Source: a bacterium
Lineage (GTDB): Bacteria; UBP6; UBA1177
Direction: 5' to 3'
NCBI GenBank assembly: GCA_017961325.1
Contig: JAGCXM010000035.1
Span: 1-62,067, forward strand
Length of the DNA stretch: 62,067 bases
Part shown: positions 1 through 62,067 of the stretch, piece after piece
Numbering within the stretch: position 1 is the stretch's first letter
How the letters are laid out: each line of letters opens with the position of its first letter
Made by a program: the position numbers and the translations under genes
Notes under the pieces: model-generated
Told to the model about the DNA's origin: nothing
The model's database searches: none
Seen by the model: only the letters and a program-made list of their open reading frames with translations

Positions 1-190
1 CTTCAATAGGTCTGGAATCAAAGACTCTGTATCCGGTTGAACAGATACACTCTTGGATGAACCGATGTTCTTCCTCTGAAATTTCGTAATTACAAGTCCC
101 GAGCTCGGATTCACACGACATTTTTTCATTTTCCGCAAAAATAGTTGTCGCAAGCGCAAGCATTGCAATAAAAATCAATGATTTTTTCAT
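1..190 (-). CDS. Secreted Cys-containing protein, partial (C-terminus beyond left edge)
   Basis: The reverse complement opens with ATG at 188-190 and stays open for 63 codons to the window edge. A GGAGA Shine-Dalgarno lies 5 bases before the ATG. The first 19 residues, MKKSLIFIAMLALATTIFA, form a Sec signal peptide with two lysines, a hydrophobic core and a likely cut after Ala19. There is no lipobox. The visible mature part has Cys at residues 26, 33, 48 and 50, which suggests disulphides outside the cytoplasm. I do not recognise the family. It lies downstream of the PFK gene on the same strand, separated by a terminator-like hairpin. Confidence 0.7.
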   Translation of the reverse strand, partial: MKKSLIFIAMLALATTIFAENEKMSCESELGTCNYEISEEEHRFIQECICSTGYRVFDSRPIE

Positions 191-204
191 TGTCGTCTCC
201 ATTA

Positions 205-238
205 AAAATTAAAAAACAACGCTGATTTTTATATCAGC
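205..238 (-). terminator. Probable Rho-independent terminator after the PFK gene
   Basis: GCTGATTTTTATATCAGC at 221-238 is a 6-bp perfect stem (GCTGAT/ATCAGC) with a 6-base loop. On the minus strand it is followed by GTTG and a run of T. The position suits termination of ftsY-pfk transcription, or a leader hairpin of the secreted-protein gene. The stem is short, so the call is tentative. Confidence 0.45.
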
Positions 239-362
239 CTCACTCTTGTTTAGTACCACAAAACATCGATTTTTATTGAAAAAAATTCAAAAAAAAACGA
301 TTAACCATTTGATTTTATTAAGAGATTTTTGCGCAAATTTTCGCGGTTTTTCTATCAGAGGT

Positions 363-1589
363 CTACTTTTGGAGTCCGAGAATGTGCTTGAGGTCGTAAA
401 GCTGCGGATTTTTGAGCCATTTCGAAGCTTTTTCGTAGTCGTTTTCGTCGATGCAGTGGAAATTTTCGACCAGCATTTTGTAGTCGTCGGCTTCGGTATC
501 GACAAGACGCGGTTTGATCTTGCCGGTCTCCGGATCTTCAACATCTTCGAGATAGAGCGGGGAAACCGTTCCGTCGTTGTGGCAGACTACGATGCAGCCC
601 GAAACGCCGCGGTCGAAAAGCTCTTTAACGCCGAAACCGAGCAGCGTGCAGTATTTAAGGTCGAAAGCACACGGAGCGCAGCAGCGGACTTCGTATCCGA
701 TCTCTGTCGGTCTGCATTTTACCTTGAGCCCGAGTTTTTTCAGTTCTTCGTTGAGGAGAACGTTGAATATATGCGCTTTCGAGACGTTTCCGAGTTCAGG
801 ATGTCCGTGCTCGTCGAATGAGAACTTGATACCCGAGCTGACGATCTCTTCGTCCGACATGAAGTGGAAAACGCCTTCGCTTATGATTATTGCGCCGTAG
901 TCCATGCCGTAGATTTTCCTTTTGACGATCGAAGAAATCATCATTTTTATGATTCTGTCAAAGGTGACTTCGACGTTCTTGAACATTTCGGGGATGATTA
1001 TCATCGGATAGTGGCATGCCGCGCCTATTCCGAAAGCAAGATGCCCTGCTTCACGCCCCATCGAGGAGACTACAAACCAGTTTCCGCTCGTTCTTGCATC
1101 TTCGTAAATGGTAGTTGCGATCCTGACACCTTCGTTCTTGGCCGACTGATAGCCGAAAGTCGGAAGTCTTTCGGGCAGCGGAAGGTCGTTGTCGATCGTC
1201 TTCGGAACGTGGATGTTCCTTACCGGAAGATTTTTCTCGTTGAGGTATTTCGTGATCCTGTTAGCAGTGGATGCGGTGTCGTCGCCGCCTATGGTGACAA
1301 GCAGCTCGACATTGTTTTTGATGAAGAAATCGGGCTTGAATTCGCTGTCTTTCGGTTTGTAGCGGCTCATCTTGAGGAAGGAACCGCCGCGGTTGAAGTA
1401 GTGGTCGGCAAGGTCAAAATCGATCTCGACTGTATCTACATTATCGGTAAAGAGGGTCTTAGTGCCGTAGTTGATGCCGATGACTCTGTATCCTGCCTTC
1501 AGAAAGACTTTCGCTATCGAACATACGACCGTGTTTATTCCGGGTGCCGGGCCGCCGGAGCAGAGAATTGCAACAGATTTTTTATCCAT
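363..1589 (-). CDS. pfp: PPi-dependent-type 6-phosphofructokinase
   Basis: 408-residue cytoplasmic phosphofructokinase, which phosphorylates fructose 6-phosphate in glycolysis. The N-terminal glycine loop CSGGPAPGINT starts near residue 10. GGDDT is at 101-105, PKTIDND at 129-135 and MGRE at 177-180. In ATP-dependent enzymes the equivalent motifs read GGDGS and GTIDND. The second Asp of GGDDT and the Lys of PKTIDND are the established markers of pyrophosphate use, so PPi is the predicted donor and the reaction would be reversible. ATG at 1587-1589 is preceded by a GAGG-type ribosome site. The gene starts 37 bases after the end of ftsY on the same strand and is probably co-transcribed with it. 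The PPi specificity is inferred from motifs. Confidence 0.92.
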   Translation of the reverse strand: MDKKSVAILCSGGPAPGINTVVCSIAKVFLKAGYRVIGINYGTKTLFTDNVDTVEIDFDLADHYFNRGGSFLKMSRYKPKDSEFKPDFFIKNNVELLVTIGGDDTASTANRITKYLNEKNLPVRNIHVPKTIDNDLPLPERLPTFGYQSAKNEGVRIATTIYEDARTSGNWFVVSSMGREAGHLAFGIGAACHYPMIIIPEMFKNVEVTFDRIIKMMISSIVKRKIYGMDYGAIIISEGVFHFMSDEEIVSSGIKFSFDEHGHPELGNVSKAHIFNVLLNEELKKLGLKVKCRPTEIGYEVRCCAPCAFDLKYCTLLGFGVKELFDRGVSGCIVVCHNDGTVSPLYLEDVEDPETGKIKPRLVDTEADDYKMLVENFHCIDENDYEKASKWLKNPQLYDLKHILGLQK

Positions 1590-1626
1590 GGTTTTTCCTC
1601 ACAAAATATTGAATAAAATTGAATGG

Positions 1627-2982
1627 TTATTCAAAAAGCGCCTCGACAAATTCATTCGGATCGAAGGGCCTAAGATCTTCTATTTTCTCGCCTACTCCGA
1701 CAAGGTAAACCGGCAGACCGAGTTCTTTAGCTATGCCGATAAGAACGCCGCCCTTCGCGCTGCCGTCGAGCTTCGTGATGATGATTCCGGTAACTTTGAC
1801 CGCCTCGCTGAACTGTTTTGCCTGAGTGAGCGCGTTCTGACCGTTGTTCGCGTCGATCACGATTATCGTTTCATGCGGAGCACCCGGTTTCGCCTTGCCG
1901 ATGACGCGGTTTATCTTGACGAGTTCTTCCATCAGATTGACTCTGTTCTGAAGCCTTCCCGCCGTATCGACAAGAAGAACGTCTACATCTTTGCTCAGCG
2001 CACTGTTTACCGCATTGAAAGCGACCGAAGCCGGATCCGCGCCGTCTTTGTCACTGATAACAGTGCAGTTGTTGCGCTCGCCCCACACTTTGAGCTGCTC
2101 TACCGCCGCAGCCCTGAAAGTGTCTCCTGCCGCCAGCATCGGGATTTTTCCCTGAGCAATGAATTTGTGCGCAAGTTTGCCGATAGTCGTCGTCTTTCCC
2201 GCGCCGTTTACGCCGACCATGAGGAATACCGTCGGTTTTTCGGTGATCTCGGGGAACGGTTTGTGGTTTGCGGTGAGAACTTCGCGGATTTTTTCCTTAA
2301 GGAACTGTCTGACATCATCGCCGCTTGTGAATTTCGAGCGGTTTTTGTTGACGAGATCCATGAGCCAGGAAACTGTCGTGACACCCATGTCGGCAGTGTA
2401 AAGGATCTCTTCAAGCTCTTCGATAAGATCATCATCGACGACGCTGTTTTTGAAAAGGCCGAGAAGACGCGACATGAATCCGCCTTTTTTAGTCTTTTCG
2501 AGACCGCTTTTTATCGTCGCGGCTGGGATTTCGGGTTCAATCGGCTTTTGAGACGTCTCAGGTGACATCTCTACAGGTTCAGGTTCCGCGGGTTTTTCAG
2601 ATTGTACTGACGTTTCATGAAATATTTGTACAGGTTCGGCCGGCTGTTCCTCATCAGGTGACGACTCTACGGGTTCGGCCGGCTGCTTCTCGTTCGGTGA
2701 CGTCTCTAAAGGTACTGTTTTTTCTTCAAAAAGCTGGATCTCGGCACCAGCCTCTTTGAAAGGCGGTTCTTCCGTGTCTTCGACAATCGGCTCTATTTCC
2801 GCTTTCAGCTTTTTGTCGGCTTTTATGAGCTTGTCGATTTCGTCTTCTTCTGGTTCTTCGTTTTTAACTTTCTTCTTATCGGGCCAGAAGATCACAACCA
2901 AAAGCAGAAGCAAAAGAACTGCCGGCACGATATAGAAAAACAACTCGCCGTTTTTAAGGCTTTCTTCAATCCACGCTTCCAT
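1627..2982 (-). CDS. ftsY: Signal recognition particle receptor FtsY
   Basis: 451-residue SRP receptor GTPase that docks ribosome-SRP complexes at the inner membrane. A single transmembrane segment (about residues 14-33, Leu/Val-rich) is followed by a long acidic Glu/Pro linker. The linker contains a tandem repeat built on EEQPAEPVE-like units. The NG domain follows, with G1 GVNGAGKTTT at about 257-266, then DTFRAAAVEQL, DTAGRLQ, TKLDGSAKGG and the closing GVGEKIEDLRPF. The ATG at 2980-2982 is preferred over an upstream in-frame TTG because GGAG lies 6 bases before it. An integral N-terminal helix is not universal in FtsY and would give permanent membrane attachment. The linker repeat may vary in length between strains. 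Confidence 0.96.
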   Translation of the reverse strand: MEAWIEESLKNGELFFYIVPAVLLLLLLVVIFWPDKKKVKNEEPEEDEIDKLIKADKKLKAEIEPIVEDTEEPPFKEAGAEIQLFEEKTVPLETSPNEKQPAEPVESSPDEEQPAEPVQIFHETSVQSEKPAEPEPVEMSPETSQKPIEPEIPAATIKSGLEKTKKGGFMSRLLGLFKNSVVDDDLIEELEEILYTADMGVTTVSWLMDLVNKNRSKFTSGDDVRQFLKEKIREVLTANHKPFPEITEKPTVFLMVGVNGAGKTTTIGKLAHKFIAQGKIPMLAAGDTFRAAAVEQLKVWGERNNCTVISDKDGADPASVAFNAVNSALSKDVDVLLVDTAGRLQNRVNLMEELVKINRVIGKAKPGAPHETIIVIDANNGQNALTQAKQFSEAVKVTGIIITKLDGSAKGGVLIGIAKELGLPVYLVGVGEKIEDLRPFDPNEFVEALFE

Positions 2983-3091
2983 ATCAAACTCCAAAAATCA
3001 TTAAAAAAATCGGCTAACTGCCGAAAAACACATTATTATTGTCAAAAAGTGCATTAAATCAAGAAAAAGTCGGATTTTGTCAGCGCGTAAT

Positions 3092-3613
3092 TCATTTCAC
3101 GCAGCGGACGGGATAGCTGTTCTGTTTGTGGACATCTACGATTTTCGCTTCGTAAAAATCGATATACCATGCACCATCGTCTCCCATTTCAGAAGACGAC
3201 CAGAGACCGCCCAAATCACCGAATCTGCTGTATTTTCCGCTTTCATCGAATTCACACAGACATGATCTGGACCAGCATGAATCGTAAGAAAGACATCCTC
3301 TTTCATGGCTCACGTGACATTCTCCGCCCCTAACAGTACCGTAGCAATCCTGAACAAGAGTCCTAAGCTCGTCGATATTAGGGAGATGCCACTTTTTGAC
3401 GCCGCCTTCTTCAAGATTTTCGCAGTAAAAAACTGCTTCGCTCCAGATTTTGGAATGTGACGTCTTTTCAGACCATGAAAGTCCGCTCGCAGTGTCAATG
3501 CAAGGAAAAACGGGATCATCACCGCATTCGGGAACGTCTGCAGCAGATTCGCTTCCGCCGCACGAAACCACGATAAAAATCACGGCAGTTAAAAGAAAAA
3601 CGAGTTTTTTCAT
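3092..3613 (-). CDS. Small DUF1566 (Lcl-domain) lipoprotein
   Basis: About 173 residues. The signal peptide ends in the lipobox FIVVSC, so the product is a lipoprotein modified by Lgt and LspA. After a short Ser/Ala linker the whole mature protein is one DUF1566/Lcl-type domain, recognised by CIDTASGLSWSEKTS, the KKWHLPNIDELRTLVQDC motif, GGLWSSSEMGDDGAWYIDF and a closing YPVRCVK. Several Cys pairs suggest disulphides. The inner ATG at 3611-3613 is chosen because it begins the signal peptide directly; a start four codons upstream is possible. The domain closely resembles the C-terminal part of the products at 45226-46023 and 8332-9840. Its function is unknown. In other bacteria the domain is common in large surface-lipoprotein families. 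Confidence 0.85.
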   Translation of the reverse strand: MKKLVFLLTAVIFIVVSCGGSESAADVPECGDDPVFPCIDTASGLSWSEKTSHSKIWSEAVFYCENLEEGGVKKWHLPNIDELRTLVQDCYGTVRGGECHVSHERGCLSYDSCWSRSCLCEFDESGKYSRFGDLGGLWSSSEMGDDGAWYIDFYEAKIVDVHKQNSYPVRCVK

Positions 3614-3740
3614 AGCACACGCCAAAAAAACTTAATAAAACAGCAGAGATGATATCCGTAAACGCCCTTTTGTCCAGTCCGGGAGAAATGCACTTACCGA
3701 AAACGGCGCAAAAAATAATTGTTTTATGAAGATTTATTTA

Positions 3741-3769
3741 TTGACTCGTTCTTTTAAAAACACTATTTT
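3741..3769 (+). promoter_or_regulatory. Sigma-70 promoter for the acyl-CoA synthetase gene
   Basis: TTGACT (3741-3746), a 17-base spacer and TATTTT (3764-3769). The predicted start of transcription near 3776 lies after the in-frame ATG at 3726, which supports translation from ATG 3801. Confidence 0.65.
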
Positions 3770-3800
3770 TAACAGTCTTATGCTTTTTATGGAGAGCAAC

Positions 3801-5480
3801 ATGTTGAATGCAGATCTTGTAAAAACATTTGAAAATGCTTTTAAAAACAACTGGGAAAAGCCCTGTTTCAGCGATTACGGCTCAGATCCGCTCACATTCG
3901 GCGAAGTTGCCCGTAAAATCAAGGAATTTCACGCTGTTTTCAGCGGTCTCGGCATAAAAAAGGGGGATAAGATCGCCCTTTGCGGCAAAAATTCGTCAAA
4001 CTGGGCGGTAACATATCTTGCAGCCGTGACTTACGGAGCGGTCATAGTGCCGCTGCTCAACGATTTTACGGCGGAAGAGATCCATCACCTCGTCAACCAC
4101 TCCGATTCAAAGCTCTTCTTCGCTTCGGAAATCATTATAGAAAAGCTTGATTTTGCACAGCTCCCTGAAATAGAGGCTGTTTTCAAGCTTGAAGATATGT
4201 CGGCAGTCTTTTCAAAAGAAGAAAATCTGAACGGAAAAGTTGCCGGAATTATTGAAAATTTTGCCAAAACCCAGACCGTTACGAAAGAGACGCTCGCGTT
4301 CGAAATTCCTGCAAAAACCGACCTTGCAACGATAGTTTACACCTCGGGGACCACAGGTTTTTCAAAAGGTGTCATGATTTCGCACAACTGTCTTATGGCC
4401 AACATTCAGTACGCAATCGACTCTCTTCCGAACGGCGGTGACGCAATGGTTTCGTTTCTTCCGCTGGCACACTGCTTCGGATGCGCTTTCGACTTCCTTC
4501 TTCAGGTCGCTAGAGGACTTCACATCATTTTTATGAGCAAAACCCCTACTCCGAAAATCCTCATAAAGGCTTTCAGCGAAGTTCAGCCTTTTCTCGTAAT
4601 TTCAGTACCTCTCATTCTCGAAAAAATATACACTTCGAAGATCCGTCCGCTGCTTGACACAAAAAAAATGAAGATACTTATGGCGATTCCGGGCATCAGA
4701 CAGATCATAATGAAAAAAATCGGCAGGGGAATCAGCGATTTCTTCGGCGGGAAATGCTATGAAGTCATCTCCGGCGGTGCCGCCTTCAACCCGAAAATCG
4801 AATCATTCCTTCTCAAGGCGGGCGTCAGATTCACAACGGGATACGGAATGACCGAATGCGCGCCGCTTGTCGCCTACACCGATTATGCAGACAACCGCAA
4901 AATCGGAAGCTGCGGCAAAATAATGACCTATCTCACCGCAAAAATAGAAAATCCCGACAAAAAAGGTATCGGCGAAATCTGCGTCAAAGGCGAAAACATA
5001 ATGAGCGGCTACTACAAAATGGAGAAGGAAACAGCTGAAGTCCTCGACAGCGAAGGATGGCTCCACACCGGTGATCTGGGCAGAATCGACAAAGACGGAT
5101 TCCTCTTCATCTGCGGAAGACTGAAAAACATGATTCTTTCAGCTTCAGGTCAGAACATCTATCCCGAAGAGATCGAACTCAAGATCAACTATATGCCTTT
5201 CGTTTCCGAATCGCTCGTTCTCGATGCCGGCAAAGGAAGACTGGTCGCCTTCGTCTACCCAGATTACGACAAGATGAAAGCGGAAAACGTCACGGAAGAG
5301 CAGCTTGCCGAAATCATGCAACAGAACCGCGCCGAACTTAACGAAACGCTTCCGGCATACGCAAAAGTTTCGGAAATCAGAATCCATCCCGAAGAATTCC
5401 AGAAAACTTCGACCAAAAAGATAAAAAGAACTCTTTACACCCATCTTGTCGACAAGAAGAAAGGATTCCGGAAACACTGA
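3801..5480 (+). CDS. Long-chain acyl-CoA synthetase / AMP-forming ligase
   Basis: 559-residue ANL-superfamily adenylating enzyme, most like bacterial long-chain fatty acid CoA ligases (FadD-like). It would activate a carboxylate with ATP and join it to CoA. The P-loop-like motif YTSGTTGFSKG, the adenine-binding TGYGMTECAP, and the hinge and ribose-binding motif GWLHTGDLGRIDKDGF are all present. A C-terminal domain carries the usual catalytic Lys region (KTSTKKIKRTLY). The start is set at ATG 3801, with GGAGAG 7 bases upstream; an ATG at 3726 lies before the promoter. It stands alone, convergent with the Fic gene 11 bases downstream. Substrate length cannot be told from sequence. Confidence 0.9.
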   Translation: MLNADLVKTFENAFKNNWEKPCFSDYGSDPLTFGEVARKIKEFHAVFSGLGIKKGDKIALCGKNSSNWAVTYLAAVTYGAVIVPLLNDFTAEEIHHLVNHSDSKLFFASEIIIEKLDFAQLPEIEAVFKLEDMSAVFSKEENLNGKVAGIIENFAKTQTVTKETLAFEIPAKTDLATIVYTSGTTGFSKGVMISHNCLMANIQYAIDSLPNGGDAMVSFLPLAHCFGCAFDFLLQVARGLHIIFMSKTPTPKILIKAFSEVQPFLVISVPLILEKIYTSKIRPLLDTKKMKILMAIPGIRQIIMKKIGRGISDFFGGKCYEVISGGAAFNPKIESFLLKAGVRFTTGYGMTECAPLVAYTDYADNRKIGSCGKIMTYLTAKIENPDKKGIGEICVKGENIMSGYYKMEKETAEVLDSEGWLHTGDLGRIDKDGFLFICGRLKNMILSASGQNIYPEEIELKINYMPFVSESLVLDAGKGRLVAFVYPDYDKMKAENVTEEQLAEIMQQNRAELNETLPAYAKVSEIRIHPEEFQKTSTKKIKRTLYTHLVDKKKGFRKH

Positions 5481-5491
5481 GAAAAGCAGAA

Positions 5492-6619
5492 TCACTCAAC
5501 AATCTGCCAGTAACCGTTTTTTGCAGCACCGACACGTCTGAGAAGACCTTTTTCCCGAAGTTTTTTCACCTGCATTTCGATTGCGCGTTTCGAACGGTTC
5601 GTTCTGCAGGCAATCTCCTGTAAAGTAATCTTGGGATTGTTTCTGATCAGTTCAAGAATTTGCACCGAAGTTTTTTCGTTTACACCGAAACTTTTAGCCG
5701 CTTCAACCGAAGTTTTTTCATTTATACCGAAGTTTTTGTCTGTTTGTTCCGAAGTTTTTTCCGATGTCTTTTCCGTATATTTATCATAATCGACATGGGT
5801 TTCCCTGTTTTTAAGTTCGTTGTGTTCGCCAAGAAGAAGATTGCGGAAAAATTTTTCGAGGAAAACCGGATTTTCGGAAATCCCTTTCTGAAGATTGGCA
5901 TAATTTGCCCTGACAAGCGCGTTTCTGAAATACCAGCTGTTCTGTGCAAAAATGTCGTTACCTGCCCTGAAGCCGAGCGAACGCAGATATTTTATAGTAA
6001 AAACCGCAGTAGTCCGCGTGTTCCCCTCGCCGAAAGCGTGGATCTGCCACAGACGCGATACAAAAAAAGTGATGTGGCGGACGATTTCATCCATCGAAAG
6101 GTTTTTGTAACGGAACTTGCGCTCCTGCTCAAAATCGTATTCCAAAGCGGTTTTAAGCTCGAATGCCGCGCCGTAAGTCACGGTGTCTCCGTTAAGAACC
6201 CACTCGCTTTTCGTAATATCGTAGTCGCGGATTCTTCCGGCAAACTTGAAAATTCCGTCAAAAAGCCTTTTGTGAACCGCAATCAGATAGGACGGACTGA
6301 AATTAAACGAAGGCTCGCTCAAAATCTGCGCGATGCGGCTTGAAACCTTGTCTGCTTCCTCGGTGCGCCTATCGGTGTTTTGAAGCCTGAAAGCCCTGCT
6401 TTTGTAGTATGAATCAATCAGACGGCCGACATCAGCGAACGAAATTTCACCTTCAATGTTGCGTTTCGCGGTTTTGTAAAGATATTCCGAAGGCTTGAGC
6501 CCGTCCACCTGCTGCAAACCGATGGCTGTCGACCACGCTAAACTCTTTTCCTTTTTATCCGCCTCGGTATGACGGACATATTTCTCGAAATCCACTTCGT
6601 AAGGACTTTTTTTCGGCAT
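5492..6619 (-). CDS. Fic-family protein with VbhA-like N-terminus and C-terminal winged helix
   Basis: 375 residues. Fic enzymes transfer AMP or another nucleotide moiety to target hydroxyls. The active-site loop is HAFGEGNTR (residues 194-202), with catalytic His194 followed by Ala instead of the usual Pro. The GNTRTT variant is typical of one Fic subgroup. The N-terminus (about 25-72) resembles the VbhA antitoxin fold: GLQQVDGLKPS aligns with the VbhA region holding the inhibitory Glu, but here the Glu is Asp and the Ser/Thr is Leu. Residues about 278-312 hold four or five imperfect EKTS/NEKTSV repeats. The last 65 residues form a helix-turn-helix (NPKITLQEIACRTNRSKRAI) that could allow autoregulation. 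It is transcribed divergently from the TIR gene, in a region that looks acquired. The antitoxin-like reading is inference. Confidence 0.88.
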   Translation of the reverse strand: MPKKSPYEVDFEKYVRHTEADKKEKSLAWSTAIGLQQVDGLKPSEYLYKTAKRNIEGEISFADVGRLIDSYYKSRAFRLQNTDRRTEEADKVSSRIAQILSEPSFNFSPSYLIAVHKRLFDGIFKFAGRIRDYDITKSEWVLNGDTVTYGAAFELKTALEYDFEQERKFRYKNLSMDEIVRHITFFVSRLWQIHAFGEGNTRTTAVFTIKYLRSLGFRAGNDIFAQNSWYFRNALVRANYANLQKGISENPVFLEKFFRNLLLGEHNELKNRETHVDYDKYTEKTSEKTSEQTDKNFGINEKTSVEAAKSFGVNEKTSVQILELIRNNPKITLQEIACRTNRSKRAIEMQVKKLREKGLLRRVGAAKNGYWQIVE

Positions 6620-6675
6620 TTTTCGAACCTTTTCTAAATATCAAATTCATTCCGAAATATCACAAAAAACGCGGA

Positions 6676-6703
6676 ATTATACTCAATTTTTCGAGAAATG
6701 CGA
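6676..6703 (-). promoter_or_regulatory. Possible promoter of the Fic gene
   Basis: On the minus strand TATAAT (complement of 6676-6681) lies 16 bases from a poor -35, TCGCAT (complement of 6698-6703). The spacer holds two similar CGAGAAA and GCGAGAT units that might be operator half-sites for the Fic winged helix. Tentative. Confidence 0.4.
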
Positions 6704-6720
6704 GATATCAGAATGATTGT

Positions 6721-6748
6721 TTGAACTATTTGTGGAAAATTATATAAT
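6721..6748 (+). promoter_or_regulatory. Sigma-70 promoter of the TIR gene
   Basis: TTGAAC (6721-6726), a 16-base spacer and a perfect TATAAT (6743-6748), about 60 bases before the TIR start codon. It lies back to back with the possible Fic promoter. Confidence 0.65.
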
Positions 6749-6808
6749 CGCTGCGCTTGATTTCAGGTTCACGGAATCAGGGCCAAATCAATAGTTGGAG
6801 TACAAAAG

Positions 6809-7624
6809 ATGAAGTATGATGTTTTTATTTCGCATGCAAATTCAGACAAGGAAGAGTATGTTAACGACCTTAAATCATCTATAGATCAATTGGGAGTTAA
6901 CGTTTTTTATGACAAGGATACTTTGCAGTGGGGTGATAACTGGAAGCAAAAAATGTTAGAAGGAATCAAAAATGCTGAGTTTGCCATTATTGTTATTTCT
7001 AAAAGTTTTTTCGGACGTGAGTGGACGGAAAAAGAGCTTAACGATTTTTTGGAAAGACAAAACTCAAATGGGCAAAAGATTATTCTTCCAATTCTTCATA
7101 ATATCTCTTTTGATGAGCTAAAAGAACACTATCCTTCTATTGCTGACATACAAGCGATCGAGTCAAACAAATATTCCTGTGATAAAATCGCACTTTTTTT
7201 TGCGAAACAACTAATACAACGCATCAGAACTAACAATTCGGATGACGGAAAAAGAATAGAATCAGACGATCAGACATATATATCACGTCTAAAACAAGCT
7301 TACGATTCTTTAATGGAGTTCAGAAGGTCAATTCAAATTAACGATGACCAAAAGATAGACATGAAAAAATTAACGGAATCTGTCCAAAAAATATATGAGT
7401 ATTATGAGTATTACAACACTTTTTCTGATTCCAATAATGATGCTCGTATTTGTAAAGCAAAAGAAATTGTGGATCAATTTAATGTGTGCCTAAACAAATT
7501 GCACATTTTGAAAAACTCTCCGTCATCAGTAACTCCTTTAGAATTAACACACCTAAATGATGACCTGCAAAACCTATTAACCATTATCATTCAAGCATTA
7601 CACGAAGAAGGCGTGACACTTTAA
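6809..7624 (+). CDS. TIR-domain protein with unknown helical C-terminus
   Basis: 271 residues. Residues 1-130 form a bacterial TIR domain: YDVFISHANSDK at the start, FYDKDTLQWGDNW, IIVISKSFFGREWTEKEL, then LPILHNIS. In NAD-cleaving TIR proteins a Glu four residues after a conserved Trp is catalytic; here Trp72 and Glu76 fit. The protein could therefore be an NAD-consuming effector, as in several anti-phage systems. Residues about 150-271 are charged and probably helical, with no family I can name; this may be a sensing or oligomerising part. The gene is more AT-rich than its neighbours, has its own TATAAT promoter, and sits between the divergent Fic gene and a broken ORF6N gene. No sensor gene of a known TIR defence type is adjacent. 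Confidence 0.88.
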   Translation: MKYDVFISHANSDKEEYVNDLKSSIDQLGVNVFYDKDTLQWGDNWKQKMLEGIKNAEFAIIVISKSFFGREWTEKELNDFLERQNSNGQKIILPILHNISFDELKEHYPSIADIQAIESNKYSCDKIALFFAKQLIQRIRTNNSDDGKRIESDDQTYISRLKQAYDSLMEFRRSIQINDDQKIDMKKLTESVQKIYEYYEYYNTFSDSNNDARICKAKEIVDQFNVCLNKLHILKNSPSSVTPLELTHLNDDLQNLLTIIIQALHEEGVTL

Positions 7625-7672
7625 GAAAAGAGCGAACAAAATAGTTTCCGTAAATTTTCTTTGAGATTTAAA

Positions 7673-8288
7673 ATGAAAAATGAAATAGCAATTCATAGCG
7701 AGATTGATTTACAGGCAAATCAAAACCAAGATCAGTTGCCGGTTTTATATTCGCAGGTAGAAAAGAAAATTGTTATCGTCAGGCAGATGCCGGTGATTTT
7801 GGATGCCGATGTCGCTGCATTGTATGGTGTCGAAACAAAGAGAGTGAACGAGGCGATAAAAAAACAACCCTGACAAGTTTCCGGAAGATTATATGTTTTC
7901 GTTGACAACTAAAGATTTACAAGATTTGCGGTCGAAATTTTCGACCGCAAATGTATCTTCAAAAAGCAGAAGTCTGCCAAAAGCATTCACTGAAAAAGGC
8001 TTGTACATGCTCGCAACGATACTGAAAAGCAAGCGTGCGACAAAGGTCACATTTGAAATTATCGAGACATTTGCCAAAGTGAGAAGTCTGAAACGCGAAC
8101 TTGTCAACCTTCACAAAGAAAAAGATAAGCGGAAACAAAACGACAAAATGCGGTGCTTCGGGGAAGTCCTTTCCGATATTGTTATGCCTGACTTGGAAAC
8201 GTCAGAAACAGAATCTACTTTGGAATTGAATTTTATTATCGGAAAAATCAAACACAGCGTCAAAAGAGTCAGGAAAAAACAAGATTGA
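7673..8288 (+). pseudogene. ORF6N-domain protein, frameshifted
   Basis: The gene reads as two overlapping frames. Codons from ATG 7673 give the typical ORF6N start (VEKKIVIVRQMPVILDADVA, then LYGVETKRVNEAIK) and stop at TGA 7871-7873. The continuation KFPEDYMFSLTTKDLQDL up to 8288 lies in the +1 frame. Removing one A from the A7 tract around 7858-7865 would restore EAIKNNPDKFPEDYMF, which is the family pattern. The domain is known from phage and mobile-element proteins and is probably DNA-binding. The rest is Lys/Glu-rich and not recognised. The gene may be inactive, rescued by slippage on the A-run, or a sequencing error. It follows the TIR gene by 48 bases and probably shares its transcript. 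Confidence 0.8.
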
Positions 8289-8331
8289 GAATCTCTTTAA
8301 AAATCAAGAGGTTGTTTTGTGAAACCGTGCG

Positions 8332-9840
8332 CTAATCAGCGTTGCGGACGCAGCGAACATAGTACTTGCTGGTTTTGGTGTTACTACTCACTATACCAGT
8401 GTCGAAACTCACTAAACATGCTAAGACTGCACTATCTAATCTAGTAGATGAAGAGCAAAATATGTGGCTCGGCATGTCTGGGAAATATGAATACGGTGAA
8501 TCCGATTTTTCATAGTTTACCAAAGATGCTAATTCGTTTTTGTTTGGCAGTCTCCAGTCGGAATATCCCGCATAAGTAGAATCTTCGCAGTACTTTAGTG
8601 CCTCCTGCCAAGTTTTGTTTGTCTCATACTCTTTCTGCCACATGAGACCTGTTGCCGAATCAGTAACTACAACGGCTTCGCTTATTGTCTGTGTCGTAAA
8701 ATTATCCGATGTCGCAGGCTGCATCTCGTCCCCACTTACACATATAACATTATAAGTTTGGGTTTTTAAACATAGATCATTATTAACACTCACGTTATAA
8801 AGTCCATGCTGTGGGCTAAATATATAAGCATAGTTCGTATCGCCTTTGTATTCTTTCGATGTCCAGAAAAAAACATTGGCAAAAATACTGCTGTTTGTCG
8901 GTATTCCTGTAAAGTTAGAGTTCGTGGCAGGATTGGATTTGCTATTGTCAACAATAGTCATAAATTCCAAAGGATTCGGAAGACGCCAGTTACTTTTTCC
9001 ACCGTAATTCGAGCTGTTCAAATCTGCACAGTGGTTATTTGCATCATCCCAAGTGTAACTATCTGTTGATGGTGACTTTTCCCAAGTAAGTCCCGTATTG
9101 TTGTCTACAACTAGTTTCGATGAAGACGAGAAGCTCTGCACTTTGCATTTGCTCATGTAGTGTGCATCCTGACCGAAGAAATCATCACTTGGTAATATAG
9201 GACAGGGGGTTATGTCGGAATTGTTATAGCACGATGTCTGAGCAGTACAAATTTCACCTAGTGATTTCCAACCATCTGAAAGCTTTTTGCATATAGAACC
9301 GTTCCATGAATAATGCTCAATGCAGCCGCAAGCATAACCTTCATCTGTCATTGTGCACGAACCAGTCGAATAATTGATTTTGGAACATGGGTCGGAATCG
9401 CAAGGACTTGCTGATTCAGAATCCGGTGCATCAGAGTCATCGTCATCAGTCGTGTCAAGATCATTATCGATAATGTCAGTAGAATTTTCATCAGGTTTTT
9501 CGGTGTTATCCGAATCATCTTTCGATTCTTCCGAGTTCCTCGGATCTTTAATGCAGACATTGTTGTCTACATCGCAGATGAGTCCCTTGTTGCATGTCTC
9601 GTTCGGGTAGCATTCGCCGTAAAGTTCGCCACACACTCTTTCTTCATCATCTAAAATTTCGTTTGCGGCATCATTTTCAGTCGGTAACACTAAATCGGAA
9701 TCGTCATTAGCTTCAACTGAATCGTTATCGGCTGTGCTTCCGCCAAAAATATTCTCTTCTTCGTTGCTGCCGTTGCCGCCGCAGCCAAGCATTAAAACCA
9801 TAGCGGTAAATACTGCAAAACAAACAAAAAATCTTTTCAT
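8332..9840 (-). CDS. Large DUF1566 lipoprotein with Cys-rich and EGF-like modules
   Basis: 502 residues. Signal peptide with lipobox LMLGC (Cys20), then a long Asp/Asn/Glu/Ser linker. A Cys module (GECYPNETCNKGLICDVDNN) near residues 76-95 recurs in the lipoprotein at 41233. A second acidic stretch leads to an EGF-like module (CDSDPCSKINYSTGSCTM, then CGCIEHYSWNGSICKK) related to that at 45226. Two DUF1566/Lcl domains follow: GLTWEKSPST with KSNWRLPNPLEFMTIV, and GLMWQKEYET with YSDWRLPNKNELASLV, ending in YYVRCVRNAD. It is probably exported to the outer membrane or surface. The linker would hold the domains away from the membrane. Binding partner unknown. A 54-bp repeat shared with the 45226 gene lies about 144 bases upstream. 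Confidence 0.85.
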   Translation of the reverse strand: MKRFFVCFAVFTAMVLMLGCGGNGSNEEENIFGGSTADNDSVEANDDSDLVLPTENDAANEILDDEERVCGELYGECYPNETCNKGLICDVDNNVCIKDPRNSEESKDDSDNTEKPDENSTDIIDNDLDTTDDDDSDAPDSESASPCDSDPCSKINYSTGSCTMTDEGYACGCIEHYSWNGSICKKLSDGWKSLGEICTAQTSCYNNSDITPCPILPSDDFFGQDAHYMSKCKVQSFSSSSKLVVDNNTGLTWEKSPSTDSYTWDDANNHCADLNSSNYGGKSNWRLPNPLEFMTIVDNSKSNPATNSNFTGIPTNSSIFANVFFWTSKEYKGDTNYAYIFSPQHGLYNVSVNNDLCLKTQTYNVICVSGDEMQPATSDNFTTQTISEAVVVTDSATGLMWQKEYETNKTWQEALKYCEDSTYAGYSDWRLPNKNELASLVNYEKSDSPYSYFPDMPSHIFCSSSTRLDSAVLACLVSFDTGIVSSNTKTSKYYVRCVRNAD

Positions 9841-9983
9841 GCTAAATCTCCAAAAAGTAAAAAAGTTCCTAAAATTATTGAAAAAAATCGAAAATTTTCG
9901 GCTGAAAAACTTGACTTGGGTGAAACAGTGTTAAGTTTTTTTAATAATGCGTTGCGTTGCGGAATCATTTTGTCTTCAAAAAT

Positions 9984-10037
9984 AAATCATCAAAAAAACG
10001 AGATATTTTAGGAAATGATAGTTGAAAGGCAAGTTTT
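9984..10037. repeat. Dispersed 54-bp repeat, copy A
   Basis: Matches 46175-46228 at 44 of 54 positions with no gaps. Shared blocks include AAATCATCAAAAA, ATATTTTAGG and GTTGAAAG. Both copies lie 144-152 bases upstream of a minus-strand DUF1566 lipoprotein start. Function unknown. Confidence 0.75.
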
Positions 10038-10038
10038 T

Positions 10039-10055
10039 GCGGGCGGGCCGCCCGC
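10039..10055. repeat. GC-rich perfect palindrome, REP-like
   Basis: GCGGGCGG-G-CCGCCCGC is an 8-bp perfect stem around one base, far more GC-rich than its surroundings. It lies directly beside repeat copy A and outside any gene. It may be a repetitive extragenic palindrome. Confidence 0.55.
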
Positions 10056-10064
10056 GCTCCGACA

Positions 10065-10094
10065 ATAAAAAAAAGAGGGCCCGAAGGCCCCCTT
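10065..10094 (-). terminator. Rho-independent terminator of the V/A-ATPase operon
   Basis: On the minus strand a GGGCC/GGCCC core stem with a TTCG loop is extended by further pairs around one mismatch and followed by nine T. It sits 27 bases after the ntpK stop codon. Confidence 0.85.
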
Positions 10095-10120
10095 AAAAAA
10101 GTGAATCCGTTGTGTTCCGG

Positions 10121-10549
10121 CTAGGAAGCCATCATGATGCCGCCGACGAGAGCGAAAAGTGCGAATGACTCAACGATACCGGGAGCCGCGAAGCTCATAC
10201 CGAAAACGGAAGGTTTCTTTGAAACTGCAAGGATCGCGCTGGAGCATGCTTTGCCCTGGAAAATAGCGCTGACCATGAAAGCAAGGCCGCAAGCGAGGCC
10301 GATTCCGAAGATCGCGAAATCGTTTTCAGCTTTAAGTGCGCCCTGAAGGATGATCATGAGCGCGAAGCCGTAAATCGACTGAGACGCAGGCATTGCGGAA
10401 AGTGCTACGAATTTTGCGTGACCTTCGTCAACTTTCGCCATTGCGCCGTGAGAAGTCATACCTGCAAGACCGCAGCCGATCGAGCTGCCGATTGCTGCAA
10501 GACCGAGGCAGAGAGCCGGGCCGAAATTCTGGAAATTTTCAAAAATCAT
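10121..10549 (-). CDS. ntpK: V/A-type ATP synthase subunit K (c-ring proteolipid)
   Basis: 142 residues forming four membrane helices (two fused hairpins), the rotor-ring subunit that carries the coupling ion. Only the second hairpin keeps the carboxylate: Glu127 in PGIVESFALFAL. Ser56-Gln57 (MPASQSIYGF) and Gln98 (IFQGK) align with Thr64, Gln65 and Gln110 of the Enterococcus hirae Na+-ATPase K subunit, and Glu127 with its Glu139. This ligand set points to sodium rather than protons. It is the last gene of the seven-gene operon and is followed by a strong terminator. The family call is firm; ion choice is inferred from alignment by eye. Confidence 0.93.
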   Translation of the reverse strand: MIFENFQNFGPALCLGLAAIGSSIGCGLAGMTSHGAMAKVDEGHAKFVALSAMPASQSIYGFALMIILQGALKAENDFAIFGIGLACGLAFMVSAIFQGKACSSAILAVSKKPSVFGMSFAAPGIVESFALFALVGGIMMAS

Positions 10550-10572
10550 TTTTTTCTCCCTGAAAAAAGTTA

Positions 10573-12483
10573 TTAATCGTTGCCTTTAGCATTTGCTGTT
10601 AAATTCTTAAACGGCACGAACTGTCTGCCGCTGCCGTCAAAACACCATCTGTACCATTCGAGGAAATTGAGCCTGAGCCCGTGGATCACGCCGCCCATGA
10701 GGCAGAGCGCGATGTTGAGCAGATGCCCGAAAATCGCAATTATAGGAGCGAAAACGTAGCCTATAGCGCCGAAATCAAGGACCTGACCCGCCAGTTTGTT
10801 GAAAGTCTGAGCGAGCAGCGCACCTGAAAGACCGAGCGCGAAAAGTCTGATGTAACTCAGTATGTCGCTGAAGAACTGAACTCCGTTGTAAAGCCCGAAG
10901 AATGAAGCATAAATCATCTTGAACGGGTTGAAAGTTTTTGCCTGGATCGCATAGAGAACGACCAAAATTCCGGCAAAAATTTCAAGTGAAAGAAGTCCTC
11001 CGGCACTTATCACATCAGGATTCGCAACTTCAAGAACCTTGCTTCCGTTATCTTTGAAAACATACCAGAAGAAGAATGACCAGATGCCGCCGATCCAGGA
11101 GAGGTTTATAAGCGGAGAGATAAAGTCTTTCTCATCTTTCGCCGCACGGAGTCCGCGCAGTATCAGCGAAAGGCAGATGTGCAGCATACCTATAACGACT
11201 GAGACCATCATCATTGTATCGTTTGTCAAATATTCGCCCTTGTCGTTAAGTTTTATATTTTTGACAAACGGCAGATAATCGAAAAGAGCAATGTGAAGCG
11301 GTTTGACTGACGACGGGAACCAGCCGAAGAATGCGCCCGTAAGTATGCCGTAAACCGCCGTAGCACCGGTGAGAACGAGCGAAAGGTTGATGAAACGCCT
11401 CATCGCCGCGCCCGGATTTTTGAGTTTGATCTTGAGGAAGATCATGAACGCGAAAAGGAGGAGTCCGTATCCGCCGTCGCCCACGATCATCGCAAAGAAG
11501 AGGGTGAACGAGAAGAATACCCACGAACTCGGATCCCAGTCGGTGTATGCCGGCGTGTCGTAGATGTTGACGAGGTCGCGTCCCATTTCATCGACCGCTT
11601 TTTTGGAGTCGATGAGCGTCGGGATCGTTTCGTCCTTTTCTGGTTCGATCTCGATTATCGCCGCACATTCGTTTTCGAACGTCTTTTTCAGGTTGGCAAG
11701 TTCCGATTTCGGGCACCATGCCTGAAGAAGAAAGACTTTGTCGTCGAATTCGCTGACAGTCCCTTTTGCGGCGCGGTTGAAGCTGATCTTGTCGAGTTCG
11801 GCGAGATAGTTGTCGTAAAGCTCCTTTCTTTTTGCCGAAATGTCGAAGATTGCCGATTCGGTGCCGTTCTGTCTTTCCCTGAGTTCGCTGATCTTTTTTC
11901 TGAGCGAGGAAAGGTCTTCGTCAAGCACGATCTCTGAGCATTTTCTGAGTGAAAGAGGCTCTTTCGCACAAGTCAGGAAGATCTCTTTCGCCTGATCGGA
12001 ATAAACTTTGAAAACCGCGAGCGCACCTTCGAAATTTATCTCGTCTGCACCTTTTTTCGTGGTTTCCCAAACTTGTATCCTGATTCTGCCTTTCTCTTCG
12101 ACAGAGCGGATCTCTTCAAGCGAGAAGTCGCCTAAAGTTTCGATAGTTTTCAGCTTGCTGCCGAGAAGCGCGAGCTCGTCGCGCATCTTTTTGCAGGATG
12201 CGTCAAGCTCGATTATCTTGTTTGCCAGATCTGCTGCCGGAAGGTTGACGTCGCCGTGCCTGCGGTTCTCGTTTTCCTTCATCGCAGCGTATTTGTCGGC
12301 AAGTTTCAGCGCGGAAAGAGCGGTATCGGCATTCGCAGTCGTTACGAAACGCCCGTCGGTCCTGAACTCTTTGCCTTTGTAGGGCATGACTTCGACGACA
12401 CCCGCCTTCTGCAGCGTTTTTATGATAGAATCTTTCTTTTTCTGCGGACCGACCAGCAGAAGTTTTTGCATTTTACTTATCAT
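10573..12483 (-). CDS. ntpI: V/A-type ATP synthase subunit I (a-subunit homologue)
   Basis: 636 residues. The N-terminal half (about 1-320) is soluble and coiled-coil rich and would form the peripheral stalk anchor. The C-terminal half has about seven or eight membrane helices, starting near WVFFSFTLFFAMIVGDGGYGLLLF, and forms the ion half-channels against the K ring. The typical late motif FSDILSYIRLFALGLSGALLA holds the conserved Arg that faces the ring glutamate. It starts one base after the end of subunit D, so the two are translationally linked. The length is normal for bacterial subunit I. Confidence 0.94.
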   Translation of the reverse strand: MISKMQKLLLVGPQKKKDSIIKTLQKAGVVEVMPYKGKEFRTDGRFVTTANADTALSALKLADKYAAMKENENRRHGDVNLPAADLANKIIELDASCKKMRDELALLGSKLKTIETLGDFSLEEIRSVEEKGRIRIQVWETTKKGADEINFEGALAVFKVYSDQAKEIFLTCAKEPLSLRKCSEIVLDEDLSSLRKKISELRERQNGTESAIFDISAKRKELYDNYLAELDKISFNRAAKGTVSEFDDKVFLLQAWCPKSELANLKKTFENECAAIIEIEPEKDETIPTLIDSKKAVDEMGRDLVNIYDTPAYTDWDPSSWVFFSFTLFFAMIVGDGGYGLLLFAFMIFLKIKLKNPGAAMRRFINLSLVLTGATAVYGILTGAFFGWFPSSVKPLHIALFDYLPFVKNIKLNDKGEYLTNDTMMMVSVVIGMLHICLSLILRGLRAAKDEKDFISPLINLSWIGGIWSFFFWYVFKDNGSKVLEVANPDVISAGGLLSLEIFAGILVVLYAIQAKTFNPFKMIYASFFGLYNGVQFFSDILSYIRLFALGLSGALLAQTFNKLAGQVLDFGAIGYVFAPIIAIFGHLLNIALCLMGGVIHGLRLNFLEWYRWCFDGSGRQFVPFKNLTANAKGND

Positions 12484-13107
12484 TTACACCGCCTCCGCGA
12501 ACTTTTCGTCCTTTCTTTTAAGTTTGTCTTTCGCGATTTTGGCGTTGCAGATCGCAGCTATCTCCTGATCGCCGAGGAAAATGGAGATCTTTTTGATGTT
12601 TTCCTTGCACTCGGGGATCTTCCTCTTTTCAAAAAGGTTGACCTTGATGCTCGTCTGGCGCAGCTCTTCCGAAAGAATGTCGAAACGCTCGTGAACGATT
12701 TTCAGCTTTTCTCTTTCGGCGACGAGTGCGCGGAGCTCTTCAAAGGCTCTGTCAAGCCAGATCGGGGTGGAAAAAAACGAGTATTCAAACGGCTTGAACC
12801 TGATATCTTTGAAGACTCTGACGTCTACTCCGGCAATGTTTTCCGCTTCGGTCAGGACTTCTTCGACTGCAACGAGCTGATAGATGTTCAGAGTGAGCTT
12901 CCGGCTGAGCAGCACCGCCCATTTCGCAGCGGCTTCCTTCCTACGCGCGATCTCGGCTTCGACTGCAGCGGCCATGTTGCGGGAATTTTCGACTTCCGCC
13001 TGGAGCTGCTGCTTTTTGAGCTGGAGCGTGGGAAGGTATTTGCTGAGCTGCGCCAGAAGGTTCTTCTGAGTTTTCAGCTCTGTTTTGTTCAGTTTTATTA
13101 CTGCCAT
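12484..13107 (-). CDS. ntpD: V/A-type ATP synthase subunit D (central stalk)
   Basis: 207 residues. Long antiparallel helices with KLNKTELKTQKNLLAQL at the N-terminus, typical of the rotating central shaft that links the A3B3 head to the K ring. The gene sits between subunits B and I with abutting ends. No subunit F gene, the usual partner of D, is found beside it. Confidence 0.9.
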   Translation of the reverse strand: MAVIKLNKTELKTQKNLLAQLSKYLPTLQLKKQQLQAEVENSRNMAAAVEAEIARRKEAAAKWAVLLSRKLTLNIYQLVAVEEVLTEAENIAGVDVRVFKDIRFKPFEYSFFSTPIWLDRAFEELRALVAEREKLKIVHERFDILSEELRQTSIKVNLFEKRKIPECKENIKKISIFLGDQEIAAICNAKIAKDKLKRKDEKFAEAV

Positions 13108-14412
13108 TTACTTATCCCATTTACCATATTTCTCAATCCACGTGTTTTTAAGACCTGTCTCGTTTCTGTCGAAGCACTGTGCGAGGATCGTCCAGCCGAG
13201 GTCGAGCTGCTCTTCGATGTCGAGGTTGACCTGAAGGTCCATCATCTTCTTTTCGAAGGTCTCTGCGTAAGCGAGGAGCTTCTTGTCCCATGCCGAAAGT
13301 CTGAAGCCCATCGACTCTCTGTCACGCGCCTTTTTCGCATCGGCGTAAAGCCTGATCATCGCATTCGCAAGGTCGCCGTGGTCTTCTCTCGTGACCTTAC
13401 CCATGACCTGCTGTTTAAGACGGCTGAGCGAGCCGAACGGGTCGATCCTTCCGCCGTGCAGATAGAACTGACCTTCCGTGATGTAACCCGTGTTGTCGGG
13501 AACCGGATGCGTTACGTCGTTTCCGGGCATCGTCGTGACCGCAATGATCGTGATCGAGCCGGAACCTTCGATATCGACCGCCTTTTCGTATCTCGAAGCG
13601 AGGTCGGAGTAGAGCGAACCCGGATAACCGCGGTTCGAAGGAACCATATCCATGGAAATCGAAATTTCCTTCAGCGAGTCGCTGAAAGAAGTCATATCTG
13701 TAAGAAGAACGAGGACGTTTTTGTCTTTGATAGCAAACTGTTCCGCAGCAGCAAGCGCCATGTCGGGAACAAGGACGCACTCAACGACCGGGTCTGAAGC
13801 GAGGTGGATGAACATTGAAGTCTTTTCCATCGCGCCCGTTCTCGTGAAGTAGTCCTTGAAGAACTGGTAGTCGTCGAATTTGAGGCCCATGCCGCCCAGA
13901 ATGATGATGTCGGCGTCGGTCTGGCTCGCGATTCGTGCAAGAAGTTCGTTGTAAGGCTCGCCGGAGATCGAGAAAATAGGAATTTTCTGGCTGATGACGA
14001 GCGCGTTGAACATGTCGATCATCGGGATGTTCGTTCTGACGAATCTCTTCGGAACGATTCTTTTCGACGGGTTGAACGAAGGTCCGCCGATATCGACTTT
14101 TTCAGCCATGATCTCTGGGCCGTTGTCGATCGGTTCACCGCTGCCGTTGAAGACTCTTCCGAGCATGCTTTCACCGCAGTTTACCTGCATCGGTTTGCTG
14201 AGGAAGCGGATCTGGTCGCCCGTACCGACGCCTTTCGTTCCGGCGAAGATCTGAAGGCTGACTCTGTCGCCGTTGAAGCCGATGACCTGACCGAGAGTCG
14301 ATCTGCCGTCATTCATTTTTATCTGCGCAAGTTCGCCCAGCATTACGCCTTCGGCCTTTACCTGAGCGATACTTCCCTTGATCCTTTCGATTCGGTTGTA
14401 TGTCTTTACCAT
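13108..14412 (-). CDS. ntpB: V/A-type ATP synthase subunit B (regulatory)
   Basis: 434 residues, the non-catalytic nucleotide-binding subunit of the A3B3 head. The P-loop position is degenerate ([15 protein letters not shown]), as expected for B. Other family blocks are [43 protein letters not shown]-like [18 protein letters not shown] and the [20 protein letters not shown] segment. Its ATG follows the subunit A stop by one base, so the two are tightly coupled. Confidence 0.95.
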
Positions 14413-14413
14413 G

Positions 14414-16165
14414 TTATTCTCCCTCGATCATGTTGAGTATTTCCTGCTTCTTTTCGCCGTAGATCGAAGCTTCGCGCGGAAGGTAGTTGAGCTGGATTAT
14501 CTTGTCGGTCAGGTCGAGGAAATAGTTTCTCGCCTTTTCCCTGTCGTCGAACTTGAAGTTCTTGTCGAGGACTTTCGAAATGATGCCCAGCTGCTCGTTC
14601 TGCCTGTCCATGCTCGTTGCCGTATCGACCTTGTCGTAAGCGTTCTGCTGGAGATATACCGCATCGTAGAACTCGCCTTTGAGGTAGGTTACCATATCGT
14701 CGATGCTGATACCTTCTTCGCCGACGACCGACATCTTTTTGCCGATATCGTCGCTTTCGATGATCATTTTCTGTGCTTTTTCGATGATCTTTATCCTTTC
14801 CTTCATCTTGTCGTCGCCGTGGGCCGCGAATCTCTCACCGTATTTCGACCAGCTGATGAGAGGATCGATCGCCGGGAATCTTCTGGCATCCGATCTCTGT
14901 CTGCTGAGACCCAGGAAGCATCCGACGACTGCAAGTGTCGAAAGGGTTACCGGCTCTTCGAAGTTACCGCCTGCGGGGCTTACCGATCCGCCGATCGTGA
15001 GCGAACCCTGCTCGCCGTTGTAAAGTCTGATTACGCCGGCTCTCTCGTAAAGTTCCGAAATTCTGGAAGCGAGGTAAGCCGGAAATGCCTCTTCGCCCGG
15101 GATCTCTTCAAGTCTTCCCGACATTTCGCGGAGAGCCTGAGCCCATCTCGAAGTCGAGTCTGCGAGAAGAAGGCAGTCGATACCCATCTGTCTGTAGTAT
15201 TCTGCGATCGCAACTCCCATATAGATCGAACTTTCACGCGCCGCAACGGGCATTGAGGAGGTGTTGCAGATGATGCAGGTCCTGTCCATGAGCTTCTTTC
15301 CGGTCTGCGGGTCGTCAAGGTGCGGGAATTCACGAAGAATTTCAACGACTTCACCTGCACGCTCGCCGCATGCGACGATGATAACTATCTGAGTCGTAGC
15401 ATACTTTGAGATCTGGTGCTGAAGAACCGTTTTTCCTGCGCCGAAAGGTCCGGGAGTGCAGAACGTTCCGCCTTTGGCAACCGGGAACGGACCGTCGATG
15501 ATGCGCTGCGAAGTGACGAGCTGTTCGGTCGGAAGAAGTCTTTCACCGAAGCGGAGCGCGAATTTCGCAGGCCACAGATTTATCATGTTGACCGAACGGA
15601 CGTTTCCTTTTTCGTCTTCGATCTTCGCTATCTCCTGTTCTACTGTGTATTCGCCGGGAGCAGCTATCGATTTTACGATACCTTTACCTATGAAATTGAA
15701 AGGAACCATGATCTGGTGCTTGATGTTCTCTTCGGGAACCCAGCCGAGGAAGTGAGCTCTGTAGACGACATCGCCCACTTTAGCCGTCGGATTCCACTGC
15801 CACTTGACGTTGCGGGGAAGCGGAGGAAGGTAGATGCCTCTTTTGAGGAAGTATCCTGCAGCTTCTGCAATATCTTCAAGCGGGTTCTGAAGACCGTCGA
15901 AGACTCTTTTCAGAAGTCCCGGTCCGAGTTCGACGGAGAGAAGTTCCTTCTCGAAAACGACTTCGTCGCCGTATCTGATGCCGTCGGTCGGTTCGAAGAT
16001 CTGGACTTTCGCTTCGTTTCCGTTGATCTCGATGACCTCGCCCTTGAGCGACTGGCCGCCGGTCTTAACGAAAACAACTTCATTCTGACGGATCGTTCCG
16101 TCGAATTTTACGGTAACAAGGTTGCCCTGCGCGGCAATGATTGTCCCTTTTGTTTTTTCATCCAT
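14414..16165 (-). CDS. ntpA: V/A-type ATP synthase catalytic subunit A
   Basis: 583 residues, the catalytic ATP-binding subunit. The Walker A motif [17 protein letters not shown] is complete; the Walker B region is [20 protein letters not shown]. The non-homologous insertion typical of A subunits (about residues 120-190) is present. Length is normal for the bacterial V/A family. It lies between DUF2764 and subunit B in the order E-DUF2764-A-B-D-I-K, known from Chlamydia and Bacteroidetes. Confidence 0.96.
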
Positions 16166-16178
16166 TTGTAGTCTCCTA

Positions 16179-17006
16179 TCAATAATTTCCCTTAATTATG
16201 TTCTCAAGTATCTGCATTCCGGCTTCGTCGTTCTGCGTAGTCCATCTGTCTTTGAGCTGGAAACCTATGATGTAGCCGTAGATTATGTGGTCGGCGAAAG
16301 GTTTATCCTGACCGACTTCGTCAAGAAGCGCGAAACGGATCCTGTCAAGCTCTCTTTCGACTTCGAGCGGAGTTTTGCTTTTGTCGAAAAGAGCAACGAT
16401 CTCAGCGACTTCCGGAAAATATCCTTTAAGTCCCAGATCAGCGTTGTTCCTGTTTTCGAGTATCATTTTGACGGCATCGGCGTCGCCTTTCAGATTTTTG
16501 TCGAGGTCTGCGCCGCTTTTCATCATTCTGACAGCCGAAATTATCGTGCTCATTATCATCATGTTCGTGCCGTAGCGGGCAAGGAAAGCGTTTTTGTTTC
16601 CGCTCATCATTGTGTAGTAGCCGGTATAAAGCTCTTCGATGTGCGAAGCCCGCTCTTCATTCGTCTTCCAGGTTTCGAAAAAGTCTTCGACAAATTCGGG
16701 ATAGACGAAATCGGGAGTGTTGTGCTTCGGATCGTCAACGAAAAGTTCGAGTTCTTCCGGCTTCGTGATCCCTGCGCGGTAGAAGTCGATTTTTCCGTCG
16801 GCGGTGTTGCCGCCTGCACCCGTCTTGGATTTTATCAGCAGTTCCATGTTTCTGAGGTCGTCAAGAAGAAGGATGCTGCAGATCCCCTCGCGCAGAGGTT
16901 CAAGTTGCATGTCGAATTCTTCAAGAAGTTCCGCCAGAGAGCATGGAAGGTCGCCGTCCCAGGTCAGATGCGGCAGAGCGGCTATCGTGTAGTGATTAAA
17001 CTTCAT
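16179..17006 (-). CDS. DUF2764-family protein of the V/A-ATPase operon
   Basis: 275 residues, soluble and largely helical, with the family-typical start (HYTIAALPHLTWDGDLP). It lies between subunits E and A with gaps of 13-14 bases. In Chlamydia and Bacteroidetes the same position holds a DUF2764 gene, and no ordinary subunit C gene is present there or here. The reasonable inference is that it replaces subunit C, the socket between the central stalk and the membrane ring, but no catalytic or structural motif proves this. Confidence 0.78.
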   Translation of the reverse strand: MKFNHYTIAALPHLTWDGDLPCSLAELLEEFDMQLEPLREGICSILLLDDLRNMELLIKSKTGAGGNTADGKIDFYRAGITKPEELELFVDDPKHNTPDFVYPEFVEDFFETWKTNEERASHIEELYTGYYTMMSGNKNAFLARYGTNMMIMSTIISAVRMMKSGADLDKNLKGDADAVKMILENRNNADLGLKGYFPEVAEIVALFDKSKTPLEVERELDRIRFALLDEVGQDKPFADHIIYGYIIGFQLKDRWTTQNDEAGMQILENIIKGNY

Positions 17007-17020
17007 GCTTAATCACCCCG

Positions 17021-17653
17021 CTATTTCGAGAACAGAGCTTTTCTAAGTTCGGGTCTGATGTATTCAGTAAGCAGTTCTGTAACCGATTCGTCGGTGAAAT
17101 CGTAGCGGAGCGCTCCGTCCGACGCTTTGACGGCGAATCCGCTCGGAAGGGTCTCGTCGCCGAGTTTTATTCCTTTTGCACCCATTGCGTCGATCTGGCT
17201 TTTTACGTAGGAAGCGAGTTTTTCCTTGAGTGCAGCCGGAAGTTCGATTGCGAACGAACCTTTGTCGGCATATATTTTAAGGAATTCCGAAACGAACTCC
17301 TTGATGAGCGTTTCGCTCTTCATGGCATCTTTTACGGGCGCTGCGACAGCCGCGGTGAGAACCTCTTTTTCAAGAACGAGTTTGAGTTTGTCTACAGACT
17401 GTTTTGCCGCGATCTTAAGAGCCGATTCGGTATTGTGCTTCATCGTTTCGGCTTCTTTCTTTGCGTTTGCGATGATCTCTTCAGCCTCTTTTTTGGCGTC
17501 TGAGACGATCTTTGCAGCTTCCGATTTCGCGTCTTTGATGATTGTCTCTTTTTCCTGCTCGGCAGGTTCAAGAACGGAAGATTTCAGGAAATCGGTGATA
17601 TCCTTGATTTTGCTGTCCGTAACATTGAGTTTCGTGTTCTGGGTTTCGCTCAT
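17021..17653 (-). CDS. ntpE: V/A-type ATP synthase subunit E (peripheral stalk)
   Basis: 210 residues. The N-terminal half is one long Lys/Glu/Ala helix (DAKSEAAKIVSDAKKEAEEI and similar heptads) and the C-terminal half is the globular head-binding domain. This is the stator stalk; a partner helix (subunit G/H) is not encoded nearby. The ATG at 17651-17653 has GGAGG seven bases upstream. First gene of the operon. Confidence 0.88.
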   Translation of the reverse strand: MSETQNTKLNVTDSKIKDITDFLKSSVLEPAEQEKETIIKDAKSEAAKIVSDAKKEAEEIIANAKKEAETMKHNTESALKIAAKQSVDKLKLVLEKEVLTAAVAAPVKDAMKSETLIKEFVSEFLKIYADKGSFAIELPAALKEKLASYVKSQIDAMGAKGIKLGDETLPSGFAVKASDGALRYDFTDESVTELLTEYIRPELRKALFSK

Positions 17654-17707
17654 TTTTTAGCCTCCAAAATTATGTAAAAAAAACATTCAGACGATTCAAC
17701 GGCGGCT

Positions 17708-17735
17708 ATATTATTGTCGGCAAGACAAAAGTCAA
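17708..17735 (-). promoter_or_regulatory. Sigma-70 promoter of the V/A-ATPase operon
   Basis: On the minus strand TTGACT (complement of 17730-17735), a 16-base spacer and TAATAT (complement of 17708-17713), about 55 bases before the subunit E start. Confidence 0.6.
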
Positions 17736-17830
17736 ATAATGATTGCGGTAAAAACGAATATTCTTGAAATAAAGATTTTATCTGCTAAGTTGACCCGATA
17801 TTTTCGTTTATTTTTATTTAGGAGGTTGAT

Positions 17831-19183
17831 ATGAATTTCAGAAAATTCGACGGCAATTTTGACAACATTGATTTCCTCAGTCTGCTCATGCTTGATATCA
17901 ACGGCTCTATCAGGCACGTTACGCTTCCGAAAGACTATATCTCAGAGAAAATTTTTGAAAAAGGAATCGGCTTCGACGCATCGAATTTCGGTTACGCGAA
18001 AGTCGACAAGTCCGACATGGTCGCAAAACCCGATCTTTCGACAGCCTTTGTAGAAGAGAAAGAAGGACACGTTATCGCTCACGTTTTCTGCGACGTTTAT
18101 CTGACGACTGGCGAACCTTTCGACCAGTATCCGCGCAACATCGCTAAGAAAACAGCGGCATACCTTAAGGAACAGGGCATTGCGGACGACGCTAAAGTCC
18201 TCATCGAACTTGAATTCCACGCTTTCGACAGCGTCCGCTACTCAAGCGAATACTCGCACAGTTTCTACGAAGTCCAGAGTCAGGAGGGAATCGGCCCGGA
18301 TTACGACGACACACCGCGTTTCGGAATTCAGCAGGGTTACCACAGACTTTTCCCGGCTGACAAATACTTCGACATGAGAAACGACATCGTTGCCGCTCTG
18401 GGCACGGTCGGCGTTCCGGTAAAATACCACCACCACGAGGTAAGCGCATCCCAGCTTGAAATCGAACTCAACTTCATCAGCCTTGCCGAAGCCGGCGACA
18501 AAGTTTCTCTTGCAAAATGGATAATCGTCAACGTTGCCAGAGAGCACGGAATTTTCGTAACTTTCATGCCGAAACCGGTCTACAACATCGCAGGAAACGG
18601 AATGCACGTTCACCAGTTCCTGGTCAAAAACGGCGCTTCATTCTTTGCCGGAGACGGCCTGCACGGCCTTTCGAAAGAGGCTCTTGCCTATACCGCCGGC
18701 ATTCTCGACCACAGTCTGACAGGTTCGCTCCTCGCCTTCTCGAATCCGAGCACGAACTCATACAAACGCCTCGTTCCGGGCTTTGAAGCTCCGGTCAGCG
18801 CTACTTTCGCTAAAGGATCGCGTGAAGCATCGATCAGAATTCCCGGTTACCTTGCAAAAGGCGAAGAGAGGATCGAATACAGAACGGGTGATGCGACGGC
18901 GAACATCTACTATTTCCTCAGCGCAATGATTCTCGCCGGCGCCGACGGCATCAAAAAGGGAAGAGATCCGCTTGAAACGAACTACCACGACAAGGACAAC
19001 GGCAAAATGTTCCCGCTCAACCTCAATGCCGTTCTTGACGGACTTGCCGCCGACAACGAATACCTCATGCCCGCATTCCCGAAGGCTCTGATCGACCTCT
19101 GGATCAAGGCTAAAAAGGCGGAAGCGCGCTTTGTCTACAACGCTCCGACACCTCAGGAATACGAACTTTACTTCAACATTTAG
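17831..19183 (+). CDS. glnA: Glutamine synthetase, type I
   Basis: 450 residues. Joins ammonia to glutamate using ATP, in a dodecamer in the cytoplasm. Family blocks include YHHHEVSASQLEIEL (metal and ammonium site), FMPKPVYNIAGNGMHVHQF, and the nucleotide/glutamate segment FAKGSREASIRIPGY. The adenylylation motif NLYDLP near the C-terminus of enterobacterial enzymes is absent, so control by adenylylation is unlikely. ATG 17831 follows an AGGAGG ribosome site at optimal distance. A possible promoter is TTGAAA (17764) with TAAGTT (17786). The NfnA-like gene starts 9 bases later and is probably co-transcribed. Confidence 0.93.
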   Translation: MNFRKFDGNFDNIDFLSLLMLDINGSIRHVTLPKDYISEKIFEKGIGFDASNFGYAKVDKSDMVAKPDLSTAFVEEKEGHVIAHVFCDVYLTTGEPFDQYPRNIAKKTAAYLKEQGIADDAKVLIELEFHAFDSVRYSSEYSHSFYEVQSQEGIGPDYDDTPRFGIQQGYHRLFPADKYFDMRNDIVAALGTVGVPVKYHHHEVSASQLEIELNFISLAEAGDKVSLAKWIIVNVAREHGIFVTFMPKPVYNIAGNGMHVHQFLVKNGASFFAGDGLHGLSKEALAYTAGILDHSLTGSLLAFSNPSTNSYKRLVPGFEAPVSATFAKGSREASIRIPGYLAKGEERIEYRTGDATANIYYFLSAMILAGADGIKKGRDPLETNYHDKDNGKMFPLNLNAVLDGLAADNEYLMPAFPKALIDLWIKAKKAEARFVYNAPTPQEYELYFNI

Positions 19184-19192
19184 TGAATAAAA

Positions 19193-20002
19193 ATGGAAAA
19201 AATCATCTCCACCGAAGAAATAGCTCCGAGAATCCACAAAATCGTGATTACTGCTCCGCAGATTGCAAAAATGTGGCGTCCGGGACAGTTTCTCATCATT
19301 CATCTGAAAGAGGACAGCGAGAGAATCCCGCTCACGATCTGCAAGCGCGATGCCGGAAAAGGTGAACTGACACTCATCGTTCAAGCAATCGGTGAAAGTA
19401 CGCGCGAAATCTGCGGAAGTCCGGCAGGTTCAGACATCCGGGATGTTCTGGGACCTCTGGGCATGCCGAGCGGCATCGACCCGAATTTCAAAAACGTCCT
19501 TTTCGTTTCGGGCGGAATCGGCATCACGCCGCTCTATCCTCTGATTCAGAAATACCATGAACTGGGAATCCGGACAACGGTTCTGATGGGTTTCAGAACG
19601 GCGAAAAACCTCATTCTCGAATCAGAAGTCAAAGAGGTTGCGGACAACATAATGATAGCCTCCGACGACGGCACGATCGGCGAGAAAGGTCTGGCTCTCG
19701 ACCTCATCGCTCCGGCAATCGAGAAATCCGGTAAATTCGACCATGTCTACATCGCAGGCCCTGTCAGAATGATGCAGTATACCGTAGCCGAAGCTGCAAA
19801 ATTCGGCATAAAATCGACCGTCAGCCTCAATCCGCTCATGATTGACGGAACCGGAATGTGCGGAGGCTGCCGAGTAAGCATAGGCGGACACGTGAAATTT
19901 GCCTGCGTTGACGGACCGGAATTTGACGGCGATTTGGTGGATTTTGAAAAACTGGCAAAAAAATTAGGCACTTACAAAGACCATAAGTGCCGCATAATGT
20001 AA
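19193..20002 (+). CDS. NfnA/SudB-like FAD/NAD-binding [2Fe-2S] flavoprotein
   Basis: 269 residues of the ferredoxin-NADP reductase / dihydroorotate dehydrogenase electron-transfer type. The FAD domain (RPGQFLIIHL) is followed by a pyridine-nucleotide domain (VLFVSGGIGITPLYPLI, then VYIAGPVRMMQ). The C-terminus holds a [2Fe-2S] site. Asp218, Cys223, Cys226 and Cys238 (DGTGMCGGCRV, then ACVDG) match the one-Asp-three-Cys ligation of NfnA and relatives. These small subunits normally pair with a GltD-like large subunit (NfnB), often the next gene. Here the neighbours are glnA and tolQ, so the partner must be elsewhere. It could pass electrons between NADH and a glutamate-synthase-like subunit; this is inference. 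Confidence 0.87.
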   Translation: MEKIISTEEIAPRIHKIVITAPQIAKMWRPGQFLIIHLKEDSERIPLTICKRDAGKGELTLIVQAIGESTREICGSPAGSDIRDVLGPLGMPSGIDPNFKNVLFVSGGIGITPLYPLIQKYHELGIRTTVLMGFRTAKNLILESEVKEVADNIMIASDDGTIGEKGLALDLIAPAIEKSGKFDHVYIAGPVRMMQYTVAEAAKFGIKSTVSLNPLMIDGTGMCGGCRVSIGGHVKFACVDGPEFDGDLVDFEKLAKKLGTYKDHKCRIM

Positions 20003-20021
20003 TGATTTATTAGAGGTAGAA

Positions 20022-20660
20022 ATGGATATTTTCACCATTTTCACAAAAGGCGGCATCGTCATGTATCCTATTCTCCTCTGCTCAATCGTGAGCGTAGCGA
20101 TACTTCTGGAACGCCTTTTCGCCCTTAGAAAAAGCAGAATAATATCGAACCGCGACCTTCTGATGCACCTTGCAGAAAAAGGTTCGTGGGACGAAATGAA
20201 AGAGGCGGCAAAAAACAAGGAGGACTTTTTCTCCCGGACGGTCAGTCTTACGCTAAACGATCCGGCATCACTCGCCGAAACGCAGAAAATCACCGAAATG
20301 TATGCAAAAAAAATGGCTGAAGAAATTTACAGCCACGTTTCGATACCCGGCGTAATGGCGACTCTTTCTCCGCTTCTGGGACTTCTGGGAACCGTCCTCG
20401 GCATGATAAAAATCTTCAATAAATTCACCGAAGCCGGCGGGAACCCCATGATTCTTGCGGGCGGCATCTGGGAAGCGCTCATAACTACTGCGGCAGGACT
20501 TACCGTCGCGATTCCGAGCCTTATCATCTACAGATTTCTCACTTACCGGGCGGAAAAAAGCGTTGCGGAACTTGAATTCTTATTGGAAAAATTCATTAAT
20601 TTTAAAGATTCAGGACAACGAGAGGGGAAAATAATTCGAATCGGCATTAAAGAAACTTGA
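20022..20660 (+). CDS. MotA/TolQ/ExbB-family proton channel protein
   Basis: 212 residues, inner membrane. First helix near residues 12-30 (GGIVMYPILLCSIVSVAILLE), a cytoplasmic loop, then two helices in the conserved channel region (PLLGLLGTVLGMIKIF and LITTAAGLTVAIPSLIIY). Together with an ExbD/TolR partner such proteins energise TonB or TolA. No ExbD/TolR gene follows; recA comes next. A TonB-like protein is encoded far away at 59434-60513. An AGAGG ribosome site precedes the ATG. TolQ, ExbB and related roles cannot be told apart from this sequence. Confidence 0.88.
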   Translation: MDIFTIFTKGGIVMYPILLCSIVSVAILLERLFALRKSRIISNRDLLMHLAEKGSWDEMKEAAKNKEDFFSRTVSLTLNDPASLAETQKITEMYAKKMAEEIYSHVSIPGVMATLSPLLGLLGTVLGMIKIFNKFTEAGGNPMILAGGIWEALITTAAGLTVAIPSLIIYRFLTYRAEKSVAELEFLLEKFINFKDSGQREGKIIRIGIKET

Positions 20661-20685
20661 TTTTAATTGTTTTTTAACATAATTT
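20657..20685 (+). promoter_or_regulatory. Possible promoter of recA-pilT
   Basis: TTGATT (20657-20662), a 17-base spacer and TAATTT (20680-20685), overlapping the tolQ stop codon. I see no LexA-type palindrome next to it. Confidence 0.5.
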
Positions 20686-20715
20686 CTAATGCAATATTTG
20701 TTAAAGGAGAGAAAA

Positions 20716-21801
20716 ATGGTTGAAAACAGAAGGGAAATGATTGAAAGCGTTATCAAAAACATTGAAAAACAGTACGGAAAGGGAGCCGTCATGATTCTCG
20801 GCGACGAGACTAACATCGACATCCCCGTCATTCCGTCAGGTTCGATGAGTCTTGATATCGCGATGGGCATCGGCGGCTATCCTAGAGGAAGAATCATTGA
20901 AATATACGGCCCTGAATCTTCGGGTAAAACGACTCTGGCACTTCACGCAATAGCCGAAGCACAGAAAAAAGGCGGTGCAGCCGCATTTATCGACGCAGAA
21001 CATGCTTTCGACCTTAACTATGCTAAAAAATTAGGAATTCAGGTAGATTCCCTCATAGTTTCCCAACCGGATTACGCCGAACAGGCACTTGAAATCGCCG
21101 AAACTCTCGTAAGAAGCAACACGATTGACGTTCTCGTCGTTGATTCGGTTGCCGCACTCGTTCCTAGAAGCGAAATCGAAGGCGAAATGGGCGAAAGCCA
21201 GATGGGAGTTCAGGCAAGACTTATGTCGCAGGCGATGAGAAAACTCACTGCGGCTGTCAGCAAATCGAAAACCTGCCTCATCTTCATAAACCAGCTCAGA
21301 AGTAAAATCGGAGTCATGTTCGGCAATCCCGAAACGACAACAGGCGGAAACGCCCTTAAATTCTACGCTTCGATCAGGATAGACATCAGAAAAATCGCAA
21401 GCATCAAGGAAAAAGAGGTAGTCATCGGCAATCAGGTCAAAGTCAAAATCCAGAAAAACAAAATGTTCCCGCCGTTCAGAGAAGCCGTTTTCGACATAAT
21501 CTACGGCAAAGGAATCGACCGTCTCACCGATATGATAAATGTCGCCGAAACCGACGGAATCATCGTAAAAAGCGGCAGCTGGTATGCCTACAACGACGAA
21601 AAACTCGGCCAGGGCATCTCAAATGCGGCAAAAACTTTGAAGGAAAATCCGGAGCTTATGAAGGAAATCGTCTATAAAATCAAGGAAAAGCACAATATGC
21701 TCAAAGAAGGAGACGAACCTCTGAAAGAAACGGCTCAGCCGAAACCAGAAGAAACGGAAGACGATAAAAAACAGAAAAAGAGTACTGCGGGGAACAAATA
21801 A
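20716..21801 (+). CDS. recA: Recombinase A
   Basis: 361 residues. DNA strand exchange protein for homologous recombination and SOS signalling. Walker [23 protein letters not shown]-binding loops around [15 protein letters not shown] and [16 protein letters not shown], and an acidic/Lys tail ([11 protein letters not shown]). ATG 20716 is chosen because AAGGAG lies just upstream; an ATG at 20689 lacks a ribosome site. The TAA stop overlaps the pilT ATG by one base, so RecA and PilT are translationally coupled. Confidence 0.97.
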
Positions 21802-22991
21802 TGAATGAAATTTTTCAGAACAGCCTCAAATTTCTGAACCTGCTTCTCAATGACGCTGTTTTGCTCGGCGCATCCGATGTCCACCTGAAAACATACAGTG
21901 TACCGGTTTTCAGAATCAACGGCACGCTCCACAAAATGGATAAGAGGTACGAGGTCTTAAAGCCTGAGAAAATCAACCCGATGATTGCCGGAATCCTCAA
22001 TGATGACCAGAGGAAGGCACTAAAAGAAAGCTCGGAAATCGACCTTTCCTACAGCGTTCCAGGCGTCGGCAGATTCAGGGTTAACGTTTTCAAGCAGAGA
22101 AGCTCGCTCGGTGCCGTTTTCAGAACGATTCCGTTTTCGGTAAAATCAATAGATGAACTGATTCTGCCGCCGGTAATCAAAAAAATCGCCGACCGCAGGC
22201 GCGGACTGATTCTCGTAACAGGGACTACGGGAAGCGGTAAGTCGACGACGATGGCTTCAATAGTCGATTACATAAATTCGACGCGTGACTGCAACATCAT
22301 AACCATTGAAGACCCGATAGAGTTTCTTCTCCGCGACAAGAAAAGCATCGTAAGCCAGCGCGAAATAGGTATTGACACGAAGTCTTTTGCGACCGCTCTC
22401 AGAGCTTCCATGCGTGAGGACCCTGATGTCATAATGGTCGGTGAAATGCGAGACCTTGAAACGATAGAAATCGCACTCACCGCAGCTGAAACTGGGCACC
22501 TTGTCATAAGCACGCTTCACACGCTGAACGCAGTCGAAACGATCAACAGGATCATAGCAGTTTTCCCGCCCAACTACCAGGGTCAGATCCGCCAGCAGCT
22601 CGGCAGCGTCCTCGCGGCGGCTATAAGCCAGCGTCTTATCAAAAAGAAAGACGGCCGTTCGCGTGTTCCTGCGGTCGAAGTACTCATCACATCGCAGCTT
22701 GTCAAAGAGATCATCCTTGACGGAGCAAGATTCAAAGAGCTGAAGGATGTCATCGAAAAAAGTTATCAGAACTATGGAATGCAGACTTTCGACCAGTCGA
22801 TTTTCCAGCTTTATAAGGACGGTCACATTTCTGAAAAAGAGGCGCTTGAAAACGCATCAAGCCCCGATGATCTCATTCTCAGGATGCAGGGCGTCAGCAT
22901 GTCAGGCGACGGCGACTGGGCTTCCTTCGACGGTGGTTCGGAAGGAATGACGCCGCAGTACGAGCCTACCGATTTTGAGTTTGAAAATTAG
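21801..22991 (+). CDS. pilT: Type IV pilus retraction ATPase PilT
   Basis: 396 residues. Hexameric secretion-type ATPase that disassembles type IV pili, giving twitching motility and often DNA uptake. Walker A GTTGSGKSTT is at 141-150. The Asp and His boxes are complete (MREDPDVIMVGEMRDLETI, AAETGHLVISTLHT), as is the preceding AIRA-like box (ALRASMRED). This pattern separates PilT from PilB. The C-terminal 45 residues (SGDGDWASFDGGSEGMTPQY) are an acidic, Gly-rich tail not needed for the fold. It is coupled to recA. No pilus structural genes lie in the window. Confidence 0.93.
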   Translation: MNEIFQNSLKFLNLLLNDAVLLGASDVHLKTYSVPVFRINGTLHKMDKRYEVLKPEKINPMIAGILNDDQRKALKESSEIDLSYSVPGVGRFRVNVFKQRSSLGAVFRTIPFSVKSIDELILPPVIKKIADRRRGLILVTGTTGSGKSTTMASIVDYINSTRDCNIITIEDPIEFLLRDKKSIVSQREIGIDTKSFATALRASMREDPDVIMVGEMRDLETIEIALTAAETGHLVISTLHTLNAVETINRIIAVFPPNYQGQIRQQLGSVLAAAISQRLIKKKDGRSRVPAVEVLITSQLVKEIILDGARFKELKDVIEKSYQNYGMQTFDQSIFQLYKDGHISEKEALENASSPDDLILRMQGVSMSGDGDWASFDGGSEGMTPQYEPTDFEFEN

Positions 22992-23006
22992 TTTTTCGGA
23001 GTTTTT

Positions 23007-23804
23007 ATGAAAATCGCAACAGTTCAAAACAACCCTGTCTTCGGAGAAAAAAGCAGTAATATAACCGATTTGCTCAAAATGATGGATTCTGTGAAAGCTG
23101 AACTCTACATTCTGCCGGAAATGTCTTATTCAGGATATCAGGTCGTTTCAAAGGAAGAGGCCGTAAAGCTTGCCGACAGAGTCGATTCTGACAATATCAT
23201 GCGTTTTGCCGAGTGGTCGAAATCACGCGACAGCGCGGTAATTCTCGGTTTTCCCGAAGCGGCGGAAGACGGAAAGATATACAATTCGTCAATTTTCATA
23301 ACTCCCGAAGGAGAGAGACACGTTTACCGCAAATCGCACCTCTTTTATAAAGAAAAACTTTACTATGCACCCGGAAATACAGGTTTTTTCGTCAACGAAT
23401 GGCGCGGTGTCAAAATCGGTCAGGCGATATGCTTCGACTGGTACTTTTCAGAAAGTTTCAGAACTTTAGCTCTTTTGGGCGCAGATTTAATCGCACACTG
23501 CACGAACATCGTAATGCCCTACTTCCAGCGTGCGGCATTCGCGAGAGCGATTGAAAACAGGGTCTACATTGCTACTTCGAACCGCATCGGCACGGAATCA
23601 CGGGAGAGTGAGTCATTCACATATACCGGTGAAAGCGTCATCGTAGACCCGCTCGGGAACTATCTTGTTGACGCTCCGAGCGATAAGACCGGAGTATTCG
23701 CGGCAGAAATTGACACGAATCTTTCAAGAAACAAAAAACTTAATGATTTTAACGATGTTATTGCAGACAGAAGGGAAATCTTTTACAAAAAGCAATCTTT
23801 TTAA
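23007..23804 (+). CDS. Carbon-nitrogen hydrolase (nitrilase superfamily)
   Basis: 265 residues. The Glu-Lys-Cys triad is visible: Glu38 (LPEMSYSGY), Lys109 (VYRKSHLF) and Cys142 (GQAICFDWYF). This superfamily cleaves amides or nitriles; the substrate cannot be named. Length and motifs suit an omega-amidase or N-carbamoyl-type amidase. It starts 15 bases after pilT and ends two bases before the cca start, so it is inside a run of co-directional genes. Confidence 0.87.
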   Translation: MKIATVQNNPVFGEKSSNITDLLKMMDSVKAELYILPEMSYSGYQVVSKEEAVKLADRVDSDNIMRFAEWSKSRDSAVILGFPEAAEDGKIYNSSIFITPEGERHVYRKSHLFYKEKLYYAPGNTGFFVNEWRGVKIGQAICFDWYFSESFRTLALLGADLIAHCTNIVMPYFQRAAFARAIENRVYIATSNRIGTESRESESFTYTGESVIVDPLGNYLVDAPSDKTGVFAAEIDTNLSRNKKLNDFNDVIADRREIFYKKQSF

Positions 23805-23806
23805 CC

Positions 23807-25027
23807 ATGAAAATATATCAGGTCGGTGGCTCTGTCCGCGATGAAATTTTGGGAATAGAAGCTTTTGACAGGGATTTTGTCGTTGTCGGAGCGACGGAAG
23901 CCGAATTTCTGGCAGAATTCCCGAAAGCTGAAAAAGTCGGCAAATCGTTCCCCGTTTTCCTCGTAAACGGCTGCGAATACGCTTTTGCAAGGCGTGAACG
24001 GAAAAACGGTCACGGATACACCGGCTTCGACGTCGAATTTTCACCGGACATAACTCTGGAAGAAGATTTGAAGCGTCGCGACATCACGATAAACGCAATT
24101 GCCAAAGATCCCGATTTTCCGGACAGATACATCGACCCTTACGGCGGAATCAACGACCTGAAAAACAAAAGAATCATCCATGTTTCGGAAGCTTTCGCCG
24201 AAGATCCGCTCCGGGTCTACCGCGTCGCGAGGTTCGCTGCCAAATTTCCCGATTTTTCAGTCGATGAAAGTACCATAGAACTCATGCGCTCAATCGGAGA
24301 CGAGCTGCTTTCACTTTCGACCGAAAGAGTATGGAACGAGCTTGAAAAGGCACTCACCTACCCCCGCCCGAGCCGTTTTTTCGAGATATTGAAAGAGGCT
24401 GACCTCTTGAAATACCATTTTCCGGAAGTGGCAGACCTGATCGGCGTTCCGGCCGGTCCTATTCAGTATCATCCCGAAGGAGACTCGTTCATCCACACGG
24501 TCGAAACGATGGACCGTCTAAGACTTTCCGGCAGCAACGACCCGGTTGCAATGTTCGCCGCGCTCTGCCACGACTGGGGTAAGGCTGCCTCTTCGCCCGA
24601 CAACTACCCCCATCATTTCGGACATGACAAAGCCGGAGTTCCGATAATCGAAAACTTCTGCAAAAGAATGAAAAACGTCCCTTTCCGATACGGATTTGCT
24701 GCAAAAACCGTAGCAAAATACCACATGATCGTCCGCGAAATAGACAGAATAACGCCGAAAAAAGCAATCAGAATCATAAATGAAATCCTCAAATGCTCTT
24801 GCGGAATCGACGGTTTCATGGATGCCGTCAAAGCAGACAACAGCCGCCAGAATGACGAAGCGAGGGCCTTCATCAAAAAAATGCTTCCGGTTTTCGATGT
24901 GAAACTTCCCGAAAAATACTGGAATGCCGGTAGAAAAAGTTCCGAGATCCTGACGCAGCTCAGAATTCTGAAATATAAGGAAATCGCTGAAACGTGCGGA
25001 ATTTGCCGGACTTCAAAAAAATCTTGA
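23807..25027 (+). CDS. cca: CCA tRNA nucleotidyltransferase, E. coli-like with HD domain
   Basis: 406 residues. Adds or repairs the 3' CCA end of tRNAs. The head domain has YQVGGSVRDEILG and DRDFVVVGAT, with the Asp pair for metal binding, then RRDITINAIA and a neck with EDPLRVYRVARFAAKF. The C-terminal half has an HD-type phosphohydrolase motif (HTVETMDRL, CHDWGK), as in the multifunctional gammaproteobacterial enzyme. The next gene downstream is a tRNA whose own CCA is encoded, so the enzyme would repair rather than build that end. Confidence 0.93.
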   Translation: MKIYQVGGSVRDEILGIEAFDRDFVVVGATEAEFLAEFPKAEKVGKSFPVFLVNGCEYAFARRERKNGHGYTGFDVEFSPDITLEEDLKRRDITINAIAKDPDFPDRYIDPYGGINDLKNKRIIHVSEAFAEDPLRVYRVARFAAKFPDFSVDESTIELMRSIGDELLSLSTERVWNELEKALTYPRPSRFFEILKEADLLKYHFPEVADLIGVPAGPIQYHPEGDSFIHTVETMDRLRLSGSNDPVAMFAALCHDWGKAASSPDNYPHHFGHDKAGVPIIENFCKRMKNVPFRYGFAAKTVAKYHMIVREIDRITPKKAIRIINEILKCSCGIDGFMDAVKADNSRQNDEARAFIKKMLPVFDVKLPEKYWNAGRKSSEILTQLRILKYKEIAETCGICRTSKKS

Positions 25028-25052
25028 CAAACGGACATTGTTTGACTATAAA
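25024..25052 (+). promoter_or_regulatory. Strong sigma-70 promoter for tRNA-Gln, rplY and pth
   Basis: TTGACA (25024-25029), a 17-base spacer and TATAAA (25047-25052). The -35 box overlaps the cca stop codon. Predicted transcription starts about 48 bases before the tRNA. Confidence 0.8.
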
Positions 25053-25106
25053 CTGCGGCCGATTTTTTCGGGGTGTTCTTTTTAGAAAGAGTTTACTAAC
25101 AGGCTT

Positions 25107-25181
25107 TGGGGCATCGTCAAGCGGTAAGACACCAGATTTTGGTTCTGGCATCCGGAGGTTCGAATCCTTCTGCCCCAGCCA
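25107..25181 (+). tRNA. trnQ: tRNA-Gln (anticodon TTG)
   Basis: Cloverleaf folded by eye: acceptor stem TGGGGCA/TGCCCCA, anticodon stem CCAGA/TCTGG with loop TTTTGGT giving anticodon TTG, and a T-arm with GGTTCGAATCC. The discriminator G is followed by an encoded CCA. About 75 bases. It lies between cca and rplY. Confidence 0.95.
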
Positions 25182-25207
25182 TTTTTTACTGATATGTGGA
25201 GGAAATT

Positions 25208-25771
25208 ATGGAAACTTTTAAGCTCGCAGTCGAAAAAAGGGAACAGGGCAAAAAAAGTGTTAAGGCTGTAAGAAACAACGGTTTTGTGCCGGTAGAGATT
25301 TACGGAAAAGGTCTCGAAAGCAACATCAGCGGTGCGGTAGAAAGAAAAGAGCTTATCAAGGGACTTCACACTCCGCAGGGAAAAAATGTTATTTTCAGTC
25401 TTGATTACGAAGGAAAATCATACCTTGCAATCGCTCACGACCTTCAGATCCATCCGGTAAAGGACAACATCATCCATGTTGATTTCATGACGGTTTCTGA
25501 AGACAAGGAAATCACGATCGTCGTTCCCGTTACGAAACAGGGAAGATCGAAAGGCGAAATCGCCGGCGGAAAAATTTTCCAGGTTGTAAAGGAAGTAAAA
25601 GTCGCTTGCAAACCGGCTGACGTTCCGGCTGAAATAGTTGTCGATGTTACCAACAACGAAATCGGCGACCGCATCAAACTTTCGACTCTGCCCTATCCGC
25701 AGGGTGTCCGCCCTGTTTTCACGCAGGATGCTCCTGTTATCGTAATCAACAAAGGAAGAGGCGGCGAATAA
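25208..25771 (+). CDS. rplY: Ribosomal protein L25 / general stress protein Ctc
   Basis: 187 residues. N-terminal L25 domain that binds 5S rRNA (KREQGKKSVKAVRNNGFVPVE, IYGKG) plus the C-terminal TL5/Ctc beta domain (VPVTKQGRSKGEIAGGKIFQ). ATG 25208 is preferred because GGAGG lies 6 bases before it; an upstream in-frame codon at 25196 has no such site. It follows tRNA-Gln and precedes pth, a common bacterial pairing. Confidence 0.93.
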   Translation: METFKLAVEKREQGKKSVKAVRNNGFVPVEIYGKGLESNISGAVERKELIKGLHTPQGKNVIFSLDYEGKSYLAIAHDLQIHPVKDNIIHVDFMTVSEDKEITIVVPVTKQGRSKGEIAGGKIFQVVKEVKVACKPADVPAEIVVDVTNNEIGDRIKLSTLPYPQGVRPVFTQDAPVIVINKGRGGE

Positions 25772-25789
25772 TCGCTTTCGGTCATCATT

Positions 25790-26398
25790 TTGTGCTTCCG
25801 TTTTTTCTCTGAAGATCCAAGTGAAGATTTCCTGATAACCGGTCTCGGCAATCCCGAAAACCGCTACTTTACTACACGTCACAACATCGGTTTCATGTTT
25901 GTAGAAAGTATCGCATCTACTTTTGATTTCGGGGATTTCACCTTTTCAGCGAAGATAAACGGACTCATAACAAAAGGAAAAATCAAAGATCAAGGCATTA
26001 TTCTGCTCAAGCCTTCGACCTACATGAACAATTCCGGTCTTGCCGTCAGAAAAACGAAAGAGCTTTTCCGGATAAAACCCGAAAATATAATCGTCGCACA
26101 TGACGATATGGATATAGCCTTCGGTTCGCAGAGAATAAGAAAAAACGGAAGTTCCGCCGGTCACAACGGCATAAAGTCGATAATCACCGAGCTTGAAACA
26201 CCTGAATTTACGAGAATCCGACTCGGTATAGGAAAGCCGGAACCTGAAAACAACACTGCCGACTATGTTTTGTCGGAATTTTCGGAAGAAGAGCTCAAAA
26301 TCATTGCCGAATCCCGTGAAAAATGGGCTAAAATCATCGAAACGCTGCTTTTTGAAGGCGCTGAAGCGGCAATGAACGCATTCAACAGAAAAAACTGA
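25790..26398 (+). CDS. pth: Peptidyl-tRNA hydrolase
   Basis: About 202 residues. Releases peptides from stalled peptidyl-tRNA. The active-site pieces are present: Asn in GLGNPENRY, the catalytic His in TTRHNIGFM, the STYMNNSG substrate segment and Asp in VAHDDMDIAFG, then SSAGHNGIKSI. The only suitable start upstream of GLGNP is TTG at 25790, which leaves a slightly long N-terminus (CFRFFSEDPSEDFLI); the exact start is uncertain. Normally linked to rplY, as here. Confidence 0.93.
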   Translation: MCFRFFSEDPSEDFLITGLGNPENRYFTTRHNIGFMFVESIASTFDFGDFTFSAKINGLITKGKIKDQGIILLKPSTYMNNSGLAVRKTKELFRIKPENIIVAHDDMDIAFGSQRIRKNGSSAGHNGIKSIITELETPEFTRIRLGIGKPEPENNTADYVLSEFSEEELKIIAESREKWAKIIETLLFEGAEAAMNAFNRKN

Positions 26399-26408
26399 CG
26401 GTGCAGTC

Positions 26409-27887
26409 TTGAAGATTCTTCTTGTCGCGCCGCCGGTTTTCGATTTTTACTTCACGACGCACAGAATGGAGCCGCTGGGACTCCTTTACATCAGGGAGGC
26501 TTTGGAAAAAGCAGGGCACGAGGCAACCCTTTACGACGCGACTCTTTCAGGCAAAGTAAAACGCGTCGCAATGCCTCCGGAATTTTCTTATCTCGAAAAA
26601 TTCTACGAAGAGGACATGTCGCCGTTTTCGCTTCACAACGGCTACAAAAGATTAGGCGACAGTTTCTTAAAGATAGTTGATTTTATTAAAGAAAACAACT
26701 TTGATTTTGTCGCTTTGAGTTCGCTTTTTTCCCCTTATCATCCGGATGTCGAACTTCTTGCAGCCGAGATAAAAAAAAGCGTCGATATTCCCGTCGTTAC
26801 AGGCGGAACGGCTATAAACGCACAGAAAAAAGGGATTGCCGGAAACACGAACGCAGACTATCTTGTCTGCGGAAACGGAGCGGTGACTCTGCCGCTTCTG
26901 GCTGATGCGATCAATAGGAAAATCTCTTTTGAAAAAGTCCCGGGACTGATTTACAGGAAAGATGACGGGATTATCTTCAACGAACCCTCGTTCGATCCTG
27001 CGTGGTGCGACGGATTGATCCCGAAACGTGAAAAACTGCGCTTGTTCAGAAAAAGGAAAATTGCGAAAATCATTTTTTCAGCCGGATGCCGCAACCGCTG
27101 CGCCTTCTGCTCGATACACCGTGACAACAGGCTGGCGTTCAGGGAAATTTCTCACATAAAAAGGGAACTCGAATATCTTTCGAGTATCGGCGCTGAAGTA
27201 GTCGATATTGAAGACGACGACATTTTTTCAAACGGCGAATACACTTCTAAAATACTTGATATTCTTGAAGAAATGCACACGAAAGGCTTGTGCTTCACCG
27301 CAATGAACGGCCTAACTGCAAGAAACATCCTCCCTTTTGCCGAAAGGCTCGTTTCTTCGGGTTTCATCAAGCTCGACCTTTCGCTTGTTTCAGCAGAAAA
27401 AAATGTTGCAAAAGGGCTTCACCGGCCGCACGGGATCACCGAAATCGAGGAAATAATCAGGCGGACAGAGGGAGAGACTGGAATCGAAGTCTTTCTCATT
27501 CCGGGTCTTCCGGGAACCGAACTTCGCGACACATTCAATACCTTGCTTCACCTCAACAGACTCGGTGTCAAAGGCGGTCTGAGCCCGCTTTACCTTGTGC
27601 CGGGAGTCCCGATGTTCGAAGAGATGGGGATCCCCGAAAACGTACGGCTCTGCCGCGGAAGCGCGCTTTATCCTTTCGATGACGAAAAACGGGCAAATGT
27701 TGCATCTCTCCTTAAAGTTTCGAGGTTCCTGAACTATTCGCTTGACCACAGAAATGACGAAAATTATTCTGAATTTCTCCATTTCTTCAACGAATCGCTG
27801 AAACGCGGGCGCTGGTTCAGGCTCGATAAAGGCGGAAACTGGTGTGATTCGTTCGAATTTACAGAAAAATTCGATGCCGGTTTTTGA
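26409..27887 (+). CDS. B12-binding-domain radical SAM protein
   Basis: 492 residues. N-terminal cobalamin-binding-like domain (MKILLVAPPVF, LGLLYIREALEKAGHE, VVTGGTAINA) followed by a radical SAM barrel with the cluster motif CRNRCAFC (C-x3-C-x2-C) near residue 220. Such proteins catalyse radical methylations, rearrangements or ring closures; this one cannot be assigned. It starts at TTG 26409, 10 bases after pth. It is the last gene of the rightward run and is followed by a promoter for the next lipoprotein. Confidence 0.87.
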   Translation: MKILLVAPPVFDFYFTTHRMEPLGLLYIREALEKAGHEATLYDATLSGKVKRVAMPPEFSYLEKFYEEDMSPFSLHNGYKRLGDSFLKIVDFIKENNFDFVALSSLFSPYHPDVELLAAEIKKSVDIPVVTGGTAINAQKKGIAGNTNADYLVCGNGAVTLPLLADAINRKISFEKVPGLIYRKDDGIIFNEPSFDPAWCDGLIPKREKLRLFRKRKIAKIIFSAGCRNRCAFCSIHRDNRLAFREISHIKRELEYLSSIGAEVVDIEDDDIFSNGEYTSKILDILEEMHTKGLCFTAMNGLTARNILPFAERLVSSGFIKLDLSLVSAEKNVAKGLHRPHGITEIEEIIRRTEGETGIEVFLIPGLPGTELRDTFNTLLHLNRLGVKGGLSPLYLVPGVPMFEEMGIPENVRLCRGSALYPFDDEKRANVASLLKVSRFLNYSLDHRNDENYSEFLHFFNESLKRGRWFRLDKGGNWCDSFEFTEKFDAGF

Positions 27888-27954
27888 GTTCCGCAACCGC
27901 TGCCGGACGACCTGATTTCAAGAAAAAAAGTTTTTGAAAGATTGATTTTTATTT

Positions 27955-27982
27955 TTGACTTTTAACTTCTAATCCATATAAT
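27955..27982 (+). promoter_or_regulatory. Sigma-70 promoter for the 838-residue lipoprotein
   Basis: TTGACT (27955-27960), a 16-base spacer and perfect TATAAT (27977-27982), about 55 bases before the ATG. Confidence 0.8.
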
Positions 27983-28036
27983 TGCGCGAAGTTTGGGCTT
28001 TGAAAATGCTTTGAATTTTATTGGAGGTTCAGAAAA

Positions 28037-30553
28037 ATGAAAAGATTACTGGTAGTTATGTTGCTAATGCTCGGAATTTCGGCAGTTGTTTCGTGCAACA
28101 GCTACGATGTAGAAGGAAAACCTGAAATCGCTTCAAATCCTGCGAAAAAAGTTTTTAACTACAATCCGTGGGAAAAGGATGACAGCAGCGCGTCTCAATC
28201 CGGTGACAACAATTCCGGGGAAAACGACGATGTTACGCCTGCGGAAAATCCTGAAGAAAATGACGATGCCGACAACAACCCTGGCGAAGTCGACGATACT
28301 GAAAACAATGAGAACCCGACCGAAGGTGACGATACAGACACCAATGGAACTACGGTTGAAGGCGATGATTCCGATGAGAACGCAGACGATGAAGGCGAAG
28401 GCGCTATTCATGAGAACGGCGGTTTTGTCGTAAAATCGGCAAAAGCAAGCAATGACGAATTCATCACTGAAAATTTCGAAATCTACAACCGCGGTGTTAC
28501 CGGCGAACTTAAAATCAGAAAAATCAACCTGCTTGATCCGAACGGAAGACTGATAGAATCTCTCGACGATGCGGACTATAAAGAACTTTTCAAAATGCAG
28601 ATTCAGAAAATGGAAAAGGGTATCGCGGTTCAAGACAGTTTCGGGGAAAAAGTTTTGACTTTCGACAATATGTCAAAGGAAAACGAAGCTGATCATATCG
28701 CATCTCTTTGCCCTCTTATTCAAGACAAAAAAGTTTGCAAGGACGGATTTGAAAAGGGAAAATACAACTCTTCTTTCACAATTCTTCTTTCCTATTCCGG
28801 CAAGGCCGTAAAGGCGCTCAAAGACAAGGCTCTTTCGAGTGATGAATACAAACAGTCAGGTGATTTTTCGATTGAAATCTGCACAAATGACCCGACGAAA
28901 GGCAAAACAGAGACTTGCGGAAACAATTCAACGAGTTACAGAATTCAGGTAACGAGACAGGCTCCGAAACCGCCGAAACCGATCATTCACGTTACTTTCG
29001 AGTATCCGATTCAGAAACCGATGTCCTACAGAAACATTTACGATAAAGTTCAGATGAACCTTAAAGAGACATGCGTCGCTAAAAAGGACAATCCGGATGA
29101 GTGTGATCCTGAATGGGAAAGCAAATATTACATCAAATACAAATGGGAAATGACCGAATCGCCGACCCCGCTTCTTGAAGAGTCAAAACTCCGTCTTACC
29201 GAAAGCAGCAGCGATTCCGTCGGTCAGTGGATTCCTGATGACGGTGTCAGAGACAATCCGAAACGTGCATCGTTTACCGGACTTATGATCACTCCGAGAA
29301 AAATCAATGAACCCAACGAATCATACAACGAAGAAGAGTGCGCTAAATGCGGTAAAGAACCTACGGACAACAAAGACAATCCTGATAAATACTTCTTCAA
29401 AACACTGTCGGATTACCTTCTCTGCCGCCAGAAATACTGCGAAGAGAGTCGTACGAAATACTACAAAGTCAACATTCAGGCTGAAACGGTCGATAAAGAA
29501 ACCGATCTTGTCAGCGATACAGCCGACATAACAATTGTTCCGAAAATCATTCCGCAGGCTCGTGTCGTTGCTCAGCTTACCTGGAAACAGGGTTTCAAAA
29601 CGAAAGCTGAATCGGAATCGAAAGAAGGAGCCATGATCGATATCGATATTCACATGATTAAAAAGAACAGTCTTGAAGCTTCTCAGTATGGCTTTACTCC
29701 GACAGAAGGTGTGCTCGGAACATCTCAGCGCACGGCTGATCAGGAAGGTGCTTGCCCTTACACCTTGCCGGAATGCGAAAAATACTGGCGTCACGACGAC
29801 TGCTCGTTCAGCGATCAGGGCTTGTCAGAAGTTGAAGCCGGCAGAACGATTCAGTGGCATGCTTCGCTCGATATCGATAACACCTGGGGCGGCAACAACT
29901 ACGAAACTCCTGAAACGATAGGTCTTGGTCCGATTGAAGACAAAGATGAAGACGGTGTTCCGGATGTTCCAGTAATTGATGACGAATATCTTTTGGTTGT
30001 AGGCTACGTAGGCTGTACTTCAAAATATGACGGACCAAACCGTTGTGATGAAACTTACGCAGGAGAAGATGCCGTTCATGAGGTTGATGCAAGAGTCGAA
30101 ATCTTTATTGACGGTATAGAAGTTCCGAGAGATGTAACAGCTGACCGTCCAGCTGACGAATACGCTAATGCAACAAGGAATTTCAAAATAAAAGTCAATG
30201 AGTGGAAAGCTATCGCAGTTGTTAAATGGGACAACTCCTTGATGCCTCCGGAAAACAATCCGACCTATCCTGGAAACGCGATAGTATCAGATAACACCGC
30301 GGGTTCAATGGGATCATACGGTATTACACTCGATTCCCAAAAACATCCTGTCTGCACATACGATATGTCTGATGCGGTTCTTCTTCCGATCTGGAACGCA
30401 AGTGAATATGTAAAACGCGTAACAGAGGTTGACGAAAACGGCGGACGCATCGGAACTTGCGACACCAATCCTGCGCCAGACAACGGCGGCAATGATCCTG
30501 AAGAAAACGGCGATCAGGACGAAGAAACGAACGACGACGATACCCAGCCTTAA
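28037..30553 (+). CDS. Large acidic lipoprotein, function unknown
   Basis: 838 residues. Lipobox AVVSC with Cys at residue 20, then about 110 residues of Asp/Asn/Glu-rich repeats (units such as NPGEVDDTENNENPTEGDDT). The folded part from about residue 135 has several Cys pairs (EECAKCGKEP, LCRQKYCEESR, CPYTLPECEKYWRHDDC), which suggests disulphides. A D-x-D-x-D-type calcium loop (DKDEDGVPDVPVIDDEY) lies near residue 635. The C-terminus is again acidic (EENGDQDEETNDDD). It has a GGAGG ribosome site and its own promoter and is monocistronic, convergent with the ABC ATPase gene. I recognise no enzyme motif; a structural or binding surface role is likely. Confidence 0.82.
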   Translation: MKRLLVVMLLMLGISAVVSCNSYDVEGKPEIASNPAKKVFNYNPWEKDDSSASQSGDNNSGENDDVTPAENPEENDDADNNPGEVDDTENNENPTEGDDTDTNGTTVEGDDSDENADDEGEGAIHENGGFVVKSAKASNDEFITENFEIYNRGVTGELKIRKINLLDPNGRLIESLDDADYKELFKMQIQKMEKGIAVQDSFGEKVLTFDNMSKENEADHIASLCPLIQDKKVCKDGFEKGKYNSSFTILLSYSGKAVKALKDKALSSDEYKQSGDFSIEICTNDPTKGKTETCGNNSTSYRIQVTRQAPKPPKPIIHVTFEYPIQKPMSYRNIYDKVQMNLKETCVAKKDNPDECDPEWESKYYIKYKWEMTESPTPLLEESKLRLTESSSDSVGQWIPDDGVRDNPKRASFTGLMITPRKINEPNESYNEEECAKCGKEPTDNKDNPDKYFFKTLSDYLLCRQKYCEESRTKYYKVNIQAETVDKETDLVSDTADITIVPKIIPQARVVAQLTWKQGFKTKAESESKEGAMIDIDIHMIKKNSLEASQYGFTPTEGVLGTSQRTADQEGACPYTLPECEKYWRHDDCSFSDQGLSEVEAGRTIQWHASLDIDNTWGGNNYETPETIGLGPIEDKDEDGVPDVPVIDDEYLLVVGYVGCTSKYDGPNRCDETYAGEDAVHEVDARVEIFIDGIEVPRDVTADRPADEYANATRNFKIKVNEWKAIAVVKWDNSLMPPENNPTYPGNAIVSDNTAGSMGSYGITLDSQKHPVCTYDMSDAVLLPIWNASEYVKRVTEVDENGGRIGTCDTNPAPDNGGNDPEENGDQDEETNDDDTQP

Positions 30554-30676
30554 TCAAATCTTTCCTAAACAAAAATCTCTTTAAATTCTGAATAGTTAAA
30601 TCTTAGTTTTTCATAAATTCACAAAAATCTTTTCAAGACAAAAAGAAGAACTTGGAACTTTACTCTGTTGAGTTTT

Positions 30677-31447
30677 TTAAGAATTTATTTCCGGAAAGAC
30701 TAAATTTCTGCCGTTTTCAAGTGTTCCGAACGTGACAAAGCCGCAGTCAAACAGAGCTGCGAGAGTTCCGCTTTCCAAAAGGCTTTTCGGCGTTCCGTCA
30801 AAAACGAGACTTCCGTTTTTAAGTGCCAGAATACGGTCGGAAAAAACGAGAGCTTCATTGATTTCGTGGGTAACGGTTATCACGAGTCTGCCGCTTTCTG
30901 CAGTTTTTCTGATTATTTCAGCAATTCCGATCCTCTGAACAGGATCAAGGTAGGTCAGAGGCTCGTCCAGAAGCAGAATCGAACTTTCCTGAGCGATCGC
31001 TCCGGCGATAAGAACACGCTGTCTTTCGCCGCCGCTCAGCGTTGATAGTTTTCTTTCCGTAAATTCAGCGATGCCTGTTAGTCCGACCGCTTTTTCAATC
31101 GCGGACTTGTCGTTTTTTGAAAGTGTCTCCCAAGGTTTGCGGTAAAGGTATCTTGACAGTTCCAGAAAGTGCGAGACACAGAAATCACCTGCGATTTCAG
31201 CACCTTGCGGGACAAAAGAAATCAGGCGGGCCCTCTCTTTTTCTTTGAGAATGGCAAGATCCGAACCGTTTGCATAAATACCGCCGGAATATTTAAGAAG
31301 CGATGAAACGGCACGCAGAAGCGTAGTTTTTCCCGCTCCGTTCGTACCGATGAGCGATATGTTTTCTGATTTTCCGGCAGAAAAGGAAACGTTTTTTATA
31401 ATTTCCTTCCCGTCTATAGAAACTGAAATGTTTTTGACTTCCAACAT
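30677..31447 (-). CDS. ABC transporter ATPase, FecE/BtuD-like
   Basis: 256 residues. Walker A GTNGAGKTTLLRA, signature LSGGERQRVLIAGA, Walker B SILLLDEPLTYLD and the switch His (VITVTHE) are complete. Most like ATPases of iron-siderophore or cobalamin importers. No permease or binding protein gene is adjacent, so it must work with subunits encoded elsewhere. It begins one base after the dapH stop and is the last gene of the three-gene minus-strand operon. Confidence 0.87.
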   Translation of the reverse strand: MLEVKNISVSIDGKEIIKNVSFSAGKSENISLIGTNGAGKTTLLRAVSSLLKYSGGIYANGSDLAILKEKERARLISFVPQGAEIAGDFCVSHFLELSRYLYRKPWETLSKNDKSAIEKAVGLTGIAEFTERKLSTLSGGERQRVLIAGAIAQESSILLLDEPLTYLDPVQRIGIAEIIRKTAESGRLVITVTHEINEALVFSDRILALKNGSLVFDGTPKSLLESGTLAALFDCGFVTFGTLENGRNLVFPEINS

Positions 31448-32146
31448 TTAAAGGTTTCTCAAGGCATCGACAAGTTCTGTTTTGGATTTGGTTTTTCCGT
31501 CAACCTGCTTGATTATTTTTGCCGGAACCCCGGCAACTACGCAGAAAGGCGGAACATCCTTCGTTACGACCGATCCCGCTGCTACGACGGAATTTTCTCC
31601 GACGGTGACACCTTCGAGAATAACGGCGTTCGCACCGATCATAACTCCGTCACAGATGGTTACGGGATGGGCGCTCGGCGGTTCGATAACGCCCGCAAGC
31701 ACCGTGCCTGCGCCGATATGGCAGTTTTTACCAACAATCGCACGTCCGCCGATGACTGCGTTCATATCGACCATTGTTCCTTCGCCGATGACTGCTCCGA
31801 TATTTATTACTGCTCCCATCATTATCACGCATTTACCGCCTATCTCGGTCATTTCCCGGATGACCGCGCCAGGTTCTATTCTCGCATTGATCTTAGTAAG
31901 GTCGGCTAGCGGAATCGCAGAATTGCGCCTGTCATTTTCCAATCGCGAAAGTTTGACTTCCGGATGATTCGAAGCAAAATCCGAAACCTTATCGAATTCA
32001 TCATAAACTTCAATAAAATCAACACCTTGATAAGTTTCTGCGAAAGAAGAGAAATCGCATTTTCCGAGGTTCCCTTTGAAAAGTGCGCGAACCGGAGTCT
32101 TCTTTTCCGATTCGCTGATAAGTTTTATTATTTCAAACGCATCCAT
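31448..32146 (-). CDS. dapH: Tetrahydrodipicolinate N-acetyltransferase
   Basis: 232 residues. N-terminal helical domain followed by a left-handed beta-helix of hexapeptide repeats (GAVIREMTEIGGKCVIMMGA, VINIGAVIGEGTMVDMNAVI). The IEPPSAHPVTICDGV insert is typical of DapH. It acetylates tetrahydrodipicolinate in lysine and meso-diaminopimelate synthesis. Placed between the glycosyltransferase and the ABC ATPase with abutting ends. Succinyl transfer (DapD) is less likely given length and insert. Confidence 0.9.
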   Translation of the reverse strand: MDAFEIIKLISESEKKTPVRALFKGNLGKCDFSSFAETYQGVDFIEVYDEFDKVSDFASNHPEVKLSRLENDRRNSAIPLADLTKINARIEPGAVIREMTEIGGKCVIMMGAVINIGAVIGEGTMVDMNAVIGGRAIVGKNCHIGAGTVLAGVIEPPSAHPVTICDGVMIGANAVILEGVTVGENSVVAAGSVVTKDVPPFCVVAGVPAKIIKQVDGKTKSKTELVDALRNL

Positions 32147-32869
32147 CTATTTTTCCATTATTTTTCTGCCCATAAATCTGAGTTTCCACACGCCGAAAAG
32201 CGCCTCTTTGAAGATTTTTCCGCTCATCTTGCTTGTTCCCTCGGTTCTGTCGGGAAAAACTATCGGCAGTTCGAACACTCTTCCGCCGCAGATTTTCGTT
32301 CTGAAAGCCATTTCTATCTGAAAACCGAAGCCGGAAAGGACAAGCGGAGTAGAAATCACCTTTTCAAGCAGTTTTGCGTTCCAGCACTTGAATCCGGCCG
32401 TGACATCGTGGACACCGAGTCCTAAAATAGTGCTTGCATAAAAGCTGCCGCCTCTTGAAATGATGCGGCGGTCAATGCTCCAGTTCAGGGTTCCTCCGCC
32501 TTTCACATAGCGCGAACCGACTACGACTGTATATCCTTCATCCGATTTTTTCACCATTTCGGGAAGATATTCCGGCTTATGCGAAAAATCGGCATCCATT
32601 TGTATTATTTTTTCATATCCCTTTTCGATCAAAGTGCTGAATCCGTCAAGGTATGCCGCCCCCAGACCTTCCTTTTTCTGCCTGACTTTTATTGAAACGA
32701 AAGCATTTTCCTTTGCATGATTTTTTACCAGATCAGCCGTTCCGTCAGGCGAACTGTCATCGACAATCAGCACATCGGCATCCGGAAGTTCGACGTGAAC
32801 AGCATTTATTATCGCCAGAATATTCTCTTTTTCGTTGTAAGTAGGGATACATACCGCAATTTTGCCCAT
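32147..32869 (-). CDS. Polyprenyl-phosphate mannosyltransferase-like family 2 glycosyltransferase
   Basis: 240 residues, GT-A fold: CIPTYNEKENI at the start, VDDSSPDGTADLV and IQMDADFSHKPEYL (DxD metal site), then SRYVKGGG and a basic C-terminus. It resembles dolichol/polyprenyl-phosphate mannose synthases, which charge a lipid carrier with mannose for cell-surface glycans. No C-terminal membrane helix is present. ATG 32869 with GGAGGT upstream is preferred over TTG 32881. A TATAAT-like box at 32900-32905 may be its -10. First gene of the operon with dapH. Confidence 0.87.
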   Translation of the reverse strand: MGKIAVCIPTYNEKENILAIINAVHVELPDADVLIVDDSSPDGTADLVKNHAKENAFVSIKVRQKKEGLGAAYLDGFSTLIEKGYEKIIQMDADFSHKPEYLPEMVKKSDEGYTVVVGSRYVKGGGTLNWSIDRRIISRGGSFYASTILGLGVHDVTAGFKCWNAKLLEKVISTPLVLSGFGFQIEMAFRTKICGGRVFELPIVFPDRTEGTSKMSGKIFKEALFGVWKLRFMGRKIMEK

Positions 32870-32950
32870 TTCTACCTCCAAAAATCACAAAAACAGCCGA
32901 TTATAGTGTTATTTTTGCGAAAAGCGAGAAGAAAAATAGGATAAATATTC

Positions 32951-32978
32951 TTGATTTCGTTTAAAAGCGTCTTATTTT
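32951..32978 (+). promoter_or_regulatory. Sigma-70 promoter of tsaD
   Basis: TTGATT (32951-32956), a 16-base spacer and TATTTT (32973-32978), 28 bases before the ATG. Confidence 0.6.
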
Positions 32979-33005
32979 AAGCCGTCTGTTTTTTCGAGGT
33001 GAAAA

Positions 33006-34022
33006 ATGGCTGAAAAATATATTCTCGGCATAGAGAGCAGCTGCGACGACACTTCGGTCGCCGTTGTTTCTTCGGATTTTCATGTTCTGTCGGTGAAAAC
33101 CGTTTCGCAGACGAGCGTTCACCGTCTTTTCGGCGGGGTAATTCCCGAAATCGCTTCAAGAAACCACCTTGCCTGGGTTGTTCCTGCAGTCGATGCCGCC
33201 ATCAGAGAATCGGGAAAAACGAAAGACGACATTTCAGCGATAGCAGTAACGAACTATCCTGGACTTATCGGAAGTCTGCTTATCGGAGTGAGTGCAGCGA
33301 AAGGGCTTGCGGCAGGCTGGCAGAAGCCGGTAATAGCGGTAAACCACCTCAACGCGCACATAGCTTCGGCATTTCTGGAAAGGGAAAAAAGGCCTGAATT
33401 TCCCTATCTGTCGCTTGTCGTTTCGGGTGGTCACACTTCACTCATAGAAATTTCAGAAAACGAAAGAAACCTGCTTGGGGAAACTATGGACGACGCCGCA
33501 GGAGAGGCTTTCGACAAGATTGCGAAAATGGCTGATTTGGGCTATCCGGGAGGCCCGATAATCGACAGAATGGCTGAAAACGGCGACGCCTCAAAATATA
33601 AGTTGCCGTATTTATTAAAGAATAACAACAAATACGCAGACGAGATAGTTTTCTCATTCAGCGGAATAAAATCCGCCGTAAAACGTTTTCTCGACGAAGG
33701 GAACGTCGATATGCCCTCTCTCATGGCTTCGTTTCAAAATAGAATAGTCGAGCTTATCGAAAGGAAGGTAAAGCTTGCCCTTTCAAGAAAAAAATATACG
33801 GCTTTCGTCGTTGCCGGCGGAGTCAGCGCAAACAGTGCGGTCAGGAAAATGGCTGAAAATATTGCGGAAAAATATAAATTGGAACTTTATCTGCCGGAAC
33901 TCAGATACTGCCAGGACAACGGTGCGATGGTTGCCGCAGCCGCAATGGACGACTTTTTAAACGGGAATTTTTCCGCACTCGATTTCGATGTCGCTCCGAC
34001 GGTGAGACCTAAAATCAGATAA
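33006..34022 (+). CDS. tsaD: tRNA N6-threonylcarbamoyladenosine synthase subunit TsaD
   Basis: 338 residues. Transfers threonylcarbamoyl to A37 of ANN-reading tRNAs together with TsaB and TsaE. Start YILGIESSCDDTSVAVV; metal ligands His114 and His118 in NHLNAHIAS; the family blocks SGGHTSL, GEAFDKIAKMADLGYPGGP and RYCQDNGAMVA are complete. A GAGGTG ribosome site precedes the ATG. Its last 8 bases overlap the convergent yigZ gene. Confidence 0.95.
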   Translation: MAEKYILGIESSCDDTSVAVVSSDFHVLSVKTVSQTSVHRLFGGVIPEIASRNHLAWVVPAVDAAIRESGKTKDDISAIAVTNYPGLIGSLLIGVSAAKGLAAGWQKPVIAVNHLNAHIASAFLEREKRPEFPYLSLVVSGGHTSLIEISENERNLLGETMDDAAGEAFDKIAKMADLGYPGGPIIDRMAENGDASKYKLPYLLKNNNKYADEIVFSFSGIKSAVKRFLDEGNVDMPSLMASFQNRIVELIERKVKLALSRKKYTAFVVAGGVSANSAVRKMAENIAEKYKLELYLPELRYCQDNGAMVAAAAMDDFLNGNFSALDFDVAPTVRPKIR

Positions 34023-34632
34023 CTTTCAAATTTATCCTGCTGCTGCTTTTTTCAACCAGATCGGCGATGAATTTTTCAACGGAAGCAATCGGTATCCTGA
34101 CGGTCACAGAACTTCCTGTTTCAGTGTAAGTAGTTGATTTTATTTCCAATCCGTCAAATCTGCCGATATAGCTCATGGCAATTCCGGTGAAGTCGAACGG
34201 TATTTCTACGGAAACCTCCTTTTTGATTATTACGGTTTCTACTTTCGCCGTGTCAAGTGCCGCTCTCGCCGATGCGCCGTAGGTTCTGGTGAGGCCTCCT
34301 GTCCCGAGCTTGATTCCGCCGTAATAACGGACGCTTGTGACTAAAACATTGAAAAGCTCCTTGCGCAGAATTTCGTTGTAAATCGGAAGTCCGGCAGTGC
34401 CTGTTGGTTCGCCGTCGTCACTGTATCGGAAAGTTTCGATTTTGCCGTCACCCAGAATGTAGGCGAAGCAGATGTGGGTGCAGTCATAATGAATTTTCCA
34501 GAGTTTTTTGACGGTTTCTTCCGCCTCTTCTTTTGTTGCAACAGGAAAGCACTGCGATATGAAACGGCTGTTTTTCTCTTTTATTTCAACAGGTTGAGTA
34601 GACTCTAAAACTGTTCTGAACTCTTCGATCAT
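34015..34632 (-). CDS. yigZ: YigZ/IMPACT-family protein
   Basis: 205 residues. N-terminal UPF0029 (Impact) domain with KNSRFISQCFPVATKEEAEE, FRYSDDGEPTGTAGLPI and VTSVRYYGGIKLGTGGLTRTYG, plus a C-terminal DUF1949-like half. Bacterial members have been tied to translation or peptidase roles, but the activity is not settled. Overlaps the lgt stop by 4 bases and the tsaD 3' end by 8. Confidence 0.9.
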   Translation of the reverse strand: MIEEFRTVLESTQPVEIKEKNSRFISQCFPVATKEEAEETVKKLWKIHYDCTHICFAYILGDGKIETFRYSDDGEPTGTAGLPIYNEILRKELFNVLVTSVRYYGGIKLGTGGLTRTYGASARAALDTAKVETVIIKKEVSVEIPFDFTGIAMSYIGRFDGLEIKSTTYTETGSSVTVRIPIASVEKFIADLVEKSSSRINLKVI

Positions 34633-35459
34633 TCTGCTTTTTCCGATTTTTTCAAAGTGGTTTCGGAAGGAAGTACAAAAATCGCAATACCGATTAAAAA
34701 CGTAACGATTGCAACGAGTTGCGAAGTAGAAATCATGTTGTTGAAGAAAAGCCCGCGGTCATCGGCTCTGAAAAATTCGATTATGAAGCGGAAAGTCGCA
34801 TACATCGTGAGCCAGAGCCCGAGAATAGCGCCGTCCTTTTTGGTTCTCTTGCGGAAATAAAACCAGAGAACGAGAAAAATCGAAGTTGTGACGAAAGCCG
34901 AAACAAGCTGCGTCGGCAGAACAGGAAGCGGAAGCTCCTTCAAATTGAGGAGAATGTCGCGTGCAAACTGGTTTTTCGCGCTTAAACCGTATTTAAGAAA
35001 GGTTTGAGCTAATGGAGATGCCGAAATTTCACCGAAGCAGCAGCCGTTCAAGTAGCAGGCGAAACGGCCGATTCCGAGCCCGAAAGCGAGCCCCAAAACA
35101 TAGCAGTCGAGATATTTCATAAGCGGGGCTCTGTGGCTTGTAAACCACCATACAGCCGTCGGAAGACCGAAAATGACAGTCCCGTAAAACGCAAGTCCGC
35201 CCTTCCAGAATGCGAAGATCGCGAGCGGTTTCTGAACGTAGATATCAAGAAATCCGTCAAAAACGACATGCATAGCTCTAGCTCCGACATAGCCCATAAA
35301 CGTAGTGATTACGGCACCTTTCAGGGCCAGTTTTATATCAAGTCCGTTGCGTCTGATTTCCCACCATGTCAGGAAATTTCCGACGATGACGCAGAAAATA
35401 ACGACCGCATAAAATGAAGAAACCGAGAAATCACCGATTGAAAACAGGGTCGGACGCAT
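34629..35459 (-). CDS. lgt: Prolipoprotein diacylglyceryl transferase
   Basis: 276 residues, about seven membrane helices. Adds diacylglycerol to the lipobox Cys of prolipoproteins. The signature segment is GRFACYLNGCCFGE, followed by the late YATFRFIIEFFRADDRG block with conserved Arg and Glu. It lies directly after lspA with a one-base overlap, which joins the first two steps of lipoprotein maturation in one operon. Ten predicted substrates lie in this window. Confidence 0.93.
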   Translation of the reverse strand: MRPTLFSIGDFSVSSFYAVVIFCVIVGNFLTWWEIRRNGLDIKLALKGAVITTFMGYVGARAMHVVFDGFLDIYVQKPLAIFAFWKGGLAFYGTVIFGLPTAVWWFTSHRAPLMKYLDCYVLGLAFGLGIGRFACYLNGCCFGEISASPLAQTFLKYGLSAKNQFARDILLNLKELPLPVLPTQLVSAFVTTSIFLVLWFYFRKRTKKDGAILGLWLTMYATFRFIIEFFRADDRGLFFNNMISTSQLVAIVTFLIGIAIFVLPSETTLKKSEKAE

Positions 35460-35983
35460 TATTTAGCCTCTTTCTGATGTTTTTCCCGTTTCGGCTGGAG
35501 AAACATTATCTCAAAAGCGAGAAGAAAGATAGCAGCAACGATTGCGACATCGGCAATGTTGAAAGTCGGCCAGTGGTAGATTTCACCTGCATGCCAGTCG
35601 ATGAAATCAATTACCGCAAAACCTCTGAAAAAGCGGTCGTAAAGATTGCCGAACGCTCCTGCTATGATTAGACCGTAGATGATTTTCATGAATTTCGTTT
35701 CTGCATAAGCGAGAAGAAGGTAAATGACCAAAAGCGTAACAACTGTTGAAAAACCCAGGAAAATCAGCTGTCTTACGGAATCCGGAAAGTTTGCGCCGAG
35801 CCCCCACAGAGCACCTTTGTTTTCAACGTAAATGAAGCTCCACCAGCTTTCAAAGACAACGATTCCTTCCCTGCCTTTGAGCGAAAGAGCCCAGTTTTTG
35901 GTCAGAAAATCGATGATAAAAACGGGGAGCGTAACGGTCAAAAGATATATCGCGTTTTTCCAGTTTATTTTCGCTAATTTCAT
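35459..35983 (-). CDS. lspA: Lipoprotein signal peptidase (signal peptidase II)
   Basis: 174 residues, four membrane helices. Aspartic protease that cuts the signal peptide before the lipidated Cys. Catalytic Asps are in AGAFGNLYDRF and VIDFIDWH. Its C-terminus is basic (FLQPKREKHQKEAK). Ordered upstream of lgt and yigZ, with a promoter in the thiI-lspA gap. Confidence 0.94.
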   Translation of the reverse strand: MKLAKINWKNAIYLLTVTLPVFIIDFLTKNWALSLKGREGIVVFESWWSFIYVENKGALWGLGANFPDSVRQLIFLGFSTVVTLLVIYLLLAYAETKFMKIIYGLIIAGAFGNLYDRFFRGFAVIDFIDWHAGEIYHWPTFNIADVAIVAAIFLLAFEIMFLQPKREKHQKEAK

Positions 35984-36026
35984 AAATTTCTCCGTTTCAA
36001 AAGTGCCTCGCGGCCAAAACTCCGCT

Positions 36027-36054
36027 AATATAACCAGATTCGCAAGTTATGCAA
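36027..36054 (-). promoter_or_regulatory. Sigma-70 promoter of lspA-lgt-yigZ
   Basis: On the minus strand TTGCAT (complement of 36049-36054), a 16-base spacer and TATATT (complement of 36027-36032), right after the thiI stop codon. Confidence 0.55.
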
Positions 36055-36055
36055 T

Positions 36056-37237
36056 CTAAATCTCAATAACTTTGAGGTTTTTCAGGGATTCTTCCAGAAG
36101 ACCGGAAATTTCGGGTTCGAGTTTTTTCTCCTCGGCAAGAACTCTGTCCAATTTTCCCTTTATTATCGGCGACTTTGGCAGAAATGCCGTGCAGCTGTCG
36201 GGGCAGTTTCTGATTGAAATCGGGAAAGCACCGATTCTTTCGGAAATTTTGATGGTGTCGGTTTTGTCGAATGTTATGAGCGGTCTGATGACCGGCATTG
36301 TTTTGACTGCATCGTTTATGCAGGTGAGGTTTTCGATCGTCTGGCTTGCGACCTGCGACAGCGATTCGCCCGTGATCAGGGCCTGGTAACCGTTTTCGAC
36401 CGCTATTCTTTCTGCAATTTTGAACATCATTCGTCTAAAGAGAATCGTGCGGTAGCCTTCAAAGCATCTTGCACGGATGAGAAGCTGGATGTCAATGAGC
36501 GGAGCAATGTAGAGTTTTGTCGAAACGCCCTGATATTTCTTGAGGTGACGCGCCAGATCCTCTAGTTTTTTCATGCTCTCTTCGCCTGTGTAGGGCGGTG
36601 AATAGAAGCTGATATAGTTGACTTTCCCGCCGCGGCACATCGTGAGAAACGACGCGACCGGGCTGTCGATTCCGCCCGAAAGAAGCGAGAGATATTCGCC
36701 GGCACTGCCGACGGGAAGACCGCGGATTCCGGCGATTCTTTTGCTGAATAGGTAGATTCCGCTGCTGTCAATCTCCATTTCGAGTGCGAAATTGTAGTCT
36801 TTCATCGAAACTTTGAAAACGCCGTCCATTATCGAAAGAACCGCGCCGGCAAGCTTTTTCTGAAGATCTATCGAATTGCCGGGATAAGCCTTGTTCGAAC
36901 GGGTGCAGATCACTTTGAGGATTTTCGTACCGTCCCTTTCCGCAATTTTCGCAAGTTCGACCGCTTTTTCGACTATTTCATCCCAGCCTGCATCAAGCGG
37001 AAGCCTGAACGCCGGAGAAAAACTTGAAATTCCGGGAATAAGCGAAAGGCGGTTCACGATATCGTCAAGCGAATCTCCGTTTTTGAGTTCGACCTCCATC
37101 CTTCCGCGGAATTTGCGTGCCGAAGCCAGGCCGGCAATACTTGATCTGATGTTGTTGAGAAGAAGATCCTCGAACCATGCGCGGTTGCGTTTTTTGAGAG
37201 CTATTTCGTCATATCTGACAAGAACGTGGGTAAACAT
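36056..37237 (-). CDS. thiI: tRNA 4-thiouridine synthetase ThiI (no rhodanese domain)
   Basis: 393 residues. N-terminal ferredoxin-like and THUMP RNA-binding domain, then the PP-loop ATPase SLLSGGIDSPVASF, and the C-terminal CPDSCTAFLPKSP with the Cys used in family disulphide chemistry. It thiolates U8 in tRNA. The enterobacterial C-terminal rhodanese domain is missing, as in many other bacteria, so a separate sulphur donor is needed. ATG 37237 is preferred, with AAGGA a few bases upstream, over an in-frame start at 37249. Confidence 0.92.
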   Translation of the reverse strand: MFTHVLVRYDEIALKKRNRAWFEDLLLNNIRSSIAGLASARKFRGRMEVELKNGDSLDDIVNRLSLIPGISSFSPAFRLPLDAGWDEIVEKAVELAKIAERDGTKILKVICTRSNKAYPGNSIDLQKKLAGAVLSIMDGVFKVSMKDYNFALEMEIDSSGIYLFSKRIAGIRGLPVGSAGEYLSLLSGGIDSPVASFLTMCRGGKVNYISFYSPPYTGEESMKKLEDLARHLKKYQGVSTKLYIAPLIDIQLLIRARCFEGYRTILFRRMMFKIAERIAVENGYQALITGESLSQVASQTIENLTCINDAVKTMPVIRPLITFDKTDTIKISERIGAFPISIRNCPDSCTAFLPKSPIIKGKLDRVLAEEKKLEPEISGLLEESLKNLKVIEI

Positions 37238-37315
37238 GAATCCTTCCATTGAAAAATTAACAAAAAACTGTGGAATTTAACGAAATTCCGTTGTTTTTGT
37301 CAAGACGTATGAATT

Positions 37316-39412
37316 TTATTTGTAGTAAACTTCGACACCGTTGGGGAACGGCTGGACATTGTAGCCGGAAACATCGTTTATAACGGAAGGCTGACCGGTA
37401 AACGACTGTATGTAGCTGCCCGAAGTTGTCGGTTTGAACGCGATGTTTGCGTTGCCGTAGATCGTGTTAGAATTGAAACTCATATTATAATTCGTCCCTT
37501 TTTCCGATCTTGATCTGCTGAATCCGAGAGCTGCCTGAGTGGTGACATTCGCAGTACCGTCGGAATCGAACGAGCCGCCCATGCCGCCGCTGATCTGACA
37601 TTCGACAACGACTACACCGCCTGAAATGGTCATCGTGCCGTTGCTGTCGATGCCGTCTACATCACCGGTTCCGGTTTTGATGTAGTGGAATCCGCCTGTA
37701 ATGGTGAGATAACCGGTGCTTCCGTTGCCGCCTGGGAATCCGCCGCCGCCCCAGTCACCGGGACCGCCGCCTGATGAACCTGAGCTGTCGTTTCCGCCTG
37801 CCGCATTCCAGCCGTCGTCTCTGCCGTAAACAGCGGTAGTACCGCCTGAAACCGTGATATACCATGCTTCAAAACCTTCATAGGACATCGTGACGTTGAC
37901 CGTTCCCGCCAAAATCATAAGTTCGTTGTCGGCGTGGATTCCGTCATCATCAGAAGCGATCTCAATGTCACCGCCTTTGATGTAGACAAGACCGCCGGAA
38001 TGGATAGCGTCGTCTCTTGAATTGATTTTGACAGTTCCGCCTGTGATTTTGATATAAACAATATTGGTATTGAGGTCTGCATAGCCGTCAACGCTGCTCG
38101 GAATGCTTGCCTTGATCCCTTTGAGCGAAGTCTCTCCTTCATACTTCTGTCCGGCACTGCTGCCAGGACCGCCGCCGCCCCAGCCTCCGCCGCTCGACGA
38201 AGTCGTAATAACGCTGCCGCCGCCGGAAGTGATGTCTATATTTCCGTCGATGATTTCTACGAATGAAATCGCGTGGATCGCATCGCCTTTCGTCGAATTG
38301 ACCATGAGCGTGCCGCCTTTGATTTTGACGTATCCTTTGATGTCTTTATACGCGGCATCGTTTATTACGGTACCGTCGTCCTGAACAGCAACTAGTTCTA
38401 GTTTCTCGGTGTTGTCCGATTTGATGCCGTCGCCTTCCGAACTGACTGTGATGTTCCCGCCGCGGATGACGACAGAATCCTTGCCGCGGATACCGTCGTC
38501 CTTTGCGTTGACGATGAGTGTGCCGCCGTCGATGTCTAGGTCGTCCTTCGAAGAAATTCCGTCGTTGTAGTTACCCTTCACGATCAGAGTGCCTTCGCCC
38601 GCAAGCCTGAGGTCGGACTTGCTGTAAAGCGCGGCATTCGGCTCAGTTGCACCTGCTTCCGCAAAGACATAGGTCGAAGCGTCGGTCAGGGTGTTCTGCG
38701 TATCCTTTGCCGTGAAGATTCTGACATCTTTGGCACCCATGACAGCAAAAGGAGAGTTTTTCGAGTTCGTAATGCTGACTCCATTGAAAACGACGTGAAC
38801 ATATTCGCTGTCCTTTTCTTTATCGACATTGACAAGGATCTGTCCGTCGCTGAGCGTGCCGTCGATCTCGAAAACACCCGAAGCCGTGATCGTCGCCGTC
38901 GTTCCGGCAACTGTTACATTTTTGCCGTCGACTTCGATCGAATTTCCTTTGAGATGGATGTATGTGATGCCGTCTGCATCGTCTCTAGGATCGCTGTTGT
39001 CTACGGTGTCGCCGGAGTCGGAAGTATCCGATGAACCGGTGTCACCCGTATCAGCCTGTCCGGTATCGCCGCTGTCGCCTGTGTCTCCCGGGTCCGGATT
39101 GACCGGAGTTCCGGTGCAGCTGCTTTTATCCCAGCCGGAACAGTCGGCTTTGCAGACTGCATAACCGTCGGTGTAGCCTGAATCAAGTAATGAACATGCC
39201 TTGTTTTCGCTGTCGCATACTTCCCCGGCTTCTGCAGCCCTGTTGCCGCAGATGGCAGAACTGTTGCCTGAACCGCTGCCGGAATCGGCTGTCTGACTGT
39301 CGCTCGTGCCGTTGTCACCGCCGTTTTCAGAATCGTTGTCACCGTCAGAACCGCCGCAAGAAACAATAAACAATCCTAGAATCAACAGAAACAGAAATAG
39401 AACTTTTTTCAT
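37316..39412 (-). CDS. Cthe_2159-like carbohydrate-binding beta-helix lipoprotein
   Basis: 698 residues. Lipobox FIVSC, an Asn/Asp/Ser/Gly linker, and a Cys module CGNRAAEAGEVCDSENKACS of Myxococcus-repeat type that resembles one in the 41233 lipoprotein. A Thr/Asp/Gly repeat (DTGDSGDTGQADTGDTG) leads to a long domain with repeating turns such as NDGISSKDDLDIDGGTLIV, DDGIRGKDSVVIRGG and DGIKSDN. This pattern marks the Cthe_2159/DUF4353 right-handed beta-helix family, which binds acidic plant polysaccharides with calcium. Gly-rich insertions (GGGWGGGGPGSS) are also present. ATG 39412 follows GGAGGG. Its promoter is divergent from the ankyrin gene. Function in pectin or cellulose binding is inferred from the family. 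Confidence 0.87.
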   Translation of the reverse strand: MKKVLFLFLLILGLFIVSCGGSDGDNDSENGGDNGTSDSQTADSGSGSGNSSAICGNRAAEAGEVCDSENKACSLLDSGYTDGYAVCKADCSGWDKSSCTGTPVNPDPGDTGDSGDTGQADTGDTGSSDTSDSGDTVDNSDPRDDADGITYIHLKGNSIEVDGKNVTVAGTTATITASGVFEIDGTLSDGQILVNVDKEKDSEYVHVVFNGVSITNSKNSPFAVMGAKDVRIFTAKDTQNTLTDASTYVFAEAGATEPNAALYSKSDLRLAGEGTLIVKGNYNDGISSKDDLDIDGGTLIVNAKDDGIRGKDSVVIRGGNITVSSEGDGIKSDNTEKLELVAVQDDGTVINDAAYKDIKGYVKIKGGTLMVNSTKGDAIHAISFVEIIDGNIDITSGGGSVITTSSSGGGWGGGGPGSSAGQKYEGETSLKGIKASIPSSVDGYADLNTNIVYIKITGGTVKINSRDDAIHSGGLVYIKGGDIEIASDDDGIHADNELMILAGTVNVTMSYEGFEAWYITVSGGTTAVYGRDDGWNAAGGNDSSGSSGGGPGDWGGGGFPGGNGSTGYLTITGGFHYIKTGTGDVDGIDSNGTMTISGGVVVVECQISGGMGGSFDSDGTANVTTQAALGFSRSRSEKGTNYNMSFNSNTIYGNANIAFKPTTSGSYIQSFTGQPSVINDVSGYNVQPFPNGVEVYYK

Positions 39413-39449
39413 TAAAACCCTCCACTGAAAAAGGTCAGACAAACGATGG

Positions 39450-39478
39450 ATTTTATCGGGGAACTAATAAAAAGTCAA
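39450..39478 (-). promoter_or_regulatory. Sigma-70 promoter of the beta-helix lipoprotein
   Basis: On the minus strand TTGACT (complement of 39473-39478), a 17-base spacer and TAAAAT (complement of 39450-39455). Confidence 0.7.
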
Positions 39479-39511
39479 TGGAGAAAAAATTCACTTTTAC
39501 CTTTTAAAAAA

Positions 39512-39540
39512 TTGATAAAATCCATTCTTACGGGTATAAA
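39512..39540 (+). promoter_or_regulatory. Sigma-70 promoter of the ankyrin lipoprotein
   Basis: TTGATA (39512-39517), a 17-base spacer and TATAAA (39535-39540), 40 bases before the ATG. Confidence 0.7.
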
Positions 39541-39579
39541 CCGCCGTTTTTTGTGTTCAACTGTTTTTTGGAGTCAAAA

Positions 39580-41190
39580 ATGAAAAAATTTTTCGTGATT
39601 TTGATTTGTCTGCTTTCCATTGTCGCATGCGGAGACGGCAAGGATCCGATGATGAAGAAAATGGAGGAAGCTGCCGAAAGGAACAAAGCCTACAAAGAGG
39701 CTGAAGAGGCAAAAAAGAAGGAAAAACCGAAATTTGTCGATGATCAGGCGAAAGAGGAGCTTCCGGCAATCGTCGAAGCCGCAATGAAAGGCGATCTTTC
39801 CAAAGTCAAAGCCGAAATCGGCAAAGGAACTCTTGTCGATACTAAAGACGAGCGCAGCAGAACCGCTCTCTACATGGCTGCTTCGGAAGGCAAAAAAGAT
39901 CTCCTCAGCTACCTCATCGAAGAAGGTGCTAACGTCAATACGAAGCGCGACGACGGCGATACGCCGCTTATGGCTGCCGCAAGAAAGGGCAATCTGGAAA
40001 TCGTTTCGGCACTCGTTGATGCGAAGGCTGATCTCGCACAAGCCGACAACTTCGGCAGAACTCCGCTCATGATGGCTGCGCAAAGCGGTTCGAAAGAGCT
40101 TGTCGACTACATGCTTTCAAAAGGTGCAGACCTCAATGCAACCGACAAATACGAGCTTTCGGCGCTTATTTTCGCAATGAAGGCTAACAAAATGGATCTG
40201 GCAAAATACCTGCTCGGCAAAGGAGCGAAAGTATGGAAACCGAAACCACTCGTAATCAAGGAAAAACCGCTCGTTCTCAAAATTGAAGGCAAAGTTCAGC
40301 CTGGAATGGAGGAAATTATCGAAAATCTTGACAAGAAAGATGTCCATCTCCGCCAGAAAACCGAGCTTTTCTACGCTGTTGAAACGGGCGATCTCGATCT
40401 TGTAAAACTTCTCGTTCAGAAAGGATCTCCTGTGCTTGTAGACGATGTCGAGCAGAGCAGGGAAACGATAATTTATGAATTCGGCCAGGGCAAGGAAGAA
40501 GAACGCGATATGCTTTTCCAGAGAAAGATTACGAGAACTTCCTACGACCGCGACCAGAAAAACCTTCTTCACTATGCTGCTGAAGGCGGTTATGTCGAAA
40601 TTATGAAGTTCCTCATTTCCAAAGGCGCAAGACTCGAAGAGACCGACGGTGAAAATGTCCGCGGACCGCTTTTTTATGTCGTTGCTCAGGAAGTCGACCC
40701 GAAAGATCCGGGCAAAGAGGCGAGACTTGTCGCAACTGCCGACTACATTATAGAAGAAGGCAAAAAGACCTGGACGAAGAGAGTCAGACTCACCAAAAAA
40801 GAACTCGAAAAGATGAGAGAGAAAGAGAAATCGAAAAACTGGTGGGAAAGGAACCCCTTCGACACCGAATGGAAAGACGTCACGGCTCCCAAAGTTGACA
40901 TCGAAGAATATGACTACGAAGGCTGGCACGTTCTTGCACTTGCTGCGAAATACGGTCACACCGACCTCGTCAAACTTCTCATCAACAAAGGCGCGAACAT
41001 CAACCATAAAGAGAGAAAAATGGGAAATACCGCACTCATCTATTCGAGAGTCGGCAAATTCAAAGAGATGGAACAGTTCCTGCTTGCAAACTGCGCGAAA
41101 GAGGGCATTAACTTCGACCACGAAGAGCTTGCAAAACAGGGCTGGAAATGCGTTGACGGCAAGGAAGTCTTCGAAAAACCGGCAGAATAA
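39580..41190 (+). CDS. Ankyrin-repeat lipoprotein
   Basis: 536 residues. Lipobox SIVAC gives an N-terminal lipid anchor. A charged helix (residues about 24-60) is followed by four or five ankyrin repeats (SRTALYMAASEGKKDLLSYL, GDTPLMAAARKGNLEIVSAL, GRTPLMMAAQSGSKELVDYM). More repeats lie near residues 310-350 and 435-490 (KNLLHYAAEGGYVEIMKFL, WHVLALAAKYGHTDLVKLL). Exported ankyrin proteins can be periplasmic scaffolds or surface binders; the partner is unknown. ATG 39580 follows GGAG. Probably the first gene of a three-gene unit with 41233 and 42285. Confidence 0.87.
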   Translation: MKKFFVILICLLSIVACGDGKDPMMKKMEEAAERNKAYKEAEEAKKKEKPKFVDDQAKEELPAIVEAAMKGDLSKVKAEIGKGTLVDTKDERSRTALYMAASEGKKDLLSYLIEEGANVNTKRDDGDTPLMAAARKGNLEIVSALVDAKADLAQADNFGRTPLMMAAQSGSKELVDYMLSKGADLNATDKYELSALIFAMKANKMDLAKYLLGKGAKVWKPKPLVIKEKPLVLKIEGKVQPGMEEIIENLDKKDVHLRQKTELFYAVETGDLDLVKLLVQKGSPVLVDDVEQSRETIIYEFGQGKEEERDMLFQRKITRTSYDRDQKNLLHYAAEGGYVEIMKFLISKGARLEETDGENVRGPLFYVVAQEVDPKDPGKEARLVATADYIIEEGKKTWTKRVRLTKKELEKMREKEKSKNWWERNPFDTEWKDVTAPKVDIEEYDYEGWHVLALAAKYGHTDLVKLLINKGANINHKERKMGNTALIYSRVGKFKEMEQFLLANCAKEGINFDHEELAKQGWKCVDGKEVFEKPAE

Positions 41191-41232
41191 GTTTCGAAAT
41201 CCTTAATATTTCTCAACAAATACGAGGTTCCA

Positions 41233-42294
41233 ATGAAAAATTTCTTTTTTATTCTGCTAGCTCTTTTCCTGCTCATATCCTGCGGCGGAGACGATCCCGA
41301 ACATGAATATGCTGCGGTTCAGGGAACTTTGAACGGAACGTGTTACCCCAACAAAACCTGCAATGAAGGACTGATCTGCTCGGAAAACGATATTTGCGTT
41401 AAACAAGGTGAAAACGGCGATACCGATAATCCGGCAAATCACGATTTGGATGCCGATTCCGGTAATTCATCGGAGAACGATACATCGGAGAGCGAAGACG
41501 AAAACAATGATGCTTCGGATTCAGTTTCAGACAACGATCCGGATGAAAACGGCTCCGAATGCGGAAACGGAACAAAAGAAGAGGGCGAACTTTGCGAGAA
41601 AGGTGATTATGTAAACTGCTCAGAAGTTGACGACCAATATTCCTCATCGAATTTTGCCATATGCAACGATTCATGCAGCGGCTGGAACACCGATAACTGC
41701 GAAAGTTCCCAGCCGAGCGCCCAGCCGCTTGCCTCATTTTCTGCAAGAACGCATGAACTAACCTATCTTTACAACGGCTTGACTGCGTTTGAAAAAATGG
41801 AAAATCAGGAAGACGAGCTCTGGAAGACAGCTCTTTTCAACGCTTCAATCTCCATGAACGGCGAAACCTATTCCATTCCGCATCCGCAGGCGAACGTTCA
41901 CTGGATCACAGCTTACTACGATTCTTCGGCACTCTATTTCTATCAGACTTCATACCTTTGCAACGATTCTATGAACTGCCAGTACGCGACTCCGGATGTC
42001 ATGTTCGGAGTTGAGTTATCGGCTCTTTCAGCCGGGAAAGAACTTTTTATAGGTATTTCCGATGAAAATCAGGTCAATATGCTCATAGAAGATGTCATGA
42101 CAAATTCGGAACAGGACTGCGTAATGCTTGTCGGATACGGCACCTTGAAAGTCGATTCGGTCAACGTTTCGGCCGGATCTGCCGGTAATTTTAAATTCAC
42201 GACTTCAAAAATCGGTTTGTATCTGCCTGCCGCGACTCCGGAGGGAGATATGACGGGAGAACTTGAACAAGCGGGGTATAAAATATGCAAATAA
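41233..42294 (+). CDS. Cys-rich lipoprotein with two shared modules
   Basis: 353 residues. Lipobox LLISC, then a Cys module (GTCYPNKTCNEGLICSENDI) also found in the lipoprotein at 8332, an acidic Ser/Asp/Asn linker, and a Myxococcus-type repeat (CGNGTKEEGELCEKGDYVNC) ending CNDSCSGWNTDNC, close to that of the 37316 protein. The C-terminal 180 residues (LASFSARTHELTYLYNGLTA onward) form a domain I do not recognise; it has a Cys pair in CNDSMNCQYATPD. A GAGGTT ribosome site precedes the ATG. Its stop overlaps the sialidase-like gene by 10 bases. Confidence 0.82.
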   Translation: MKNFFFILLALFLLISCGGDDPEHEYAAVQGTLNGTCYPNKTCNEGLICSENDICVKQGENGDTDNPANHDLDADSGNSSENDTSESEDENNDASDSVSDNDPDENGSECGNGTKEEGELCEKGDYVNCSEVDDQYSSSNFAICNDSCSGWNTDNCESSQPSAQPLASFSARTHELTYLYNGLTAFEKMENQEDELWKTALFNASISMNGETYSIPHPQANVHWITAYYDSSALYFYQTSYLCNDSMNCQYATPDVMFGVELSALSAGKELFIGISDENQVNMLIEDVMTNSEQDCVMLVGYGTLKVDSVNVSAGSAGNFKFTTSKIGLYLPAATPEGDMTGELEQAGYKICK

Positions 42295-43586
42295 AAAGTA
42301 AAATCTCAATAATTTCAGTAATTTTTGTTTTTCTGGCTTTTACAGTTTCGTGCGGCGGATCTTCGAAACAGGATGAAGAACCGAAAGATGACACCGATAC
42401 GGAAACAGCCGACGGAGCCGAAATGTCCGATAACGATGAAACAAGCGATGATGCCGAGTATGACAGCGGCAAGGCAGACGTTTCTTCAATCAATTTTAAT
42501 ATTCCGGAAGAATCTTCGCTGGTTGCCGATACTTCGGGACACTTTGCATTTCCTGATGTCGTCAGGCTTCAAAACGGCAGACTGATGACCGTTTTCAGAA
42601 GCGGCAGCAATCACGTCGACAAAAGCGGTTTGATAGTCGCTGCTTTTTCCAAGGACGGAATAAACTGGGATGATCCAGATATTCTGCTGGATGACCCTGC
42701 GATTGACGACCGAGACCCTTCAATTGCTGTTCTTTCGGACGGAAGAGTTGCGATGAACTGGTTTAAATACCGTTACCCTGCGGATAATTATTCCGAGCCT
42801 TGGGTCCATCACCTGTTTTTTGCGGTTTCCGACAAAAGCGGATTCAATTTTGACGAACAGATTCAGGTTGATACGGGCATCTTCGACTATTCCGAAACGT
42901 CAACTTTGGATGAAAACGGCATCTGGCTTGATGAAAACGGCAACGAAATCACAGTCACGGCTTCTTCGAGTTCAGTGATAGAACACGATGGAAAAATAAT
43001 CATTCCCGGCTATTTCGGTGACGCCCTCAACAGAAAAGAGATGGGAAAAACTCCGAAAACAAAAGTCGTTCTCTATGAAAGCGCCGACGGCGGCAAAACG
43101 TGGACGCCGAACGAAGTCAAAGCCGGAATCGATGGAACAACATGGCTTCAGGAACCGGCATTGCTCAAAGTTACCGATACCCGCTGGATCATTCAGGCAA
43201 GAACGGCCAAAGGTGCAAGTCCGAGCAACAAAGGCGATCTTGTCCAGACTGTTTCGGAAGACGCCGGCAAAACCTGGTCGTCGTATGAAAGTCTGGGACT
43301 GGTCGCTCACGCACCGGAACTTCTGAAACTTGAAAACGGTGTTATCGTCAGCTCTTTCCGGTGGCTCGACTGGGGAATAAATGTGAACAGGGAAGCCGTT
43401 TCAATGATATACTCGCTCGACGGAGGTAACACATGGTCGGATGTCCTCGAAATCCTTGACTGCGGTACGGCTGAATGCGGATATCCCGGCATGGTTGAAC
43501 TTGAAGGGAACAAAATTCTCGTTGTATACTACACGCCGGGCGGCAGAGCAATCGAATCAAAAATAATAACGTTCGAAGCCGAATAA
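42285..43586 (+). CDS. BNR/Asp-box sialidase-like lipoprotein
   Basis: 433 residues. Lipobox FTVSC (Cys23), an acidic linker to about residue 66, then a six-bladed propeller-type domain. Asp-boxes SADGGKTW (266-273), SEDAGKTW (324-331) and SLDGGNTW (377-384) are clear, with a weaker SKDGINW at 122-128. The RLQNGRLMTVFRSGSNH strand carries an Arg that could belong to the sialidase carboxylate-binding triad; the full catalytic set was not confirmed. It could remove sialic acids from host glycans or act as a non-catalytic glycan binder. The 10-base overlap with the preceding lipoprotein suggests coupled expression. Confidence 0.85.
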   Translation: MQIKSKISIISVIFVFLAFTVSCGGSSKQDEEPKDDTDTETADGAEMSDNDETSDDAEYDSGKADVSSINFNIPEESSLVADTSGHFAFPDVVRLQNGRLMTVFRSGSNHVDKSGLIVAAFSKDGINWDDPDILLDDPAIDDRDPSIAVLSDGRVAMNWFKYRYPADNYSEPWVHHLFFAVSDKSGFNFDEQIQVDTGIFDYSETSTLDENGIWLDENGNEITVTASSSSVIEHDGKIIIPGYFGDALNRKEMGKTPKTKVVLYESADGGKTWTPNEVKAGIDGTTWLQEPALLKVTDTRWIIQARTAKGASPSNKGDLVQTVSEDAGKTWSSYESLGLVAHAPELLKLENGVIVSSFRWLDWGINVNREAVSMIYSLDGGNTWSDVLEILDCGTAECGYPGMVELEGNKILVVYYTPGGRAIESKIITFEAE

Positions 43587-43636
43587 ACGAATTTTCCTTT
43601 AAACAGAAAAATCAAAAAACATCTCTTGTTTTCGAA

Positions 43637-43664
43637 CAAAAAAAACGGGGGCCGAAGCCCCCGC
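43637..43664 (-). terminator. Rho-independent terminator of ino1
   Basis: On the minus strand a CGGGGGC/GCCCCCG stem with a TTCG loop is followed by eight or nine T. It lies 23 bases after the ino1 stop and may also act on rightward transcripts. Confidence 0.87.
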
Positions 43665-43686
43665 GAAAAATCAAATCCCGAAAGAA

Positions 43687-45015
43687 CTAGTCTTCTTTCG
43701 AATAATCGTAGTATTCGTTGCCGAGATGCGTGATAAGCTCTTCGCCCATCATGTATCTGAGAGTGTTTTTCAGCTTGGTGTGCTGAATGAATACATCGTG
43801 TTCCGGATAGAGACCTTCTGCAACCATCGGGGACTTGAAGTAGAAGCTCATCCATTCCTGGATTCCGTACATTCCAGCTCTTCTTGCAAGGTCGATGAAG
43901 AGAAGCGTGTCAAGAACTACCGGAGCTGCAAGGATGGAGTCTCTGCAGAGGAAGTTTACTTTGATCTGCATCGGCATGTTGAGCCAACCGAAAATGTCGA
44001 TGTTGTCCCATGCTTCCTTGTCGTCTCCTCTCGGCGGATAGTAGTTGATGCGAACTTTGTGGTAGTAGTTGCCGTAAAGTTCCGGGTAGTTTTTAGCGTC
44101 AAGGATTGTGTCGAGAACGGAAAGTTTCGAAACCTCTTTGCTCTTGAAGTTAGCCGGATCGTCAAGAACTTCGCCGTCGCGGTTTCCGAGGATGTTGGTC
44201 GAGAACCAGCCGTTGAGGCCGAGCATTCTGAGTTTGAGTCCGGGTCCGATTATCGTCTTCATCAGGGTCTGACCGGTTTTCCAGTCTTTTCCTGCGATAG
44301 GCATTTTCATTTTGTCTGCAAGTTCCTGGATCGCTCTGTTGTCAACAGTGCAGTTCGGCGAACCGTTTACATAGGGAAGTCCCATTTTAAGAGCAGCATA
44401 AGCATAAACCTGACTCGGCGCAACTTCAGGATGGAAACCGTCTTCCATAGCCTTTTCGAAGTCAGCAAGCGTATTGTGGATTTCGCACGGTTTATGGTAA
44501 GCTTCGGTCGAAGCGTTCCAGATCATAACAGCTCTTGAGCAGCCTTTTTCCTTCATCGTGTTTTTGATGTCGTCCATAAGCTGATGAGCGAGATCCATGT
44601 AGTTTTTGCCGGTTTTTACGTTCGGACCGTCAAGTTTCTTGACCCATTCGTGGTTGAAAACAGCCTTCATCGGTTTGATTGCGAGCATTTCGTCCTTTAC
44701 CGGTTCAAGGTCTTCCGAGCGGACTACAGCTGCGTGTTTAGCCGATTCGTACATATTGTCTGTGAAAATATCCCAGCCTGCAAATTCAAGGTCGTTGATG
44801 TTTGCGAGCGGAACGAATTCCCTAATGAGCGGAGAACGGTTTTCCGTTCTTTTGCCGAGTCTGATGTGTCCCATCTGAGTAAGAGAACCGATAGGTTTGT
44901 GAAGTCCTTTCCTGATGTTGAAGATACCGGTAAGAACCGTGGATGTGATTGCTCCCATACCAACGAAGAAAACCAACATTTTGCCGTCTGCGGGCTTGAT
45001 TTCACGTGCTGTCAT
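43687..45015 (-). CDS. ino1: Inositol-3-phosphate synthase
   Basis: 442 residues. Converts glucose 6-phosphate to inositol 3-phosphate (also numbered 1-phosphate) with NAD. Visible blocks: FFVGMGAITSTVLTGI for NAD, MIWNASTEAY, YVNGSPNCTVDN, AGKDWKTGQTLMKT with catalytic lysines, and GWFSTNILGNRDG. The product feeds inositol lipids or osmolytes. The ATG has GGAGG just upstream. Its leader contains a near-perfect sigma-54 promoter with an inverted repeat further upstream, so expression probably needs an activator of the NtrC type. Confidence 0.93.
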   Translation of the reverse strand: MTAREIKPADGKMLVFFVGMGAITSTVLTGIFNIRKGLHKPIGSLTQMGHIRLGKRTENRSPLIREFVPLANINDLEFAGWDIFTDNMYESAKHAAVVRSEDLEPVKDEMLAIKPMKAVFNHEWVKKLDGPNVKTGKNYMDLAHQLMDDIKNTMKEKGCSRAVMIWNASTEAYHKPCEIHNTLADFEKAMEDGFHPEVAPSQVYAYAALKMGLPYVNGSPNCTVDNRAIQELADKMKMPIAGKDWKTGQTLMKTIIGPGLKLRMLGLNGWFSTNILGNRDGEVLDDPANFKSKEVSKLSVLDTILDAKNYPELYGNYYHKVRINYYPPRGDDKEAWDNIDIFGWLNMPMQIKVNFLCRDSILAAPVVLDTLLFIDLARRAGMYGIQEWMSFYFKSPMVAEGLYPEHDVFIQHTKLKNTLRYMMGEELITHLGNEYYDYSKED

Positions 45016-45081
45016 AAAAAAACCTCCAATAAAGATATAAAGTGAATAATGAACTATAAAAAAGCAAAAGCCCGGTTAGGA

Positions 45082-45098
45082 AGCAAAATGCGTGCCAA
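45082..45098 (-). promoter_or_regulatory. Sigma-54 promoter of ino1
   Basis: The minus strand reads TTGGCACGCATTTTGCT. It matches the -24/-12 consensus TGGCACR-N4-TTGCW at every defined position. The -12 GC lies about 68 bases before the ino1 ATG, giving a leader of about 55 bases. No sigma-70 promoter of similar quality is seen in the same gap. Confidence 0.82.
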
Positions 45099-45141
45099 CC
45101 TTTAAAACGGCATTTAAAGATGAAAAAACGGCTGAAAAGGC

Positions 45142-45190
45142 AAAATTCTTTAAGTTTTCAAAATTAAAAAAATAAAATGTAAAGAATTTT
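45142..45190 (-). repeat. Perfect 11-bp inverted repeat upstream of the sigma-54 site
   Basis: AAAATTCTTTA (45142-45152) and TAAAGAATTTT (45180-45190) are exact reverse complements with 27 bases between. They lie 45-110 bases upstream of the -24 box, where enhancer-binding proteins of sigma-54 systems usually bind. The AT-only stem does not look like a terminator. Confidence 0.55.
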
Positions 45191-45225
45191 TACAAACGCA
45201 CAAAAACGCTGTCTCACGGGAATCG

Positions 45226-46023
45226 CTATCTGACACAACGGACTGAATATTTTGTTGACTTGTAGACACTGTTCACATACGCCTGTTCAAAATAGACATA
45301 CCATGCGGAACTCGTGCTATCCGACCGAGTGGACGAAGACCAGAGCAGAATATTGTTGTTGTCTCCTAATTTGCTGTAATATCCGTCAATCGTTCCGTTA
45401 AGAACATCACAATAGCAATCATCACTCCAGCAGCTGTGAGACAAACAGTCAGGATCTTTTACCGCACAGGGACCGTCCGTTACCGAACCGCAATTATTAA
45501 TAAGTGTCCTGAGTTCATTGATATTCGGCAGCCGCCAGCCGCTCAATTCACCCTCTGAATAGCCGTTGCAATACTCCATAGCACTATCCCAGTCCATACG
45601 ATCCGATGATTTTGCAGACCAAATGAGACCGCTTGTCAATTCTACGCACGGCGTATCCGATGATGTACTGCATTCCGGCAGAGACGATGACGAAATTGAT
45701 ACGCAGAAAGAACCTGTCCATTTATAGCCGTATTTACATCCGCATTTGTAGCTTTCATTTTCCGTTTCACACTCTTTTGTTGAATTGGCTATACTTTCGC
45801 ACGGATTCGGGTTGCACGGACCTGCCGGTTCGCCGTTATCGTCTTCGTCTGCCGACTCCGTGTTTTCGTCGTCATCCGTTGCAGGATCATCTTCATCCGG
45901 TGTTTCCGGCTCGGTATCGACAACGTCGTTGTCTGTTTTTTCATCGCTTTTCTTGCTGTCGCTGCACGAAACGACAAAAAGCAGTGCTGCGAAAATCGCA
46001 CAAATTGCAAAGATTTTTTTCAT
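45226..46023 (-). CDS. DUF1566 lipoprotein with EGF-like module
   Basis: 265 residues. Lipobox FVVSC, an Asp/Glu/Thr linker (ETPDEDDPATDDDENTESAD), and an EGF-like module (CNPNPCESIANSTKECETE then CGCKYGYKWTGSFC) related to that of the 8332 protein. One DUF1566/Lcl domain follows (CVELTSGLIWSAKSSDRMDW, SGWRLPNINELRTLINNC), ending YSVRCVR. The C-terminal domain closely resembles the 3092 protein. AGGAG ribosome site before ATG. A leader hairpin, a strong promoter and repeat copy B lie upstream. Confidence 0.87.
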   Translation of the reverse strand: MKKIFAICAIFAALLFVVSCSDSKKSDEKTDNDVVDTEPETPDEDDPATDDDENTESADEDDNGEPAGPCNPNPCESIANSTKECETENESYKCGCKYGYKWTGSFCVSISSSSLPECSTSSDTPCVELTSGLIWSAKSSDRMDWDSAMEYCNGYSEGELSGWRLPNINELRTLINNCGSVTDGPCAVKDPDCLSHSCWSDDCYCDVLNGTIDGYYSKLGDNNNILLWSSSTRSDSTSSAWYVYFEQAYVNSVYKSTKYSVRCVR

Positions 46024-46060
46024 TTTTTTCTCCTTAAAAACTTTACCTCTCCCACTATCC

Positions 46061-46089
46061 GTGTGAAGACGAATTATCAGAGGTCACAC
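46061..46089 (-). promoter_or_regulatory. Leader hairpin of the 45226 lipoprotein gene
   Basis: GTGTGA (46061-46066) and TCACAC (46084-46089) can pair around a 17-base loop. It lies inside the predicted 5' leader, between the promoter and the start codon. Role unknown. Confidence 0.4.
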
Positions 46090-46103
46090 CTGAAAACCAA
46101 AGA

Positions 46104-46131
46104 ATTATAGGCAAAAACAAAAGAAAGGCAA
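46104..46131 (-). promoter_or_regulatory. Sigma-70 promoter of the 45226 lipoprotein gene
   Basis: On the minus strand TTGCCT (complement of 46126-46131), a 16-base spacer and perfect TATAAT (complement of 46104-46109), about 80 bases before the ATG. Confidence 0.72.
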
Positions 46132-46174
46132 CAGTTTCATTCGCCTGTATTCTTTTACTCGCTATCTTCAAGTT

Positions 46175-46228
46175 AAATCATCAAAAAGACGAAATATTTT
46201 AGGGAAAAGCGGTTGAAAGACAAATTTT
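46175..46228. repeat. Dispersed 54-bp repeat, copy B
   Basis: Matches 9984-10037 at 44 of 54 positions without gaps. It touches the yidC stop codon on one side and lies 152 bases upstream of the DUF1566 gene start on the other. Confidence 0.75.
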
Positions 46229-47819
46229 AAGCGTTCTTGTATTTTTTATTGATGTAGAACTGCTGTGCGATGCCGAGCAGGGTGTTGACGAACCAGTAAA
46301 GAGTCATTCCGCTCGGGAGCATTAGCGAAATCCACGTGAAAACTATCGGCATCGTGTACATCATGATCTTTGCCTGCTTGTTGTCGGCGGTCTGCGGCGT
46401 GAATTTGGTCTGCAGGAGCATCATGACGCCGAGCGAGATCGGGATTATGTAGTACGGGTCCTTTTCAGAAAGGTCGGTAAGCCAGAACGGCAGGAACGGC
46501 GCGTTGAAGAGCTCGACTGCATTCTGGATCATGTAGTAAAGCGCAATGTAAACGGGCATCTGGATGAACATCGGAAGGCAGCCGCCGAGCGGATTGATGT
46601 TCTCTTTCTGGTAAAGAAGCATCGTCTCTTTGTTGAGCGTCTCCTTGTCATCCTTGTATTTTTCCTGCAGCTCCTTGATCTTGGGCTGCAGCGCCTTCAT
46701 TTTGTTCATCGACTTGTAGCTTGCATTCGAAAGCGGCCACAGAAGGAGTTTTACGACGATCGTGAGAAGGATTATCGCAAGACCGTAGTTTCCGAGGAAG
46801 CCGTAGAAGAAATTGAGTGCTAAAAGAAGCGGCTCGGCGAGAAACGAAGTCCAGCCGAAAGTGATCGTTTTTTCAAGTCCCATTTCTTTCTGTTTCAGCA
46901 GTTCGCGCTCTTTAGTACCGTAATATAGCGAAAACTCTTTAGTTGTGCTTTCACCCGGATTGACGATGATTTTTTCAGCCGTTGCGGTGAAGCGCGAAAG
47001 GTTTTTCTTGGAATCGATCTCTGCCACTGCGTGAAGTCTGTTTTCAGGCGAGATCACTGCGAAAATGAAGTATCCGTAGTTGACTCCGATCCAGTTTACG
47101 AGATCTCCGGCTTCGAAAAAGTCCTTGATGTCGCCGCTGTCTTCGAGTTCGTCGAACTTTCCGTCTGCATTCTGAGCGACGATCTTGAACTTTTTGTTGT
47201 AGGATGAAAGAATGTCGGAGTTTTCAAACTGCGAGTCGAAAGAAACTGCCGGAGTCCATTCTACCGCATTTTCGCCGTTGTTGACTATCGTTTTTGTGAC
47301 GGTGAGATTGAAGTTGTCTTTCAAAGTTATTGTTTTCTGCTCGGTAACACCCTGATTTTCATAGACAAAAGTGACGGAGTCGGCACTCTGAGAAGCAAGT
47401 TCGTAAGCGGGTTCTTCTCCGAAAACCGAGCTCATTGCCGGAAAGTACGCGCCCTGAGCCAGACCGACCGAAAGATCGACTTCCTTTGATTTGTATCTCT
47501 CTTCTGTGATGAGCGATTTTGTGACTTTGCCGCCTAAAGTCGAAAACGTGAGTTCAAGAGCTTCGTTTGCAATGCTTCCCGTTTTTTCCGGGTTGGTTTT
47601 GTCTGCCGAAAGCTGTGCCGTTGTGACACCCGCGTTTGCGGCAGGCTTTTCGGCGACGATTATGTTCTTCGGTGCGTTTTCAGCCGCTTTTTCAGCCTGC
47701 TCGGCCGCTTCCTGCTGTTTTTTTATAGCTTCCGGGTCCGGTTTCGGGGCGAAAAATTCGCTCCAGATGAACATTACAGCAACCGAAAGGATCATCGCAA
47801 GTATGAAATTCTTATTCAT
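46227..47819 (-). CDS. yidC: Membrane protein insertase YidC
   Basis: 530 residues. Inserts and folds inner-membrane proteins alone or with Sec. N-terminal membrane anchor (FILAMILSVAVMFIWSEFF), an Ala/Glu linker, a large periplasmic domain typical of Gram-negative members, then the five-helix core (FFYGFLGNYGLAIILLTIVV, QMPVYIALYYMIQ, SLMLPSGMTLYWFVNTLL). Part of the conserved rpmH-rnpA-yidD-yidC set and last in order. Confidence 0.95.
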   Translation of the reverse strand: MNKNFILAMILSVAVMFIWSEFFAPKPDPEAIKKQQEAAEQAEKAAENAPKNIIVAEKPAANAGVTTAQLSADKTNPEKTGSIANEALELTFSTLGGKVTKSLITEERYKSKEVDLSVGLAQGAYFPAMSSVFGEEPAYELASQSADSVTFVYENQGVTEQKTITLKDNFNLTVTKTIVNNGENAVEWTPAVSFDSQFENSDILSSYNKKFKIVAQNADGKFDELEDSGDIKDFFEAGDLVNWIGVNYGYFIFAVISPENRLHAVAEIDSKKNLSRFTATAEKIIVNPGESTTKEFSLYYGTKERELLKQKEMGLEKTITFGWTSFLAEPLLLALNFFYGFLGNYGLAIILLTIVVKLLLWPLSNASYKSMNKMKALQPKIKELQEKYKDDKETLNKETMLLYQKENINPLGGCLPMFIQMPVYIALYYMIQNAVELFNAPFLPFWLTDLSEKDPYYIIPISLGVMMLLQTKFTPQTADNKQAKIMMYTMPIVFTWISLMLPSGMTLYWFVNTLLGIAQQFYINKKYKNA

Positions 47820-47828
47820 TTCTCACTC

Positions 47829-48041
47829 CTATTTTACAGGGTCGTAACCACAGTTTTTGTTTAAAGGATTGCAGCGAAGGATACGCCATATTCCCAAGGC
47901 TAAGCCTTTGAAAGCACCGTATTTTTCTATTGCCTGAATCATGTAGGTCGAACATGTCGGATAGAACCTGCACTGTCCGCCGAAGTATGGCGAAAGAAAT
48001 TTTTTATACAGTCTGACGAGAAATATCAGAAACTTTGCCAT
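47829..48041 (-). CDS. yidD: Membrane protein insertion efficiency factor YidD
   Basis: 70 residues with the family signature [20 protein letters not shown] and [16 protein letters not shown]. An amphipathic N-terminal helix should lie on the inner membrane. ATG 48041 with GGAG upstream is preferred over a start at 48086. It overlaps rnpA by 38 bases and precedes yidC by 9, the usual arrangement. Confidence 0.92.
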
Positions 48042-48363
48042 TGAACTTCTCCGCAAAATAGAGGAAATCGCGCCTGATCTCGTCAAAACTAAGCTCGCTT
48101 CTTCTCGGAATTATGACAAGATCGACCGGACGCGAAAAGGCAGTTCTGTTGAGCCTGAAAACCTCACGGATCCACCTTTTTGTTCTGTTTCTCGTGACGG
48201 AATCTCCGACTTTTTTCGTGACGATAAGACCTAGTCTCATTCTATCGGATTCCATAAAATTAAAGACAAGCAGTTTAGTCTTGAAAACATTACCCTCGGC
48301 TTTCAACCTCGAGTAATCATGACTTTTTCTGATTTTATCCTGTTTGGAAAAAGAAAAAACCAA
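48004..48363 (-). CDS. rnpA: Ribonuclease P protein component
   Basis: 119 residues. Binds the RNase P RNA and helps mature tRNA 5' ends. The RNR motif region is clear: [21 protein letters not shown] followed by IREVFRLNR. It seems to start at TTG 48363, 14 bases after the rpmH stop; no strong ribosome site is seen, so coupling to rpmH is likely. Its 3' end overlaps yidD. Confidence 0.92.
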
Positions 48364-48377
48364 AAGATTTTCGCCGA

Positions 48378-48527
48378 CTACTTTTCAAATATAGCAACTG
48401 AAAGAAGCTTTCTGCCTTTTTTTCTGCGTGCCTTGATGACGTTTCTGCCGTCAGCTGTTCTCATTCTTTTTCTGAAGCCGTGAGTTCTTTTTCTCGAAAT
48501 TTTGCTCGGCTGATATGTTCTTTTCAT
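48378..48527 (-). CDS. rpmH: Ribosomal protein L34
   Basis: 49 residues read directly from the complement: it begins [18 protein letters not shown] and continues with [20 protein letters not shown], the standard basic L34 sequence of the 50S subunit. The ATG at 48525-48527 follows GGGAG. First gene of the rpmH-rnpA-yidD-yidC unit, with a strong promoter upstream. Confidence 0.96.
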
Positions 48528-48569
48528 AACAATCTCCCTATAAAATGACCTAAACCAAAAAACCGCGAC

Positions 48570-48597
48570 AGTATATTCAGAAAATTCCGAAAGTCAA
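48570..48597 (-). promoter_or_regulatory. Sigma-70 promoter of rpmH-rnpA-yidD-yidC
   Basis: On the minus strand TTGACT (complement of 48592-48597), a 16-base spacer and TATACT (complement of 48570-48575), about 43 bases before the rpmH ATG. Confidence 0.75.
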
Positions 48598-48734
48598 ATT
48601 TTAAGCCGGATTTTGCTCCGATAAAACAATGGCAAGACTTTATTTCATACGGGGAAGACAGGTTTTTTACACAATAAAAACGGCATATTGTCTCTTCTGA
48701 CAAACGGCTGAATGTTGACAAAAACTTAAAAAAC

Positions 48735-48762
48735 TTGCTTTTTTCATTCATCTGATTATCAT
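48735..48762 (+). promoter_or_regulatory. Possible promoter of rpmE-prfA
   Basis: TTGCTT (48735-48740), a 16-base spacer and TATCAT (48757-48762), about 40 bases before the rpmE ATG. A TTGACA at 48715-48720 has no suitable -10. Confidence 0.5.
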
Positions 48763-48803
48763 GTTGCGATTTTTTTGTTCCATGATTTTTTAAGGAGTTT
48801 AAA

Positions 48804-49025
48804 ATGAAAGACAAAATCCATCCGAAGCTTGAAGTTATAACAGTCAAGTGTTCATGCGGAGCGGAATATGTTACCCGTTCCACCAAAAAAGAAGGCTACA
48901 ACGTAGAAATCTGCTCGAACTGCCATCCGTTCTACACCGGTAAGACGAAAATCGTCGACACCGCAGGCCGAATCGAGAAATTCAACGCAAAATACAAAAG
49001 AGACACCTACGCCGGCAAAAAGTAG
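48804..49025 (+). CDS. rpmE: Ribosomal protein L31, zinc-binding type
   Basis: 73 residues. Begins [20 protein letters not shown], with CxC and a later [11 protein letters not shown] that complete a zinc ribbon. The paired Cys mark the zinc-containing form rather than the zinc-free paralogue induced by zinc shortage. AAGGAG precedes the ATG. A terminator follows before prfA. Confidence 0.95.
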
Positions 49026-49043
49026 CCGTTTTTCCGTTTTACT

Positions 49044-49087
49044 CCCGTCAATTTCCTGTTCTGAGAGATTGGCGGGATTTTTTTATT
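49044..49087 (+). terminator. Rho-independent terminator between rpmE and prfA
   Basis: CCCGTCAAT (49044-49052) pairs with ATTGGCGGG (49068-49076), allowing one G-T pair, and is followed by a run of T. Because prfA starts 12 bases later, it probably gives partial termination. Confidence 0.75.
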
Positions 49088-49098
49088 AAGAGGACTCA

Positions 49099-50208
49099 AT
49101 GCTTGAAATCAAAGACAAACTCGCCGAAATTCACAAGAGTTTTTTGAACATCGAAAAGGAAATAGCGAAGCCGGAAACCGTCGGCGACGTGAAAAAATAC
49201 ACAAAACTCATGCGCGAATACAAACGCCTGAAAAAAATCGTCGACAACTATCTCGAATGGGACAAACTCGAGCGCGAGATCGCGGATCAGAAAGAGATGC
49301 TTTCGGTCGAAAAAGACCCGGAACTCATCGAGATGATCAAGGCAGAACTTCCCGAACTCGAGGAAAAATACAACGCGATCACCGACGAACTCAATGTTCT
49401 GCTTCTTCCGAGAGATCCGCTTGACGAAAAAAGCGCGATTCTCGAAATCCGCGCCGGAACGGGCGGCGACGAAGCGGCTCTTTTTGCCGAAGAAATCTAC
49501 CGCATGTACTGCCGTTACGCCGAACTCAACAAGTGGAAAGTCGAAATCATGTCTATCAGCACGGCGGAAGGTGCCGGAATCAAGGAAGTCATTTCCGAAA
49601 TTTCGGGAGAAGACGTTTACGGCAGACTCAAATACGAAGGCGGCGTTCACCGCGTACAGCGCGTTCCCGTAACCGAATCGCAGGGCAGAGTCCACACTTC
49701 GGCAATCACGGTAGCGGTCCTTCCTCAGGCTGACGAAATCGATGAGGTCCAGATCGACGAAAAGGATCTCAAAATCGATGTTTACCGTTCAAGCGGCGCA
49801 GGCGGCCAGCATGTCAACAAAACTGACAGCGCGGTTCGAATTACCCACATCCCGACCGGAATCGTCGTCGCGATGCAGGACGAGCGCAGCCAGATCCAGA
49901 ACCGAGCAAGGGCGATGAAAGTCCTTGAAGCGAAACTTCTCAAACTCGAGCGCGAAAAACGCGACCTGGAGGTCAGCACGCAGCGCAGAAGCCTCGTCGG
50001 AAGCGGCGACAGATCCGAAAAGATCAGGACTTACAACTTTCCGCAGGGACGCGTCACCGACCACCGCATAAAACTTACCCTTTACCGCATCAACGAAATC
50101 ATGGAAGGTTCGCTTGACATGATAATCGATCCGCTCATACATTATCAGAATGCGCTTCTGCTCGGTCAGAGCGTCGAAGAGTTCTCCGGCAGCGACGAAG
50201 ACGAATAA
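49099..50208 (+). CDS. prfA: Peptide chain release factor 1
   Basis: 369 residues. Reads UAA and UAG and triggers peptide release. The GGQ loop ([20 protein letters not shown]) is intact, and the PVT tripeptide ([20 protein letters not shown]) matches the RF1 anticodon-like PxT motif, not the SPF of RF2. The N-terminal domain is a charged coiled coil. The ATG follows an AAGAGGA ribosome site inside the terminator tail. Commonly linked with rpmE. Confidence 0.96.
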
Positions 50209-50276
50209 CTGCTGCAATCTTTTCTTAAAAAATTAAGTACAAATTAAGCCCGAACATAGGTGGAACCATCGTAAAT

Positions 50277-50304
50277 TTGCAAAAATTCCTTTTTAGTGTA
50301 GAAT
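50277..50304 (+). promoter_or_regulatory. Sigma-70 promoter of the barrel-protein gene
   Basis: TTGCAA (50277-50282), a 16-base spacer and TAGAAT (50299-50304), about 38 bases before the ATG. Confidence 0.6.
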
Positions 50305-50342
50305 AGTGCCCGTTAATTTTTTTGTTTATTTTGGAGGAAAAG

Positions 50343-51608
50343 ATGAAACATTTTGTGTTTTTGCTTTCACTTGTTTTTATTTTTGTCTCTTTGACGGCTC
50401 AGGAAGCTCCGGCAGAAGCTCCTGCTGCTGATGAAAACCAGCCCGCTGCCGAACAGGAAGCTGCTCCTGCGGCTGAAACTCCGGCTGAACAGCCTGCACC
50501 GGCTGAAGAACCTGCTAAAGAAGAGGCACCGGCTGAACAACCTGCCAAAGAAGAAGCTCCGGCAGAACAGCCTGCACCGGCTGAAGAACCTGCCAAAGAA
50601 GAAGCTCCGGCTGCTGATGCAACGGCTGAAGCTCCGGCAGAGGCACCCGCAGAAGAAGCTGCTCCTGCAGCAGCAGAACCTGCTGATCCGCGTCATTCCA
50701 TCTATTTCAAACCGCAGCTTTCGGCAAGCTACATGCACAACTATCATGTTTCAGGAAAGACTGACGGTCACTACTTCCAGACGGATGCAAACATCGTTTT
50801 CAACTACAAGTACAAAGAGGGTATGCACGAAGTTCTTACCGACCTCAACTGGAAAGAAGGCGTAAGTAAAACTCCTGCATTTAACGGCTGGGTAATTGCA
50901 AACGACCTTTTCAAAATTGATTTCCGTTACAACCTTATGTTCCACAAGATTGCCGGTTACTATTTGAAAGCCGGTCTGGAAACACATTTCTTTCCTGGTT
51001 ACGACTATCGCAGCGATGACTATGATTATGTCGTTTCAAACAACGAGACGAGAAATTCCGACGGTAAAAAAAGAAAATTCAAAACTGCAAAACCCGGCAA
51101 ACCTCTCTATCTCACGGAAGGAACCGGTATTTTCGTTCGTCCGGTAGAAAGTGAAGAAGCAAACCTTGAAATCTATGCCGGTCTTTCAGCCAGAGAAGTT
51201 TGGGTAGGAAATACGCTTGCTCTTGACGACGATGATACAACTGAAGAGATCGAGCTTAAAGAGCTTAACGATGTTTACGAACTCGGTGCTGAAGCTGGTC
51301 TTACTTTGAAAGGCTTCCTTAAAGACAGAGTTGTCGGCTATGACTTCTTGGCAAAAGTCACAAAACCTTTCTATATGCCTGATGACACAAAAGCCAATTA
51401 CAGCGAAGACGGAACCGCTGACAGTTATTCAGAGCTTGATTCCCTGCAGTTCGAAACACGCCTTAGACTTGACTTCAACGTTTACAAATATGTTGCTTTC
51501 AACTATGAACTCAATGTTAAGAGAGACTATGCTGTCGTCCGTGACTGGCAGGTTTCAAATGCTCTCTACCTCTCGATATTCTACGAACTCGACAAGAAAT
51601 TCAACTAA
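50343..51608 (+). CDS. Pro/Ala/Glu-rich protein with predicted outer-membrane beta-barrel
   Basis: 421 residues. A Sec signal peptide (FVFLLSLVFIFVSLTAQ) is followed by about 95 residues of tandem repeats built from EEPAKEEAPAEQPAP-like units. Such rods can span periplasm or peptidoglycan. From about residue 115 the protein alternates short aromatic strands and charged turns (SIYFKPQLSASYMHNYHV, FKIDFRYNLMFHKIAGYYLK, YVAFNYELNVKRDYAVV) and ends in ILYL-type strands with a late Phe (LYLSIFYELDKKFN). This is typical of an outer-membrane barrel of about 12 or more strands. The exact family is not recognised. ATG 50343 with GGAGGA is preferred over 50322. Confidence 0.8.
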   Translation: MKHFVFLLSLVFIFVSLTAQEAPAEAPAADENQPAAEQEAAPAAETPAEQPAPAEEPAKEEAPAEQPAKEEAPAEQPAPAEEPAKEEAPAADATAEAPAEAPAEEAAPAAAEPADPRHSIYFKPQLSASYMHNYHVSGKTDGHYFQTDANIVFNYKYKEGMHEVLTDLNWKEGVSKTPAFNGWVIANDLFKIDFRYNLMFHKIAGYYLKAGLETHFFPGYDYRSDDYDYVVSNNETRNSDGKKRKFKTAKPGKPLYLTEGTGIFVRPVESEEANLEIYAGLSAREVWVGNTLALDDDDTTEEIELKELNDVYELGAEAGLTLKGFLKDRVVGYDFLAKVTKPFYMPDDTKANYSEDGTADSYSELDSLQFETRLRLDFNVYKYVAFNYELNVKRDYAVVRDWQVSNALYLSIFYELDKKFN

Positions 51609-51647
51609 CATTTAATCAACAACATCCCGATTTTATTAGTATTTAAC

Positions 51648-51675
51648 GTAGAGACGTTTCATGAAACACCTCTAC
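51648..51675. repeat. Compound palindrome, REP-like
   Basis: GTAGAG-AC-GTTTCATGAAAC-AC-CTCTAC: an outer 6-bp stem encloses a perfect 12-bp palindrome. It overlaps the miaA stop codon between two convergent genes and lacks a T-run on either strand. Confidence 0.55.
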
Positions 51676-52574
51676 AAATTTATGGTTGTATCAAGAATTT
51701 CTTCAGGTTTTTTCCACACGACATAATCACGGTTTCTAAGCCATGTGAGCTGTCTTTTTGCAAGATGTCTCGTATTCTGCGCGATGAGTGCGGAAAGTTC
51801 TTCAATTGACGCGATTTCGCCTTTCAAATAGCGTTCAGTTTCGATATAACCGATTGATGCAAGGGCTTTGCAGTTTGAAGAATCGAAACCCTTTTCATTT
51901 ATTGCACGGACTTCCTCAATGAGTCCCGATTCAAGCATGATTTTCGTGCGGAGATTGATCTTTTCATAAAGATTTTCACGGCTTATATATATTCCCAAAG
52001 CGATAAAATTGCCTTTGTATGCGTTGATTCTCGACATTTTGTTCCATTCGCTCAGGGTTCTGCCTGTCGTTTTCGCCACGAAAAGTCCGCGCTTGATCCT
52101 CTGCCTGTCGTTCGGCGAAGATATCTGCCTCGCCCACTCCGGATCTATTCTGCAAAGCTCGGAAAAAAGTTCTTCCGTTGAAAAACGGTCAAACTCCCTT
52201 TCAAATTTTCCTGTTGTCCCGAAGTCCGATTTAGGAACCGGCGAAAGCCCGTTGACAAGTGCGTCAACGTAAAAATTCGTGCCGCCGACAACAATCGGCG
52301 TCTTACCGGATTTTTCTATCCTTTCAATTATCGGAAGCGCTGATTCTATGTAAATTCCGGCACTTATTTCGTCTTTTAAATCTCTGACTCCTATCAGATG
52401 GTGGGGTATTCCGCCCGTTTCATCCGGTGTCGGAGCGGCTGAACCGATGACCAGATCCTTATAAATCTGAACAGAATCGGCGCCTATGATTTCGCCGTTC
52501 AATTTTTTCGCAAGTTCAACGGAAAGAGAAGTCTTCCCCGACGCGGTCGGACCGAGAATAAATATCAAAGTCAT
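51672..52574 (-). CDS. miaA: tRNA dimethylallyltransferase
   Basis: 300 residues. Adds the dimethylallyl group to A37 of tRNAs that read UNN codons. P-loop LGPTASGKTSLSVELA, then GADSVQIYKDL with the catalytic Asp region and GGTNFYVDALVNGL. The C-terminal swinging domain is complete (AQNTRHLAKRQLTWLRNRD). The start is ATG 52574 inside an ATGA overlap with the mutL stop; a longer in-frame reading to 52643 lies within mutL and is rejected. Confidence 0.94.
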   Translation of the reverse strand: MTLIFILGPTASGKTSLSVELAKKLNGEIIGADSVQIYKDLVIGSAAPTPDETGGIPHHLIGVRDLKDEISAGIYIESALPIIERIEKSGKTPIVVGGTNFYVDALVNGLSPVPKSDFGTTGKFEREFDRFSTEELFSELCRIDPEWARQISSPNDRQRIKRGLFVAKTTGRTLSEWNKMSRINAYKGNFIALGIYISRENLYEKINLRTKIMLESGLIEEVRAINEKGFDSSNCKALASIGYIETERYLKGEIASIEELSALIAQNTRHLAKRQLTWLRNRDYVVWKKPEEILDTTINL

Positions 52575-54469
52575 CGTCTCTGCACTTTTTTCTCGAATTC
52601 GTTTTTGGTCATTATGAAGAAAAACGGCCTGCCGTGCGGACACGAAATGAAATCGCTTTTGTTGACGGCGTCAATAAGGACGTCGATCTCCTCGTCGGCA
52701 AGTACATCGTTCCGTCTGACCGACGCTTTGCAGGCTTTCTGGGCCAAATGCGACATGAAAAACTGCTTCATTTCAAACGAATCGCCGTAAGAGGCAAGTT
52801 CGCCGAGCATTTCTTTAATTACCTTTACCCAGTCCGTTTCAAAACCAAGCGCCGGAGTGGCGCGGAGAGTAGCCGAAGTTTCGTCAAAAACGTCGATTAC
52901 AAAACCCGACTCTCTGAATCTCTCACCGTTTTCCTCCAAAGTTGCGATTTCCGACGAGGAAAGTTTTATCAGAAGCGGAGCGATCAGCTCCTGCGAAAGC
53001 CCGTTCTTCATCGAAACGGCATTCTGCAGCCTCGTGTAGGTTATCCTTTCGTGTGCTGCGTGCTGATCCAAAAAAACGATTTTGTCTTTCATTTCAAGAA
53101 CGAGATAAACCCCGAAAACCACTCCTATTTTTTTATAATCGCGCAGTTTCATCGAAAAGAGGTTCTCCCTCTCAGGTTCTATTTCGGGAACAACAATGCG
53201 ATCACTTTCGACGCAACTTTGCGAAACAGGAACATACTTCGGAATTTCGTCGCGGCGGAGAAACGGTTTTTCATAAATCCGGCTGCTTCTTTCACCGATT
53301 AAAGCGGGAAAAACCGCATCACGCTTAGGTTGTGCCGTAATTTTTCCGTGAATCAGCCCGTCATTTCCGACACCGTTTCGGTTTAATTCAGGTTTGACCG
53401 GTTCGCCAGCTTCCTGATTTTGTGGAACCTGCGTATTTTCTACGGATACCGGAATCGTGACTTCCGTAATTTCGCTACTTTCGCGCCTGCCCCTGATTGA
53501 ATGAAGTGATTCTATAATCGCCTCCTTTATCAAAGCTGTCACGAGACCGGTATTTACGAAGCGCACTTCAAGTTTTGCCGGATGAACGTTTACATCGACA
53601 AAACCGGGATCAGTCGTGATGAAAAGCATAACAGGAGACCTGAATTCGCCGCCGATCGTCTCACGGAAAGTACCGAAAACAGCCGAGTTTACGGCGCGGT
53701 CGGAAACTATTCTGCCGTTTACCGTCATCACCGAATGGTTCGGAACCGATTCCGTCGGAGCAGGAACAAAAACCCTGACCGAAACTCCGCCTTGAGAAAC
53801 TTCGGCCGATCCTATCGATTCTTTCGGAAGGCGCCAGACCGCAGAAATTCTTTCAATCTGCGAATTTGCCGCATTATATGAAAAAACCGTTTTGGCATCG
53901 CTTTTGAAAGAGAAAGAGATACTGTAGTATGCAACGGAGAAATTGGTAATAATTTCACGTATTTTAGCATATTCAGTCTTATCTTCCTTCAAAAATTTCC
54001 TGCGGGCGGAAATATTGAAAAAAATGTCATCAGCACATATTTCCGTCCCTTTCGGCATTGAAACCGGAAAATTTCTCAAAACGGCACTGTTTTTCGTCTC
54101 TATCTTGAATCCGTCACCGTGACTCTGCGCGCTTGCAATCGAAAATTTAGTAACCGCAGCAATCGAAGGAATCGCCTCGCCACGGAAACCCATAGTTGCA
54201 ATCGATTCAAGATCTTCGATAGACGAAAGTTTGCTCGTTGCGTGATTTTCAAGCGACATGAAAATATCTTCTTCGCTCATTCCGCAGCCGTCGTCGCGGA
54301 CCAGAATGTGCCTTTTTCCGCCGCCTTCGATCTCTACCGTTATGTTTTTTGCTCCGGCGTCGATACTGTTTTCGATAAGTTCCTTCACTATAGAAGCCGG
54401 TCTCTCAACGACTTCACCAGCCGCTATCTTATTGATTATAGCTTCGGAAAGTTGTTTGATTTTTCTCAT
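52571..54469 (-). CDS. mutL: DNA mismatch repair protein MutL
   Basis: 632 residues. N-terminal GHKL ATPase domain: NKIAAGEVVERPASIVKELI, ENSIDAGAK, RDDGCGM and TMGFRGEAIPSIA. The C-terminal dimerisation domain has the nuclease-type blocks ACKASVRRND and SCPHGRPFFF. The metal motif reads DQHAAHERITYT, whereas the endonuclease consensus DQHA-x2-E-x4-E has Glu where this protein has Thr. The nuclease may therefore be altered or rely on neighbouring ligands. miaA is coupled to it, as in many bacteria. Confidence 0.95.
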   Translation of the reverse strand: MRKIKQLSEAIINKIAAGEVVERPASIVKELIENSIDAGAKNITVEIEGGGKRHILVRDDGCGMSEEDIFMSLENHATSKLSSIEDLESIATMGFRGEAIPSIAAVTKFSIASAQSHGDGFKIETKNSAVLRNFPVSMPKGTEICADDIFFNISARRKFLKEDKTEYAKIREIITNFSVAYYSISFSFKSDAKTVFSYNAANSQIERISAVWRLPKESIGSAEVSQGGVSVRVFVPAPTESVPNHSVMTVNGRIVSDRAVNSAVFGTFRETIGGEFRSPVMLFITTDPGFVDVNVHPAKLEVRFVNTGLVTALIKEAIIESLHSIRGRRESSEITEVTIPVSVENTQVPQNQEAGEPVKPELNRNGVGNDGLIHGKITAQPKRDAVFPALIGERSSRIYEKPFLRRDEIPKYVPVSQSCVESDRIVVPEIEPERENLFSMKLRDYKKIGVVFGVYLVLEMKDKIVFLDQHAAHERITYTRLQNAVSMKNGLSQELIAPLLIKLSSSEIATLEENGERFRESGFVIDVFDETSATLRATPALGFETDWVKVIKEMLGELASYGDSFEMKQFFMSHLAQKACKASVRRNDVLADEEIDVLIDAVNKSDFISCPHGRPFFFIMTKNEFEKKVQRR

Positions 54470-54471
54470 GA

Positions 54472-55752
54472 TTACGCCAAATTATCAAGAAGATACAAAA
54501 GTGCGAAAATAAAAAACGCATAAAAAGCAAGCGCACCGAACGCTATCGCCCGCTGTTTTGCAAGTGAATACGAAATCAATTCACCGTCCTCGTCAACCAC
54601 TACTTTGATTTTCTTAAACATCGAATATCCGAAAAGAATCATTCCCAGAATTGATGAAATTATAAGAATCGTGCGGTAAAGCGCAAGTTCCGATTTCTTC
54701 GCCGAGACGAAATCCCTTTCAAGCTTTTCACCCGAAAATATTTTTGAAAGCGGCTGAAAAACCGAAGAATTATAAGAAGTTATAAAAAAGTTTTGTGCCT
54801 TTTCAGAAAAATTAGGAAGAGCTTTTGCCAAGGAAGAATAATAAGGATCGCTGATTTTTCCCCGAATCTCGTTCAGTCCTGAATAAACCGCAAACATCGT
54901 GCCCGGACTTGCCGAGTTCATGCTCGCCTGAACCGTGTCGCACTTTGAATAGACCTGCGGAAGCGCAACGCCTTCGTAACCGACCGAAATCACATCGGTT
55001 CCCGCCCATTTTCCGTTGCTGAAACAGTCGATGTGAGCCGTCCTGACTGTCGAAAGAGAAGAAACGGTGAGCGAATTTCCCGTTTTGATGAATTTGAACA
55101 TTTTTCCCGCATAAGGAACCGGAACGAAAGCGCTTTCACCCTCTTCAAAATAAACATCAACACCCTGATCCTTTTGAAAAACGGTTGAAAATTTCAAAAA
55201 ACCGTTGTCAAGTCCGTATCTGACGCCGTTCAGAAAAACGGAAGTATCTTCGCAAGGTTTGTCATCTTTCGTGCAGTAAAGGGCGACCGTTGTCTCGAAT
55301 TCCGAAACCGCTCTGAAATTTTCCGGCAGAAGATAGATTTTTCTTCCGTCGAAATCCACTGGTCTGCGGACGTTTTTCGCCTCCTGCAGCGATATGCCGA
55401 GCGGTTTCTGAAGAACGAAAGGATAGTTTGTTATATCACTGTATTTTATCGGAAACGTCGCTTCCATTTGGCCGAAAACCACCTTGATTTCACGCAGATC
55501 GGGACGCAGATCGATAAGCTGTGAAGGCTGACACACGCCGTTTACGAATATATCCGGAGCAAAAACCAGCTCTCCGTCACGCGAAATCACCTTGACAAGC
55601 GCCTTTGAACCCGGAGCGGTCGATTCACCGTAAAGATAAAGAAAAAAATCATAACGTTCCATCTGCGCATTAACGAAAAGACAAACTGCGGCAAAAGCGA
55701 CAAAATAAGTTATGCCGGAAACTATCTTTAAAGGGGAAAGTTTTTGGAACAT
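54472..55752 (-). CDS. Membrane protein of unknown function upstream of mutL
   Basis: 426 residues. One N-terminal membrane helix (about 10-30, IVSGITYFVAFAAVCLFVN), a large outer region of about 330 residues with paired Cys (CTKDDKPCEDTS), then two C-terminal helices (TILIISSILGMILFGYSMF and AIAFGALAFYAFFIFALLYL) with a short loop. I do not recognise the family; the topology suggests a sensor or envelope component. It lies 3 bases after the GAF gene and 2 before mutL, so all four genes from 56648 to 51672 look like one operon. Confidence 0.7.
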   Translation of the reverse strand: MFQKLSPLKIVSGITYFVAFAAVCLFVNAQMERYDFFLYLYGESTAPGSKALVKVISRDGELVFAPDIFVNGVCQPSQLIDLRPDLREIKVVFGQMEATFPIKYSDITNYPFVLQKPLGISLQEAKNVRRPVDFDGRKIYLLPENFRAVSEFETTVALYCTKDDKPCEDTSVFLNGVRYGLDNGFLKFSTVFQKDQGVDVYFEEGESAFVPVPYAGKMFKFIKTGNSLTVSSLSTVRTAHIDCFSNGKWAGTDVISVGYEGVALPQVYSKCDTVQASMNSASPGTMFAVYSGLNEIRGKISDPYYSSLAKALPNFSEKAQNFFITSYNSSVFQPLSKIFSGEKLERDFVSAKKSELALYRTILIISSILGMILFGYSMFKKIKVVVDEDGELISYSLAKQRAIAFGALAFYAFFIFALLYLLDNLA

Positions 55753-55754
55753 TA

Positions 55755-56648
55755 TCAGTGAGCTGTGCTATTCTTCAATGTTCTTACATAATTAGTCAAT
55801 TTATTTATGCAGAAATAAGGTTCAAGGACAGCAAGAAGTTCATTCGCTCTTTCGTAGTCTTCGTTATCAAAAAGAAGAGAAACCATCTTGTCGGAAAGGT
55901 TGAAAACTCCTGCAATTTTTTTGTTCAAGAATATCGGAAGCGACATAAAATAGTCTTTGGAATAATTTGAAGACGACTTTTTGAATCTCGGATCGTCGTC
56001 AATATTTTCGACAAAAATCGGTTTCATCGTATTAATGACCGTCCATGCGACACTTTCGTTGCACTGCGGAACTTCCATACCGACAATAAACTTTTTTGTC
56101 GCAGCTTCGATGACAAGGTTGCCGTTTTCGTTGAGAAGCATGATTGACCCGCGCTCCGCATAAAGAATATCAAGACTTATGTTGAGCATTTCTGCGAGAA
56201 AAGCCCTGAAATCAAGCGGAAATTTTCTGAAAGCCATAGCTGCGGCGTTACCGTATCTGCCGAGAACGATACTTTTATTCGCCTCGGCCAGAGCCGTCAT
56301 CGTCCGAATCGTCTGCGGAGCAATCAGCCTGAAATTAAGCAGTCCGGTATGAAAATATTTTTCAGGGAATTTAACGCCTTTGACCCAATCCTTGCACTTT
56401 GAATCTGCGGCGGAAAGAACAATCACCGGCACAAAATTCAGAAACGACGAATTGTGGAACTCGATCAGATTGAGAATCTGGGAATAATTGTCTTCAACAA
56501 TGAAAACCTGATTTGCCGATCTGTGTTCGTTCACGATGTCGTCAATGTTGACGTTTGAATGGAACCATCCTTCGTTTTCGATGATCTTAATGATTTCGTC
56601 TTCGATATCCTTGTTTCTGATTGCCGTGCAGATTTTTAAATTCTTCAT
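55755..56648 (-). CDS. GAF-domain protein with receiver-like N-terminus
   Basis: 297 residues. Residues 1-125 have the size and alternating pattern of a response-regulator receiver (LKICTAIRNKDIEDEIIKII, VFIVEDNYSQILNLI, FVPVIVLSAAD), but the phosphorylation Asp is not evident. A helix leads to a GAF domain (about 150-285) with DILYAERGSIMLLNENGNLV, VPQCNESVAWTVINTMKPIF and LPIFLNKKIAGVFNLSDKM. No output domain or kinase follows. It may bind a small molecule and signal by protein contact. GGAGG ribosome site upstream. First gene of the operon leading to mutL and miaA. Confidence 0.78.
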   Translation of the reverse strand: MKNLKICTAIRNKDIEDEIIKIIENEGWFHSNVNIDDIVNEHRSANQVFIVEDNYSQILNLIEFHNSSFLNFVPVIVLSAADSKCKDWVKGVKFPEKYFHTGLLNFRLIAPQTIRTMTALAEANKSIVLGRYGNAAAMAFRKFPLDFRAFLAEMLNISLDILYAERGSIMLLNENGNLVIEAATKKFIVGMEVPQCNESVAWTVINTMKPIFVENIDDDPRFKKSSSNYSKDYFMSLPIFLNKKIAGVFNLSDKMVSLLFDNEDYERANELLAVLEPYFCINKLTNYVRTLKNSTAH

Positions 56649-56674
56649 GGAACCTCCGAAAATTTAAACGGTGA

Positions 56675-56702
56675 ATTATATTGTTTATTGAAACAACGGC
56701 AA
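56675..56702 (-). promoter_or_regulatory. Sigma-70 promoter of the GAF-to-miaA operon
   Basis: On the minus strand TTGCCG (complement of 56697-56702), a 16-base spacer and perfect TATAAT (complement of 56675-56680). Confidence 0.68.
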
Positions 56703-56778
56703 GTTTTTTAAAAAAAACTATTTACATGAAACTGAATCTTCTACCGCAGCTCAGACATGTTTTGAAAAAACGTTTTTT

Positions 56779-56806
56779 TTGCCTTTTCTGTACTTTTAAT
56801 TAAAAT
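56779..56806 (+). promoter_or_regulatory. Sigma-70 promoter of plsC
   Basis: TTGCCT (56779-56784), a 16-base spacer and TAAAAT (56801-56806), 28 bases before the start codon. Confidence 0.6.
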
Positions 56807-56834
56807 TCCGCGGTTTTTTTCAAAGGGGAATATC

Positions 56835-57512
56835 TTGCGAATAGTCATTGTAACCTTGTTTCTGATATCCTACCTGCTCATAGCTTTGGCGCTTTACCCG
56901 GTTTATATTTTGACAAAAAGGCGAATCGGCGGGCCTATGTTCCGTAAGTTCGCAAAAATATTAATAAAAATCTGCAACATCACTTGTGATGTCGAAGGTC
57001 TTGAAAACATTGATCCGGATGAAACCTACTTTGTAGTAGCAAACCACAGAAGTATCGCCGACATTCCGATTATCGCCTCAGTCTTGCCGTTGAATCTGAG
57101 AATCATGGCAAAAAGAGAACTTTTCAGAATTCCGCTTTTGGGACAGACGATGTGGCTTTACGATTTTGTGTCAATAGACAGACGCAACAGGCGCAATGCG
57201 GTAAAAACCCTGAAAAATGCCGAAAGAAAGATGAAATATTTCTCGTTTTTAGTTTTCCCGGAAGGGACGCGCAGCAGAACCGAAAAGGTTGAAAAATTCA
57301 AATCGGGCGCACTCTGGCTGACCGAAAGCGGCTGCAAGATTCTTCCGATCTCCTTGGACGGAGCCGAAAAAATAATGAAAACCGGCAGTTGCGTCATCAA
57401 TTCAGGCCGCGTCAAAATGAAAATATTCCCGCCTACCGGTATCATGGAAAATGAAACCAGACAGGAACTTGCCGAAAGGCTTCATAAAATCGTTTCGGGC
57501 GGAATAGAATAA
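56835..57512 (+). CDS. plsC: 1-acyl-sn-glycerol-3-phosphate acyltransferase
   Basis: 225 residues. An N-terminal membrane helix (VIVTLFLISYLLIALALYPV) is followed by the acyltransferase motifs NHRSIAD (H-x4-D) and FPEGTRS. It makes phosphatidic acid for phospholipid synthesis at the inner membrane. The start is TTG 56835, with AAGGGG upstream; no ATG fits. Monocistronic between divergent and convergent neighbours. Confidence 0.9.
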   Translation: MRIVIVTLFLISYLLIALALYPVYILTKRRIGGPMFRKFAKILIKICNITCDVEGLENIDPDETYFVVANHRSIADIPIIASVLPLNLRIMAKRELFRIPLLGQTMWLYDFVSIDRRNRRNAVKTLKNAERKMKYFSFLVFPEGTRSRTEKVEKFKSGALWLTESGCKILPISLDGAEKIMKTGSCVINSGRVKMKIFPPTGIMENETRQELAERLHKIVSGGIE

Positions 57513-57556
57513 AGATTCTTGATTTTATTAAGAAAAATATTTTTTTGTGAAGTTAT

Positions 57557-58669
57557 CTATTGATTGTTGCCGAGCGTGTAGAGAACCATCTGCTCTGCAG
57601 AGAATGTTCCTGCAGTTATTCCGTTACCTGTAATAGGAGCTTCAACGTGACGGTTTACCGTAATTATGTTCATCATGCCGAGCATATCACCTAACGGGTT
57701 GCCTGAATCGCCCGCAGAGAGCTGCATTTCTGTCGTAAACTCAGCAGGAATCGTAAATTCTCCGTCATCAACCATTCTGCAGGTAATAGAAACCTGTTCC
57801 ATAAGGCTCTTCATTACTACAAAGTTGACATCAATATAACCGAAACCGTTGTTTCCTGCCCATTTGATTGTAAGCGGCTGACCAGGGGTTACGTTGATAA
57901 TATCACCGAAGCCGCCGCCTTCGTTGGGCTGAGGAACAGGCTCAGAAATAACAAATGAAGGAGGCATCGTGAATGTTGCTGAAAGAGAATCAAGATCATC
58001 AGGAAGCATATTTTCGCCGGAAATCGTATAGTCTACACCATAGGCAATCATGTCGCCGGGAATCGAACCGTCGCCGGTTCCGTTTAGCTTGTAAGCCTGA
58101 TCCCCCGGCTCGTAGGCAAACTGATAGGGACCTCCGTTGAAACCGGAAATCATAACAGGACCGACATCAAGTGATGCTCTTCCGAGTGTCTCGCAGTGCT
58201 CTGAATTCGGGTAAGCATTGCCGTTGTTGTCATATTCGAGGACACAATCCTGCTCAGGAGCGCAATCATCTTTTGAAGCGCACTGAGGCACACTTTCCAC
58301 GGACTCACCAAAAGTACAGGTGTCAAGCGTTGATTCATCGAAGCTGTGGGGGTTAAGATCCTCACGGGCAGCCTTCATGAAGTAACCGGTAGCCATAGTC
58401 TGAGGCTGGTTTGCCATATTTACGTCAATAATTATGAATTCAACAAAATATCCCGGATTTTCAGGATTGAAGTTTTCCGGGGTCGTGTTTTCTTCAGGCT
58501 TCTCTGCCGGTTTCTCATCAGGTTCTGCGGGTTCTTCAGCAGCGTCTGCATCAGATGCTTCTTCCTGGACATTGTCATCTTCAACTTTTGTCGCGCCTTT
58601 GTCGTCTCCACCGCAGCTTGAAAGCACAAAAACACACGCCAAAATCAAAACCAACCAAATTTTTTTCAT
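57557..58669 (-). CDS. Lipoprotein with acidic linker, function unknown
   Basis: 370 residues. Lipobox VLSSC, then a Glu/Asp/Ala/Pro linker to about residue 68. A Cys-containing segment CASKDDCAPEQDCVLEYDNN lies near 128-147, and the rest is a beta-rich region (GYFVEFIIIDVNMANQ, ATFTMPPSFVISEPVPQPNE, LTIKWAGNNGFGYIDVNF). No enzyme motif is seen. The mature part differs from the DUF1566 lipoproteins but shares their anchor and linker style. It has its own weak promoter, and its AGGAG ribosome site is clear. Confidence 0.8.
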   Translation of the reverse strand: MKKIWLVLILACVFVLSSCGGDDKGATKVEDDNVQEEASDADAAEEPAEPDEKPAEKPEENTTPENFNPENPGYFVEFIIIDVNMANQPQTMATGYFMKAAREDLNPHSFDESTLDTCTFGESVESVPQCASKDDCAPEQDCVLEYDNNGNAYPNSEHCETLGRASLDVGPVMISGFNGGPYQFAYEPGDQAYKLNGTGDGSIPGDMIAYGVDYTISGENMLPDDLDSLSATFTMPPSFVISEPVPQPNEGGGFGDIINVTPGQPLTIKWAGNNGFGYIDVNFVVMKSLMEQVSITCRMVDDGEFTIPAEFTTEMQLSAGDSGNPLGDMLGMMNIITVNRHVEAPITGNGITAGTFSAEQMVLYTLGNNQ

Positions 58670-58703
58670 TTTTTTCTCCTAAAAAAGGTCAACAACGGCG
58701 GAT

Positions 58704-58731
58704 GTTTTAATTATTTTGTAAAAAAAATCAA
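58704..58731 (-). promoter_or_regulatory. Possible promoter of the 57557 lipoprotein
   Basis: On the minus strand TTGATT (complement of 58726-58731), a 16-base spacer and TAAAAC (complement of 58704-58709). Confidence 0.4.
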
Positions 58732-58757
58732 AAATATTCTGCGGTACGGAGAACTCT

Positions 58758-59441
58758 TTACCGGCGCGCGTATTTCAGCGGATCAACAAATCCCGCCTGT
58801 CTGAAACCCTCAAGTCTGAGCCGGCAGCTGTCGCAGATTCCGCAAGAAAGTCCGTCGTGAGTCGGATTGTAGCAGCTGTGAGTGAGCGAATAGTCCACTC
58901 CGAGCGACATTCCGAGCTCGATTATCTCTTTTTTTGACATATTGAGGATCGGTGCTTCGACCTTTATTCCGCTTTCAACGCCCTGTTTCGTACCTACCGC
59001 TATAGTTTTGTTGAACGCTTCAACAAATTCCGGACGGCAGTCGGGATAACCCGAATAATCGACCGAATTTACGCCGATGAAAATCTTTTCCGCACCCAAA
59101 GTTTCGGCAAAACCCGATGCTACCGAAAGAAAAATGAGGTTTCTCGACGGCACGTATGTCGAAGGAATCCTGTTTTCGGCGAATTCGGGAACTTCAAGAC
59201 TCTTGTTGATCAGCGAACAGTTGACGAACGGCGTAAGGTCAATCGAAAATATTGTCTGACGCTGCAGAAGTCCGTATTTTTCGAGAGTTTTTTCAGACTG
59301 TTTTATTTCAATCGCATGCCTCTGACCGTATGAAAAAGTGAGCGGATAAACGTCATAACCCTGTTTCAGCGCATAGACCAGCACGGTCGTGGAATCAAGA
59401 CCGCCGCTGAAAAGAACGACCGCTTTTTTTGAATTATTCAT
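58758..59441 (-). CDS. queC: 7-cyano-7-deazaguanine synthase
   Basis: 227 residues. Makes preQ0 for queuosine in tRNA. The PP-loop LFSGGLDSTTVLVYA, SYGQRHAIE and the C-terminal zinc site CYNPTHDGLSCGICDSC are complete. It overlaps the TonB-like gene by 8 bases and is last in that unit. No other queuosine gene is in the window. Confidence 0.95.
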   Translation of the reverse strand: MNNSKKAVVLFSGGLDSTTVLVYALKQGYDVYPLTFSYGQRHAIEIKQSEKTLEKYGLLQRQTIFSIDLTPFVNCSLINKSLEVPEFAENRIPSTYVPSRNLIFLSVASGFAETLGAEKIFIGVNSVDYSGYPDCRPEFVEAFNKTIAVGTKQGVESGIKVEAPILNMSKKEIIELGMSLGVDYSLTHSCYNPTHDGLSCGICDSCRLRLEGFRQAGFVDPLKYARR

Positions 59442-60513
59442 GTGTTGTCACCATAAATCCGAACCGTATTTCAAGCTGTTTGTCTTTGTTGAGAAGGATT
59501 TCAGGAGGCGGAGCGAAAGGGGCAGCCATTTTGAACGCGTTTATCGCCTCTCTGTCCAAAAAATCGACTCCGCAGCTCGTAATGACCTTGGCTTTGACGA
59601 GCTTTCCCTGTGCCGAAATAAAAACCTGCAGTTTTGTGAACCGGTCCTTTCTGCCGTACATTCTGCCGGTAGGATCGTTCACGATTATCGCCGTTCCAGG
59701 ACTCCAGTTTCTCGAAATAGCCTGTTTAATTTTGTTGAAGTAAGCCGCGTAAGCGAATTTCTGCGTATTGAGATAAGTTTCATTTCCCTTTTTGACATCT
59801 TCGAGAAAATCGTTCGACGGACTCATCAGAACTGCATCGGTACCGTTCAGGTAAGGCAGCAGTTTCTTCGGAATCCACCTTCCGCCGACATTCACGCGCC
59901 CTTCTTCATCCTTGTCGTCCCTTGCGTCGAGCTTTCCGGCGATTTCCTTCTCCTTTCCGGCGGCGTAGTTTCCGTCCAGGCCGTCAAAACCCTGAAGTTC
60001 GCCCTTTTTGATTTTTTCGGCCTTTGAAGGTTCAGGCTTCCGCATATCAGCCGACTGCACGGGCATCATCATGCTTTCATCAGATTCGGAATCCACGTTT
60101 TCGGCCTTTTTCGCAAGCTGCCGTTTAAGCTTCTCGCCGCGTACGCTGATGTTTTCATCATGCTCCGCAGCAACGGTTTCTTTTTCGACCGAACTGTCGT
60201 ATTCCGAAAGAAAGCGGCTTTTCTGCGGCTTTTTCTCGATTTTCGGCTTTGCAATATCGACGATCTGCCCTTTCGGTTTCAAATCCTCCTTTTTCCTTTC
60301 AGGCTTAGGAGGAAGAACGGGAGACGCCGGCAGCTTTGCCGGGGAATCGTCCAGATACTTTATCGAAACGAGGCTTTCTTCATCACTGCTTTCACCGGAA
60401 ATATCGATTTTTATTAAGAAAATCAGTCCGTGGAAAAGTACGGAAAGCAGAATGAAAAGAATCAGCTTTCCGCCTTTTCGAGTTCCATTTCTTCCGAAAT
60501 CTCGGTCAGCCAT
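59434..60513 (-). CDS. TonB-family energy-transducing protein
   Basis: 359 residues. Basic N-terminus, one membrane helix (about 17-35, LILFILLSVLFHGLIFLI), a long Pro/Lys/Glu periplasmic linker (SPAKLPASPVLPPKPERKKE), and a C-terminal TonB/TolA-type domain. That domain has AISRNWSPGTAI, LQVFISAQGKLVKAKVITSC, and DREAINAFKMAAPFAPPPE. It would pass membrane energy to an outer-membrane protein together with ExbB/TolQ. A TolQ-like gene lies at 20022, far away, and no ExbD is seen. Its 5' end overlaps the preceding 113-residue gene by 52 bases. Confidence 0.87.
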   Translation of the reverse strand: MADRDFGRNGTRKGGKLILFILLSVLFHGLIFLIKIDISGESSDEESLVSIKYLDDSPAKLPASPVLPPKPERKKEDLKPKGQIVDIAKPKIEKKPQKSRFLSEYDSSVEKETVAAEHDENISVRGEKLKRQLAKKAENVDSESDESMMMPVQSADMRKPEPSKAEKIKKGELQGFDGLDGNYAAGKEKEIAGKLDARDDKDEEGRVNVGGRWIPKKLLPYLNGTDAVLMSPSNDFLEDVKKGNETYLNTQKFAYAAYFNKIKQAISRNWSPGTAIIVNDPTGRMYGRKDRFTKLQVFISAQGKLVKAKVITSCGVDFLDREAINAFKMAAPFAPPPEILLNKDKQLEIRFGFMVTTHE

Positions 60514-60800
60514 TTCTTCATCTCTGAGTTTATAAAAGTCTCGTCAAAACCGTTTTCAATACAGAAAACAGCAAAATCCTCGAAAATCCTCCCGAATTCC
60601 GCCTGTGCTTCGTCAAAAACTTTGGCAATGTATTCGACTTTTCCCGCCGTAAAACCGTGCGTATCCCTGAACTGAACAGTCGCAAAGCGGAAAATAAGCT
60701 CTCTGACAAGCAGTTTTCCGCATGCAGCGGCTTCGTTTTCAAAAAATTCGCGAAACCGCTCCTTAAAAAGTTTTATTTCGGGAAAAAGTTTTTGATCCAT
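60462..60800 (-). CDS. Small charged protein of unknown function
   Basis: 113 residues from ATG 60800 (a start four codons earlier is possible). Helical and acidic: LFKERFREFFENEAAACGKL, YIAKVFDEAQAEFGRIFED, and an ending in TEISEEMELEKAES. No signal peptide, membrane segment or known motif. It begins 12 bases after the upstream lipoprotein stop and overlaps the TonB-like gene by 52 bases in another frame. Base composition fits a real gene, but the overlap lowers confidence. Confidence 0.6.
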   Translation of the reverse strand: MDQKLFPEIKLFKERFREFFENEAAACGKLLVRELIFRFATVQFRDTHGFTAGKVEYIAKVFDEAQAEFGRIFEDFAVFCIENGFDETFINSEMKKWLTEISEEMELEKAES

Positions 60801-60812
60801 AAGGAAATTCAA

Positions 60813-61673
60813 CTATTTTGCAGACCCTTCTTTCGGCGGGACCTGACATTTGTTGTCAATGAAAAGCTGTCCGGTCGGGCAGCATCTTCCCTTTCCTGCC
60901 TCATGATAACCTGCCGGACAGATAACGTTTTCAACCGTGTCGCTGTATCTCGAGCACTGACCGTCCATAATGAAGTTGAAACCTTCTTCACAACAGAGAT
61001 GTTCAACAAGATGCGTTCCTGCGTCGCAGTTGTCGAAAATTTTGAACGAAGGTGCGATGCAGGTTTCAGCGTCGTCGCGGAGATAACCTTCTGCGCATTC
61101 GCCGGAGTTGCTGTATTTACCGATGATTTTGAATTCGCCGAGATAAAGCTCGCCGCCCTTGAAGCTGCGGTCATACTTGAAAACATAGACGTTGCCGTTG
61201 TCCGGACGGTCGACGATCATCATAAAATTGTATTTTCCAGGTGCGAAATCGTATTTTTTTTCGGTATTGAACTCGAGTTCGTCCCAGATGACCGGCTCGT
61301 TTCCCTTCATCAGGAAAAGCATTACGTTTGCGCTTGAAACATAGTCGCTTTTGATGTGAATTCTTGCAATATTTCCCGGAATCTTGACATTTCTGTTCGG
61401 CGATTCCTGAAACTGCGCAAGCTGATGCGGAGCGACTTTTCCGGTTACTTCAGAATAAATCTTCATAATCGATTTCTTTACGAATTCTTCGTTTTCGCCT
61501 TTGAGTTTAAGGATTTCAACCATCTGTTTGACCGGTTTTCCCTGATTGTCATCTTTAATCATTGCGATTTTCTTCTCGATAAGGGAGGTTTTTCCGTCTT
61601 TTTTGTCGCTGCTGCCGCAGGAAAGAGCGAAAAACAATGAACAAACAAGCATAACCAACAAAATTTTTTTCAT
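60813..61673 (-). CDS. Cys-rich lipoprotein upstream of the TonB-like gene
   Basis: 286 residues. Lipobox FALSC, a Lys/Asp linker, a helical region (about 30-85), a beta region (VPHQ to GEFKIIGKY), and a C-terminal Cys-rich part with repeated motifs (CAEGYLRDDAETCIAP, CDAGTHLVEHLCCEEGFNF, CPAGYHEAGKGRCCPTG). Closely spaced CC pairs suggest a disulphide-linked knob, EGF- or PSI-like. It may be a partner of the TonB-like protein encoded two genes on; this rests only on operon position. AGGAG ribosome site. Confidence 0.82.
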   Translation of the reverse strand: MKKILLVMLVCSLFFALSCGSSDKKDGKTSLIEKKIAMIKDDNQGKPVKQMVEILKLKGENEEFVKKSIMKIYSEVTGKVAPHQLAQFQESPNRNVKIPGNIARIHIKSDYVSSANVMLFLMKGNEPVIWDELEFNTEKKYDFAPGKYNFMMIVDRPDNGNVYVFKYDRSFKGGELYLGEFKIIGKYSNSGECAEGYLRDDAETCIAPSFKIFDNCDAGTHLVEHLCCEEGFNFIMDGQCSRYSDTVENVICPAGYHEAGKGRCCPTGQLFIDNKCQVPPKEGSAK

Positions 61674-61715
61674 TTCCGACTCCTAAAAAATGATTACAAA
61701 AAACACAAACAATTT

Positions 61716-61743
61716 ATAATAATTATAAAAACAGCTAAATCAA
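61716..61743 (-). promoter_or_regulatory. Sigma-70 promoter of the lipoprotein-TonB-queC operon
   Basis: On the minus strand TTGATT (complement of 61738-61743), a 16-base spacer and TATTAT (complement of 61716-61721). Confidence 0.6.
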
Positions 61744-61851
61744 TATTTTTAGGAAATCTGCCGGTGTAAAATTGAAGAGCCGGCGAACTTACTTTTGACT
61801 CTTATATGGAAATGGATTTTTTGCAGTTAACTTGGAATTAATTAAAAGAAT

Positions 61852-62067
61852 TTATAACCAGCCGTCTTCTTCAGTTTCTTCAGATTCTATCTTGGATTCA
61901 TGCAGTGTTCCGCTGAAAACCTGATAAAGGATTCCGTCGAAGACATAACCTTCACGCAGATAGTTCTTCGAGCCGCTTACCGACTGCAGACCGTTTTCTT
62001 CAATCTTGAAAACACCGTTCTTGCAGCCCAGATATACGTTGTCTTGGGATTTCTGCATCTCAGGATC
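61852..62067 (-). CDS. C-terminal end of an unidentified protein, partial at right edge
   Basis: Open from the window edge to TAA at 61852-61854, 71 residues visible. The pattern DNVYLGCKNGVFKIEENGLQ resembles one blade of a ligand-binding or two-component-type beta-propeller. It ends acidic (ESEETEEDGWL). The family cannot be set from this fragment. No terminator hairpin with a T-run is seen in the 100 bases after it. Confidence 0.6.
   Translation of the reverse strand, partial: DPEMQKSQDNVYLGCKNGVFKIEENGLQSVSGSKNYLREGYVFDGILYQVFSGTLHESKIESEETEEDGWL

Follow-up and report, generated by a model that had tools for sequence, protein, structure and literature searches.

Which signal controls transcription of ino1, the gene for myo-inositol-1(3)-phosphate synthase (MIPS), was the question raised by a stretch of 62,067 nucleotides (hereafter the window) from a bacterium of the UBP6/UBA1177 lineage. 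Inositol production is rare in bacteria, and a preliminary description of the window had proposed that a near-perfect sigma-54 promoter drives ino1 and that inositol is made on demand, as an osmolyte or an envelope lipid precursor, under a bacterial enhancer-binding protein. The lineage genomes compared here are ruminant-gut (rumen/gut) MAGs, and the organism is known from MAGs alone. G000 denotes the window's genome, G015 to G018 represent other genera of the same family, and G019 represents another family. The features of the ino1 locus are the following:

43645..43664, minus strand: intrinsic terminator, GCGGGGGC-TTCG-GCCCCCGT followed by T7, at the downstream end of the ino1 transcript
43687..45015, minus strand: ino1, 442 aa, Bacteroidetes-type subfamily
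45023..45027, minus strand: ribosome binding site GGAGG, read in the sequence and conserved in the alignment
45071, minus strand: expected transcription start, predicted from the -24/-12 geometry, 12 nt past the C of the -12 GC
45082..45097, minus strand: sigma-54 promoter TGGCACGCATTTTGCT (-24 TGGCACG, 4-nt spacer, -12 TTGCT), a perfect match
45178..45194, minus strand: candidate enhancer (UAS) TGTAAAAATTCTTTACA, TGTAAA-AATTC-TTTACA, a perfect 17-bp palindrome of 6-5-6 form

The ino1 gene and its promoter

The ino1 protein contains both MIPS domains (PF07994, NAD_binding_5, E=4e-86; PF01658, Inos-1-P_synth, E=3e-32). Its closest solved structure is 7NWR (E=9e-158, aligned over residues 4-427 of 442), which is BT_1526, the MIPS of Bacteroides thetaiotaomicron (PMC9246714), a member of the same subfamily; the actinobacterial mycothiol INO1 family (TIGR03450) was rejected, with a score of 23.4 bits against a cut-off of 638. 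BT_1526 lies within an inositol-lipid gene cluster (PMC9246714), whereas the UBP6 ino1 stands alone. The strong terminator and the convergent gene beyond it suggest that ino1 is probably transcribed alone. In codon bias ino1 ranked first among the 242 ORFs with 200 codons or more in the genome stretches examined (ENC 37.2, above EF-G), and its codon adaptation to EF-G was higher than that of EF-G itself, suggesting a highly expressed protein; "on demand" would therefore probably mean strong expression when activated, and not a low level.

The site TGGCACGCATTTTGCT was the sole match with 0-1 mismatches to TGGCACG-N4-TTGCW in the window, and the only perfect one in the 2.35-Mb genome. Its -24 GG and -12 GC are 10 bp apart, in the TGGCAC-N5-TTGC frame of sigma-54 promoters (in Desulfovibrio vulgaris the consensus is tGGcacg/tTGCt; PMC4641369). 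The promoter described earlier was thus recovered at 45082-45097, while position 45098, which had been counted in, is one extra base upstream. As had also been stated, the site reads toward ino1 from within a long gap (210 bp, 45016-45225; the preceding gene, at 45226-46023, has the same orientation), and 66 nt separate it from the ATG (45015). A sigma-54-class site arose in 0.15% of dinucleotide shuffles of this 210-bp region. A start at 45071 would give ino1 a 56-nt 5' UTR.

Matches with two mismatches were at chance level in the window (7 seen vs 7.7 expected), so only the perfect ino1 site was counted, and those with one mismatch showed no enrichment in the whole genome (9 vs 17 in the control). 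Since counts of degenerate sites from one genome were uninformative, conservation was used as the test instead. The genome scan that the preliminary description had suggested, made with the lineage consensus TGGCAY-N5-TTGCW, gave five sites in 2.35 Mb, compared with three for the reversed control, all five preceding a correctly oriented gene. A domain search of the genome revealed a single rpoN (PF04552, E=5.3e-55).

Conservation inside and outside UBP6

The pattern GGYAY-N5-TTGC was present before ino1 in all the genus members with upstream sequence, as well as in G015-G018 and G019, and started about 70-82 nt ahead of the gene across the UBP6 members checked. The site was kept in seven lineage representatives, with a shuffle probability below 0.6% in each; ino1 itself was 97-99% identical in most genus members. 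Of the 66 homologues of ino1 compared outside UBP6, which came from Acidobacteriota, Methylobacterium, Bacteroidales and other groups, none had a strict sigma-54 site within 300 bp, indicating that sigma-54 control of ino1 is specific to the UBP6 lineage, and two Bacteroidales homologues checked for a sigma-54-like site had none.

A partial literature search yielded no paper containing both "inositol phosphate synthase" and "sigma-54", and the word "inositol" was absent from the sigma-54 regulon papers compared, in agreement with the earlier view that RpoN control of ino1 is unusual.

A palindromic candidate enhancer

The palindrome TGTAAAAATTCTTTACA, located 80 nt upstream of the -24 element, had been missed by the preliminary description and extends the finding beyond a single promoter. 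It was aligned before ino1 in the genus relatives, the other genera and the second family, being perfect in G000, G007, G015 and G019 and carrying one mismatch in G016 and G017; in G018 the sequence upstream of ino1 is cut by the contig end and the palindrome region is missing. No palindrome of equal quality arose when the 210 bp before ino1 were dinucleotide-shuffled (0/4000). Perfect copies of TGTAAA-N5-TTTACA numbered three in the genome (before ino1, on C14 and on C33), and that at C14:48581 was dropped because it sits within a DnaK-like gene. This conserved palindrome occupies the place of the enhancer-like site upstream of a sigma-54 promoter, and is probably the enhancer of the ino1 promoter.

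A second target and the type II secretion operons

The C33 copy of the palindrome lies 41 nt upstream of a sigma-54 site (TGGCATATTTTTTGCT, C33:65594) directed at a gene for a HisC-like aminotransferase. The main hisC is on C10 and gives the better match; the HisC-like gene is an additional copy, 27% identical to it. Site and palindrome precede it in G000, G015, G017 and G018, and in G016 the gene has a sigma-54 site with TTTACA/TGTAAA half-sites; the aminotransferases of G015-G018 are 65-71% identical to the G000 copy. Matches to a combined half-site-plus-promoter pattern were noisy and were retained only where the palindrome was complete or the target conserved. In the sister genera the HisC-like gene is followed, on the same strand, by genes for an ECF sigma factor and a zinc-finger anti-sigma-like protein:

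L103:9888-12516: HisC-like / ECF / zinc-finger locus
L104:8037-10689: HisC-like / ECF / zinc-finger locus
L102:7212-9852: HisC-like / ECF / zinc-finger locus
L105:4946-7600: HisC-like / ECF / zinc-finger locus

Two type II secretion operons have the same sigma-54 site, TGGCATTTGAGTTGCT, and, upstream, a palindrome that differs from the ino1 one, TCAAAT-N5-ATTTGA:

L277:7827 and 7890 (G000:C26): type II secretion operon, gspG onward
L278:7774 and 7837 (G000:C2): type II secretion operon, PDZ protein and gspD onward

These two further sites before type II secretion genes agree with the view that sigma-54 governs mainly the cell exterior (PMC3162934). Another activator, perhaps PilR, probably acts through their palindrome, so that two or more activators that recognize distinct sites seem to be active.

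Candidate activators of ino1

Four genuine sigma-54 AAA+ activators, with the sigma-54 interaction domain and a GAFTGA-type loop, were found in the genome, which bears out the enhancer-binding protein invoked earlier; weaker AAA+ matches were left out of the count, having a ClpB-, chelatase- or MoxR-type look as judged from their sequences.

G000:C33: PilR, in a type IV pilus gene cluster, with a Fis-type HTH
C7: response regulator with a Fis-type HTH
G000:C23: response regulator of 475 aa, with receiver, AAA+ with GAFTGA and Fis-type HTH
L099:8112-9584 (G000:C42): FHA-domain activator ending just past the AAA+ lid, lacking an HTH, with orthologues in the family's other genera

The C23 regulator gene adjoins that of a 666-aa histidine kinase, with multiple membrane spans followed by the kinase part, and the activators of three genus species share about 75-88% identity with their G000 counterparts. 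With 0-1 mismatches allowed, five copies of TGTAAA-N5-TTTACA were found in 72 kb around C23-type genes vs one in the 218 kb surrounding genes of the PilR, C7 and FHA types, and this clustering at the C23 regulator/kinase pair points to C23 as the likely cognate activator. In G019 a perfect copy precedes the C23-type gene by 109 bp; the C23-linked copy of the genus has one mismatch, falls within the first codons of an upstream gene that overlaps the activator gene, and may be a coding coincidence; the C23-type genes of G015, G016 and G017 had none. On these grounds the C23 regulator is probably the activator of ino1. That the sigma-54 promoter is real and is activated instead by PilR or by the C7 response regulator is a less probable alternative. 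In its favor, each of the two has a Fis-type HTH, genes of the C7 type occur throughout the order, and the PrsR model (see below) gives C23, PilR and C7 similar scores that do not separate them; however, the palindrome was absent near any PilR gene and occurred near C7-type genes as one imperfect copy, and TCAAAT-N5-ATTTGA at the type II secretion operons would be a more natural target for PilR.

The palindrome could also be the operator of an unrelated regulator, such as a repressor, with the sigma-54 promoter using another enhancer. Palindromes of 17-bp size suit many regulators, and the copies near C23-type genes have no sigma-54 site, as for a repressor site or autorepression; but at ino1 the palindrome stands 80 nt clear of the promoter itself, and in several genera a sigma-54 site accompanies it before ino1 as well as before the HisC-like gene, which makes this explanation improbable. 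That the -24/-12 match is a chance one, and that another sigma factor transcribes ino1, is very improbable given the conservation in seven representatives and the lack of sigma-70-like promoters in 43550-45300 (0 found vs 2.6 in shuffles), even though the codon bias of ino1 looks constitutively strong, an uncommon trait in an on-demand gene.

The explanation that we favor as a whole, with a probability of roughly 0.65, is a C23-driven sigma-54 circuit at ino1 and at the HisC-like gene that yields inositol phosphate in bulk. RpoN-RNA polymerase would bind the -24/-12 element (45097-45082), and an NtrC-type response regulator, likely C23, would bind TGTAAA-N5-TTTACA (45194-45178) and, once phosphorylated by the 666-aa membrane kinase, open the ino1 promoter; the HisC-like paralogue would be driven by the same circuit. 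With the circuit on, inositol phosphate would be made in bulk, its most likely use being in an envelope lipid derived from CDP-inositol or in di-inositol phosphate. The earlier promoter call was correct, and its interpretation, partly supported by these sequence comparisons, appears right in the main point; the single promoter has become a small conserved regulon with a putative enhancer and a candidate activator. This represents a concrete sigma-54 regulon for a lineage known here from MAGs alone, suggests that inositol production can be under enhancer control, and identifies a cis-element and a candidate activator open to testing in vitro.

Comparison with known systems

The arrangement at ino1 resembles NtrC-type sigma-54 systems in its palindromic 17-bp putative enhancer, its receiver-AAA+-Fis HTH candidate activator and its -24/-12 promoter, although inositol synthesis was not among the targets in the regulon papers compared. 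A closer parallel is the PEP-CTERM box of Proteobacteria which, as described by Haft et al. (2006, PMC1569441), is a 17-nt motif ending in TTTACA, upstream of PEP-CTERM genes and separated by 32-92 nt (mean 63) from a -24/-12 site that lies about 71 nt from the start codon, and is linked by prediction to the regulator PrsR and the kinase PrsK. Compared by length, 3' end and spacing, this PrsR box is like the ino1 palindrome (17 nt, TTTACA end, 80-nt spacer), and the site-to-start distances are alike (66 nt at ino1). Both sets of promoters serve mostly one-gene transcripts and have long upstream gaps, and in both cases the regulator and kinase genes are adjacent and alike in plan, with a receiver-AAA+-Fis HTH regulator and a kinase part preceded by many membrane spans. 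The targets differ, being PEP-CTERM proteins for PrsK-PrsR, and inositol phosphate synthase and the HisC-like enzyme in UBP6.

Assignment of the C23 pair to these families was rejected, as both proteins scored below the cut-offs (regulator, TIGR02915, 359.7 of 502.6 bits; kinase, TIGR02916, 89.9 of 300 bits), and the N-terminal part of the kinase had no match among the NCBIfam models. The ino1 circuit would therefore work like the PrsR box by analogy, with no claim of membership in PrsR/PrsK. A more tentative thought, which we consider possible but rather doubtful, is that a PrsR-box-like sigma-54 circuit of Proteobacterial surface proteins was rewired in this candidate phylum to bulk inositol synthesis, with one membrane kinase setting envelope or solute inositol together with the HisC-like enzyme and, in the sister genera, the ECF sigma factor beside the HisC-like gene.

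Fate of the inositol

The genome encodes one inositol-monophosphatase-family protein and six CDP-alcohol phosphotransferases. One of the latter adjoins a nucleotidyltransferase (G000:C33, ~41.9-43.8 kb; L282 / L197) whose best solved relatives are CTP:inositol-1-phosphate cytidylyltransferases, and this pair is a possible CDP-inositol branch; another, on C6, shows a match to the DIPP-synthase portion of the bifunctional enzyme of archaea. None of the NCBIfam matches pointing to inositol enzymes reached its curated cut-off. A CDP-inositol route to an envelope lipid or to di-inositol phosphate is plausible, and the cytidylyltransferase-like and DIPP-synthase-related enzymes would fit an osmolyte or an envelope lipid alike, the two uses named in the preliminary description.

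Other sigma-54-like sites

A sigma-54-like site, TGGCATATCTCTTGCA (L276:7762; G000:C29:22761), lies about 100 bp before a thiamine-phosphate-synthase-like gene, with no recognised palindrome nearby. Another, TGGCAAGATTTTTGCT (L016:1501; G000:C31:15449), lies between rpoN and a divergently oriented lipoprotein gene and points toward the latter. An element for which a 14-mer search of the window's own genome gave no match was observed in relatives, in a convergent gap that contains no gene:

L107:8949-9165 (G013:C42): convergent-gap locus
L108, minus strand from 9299 (G009:C25): convergent-gap locus
L109, minus strand from 8866 (G012:C28): convergent-gap locus

It consists of a sigma-54 site (GGCAC-N5-TTGCT), then a conserved stretch of ~200 nt (GGTCAACACA, ACACCAACACTAC) and, after it, the terminator GCCCCTTCGGGGGCATTTTTTTT, and is a candidate sigma-54-driven small RNA.
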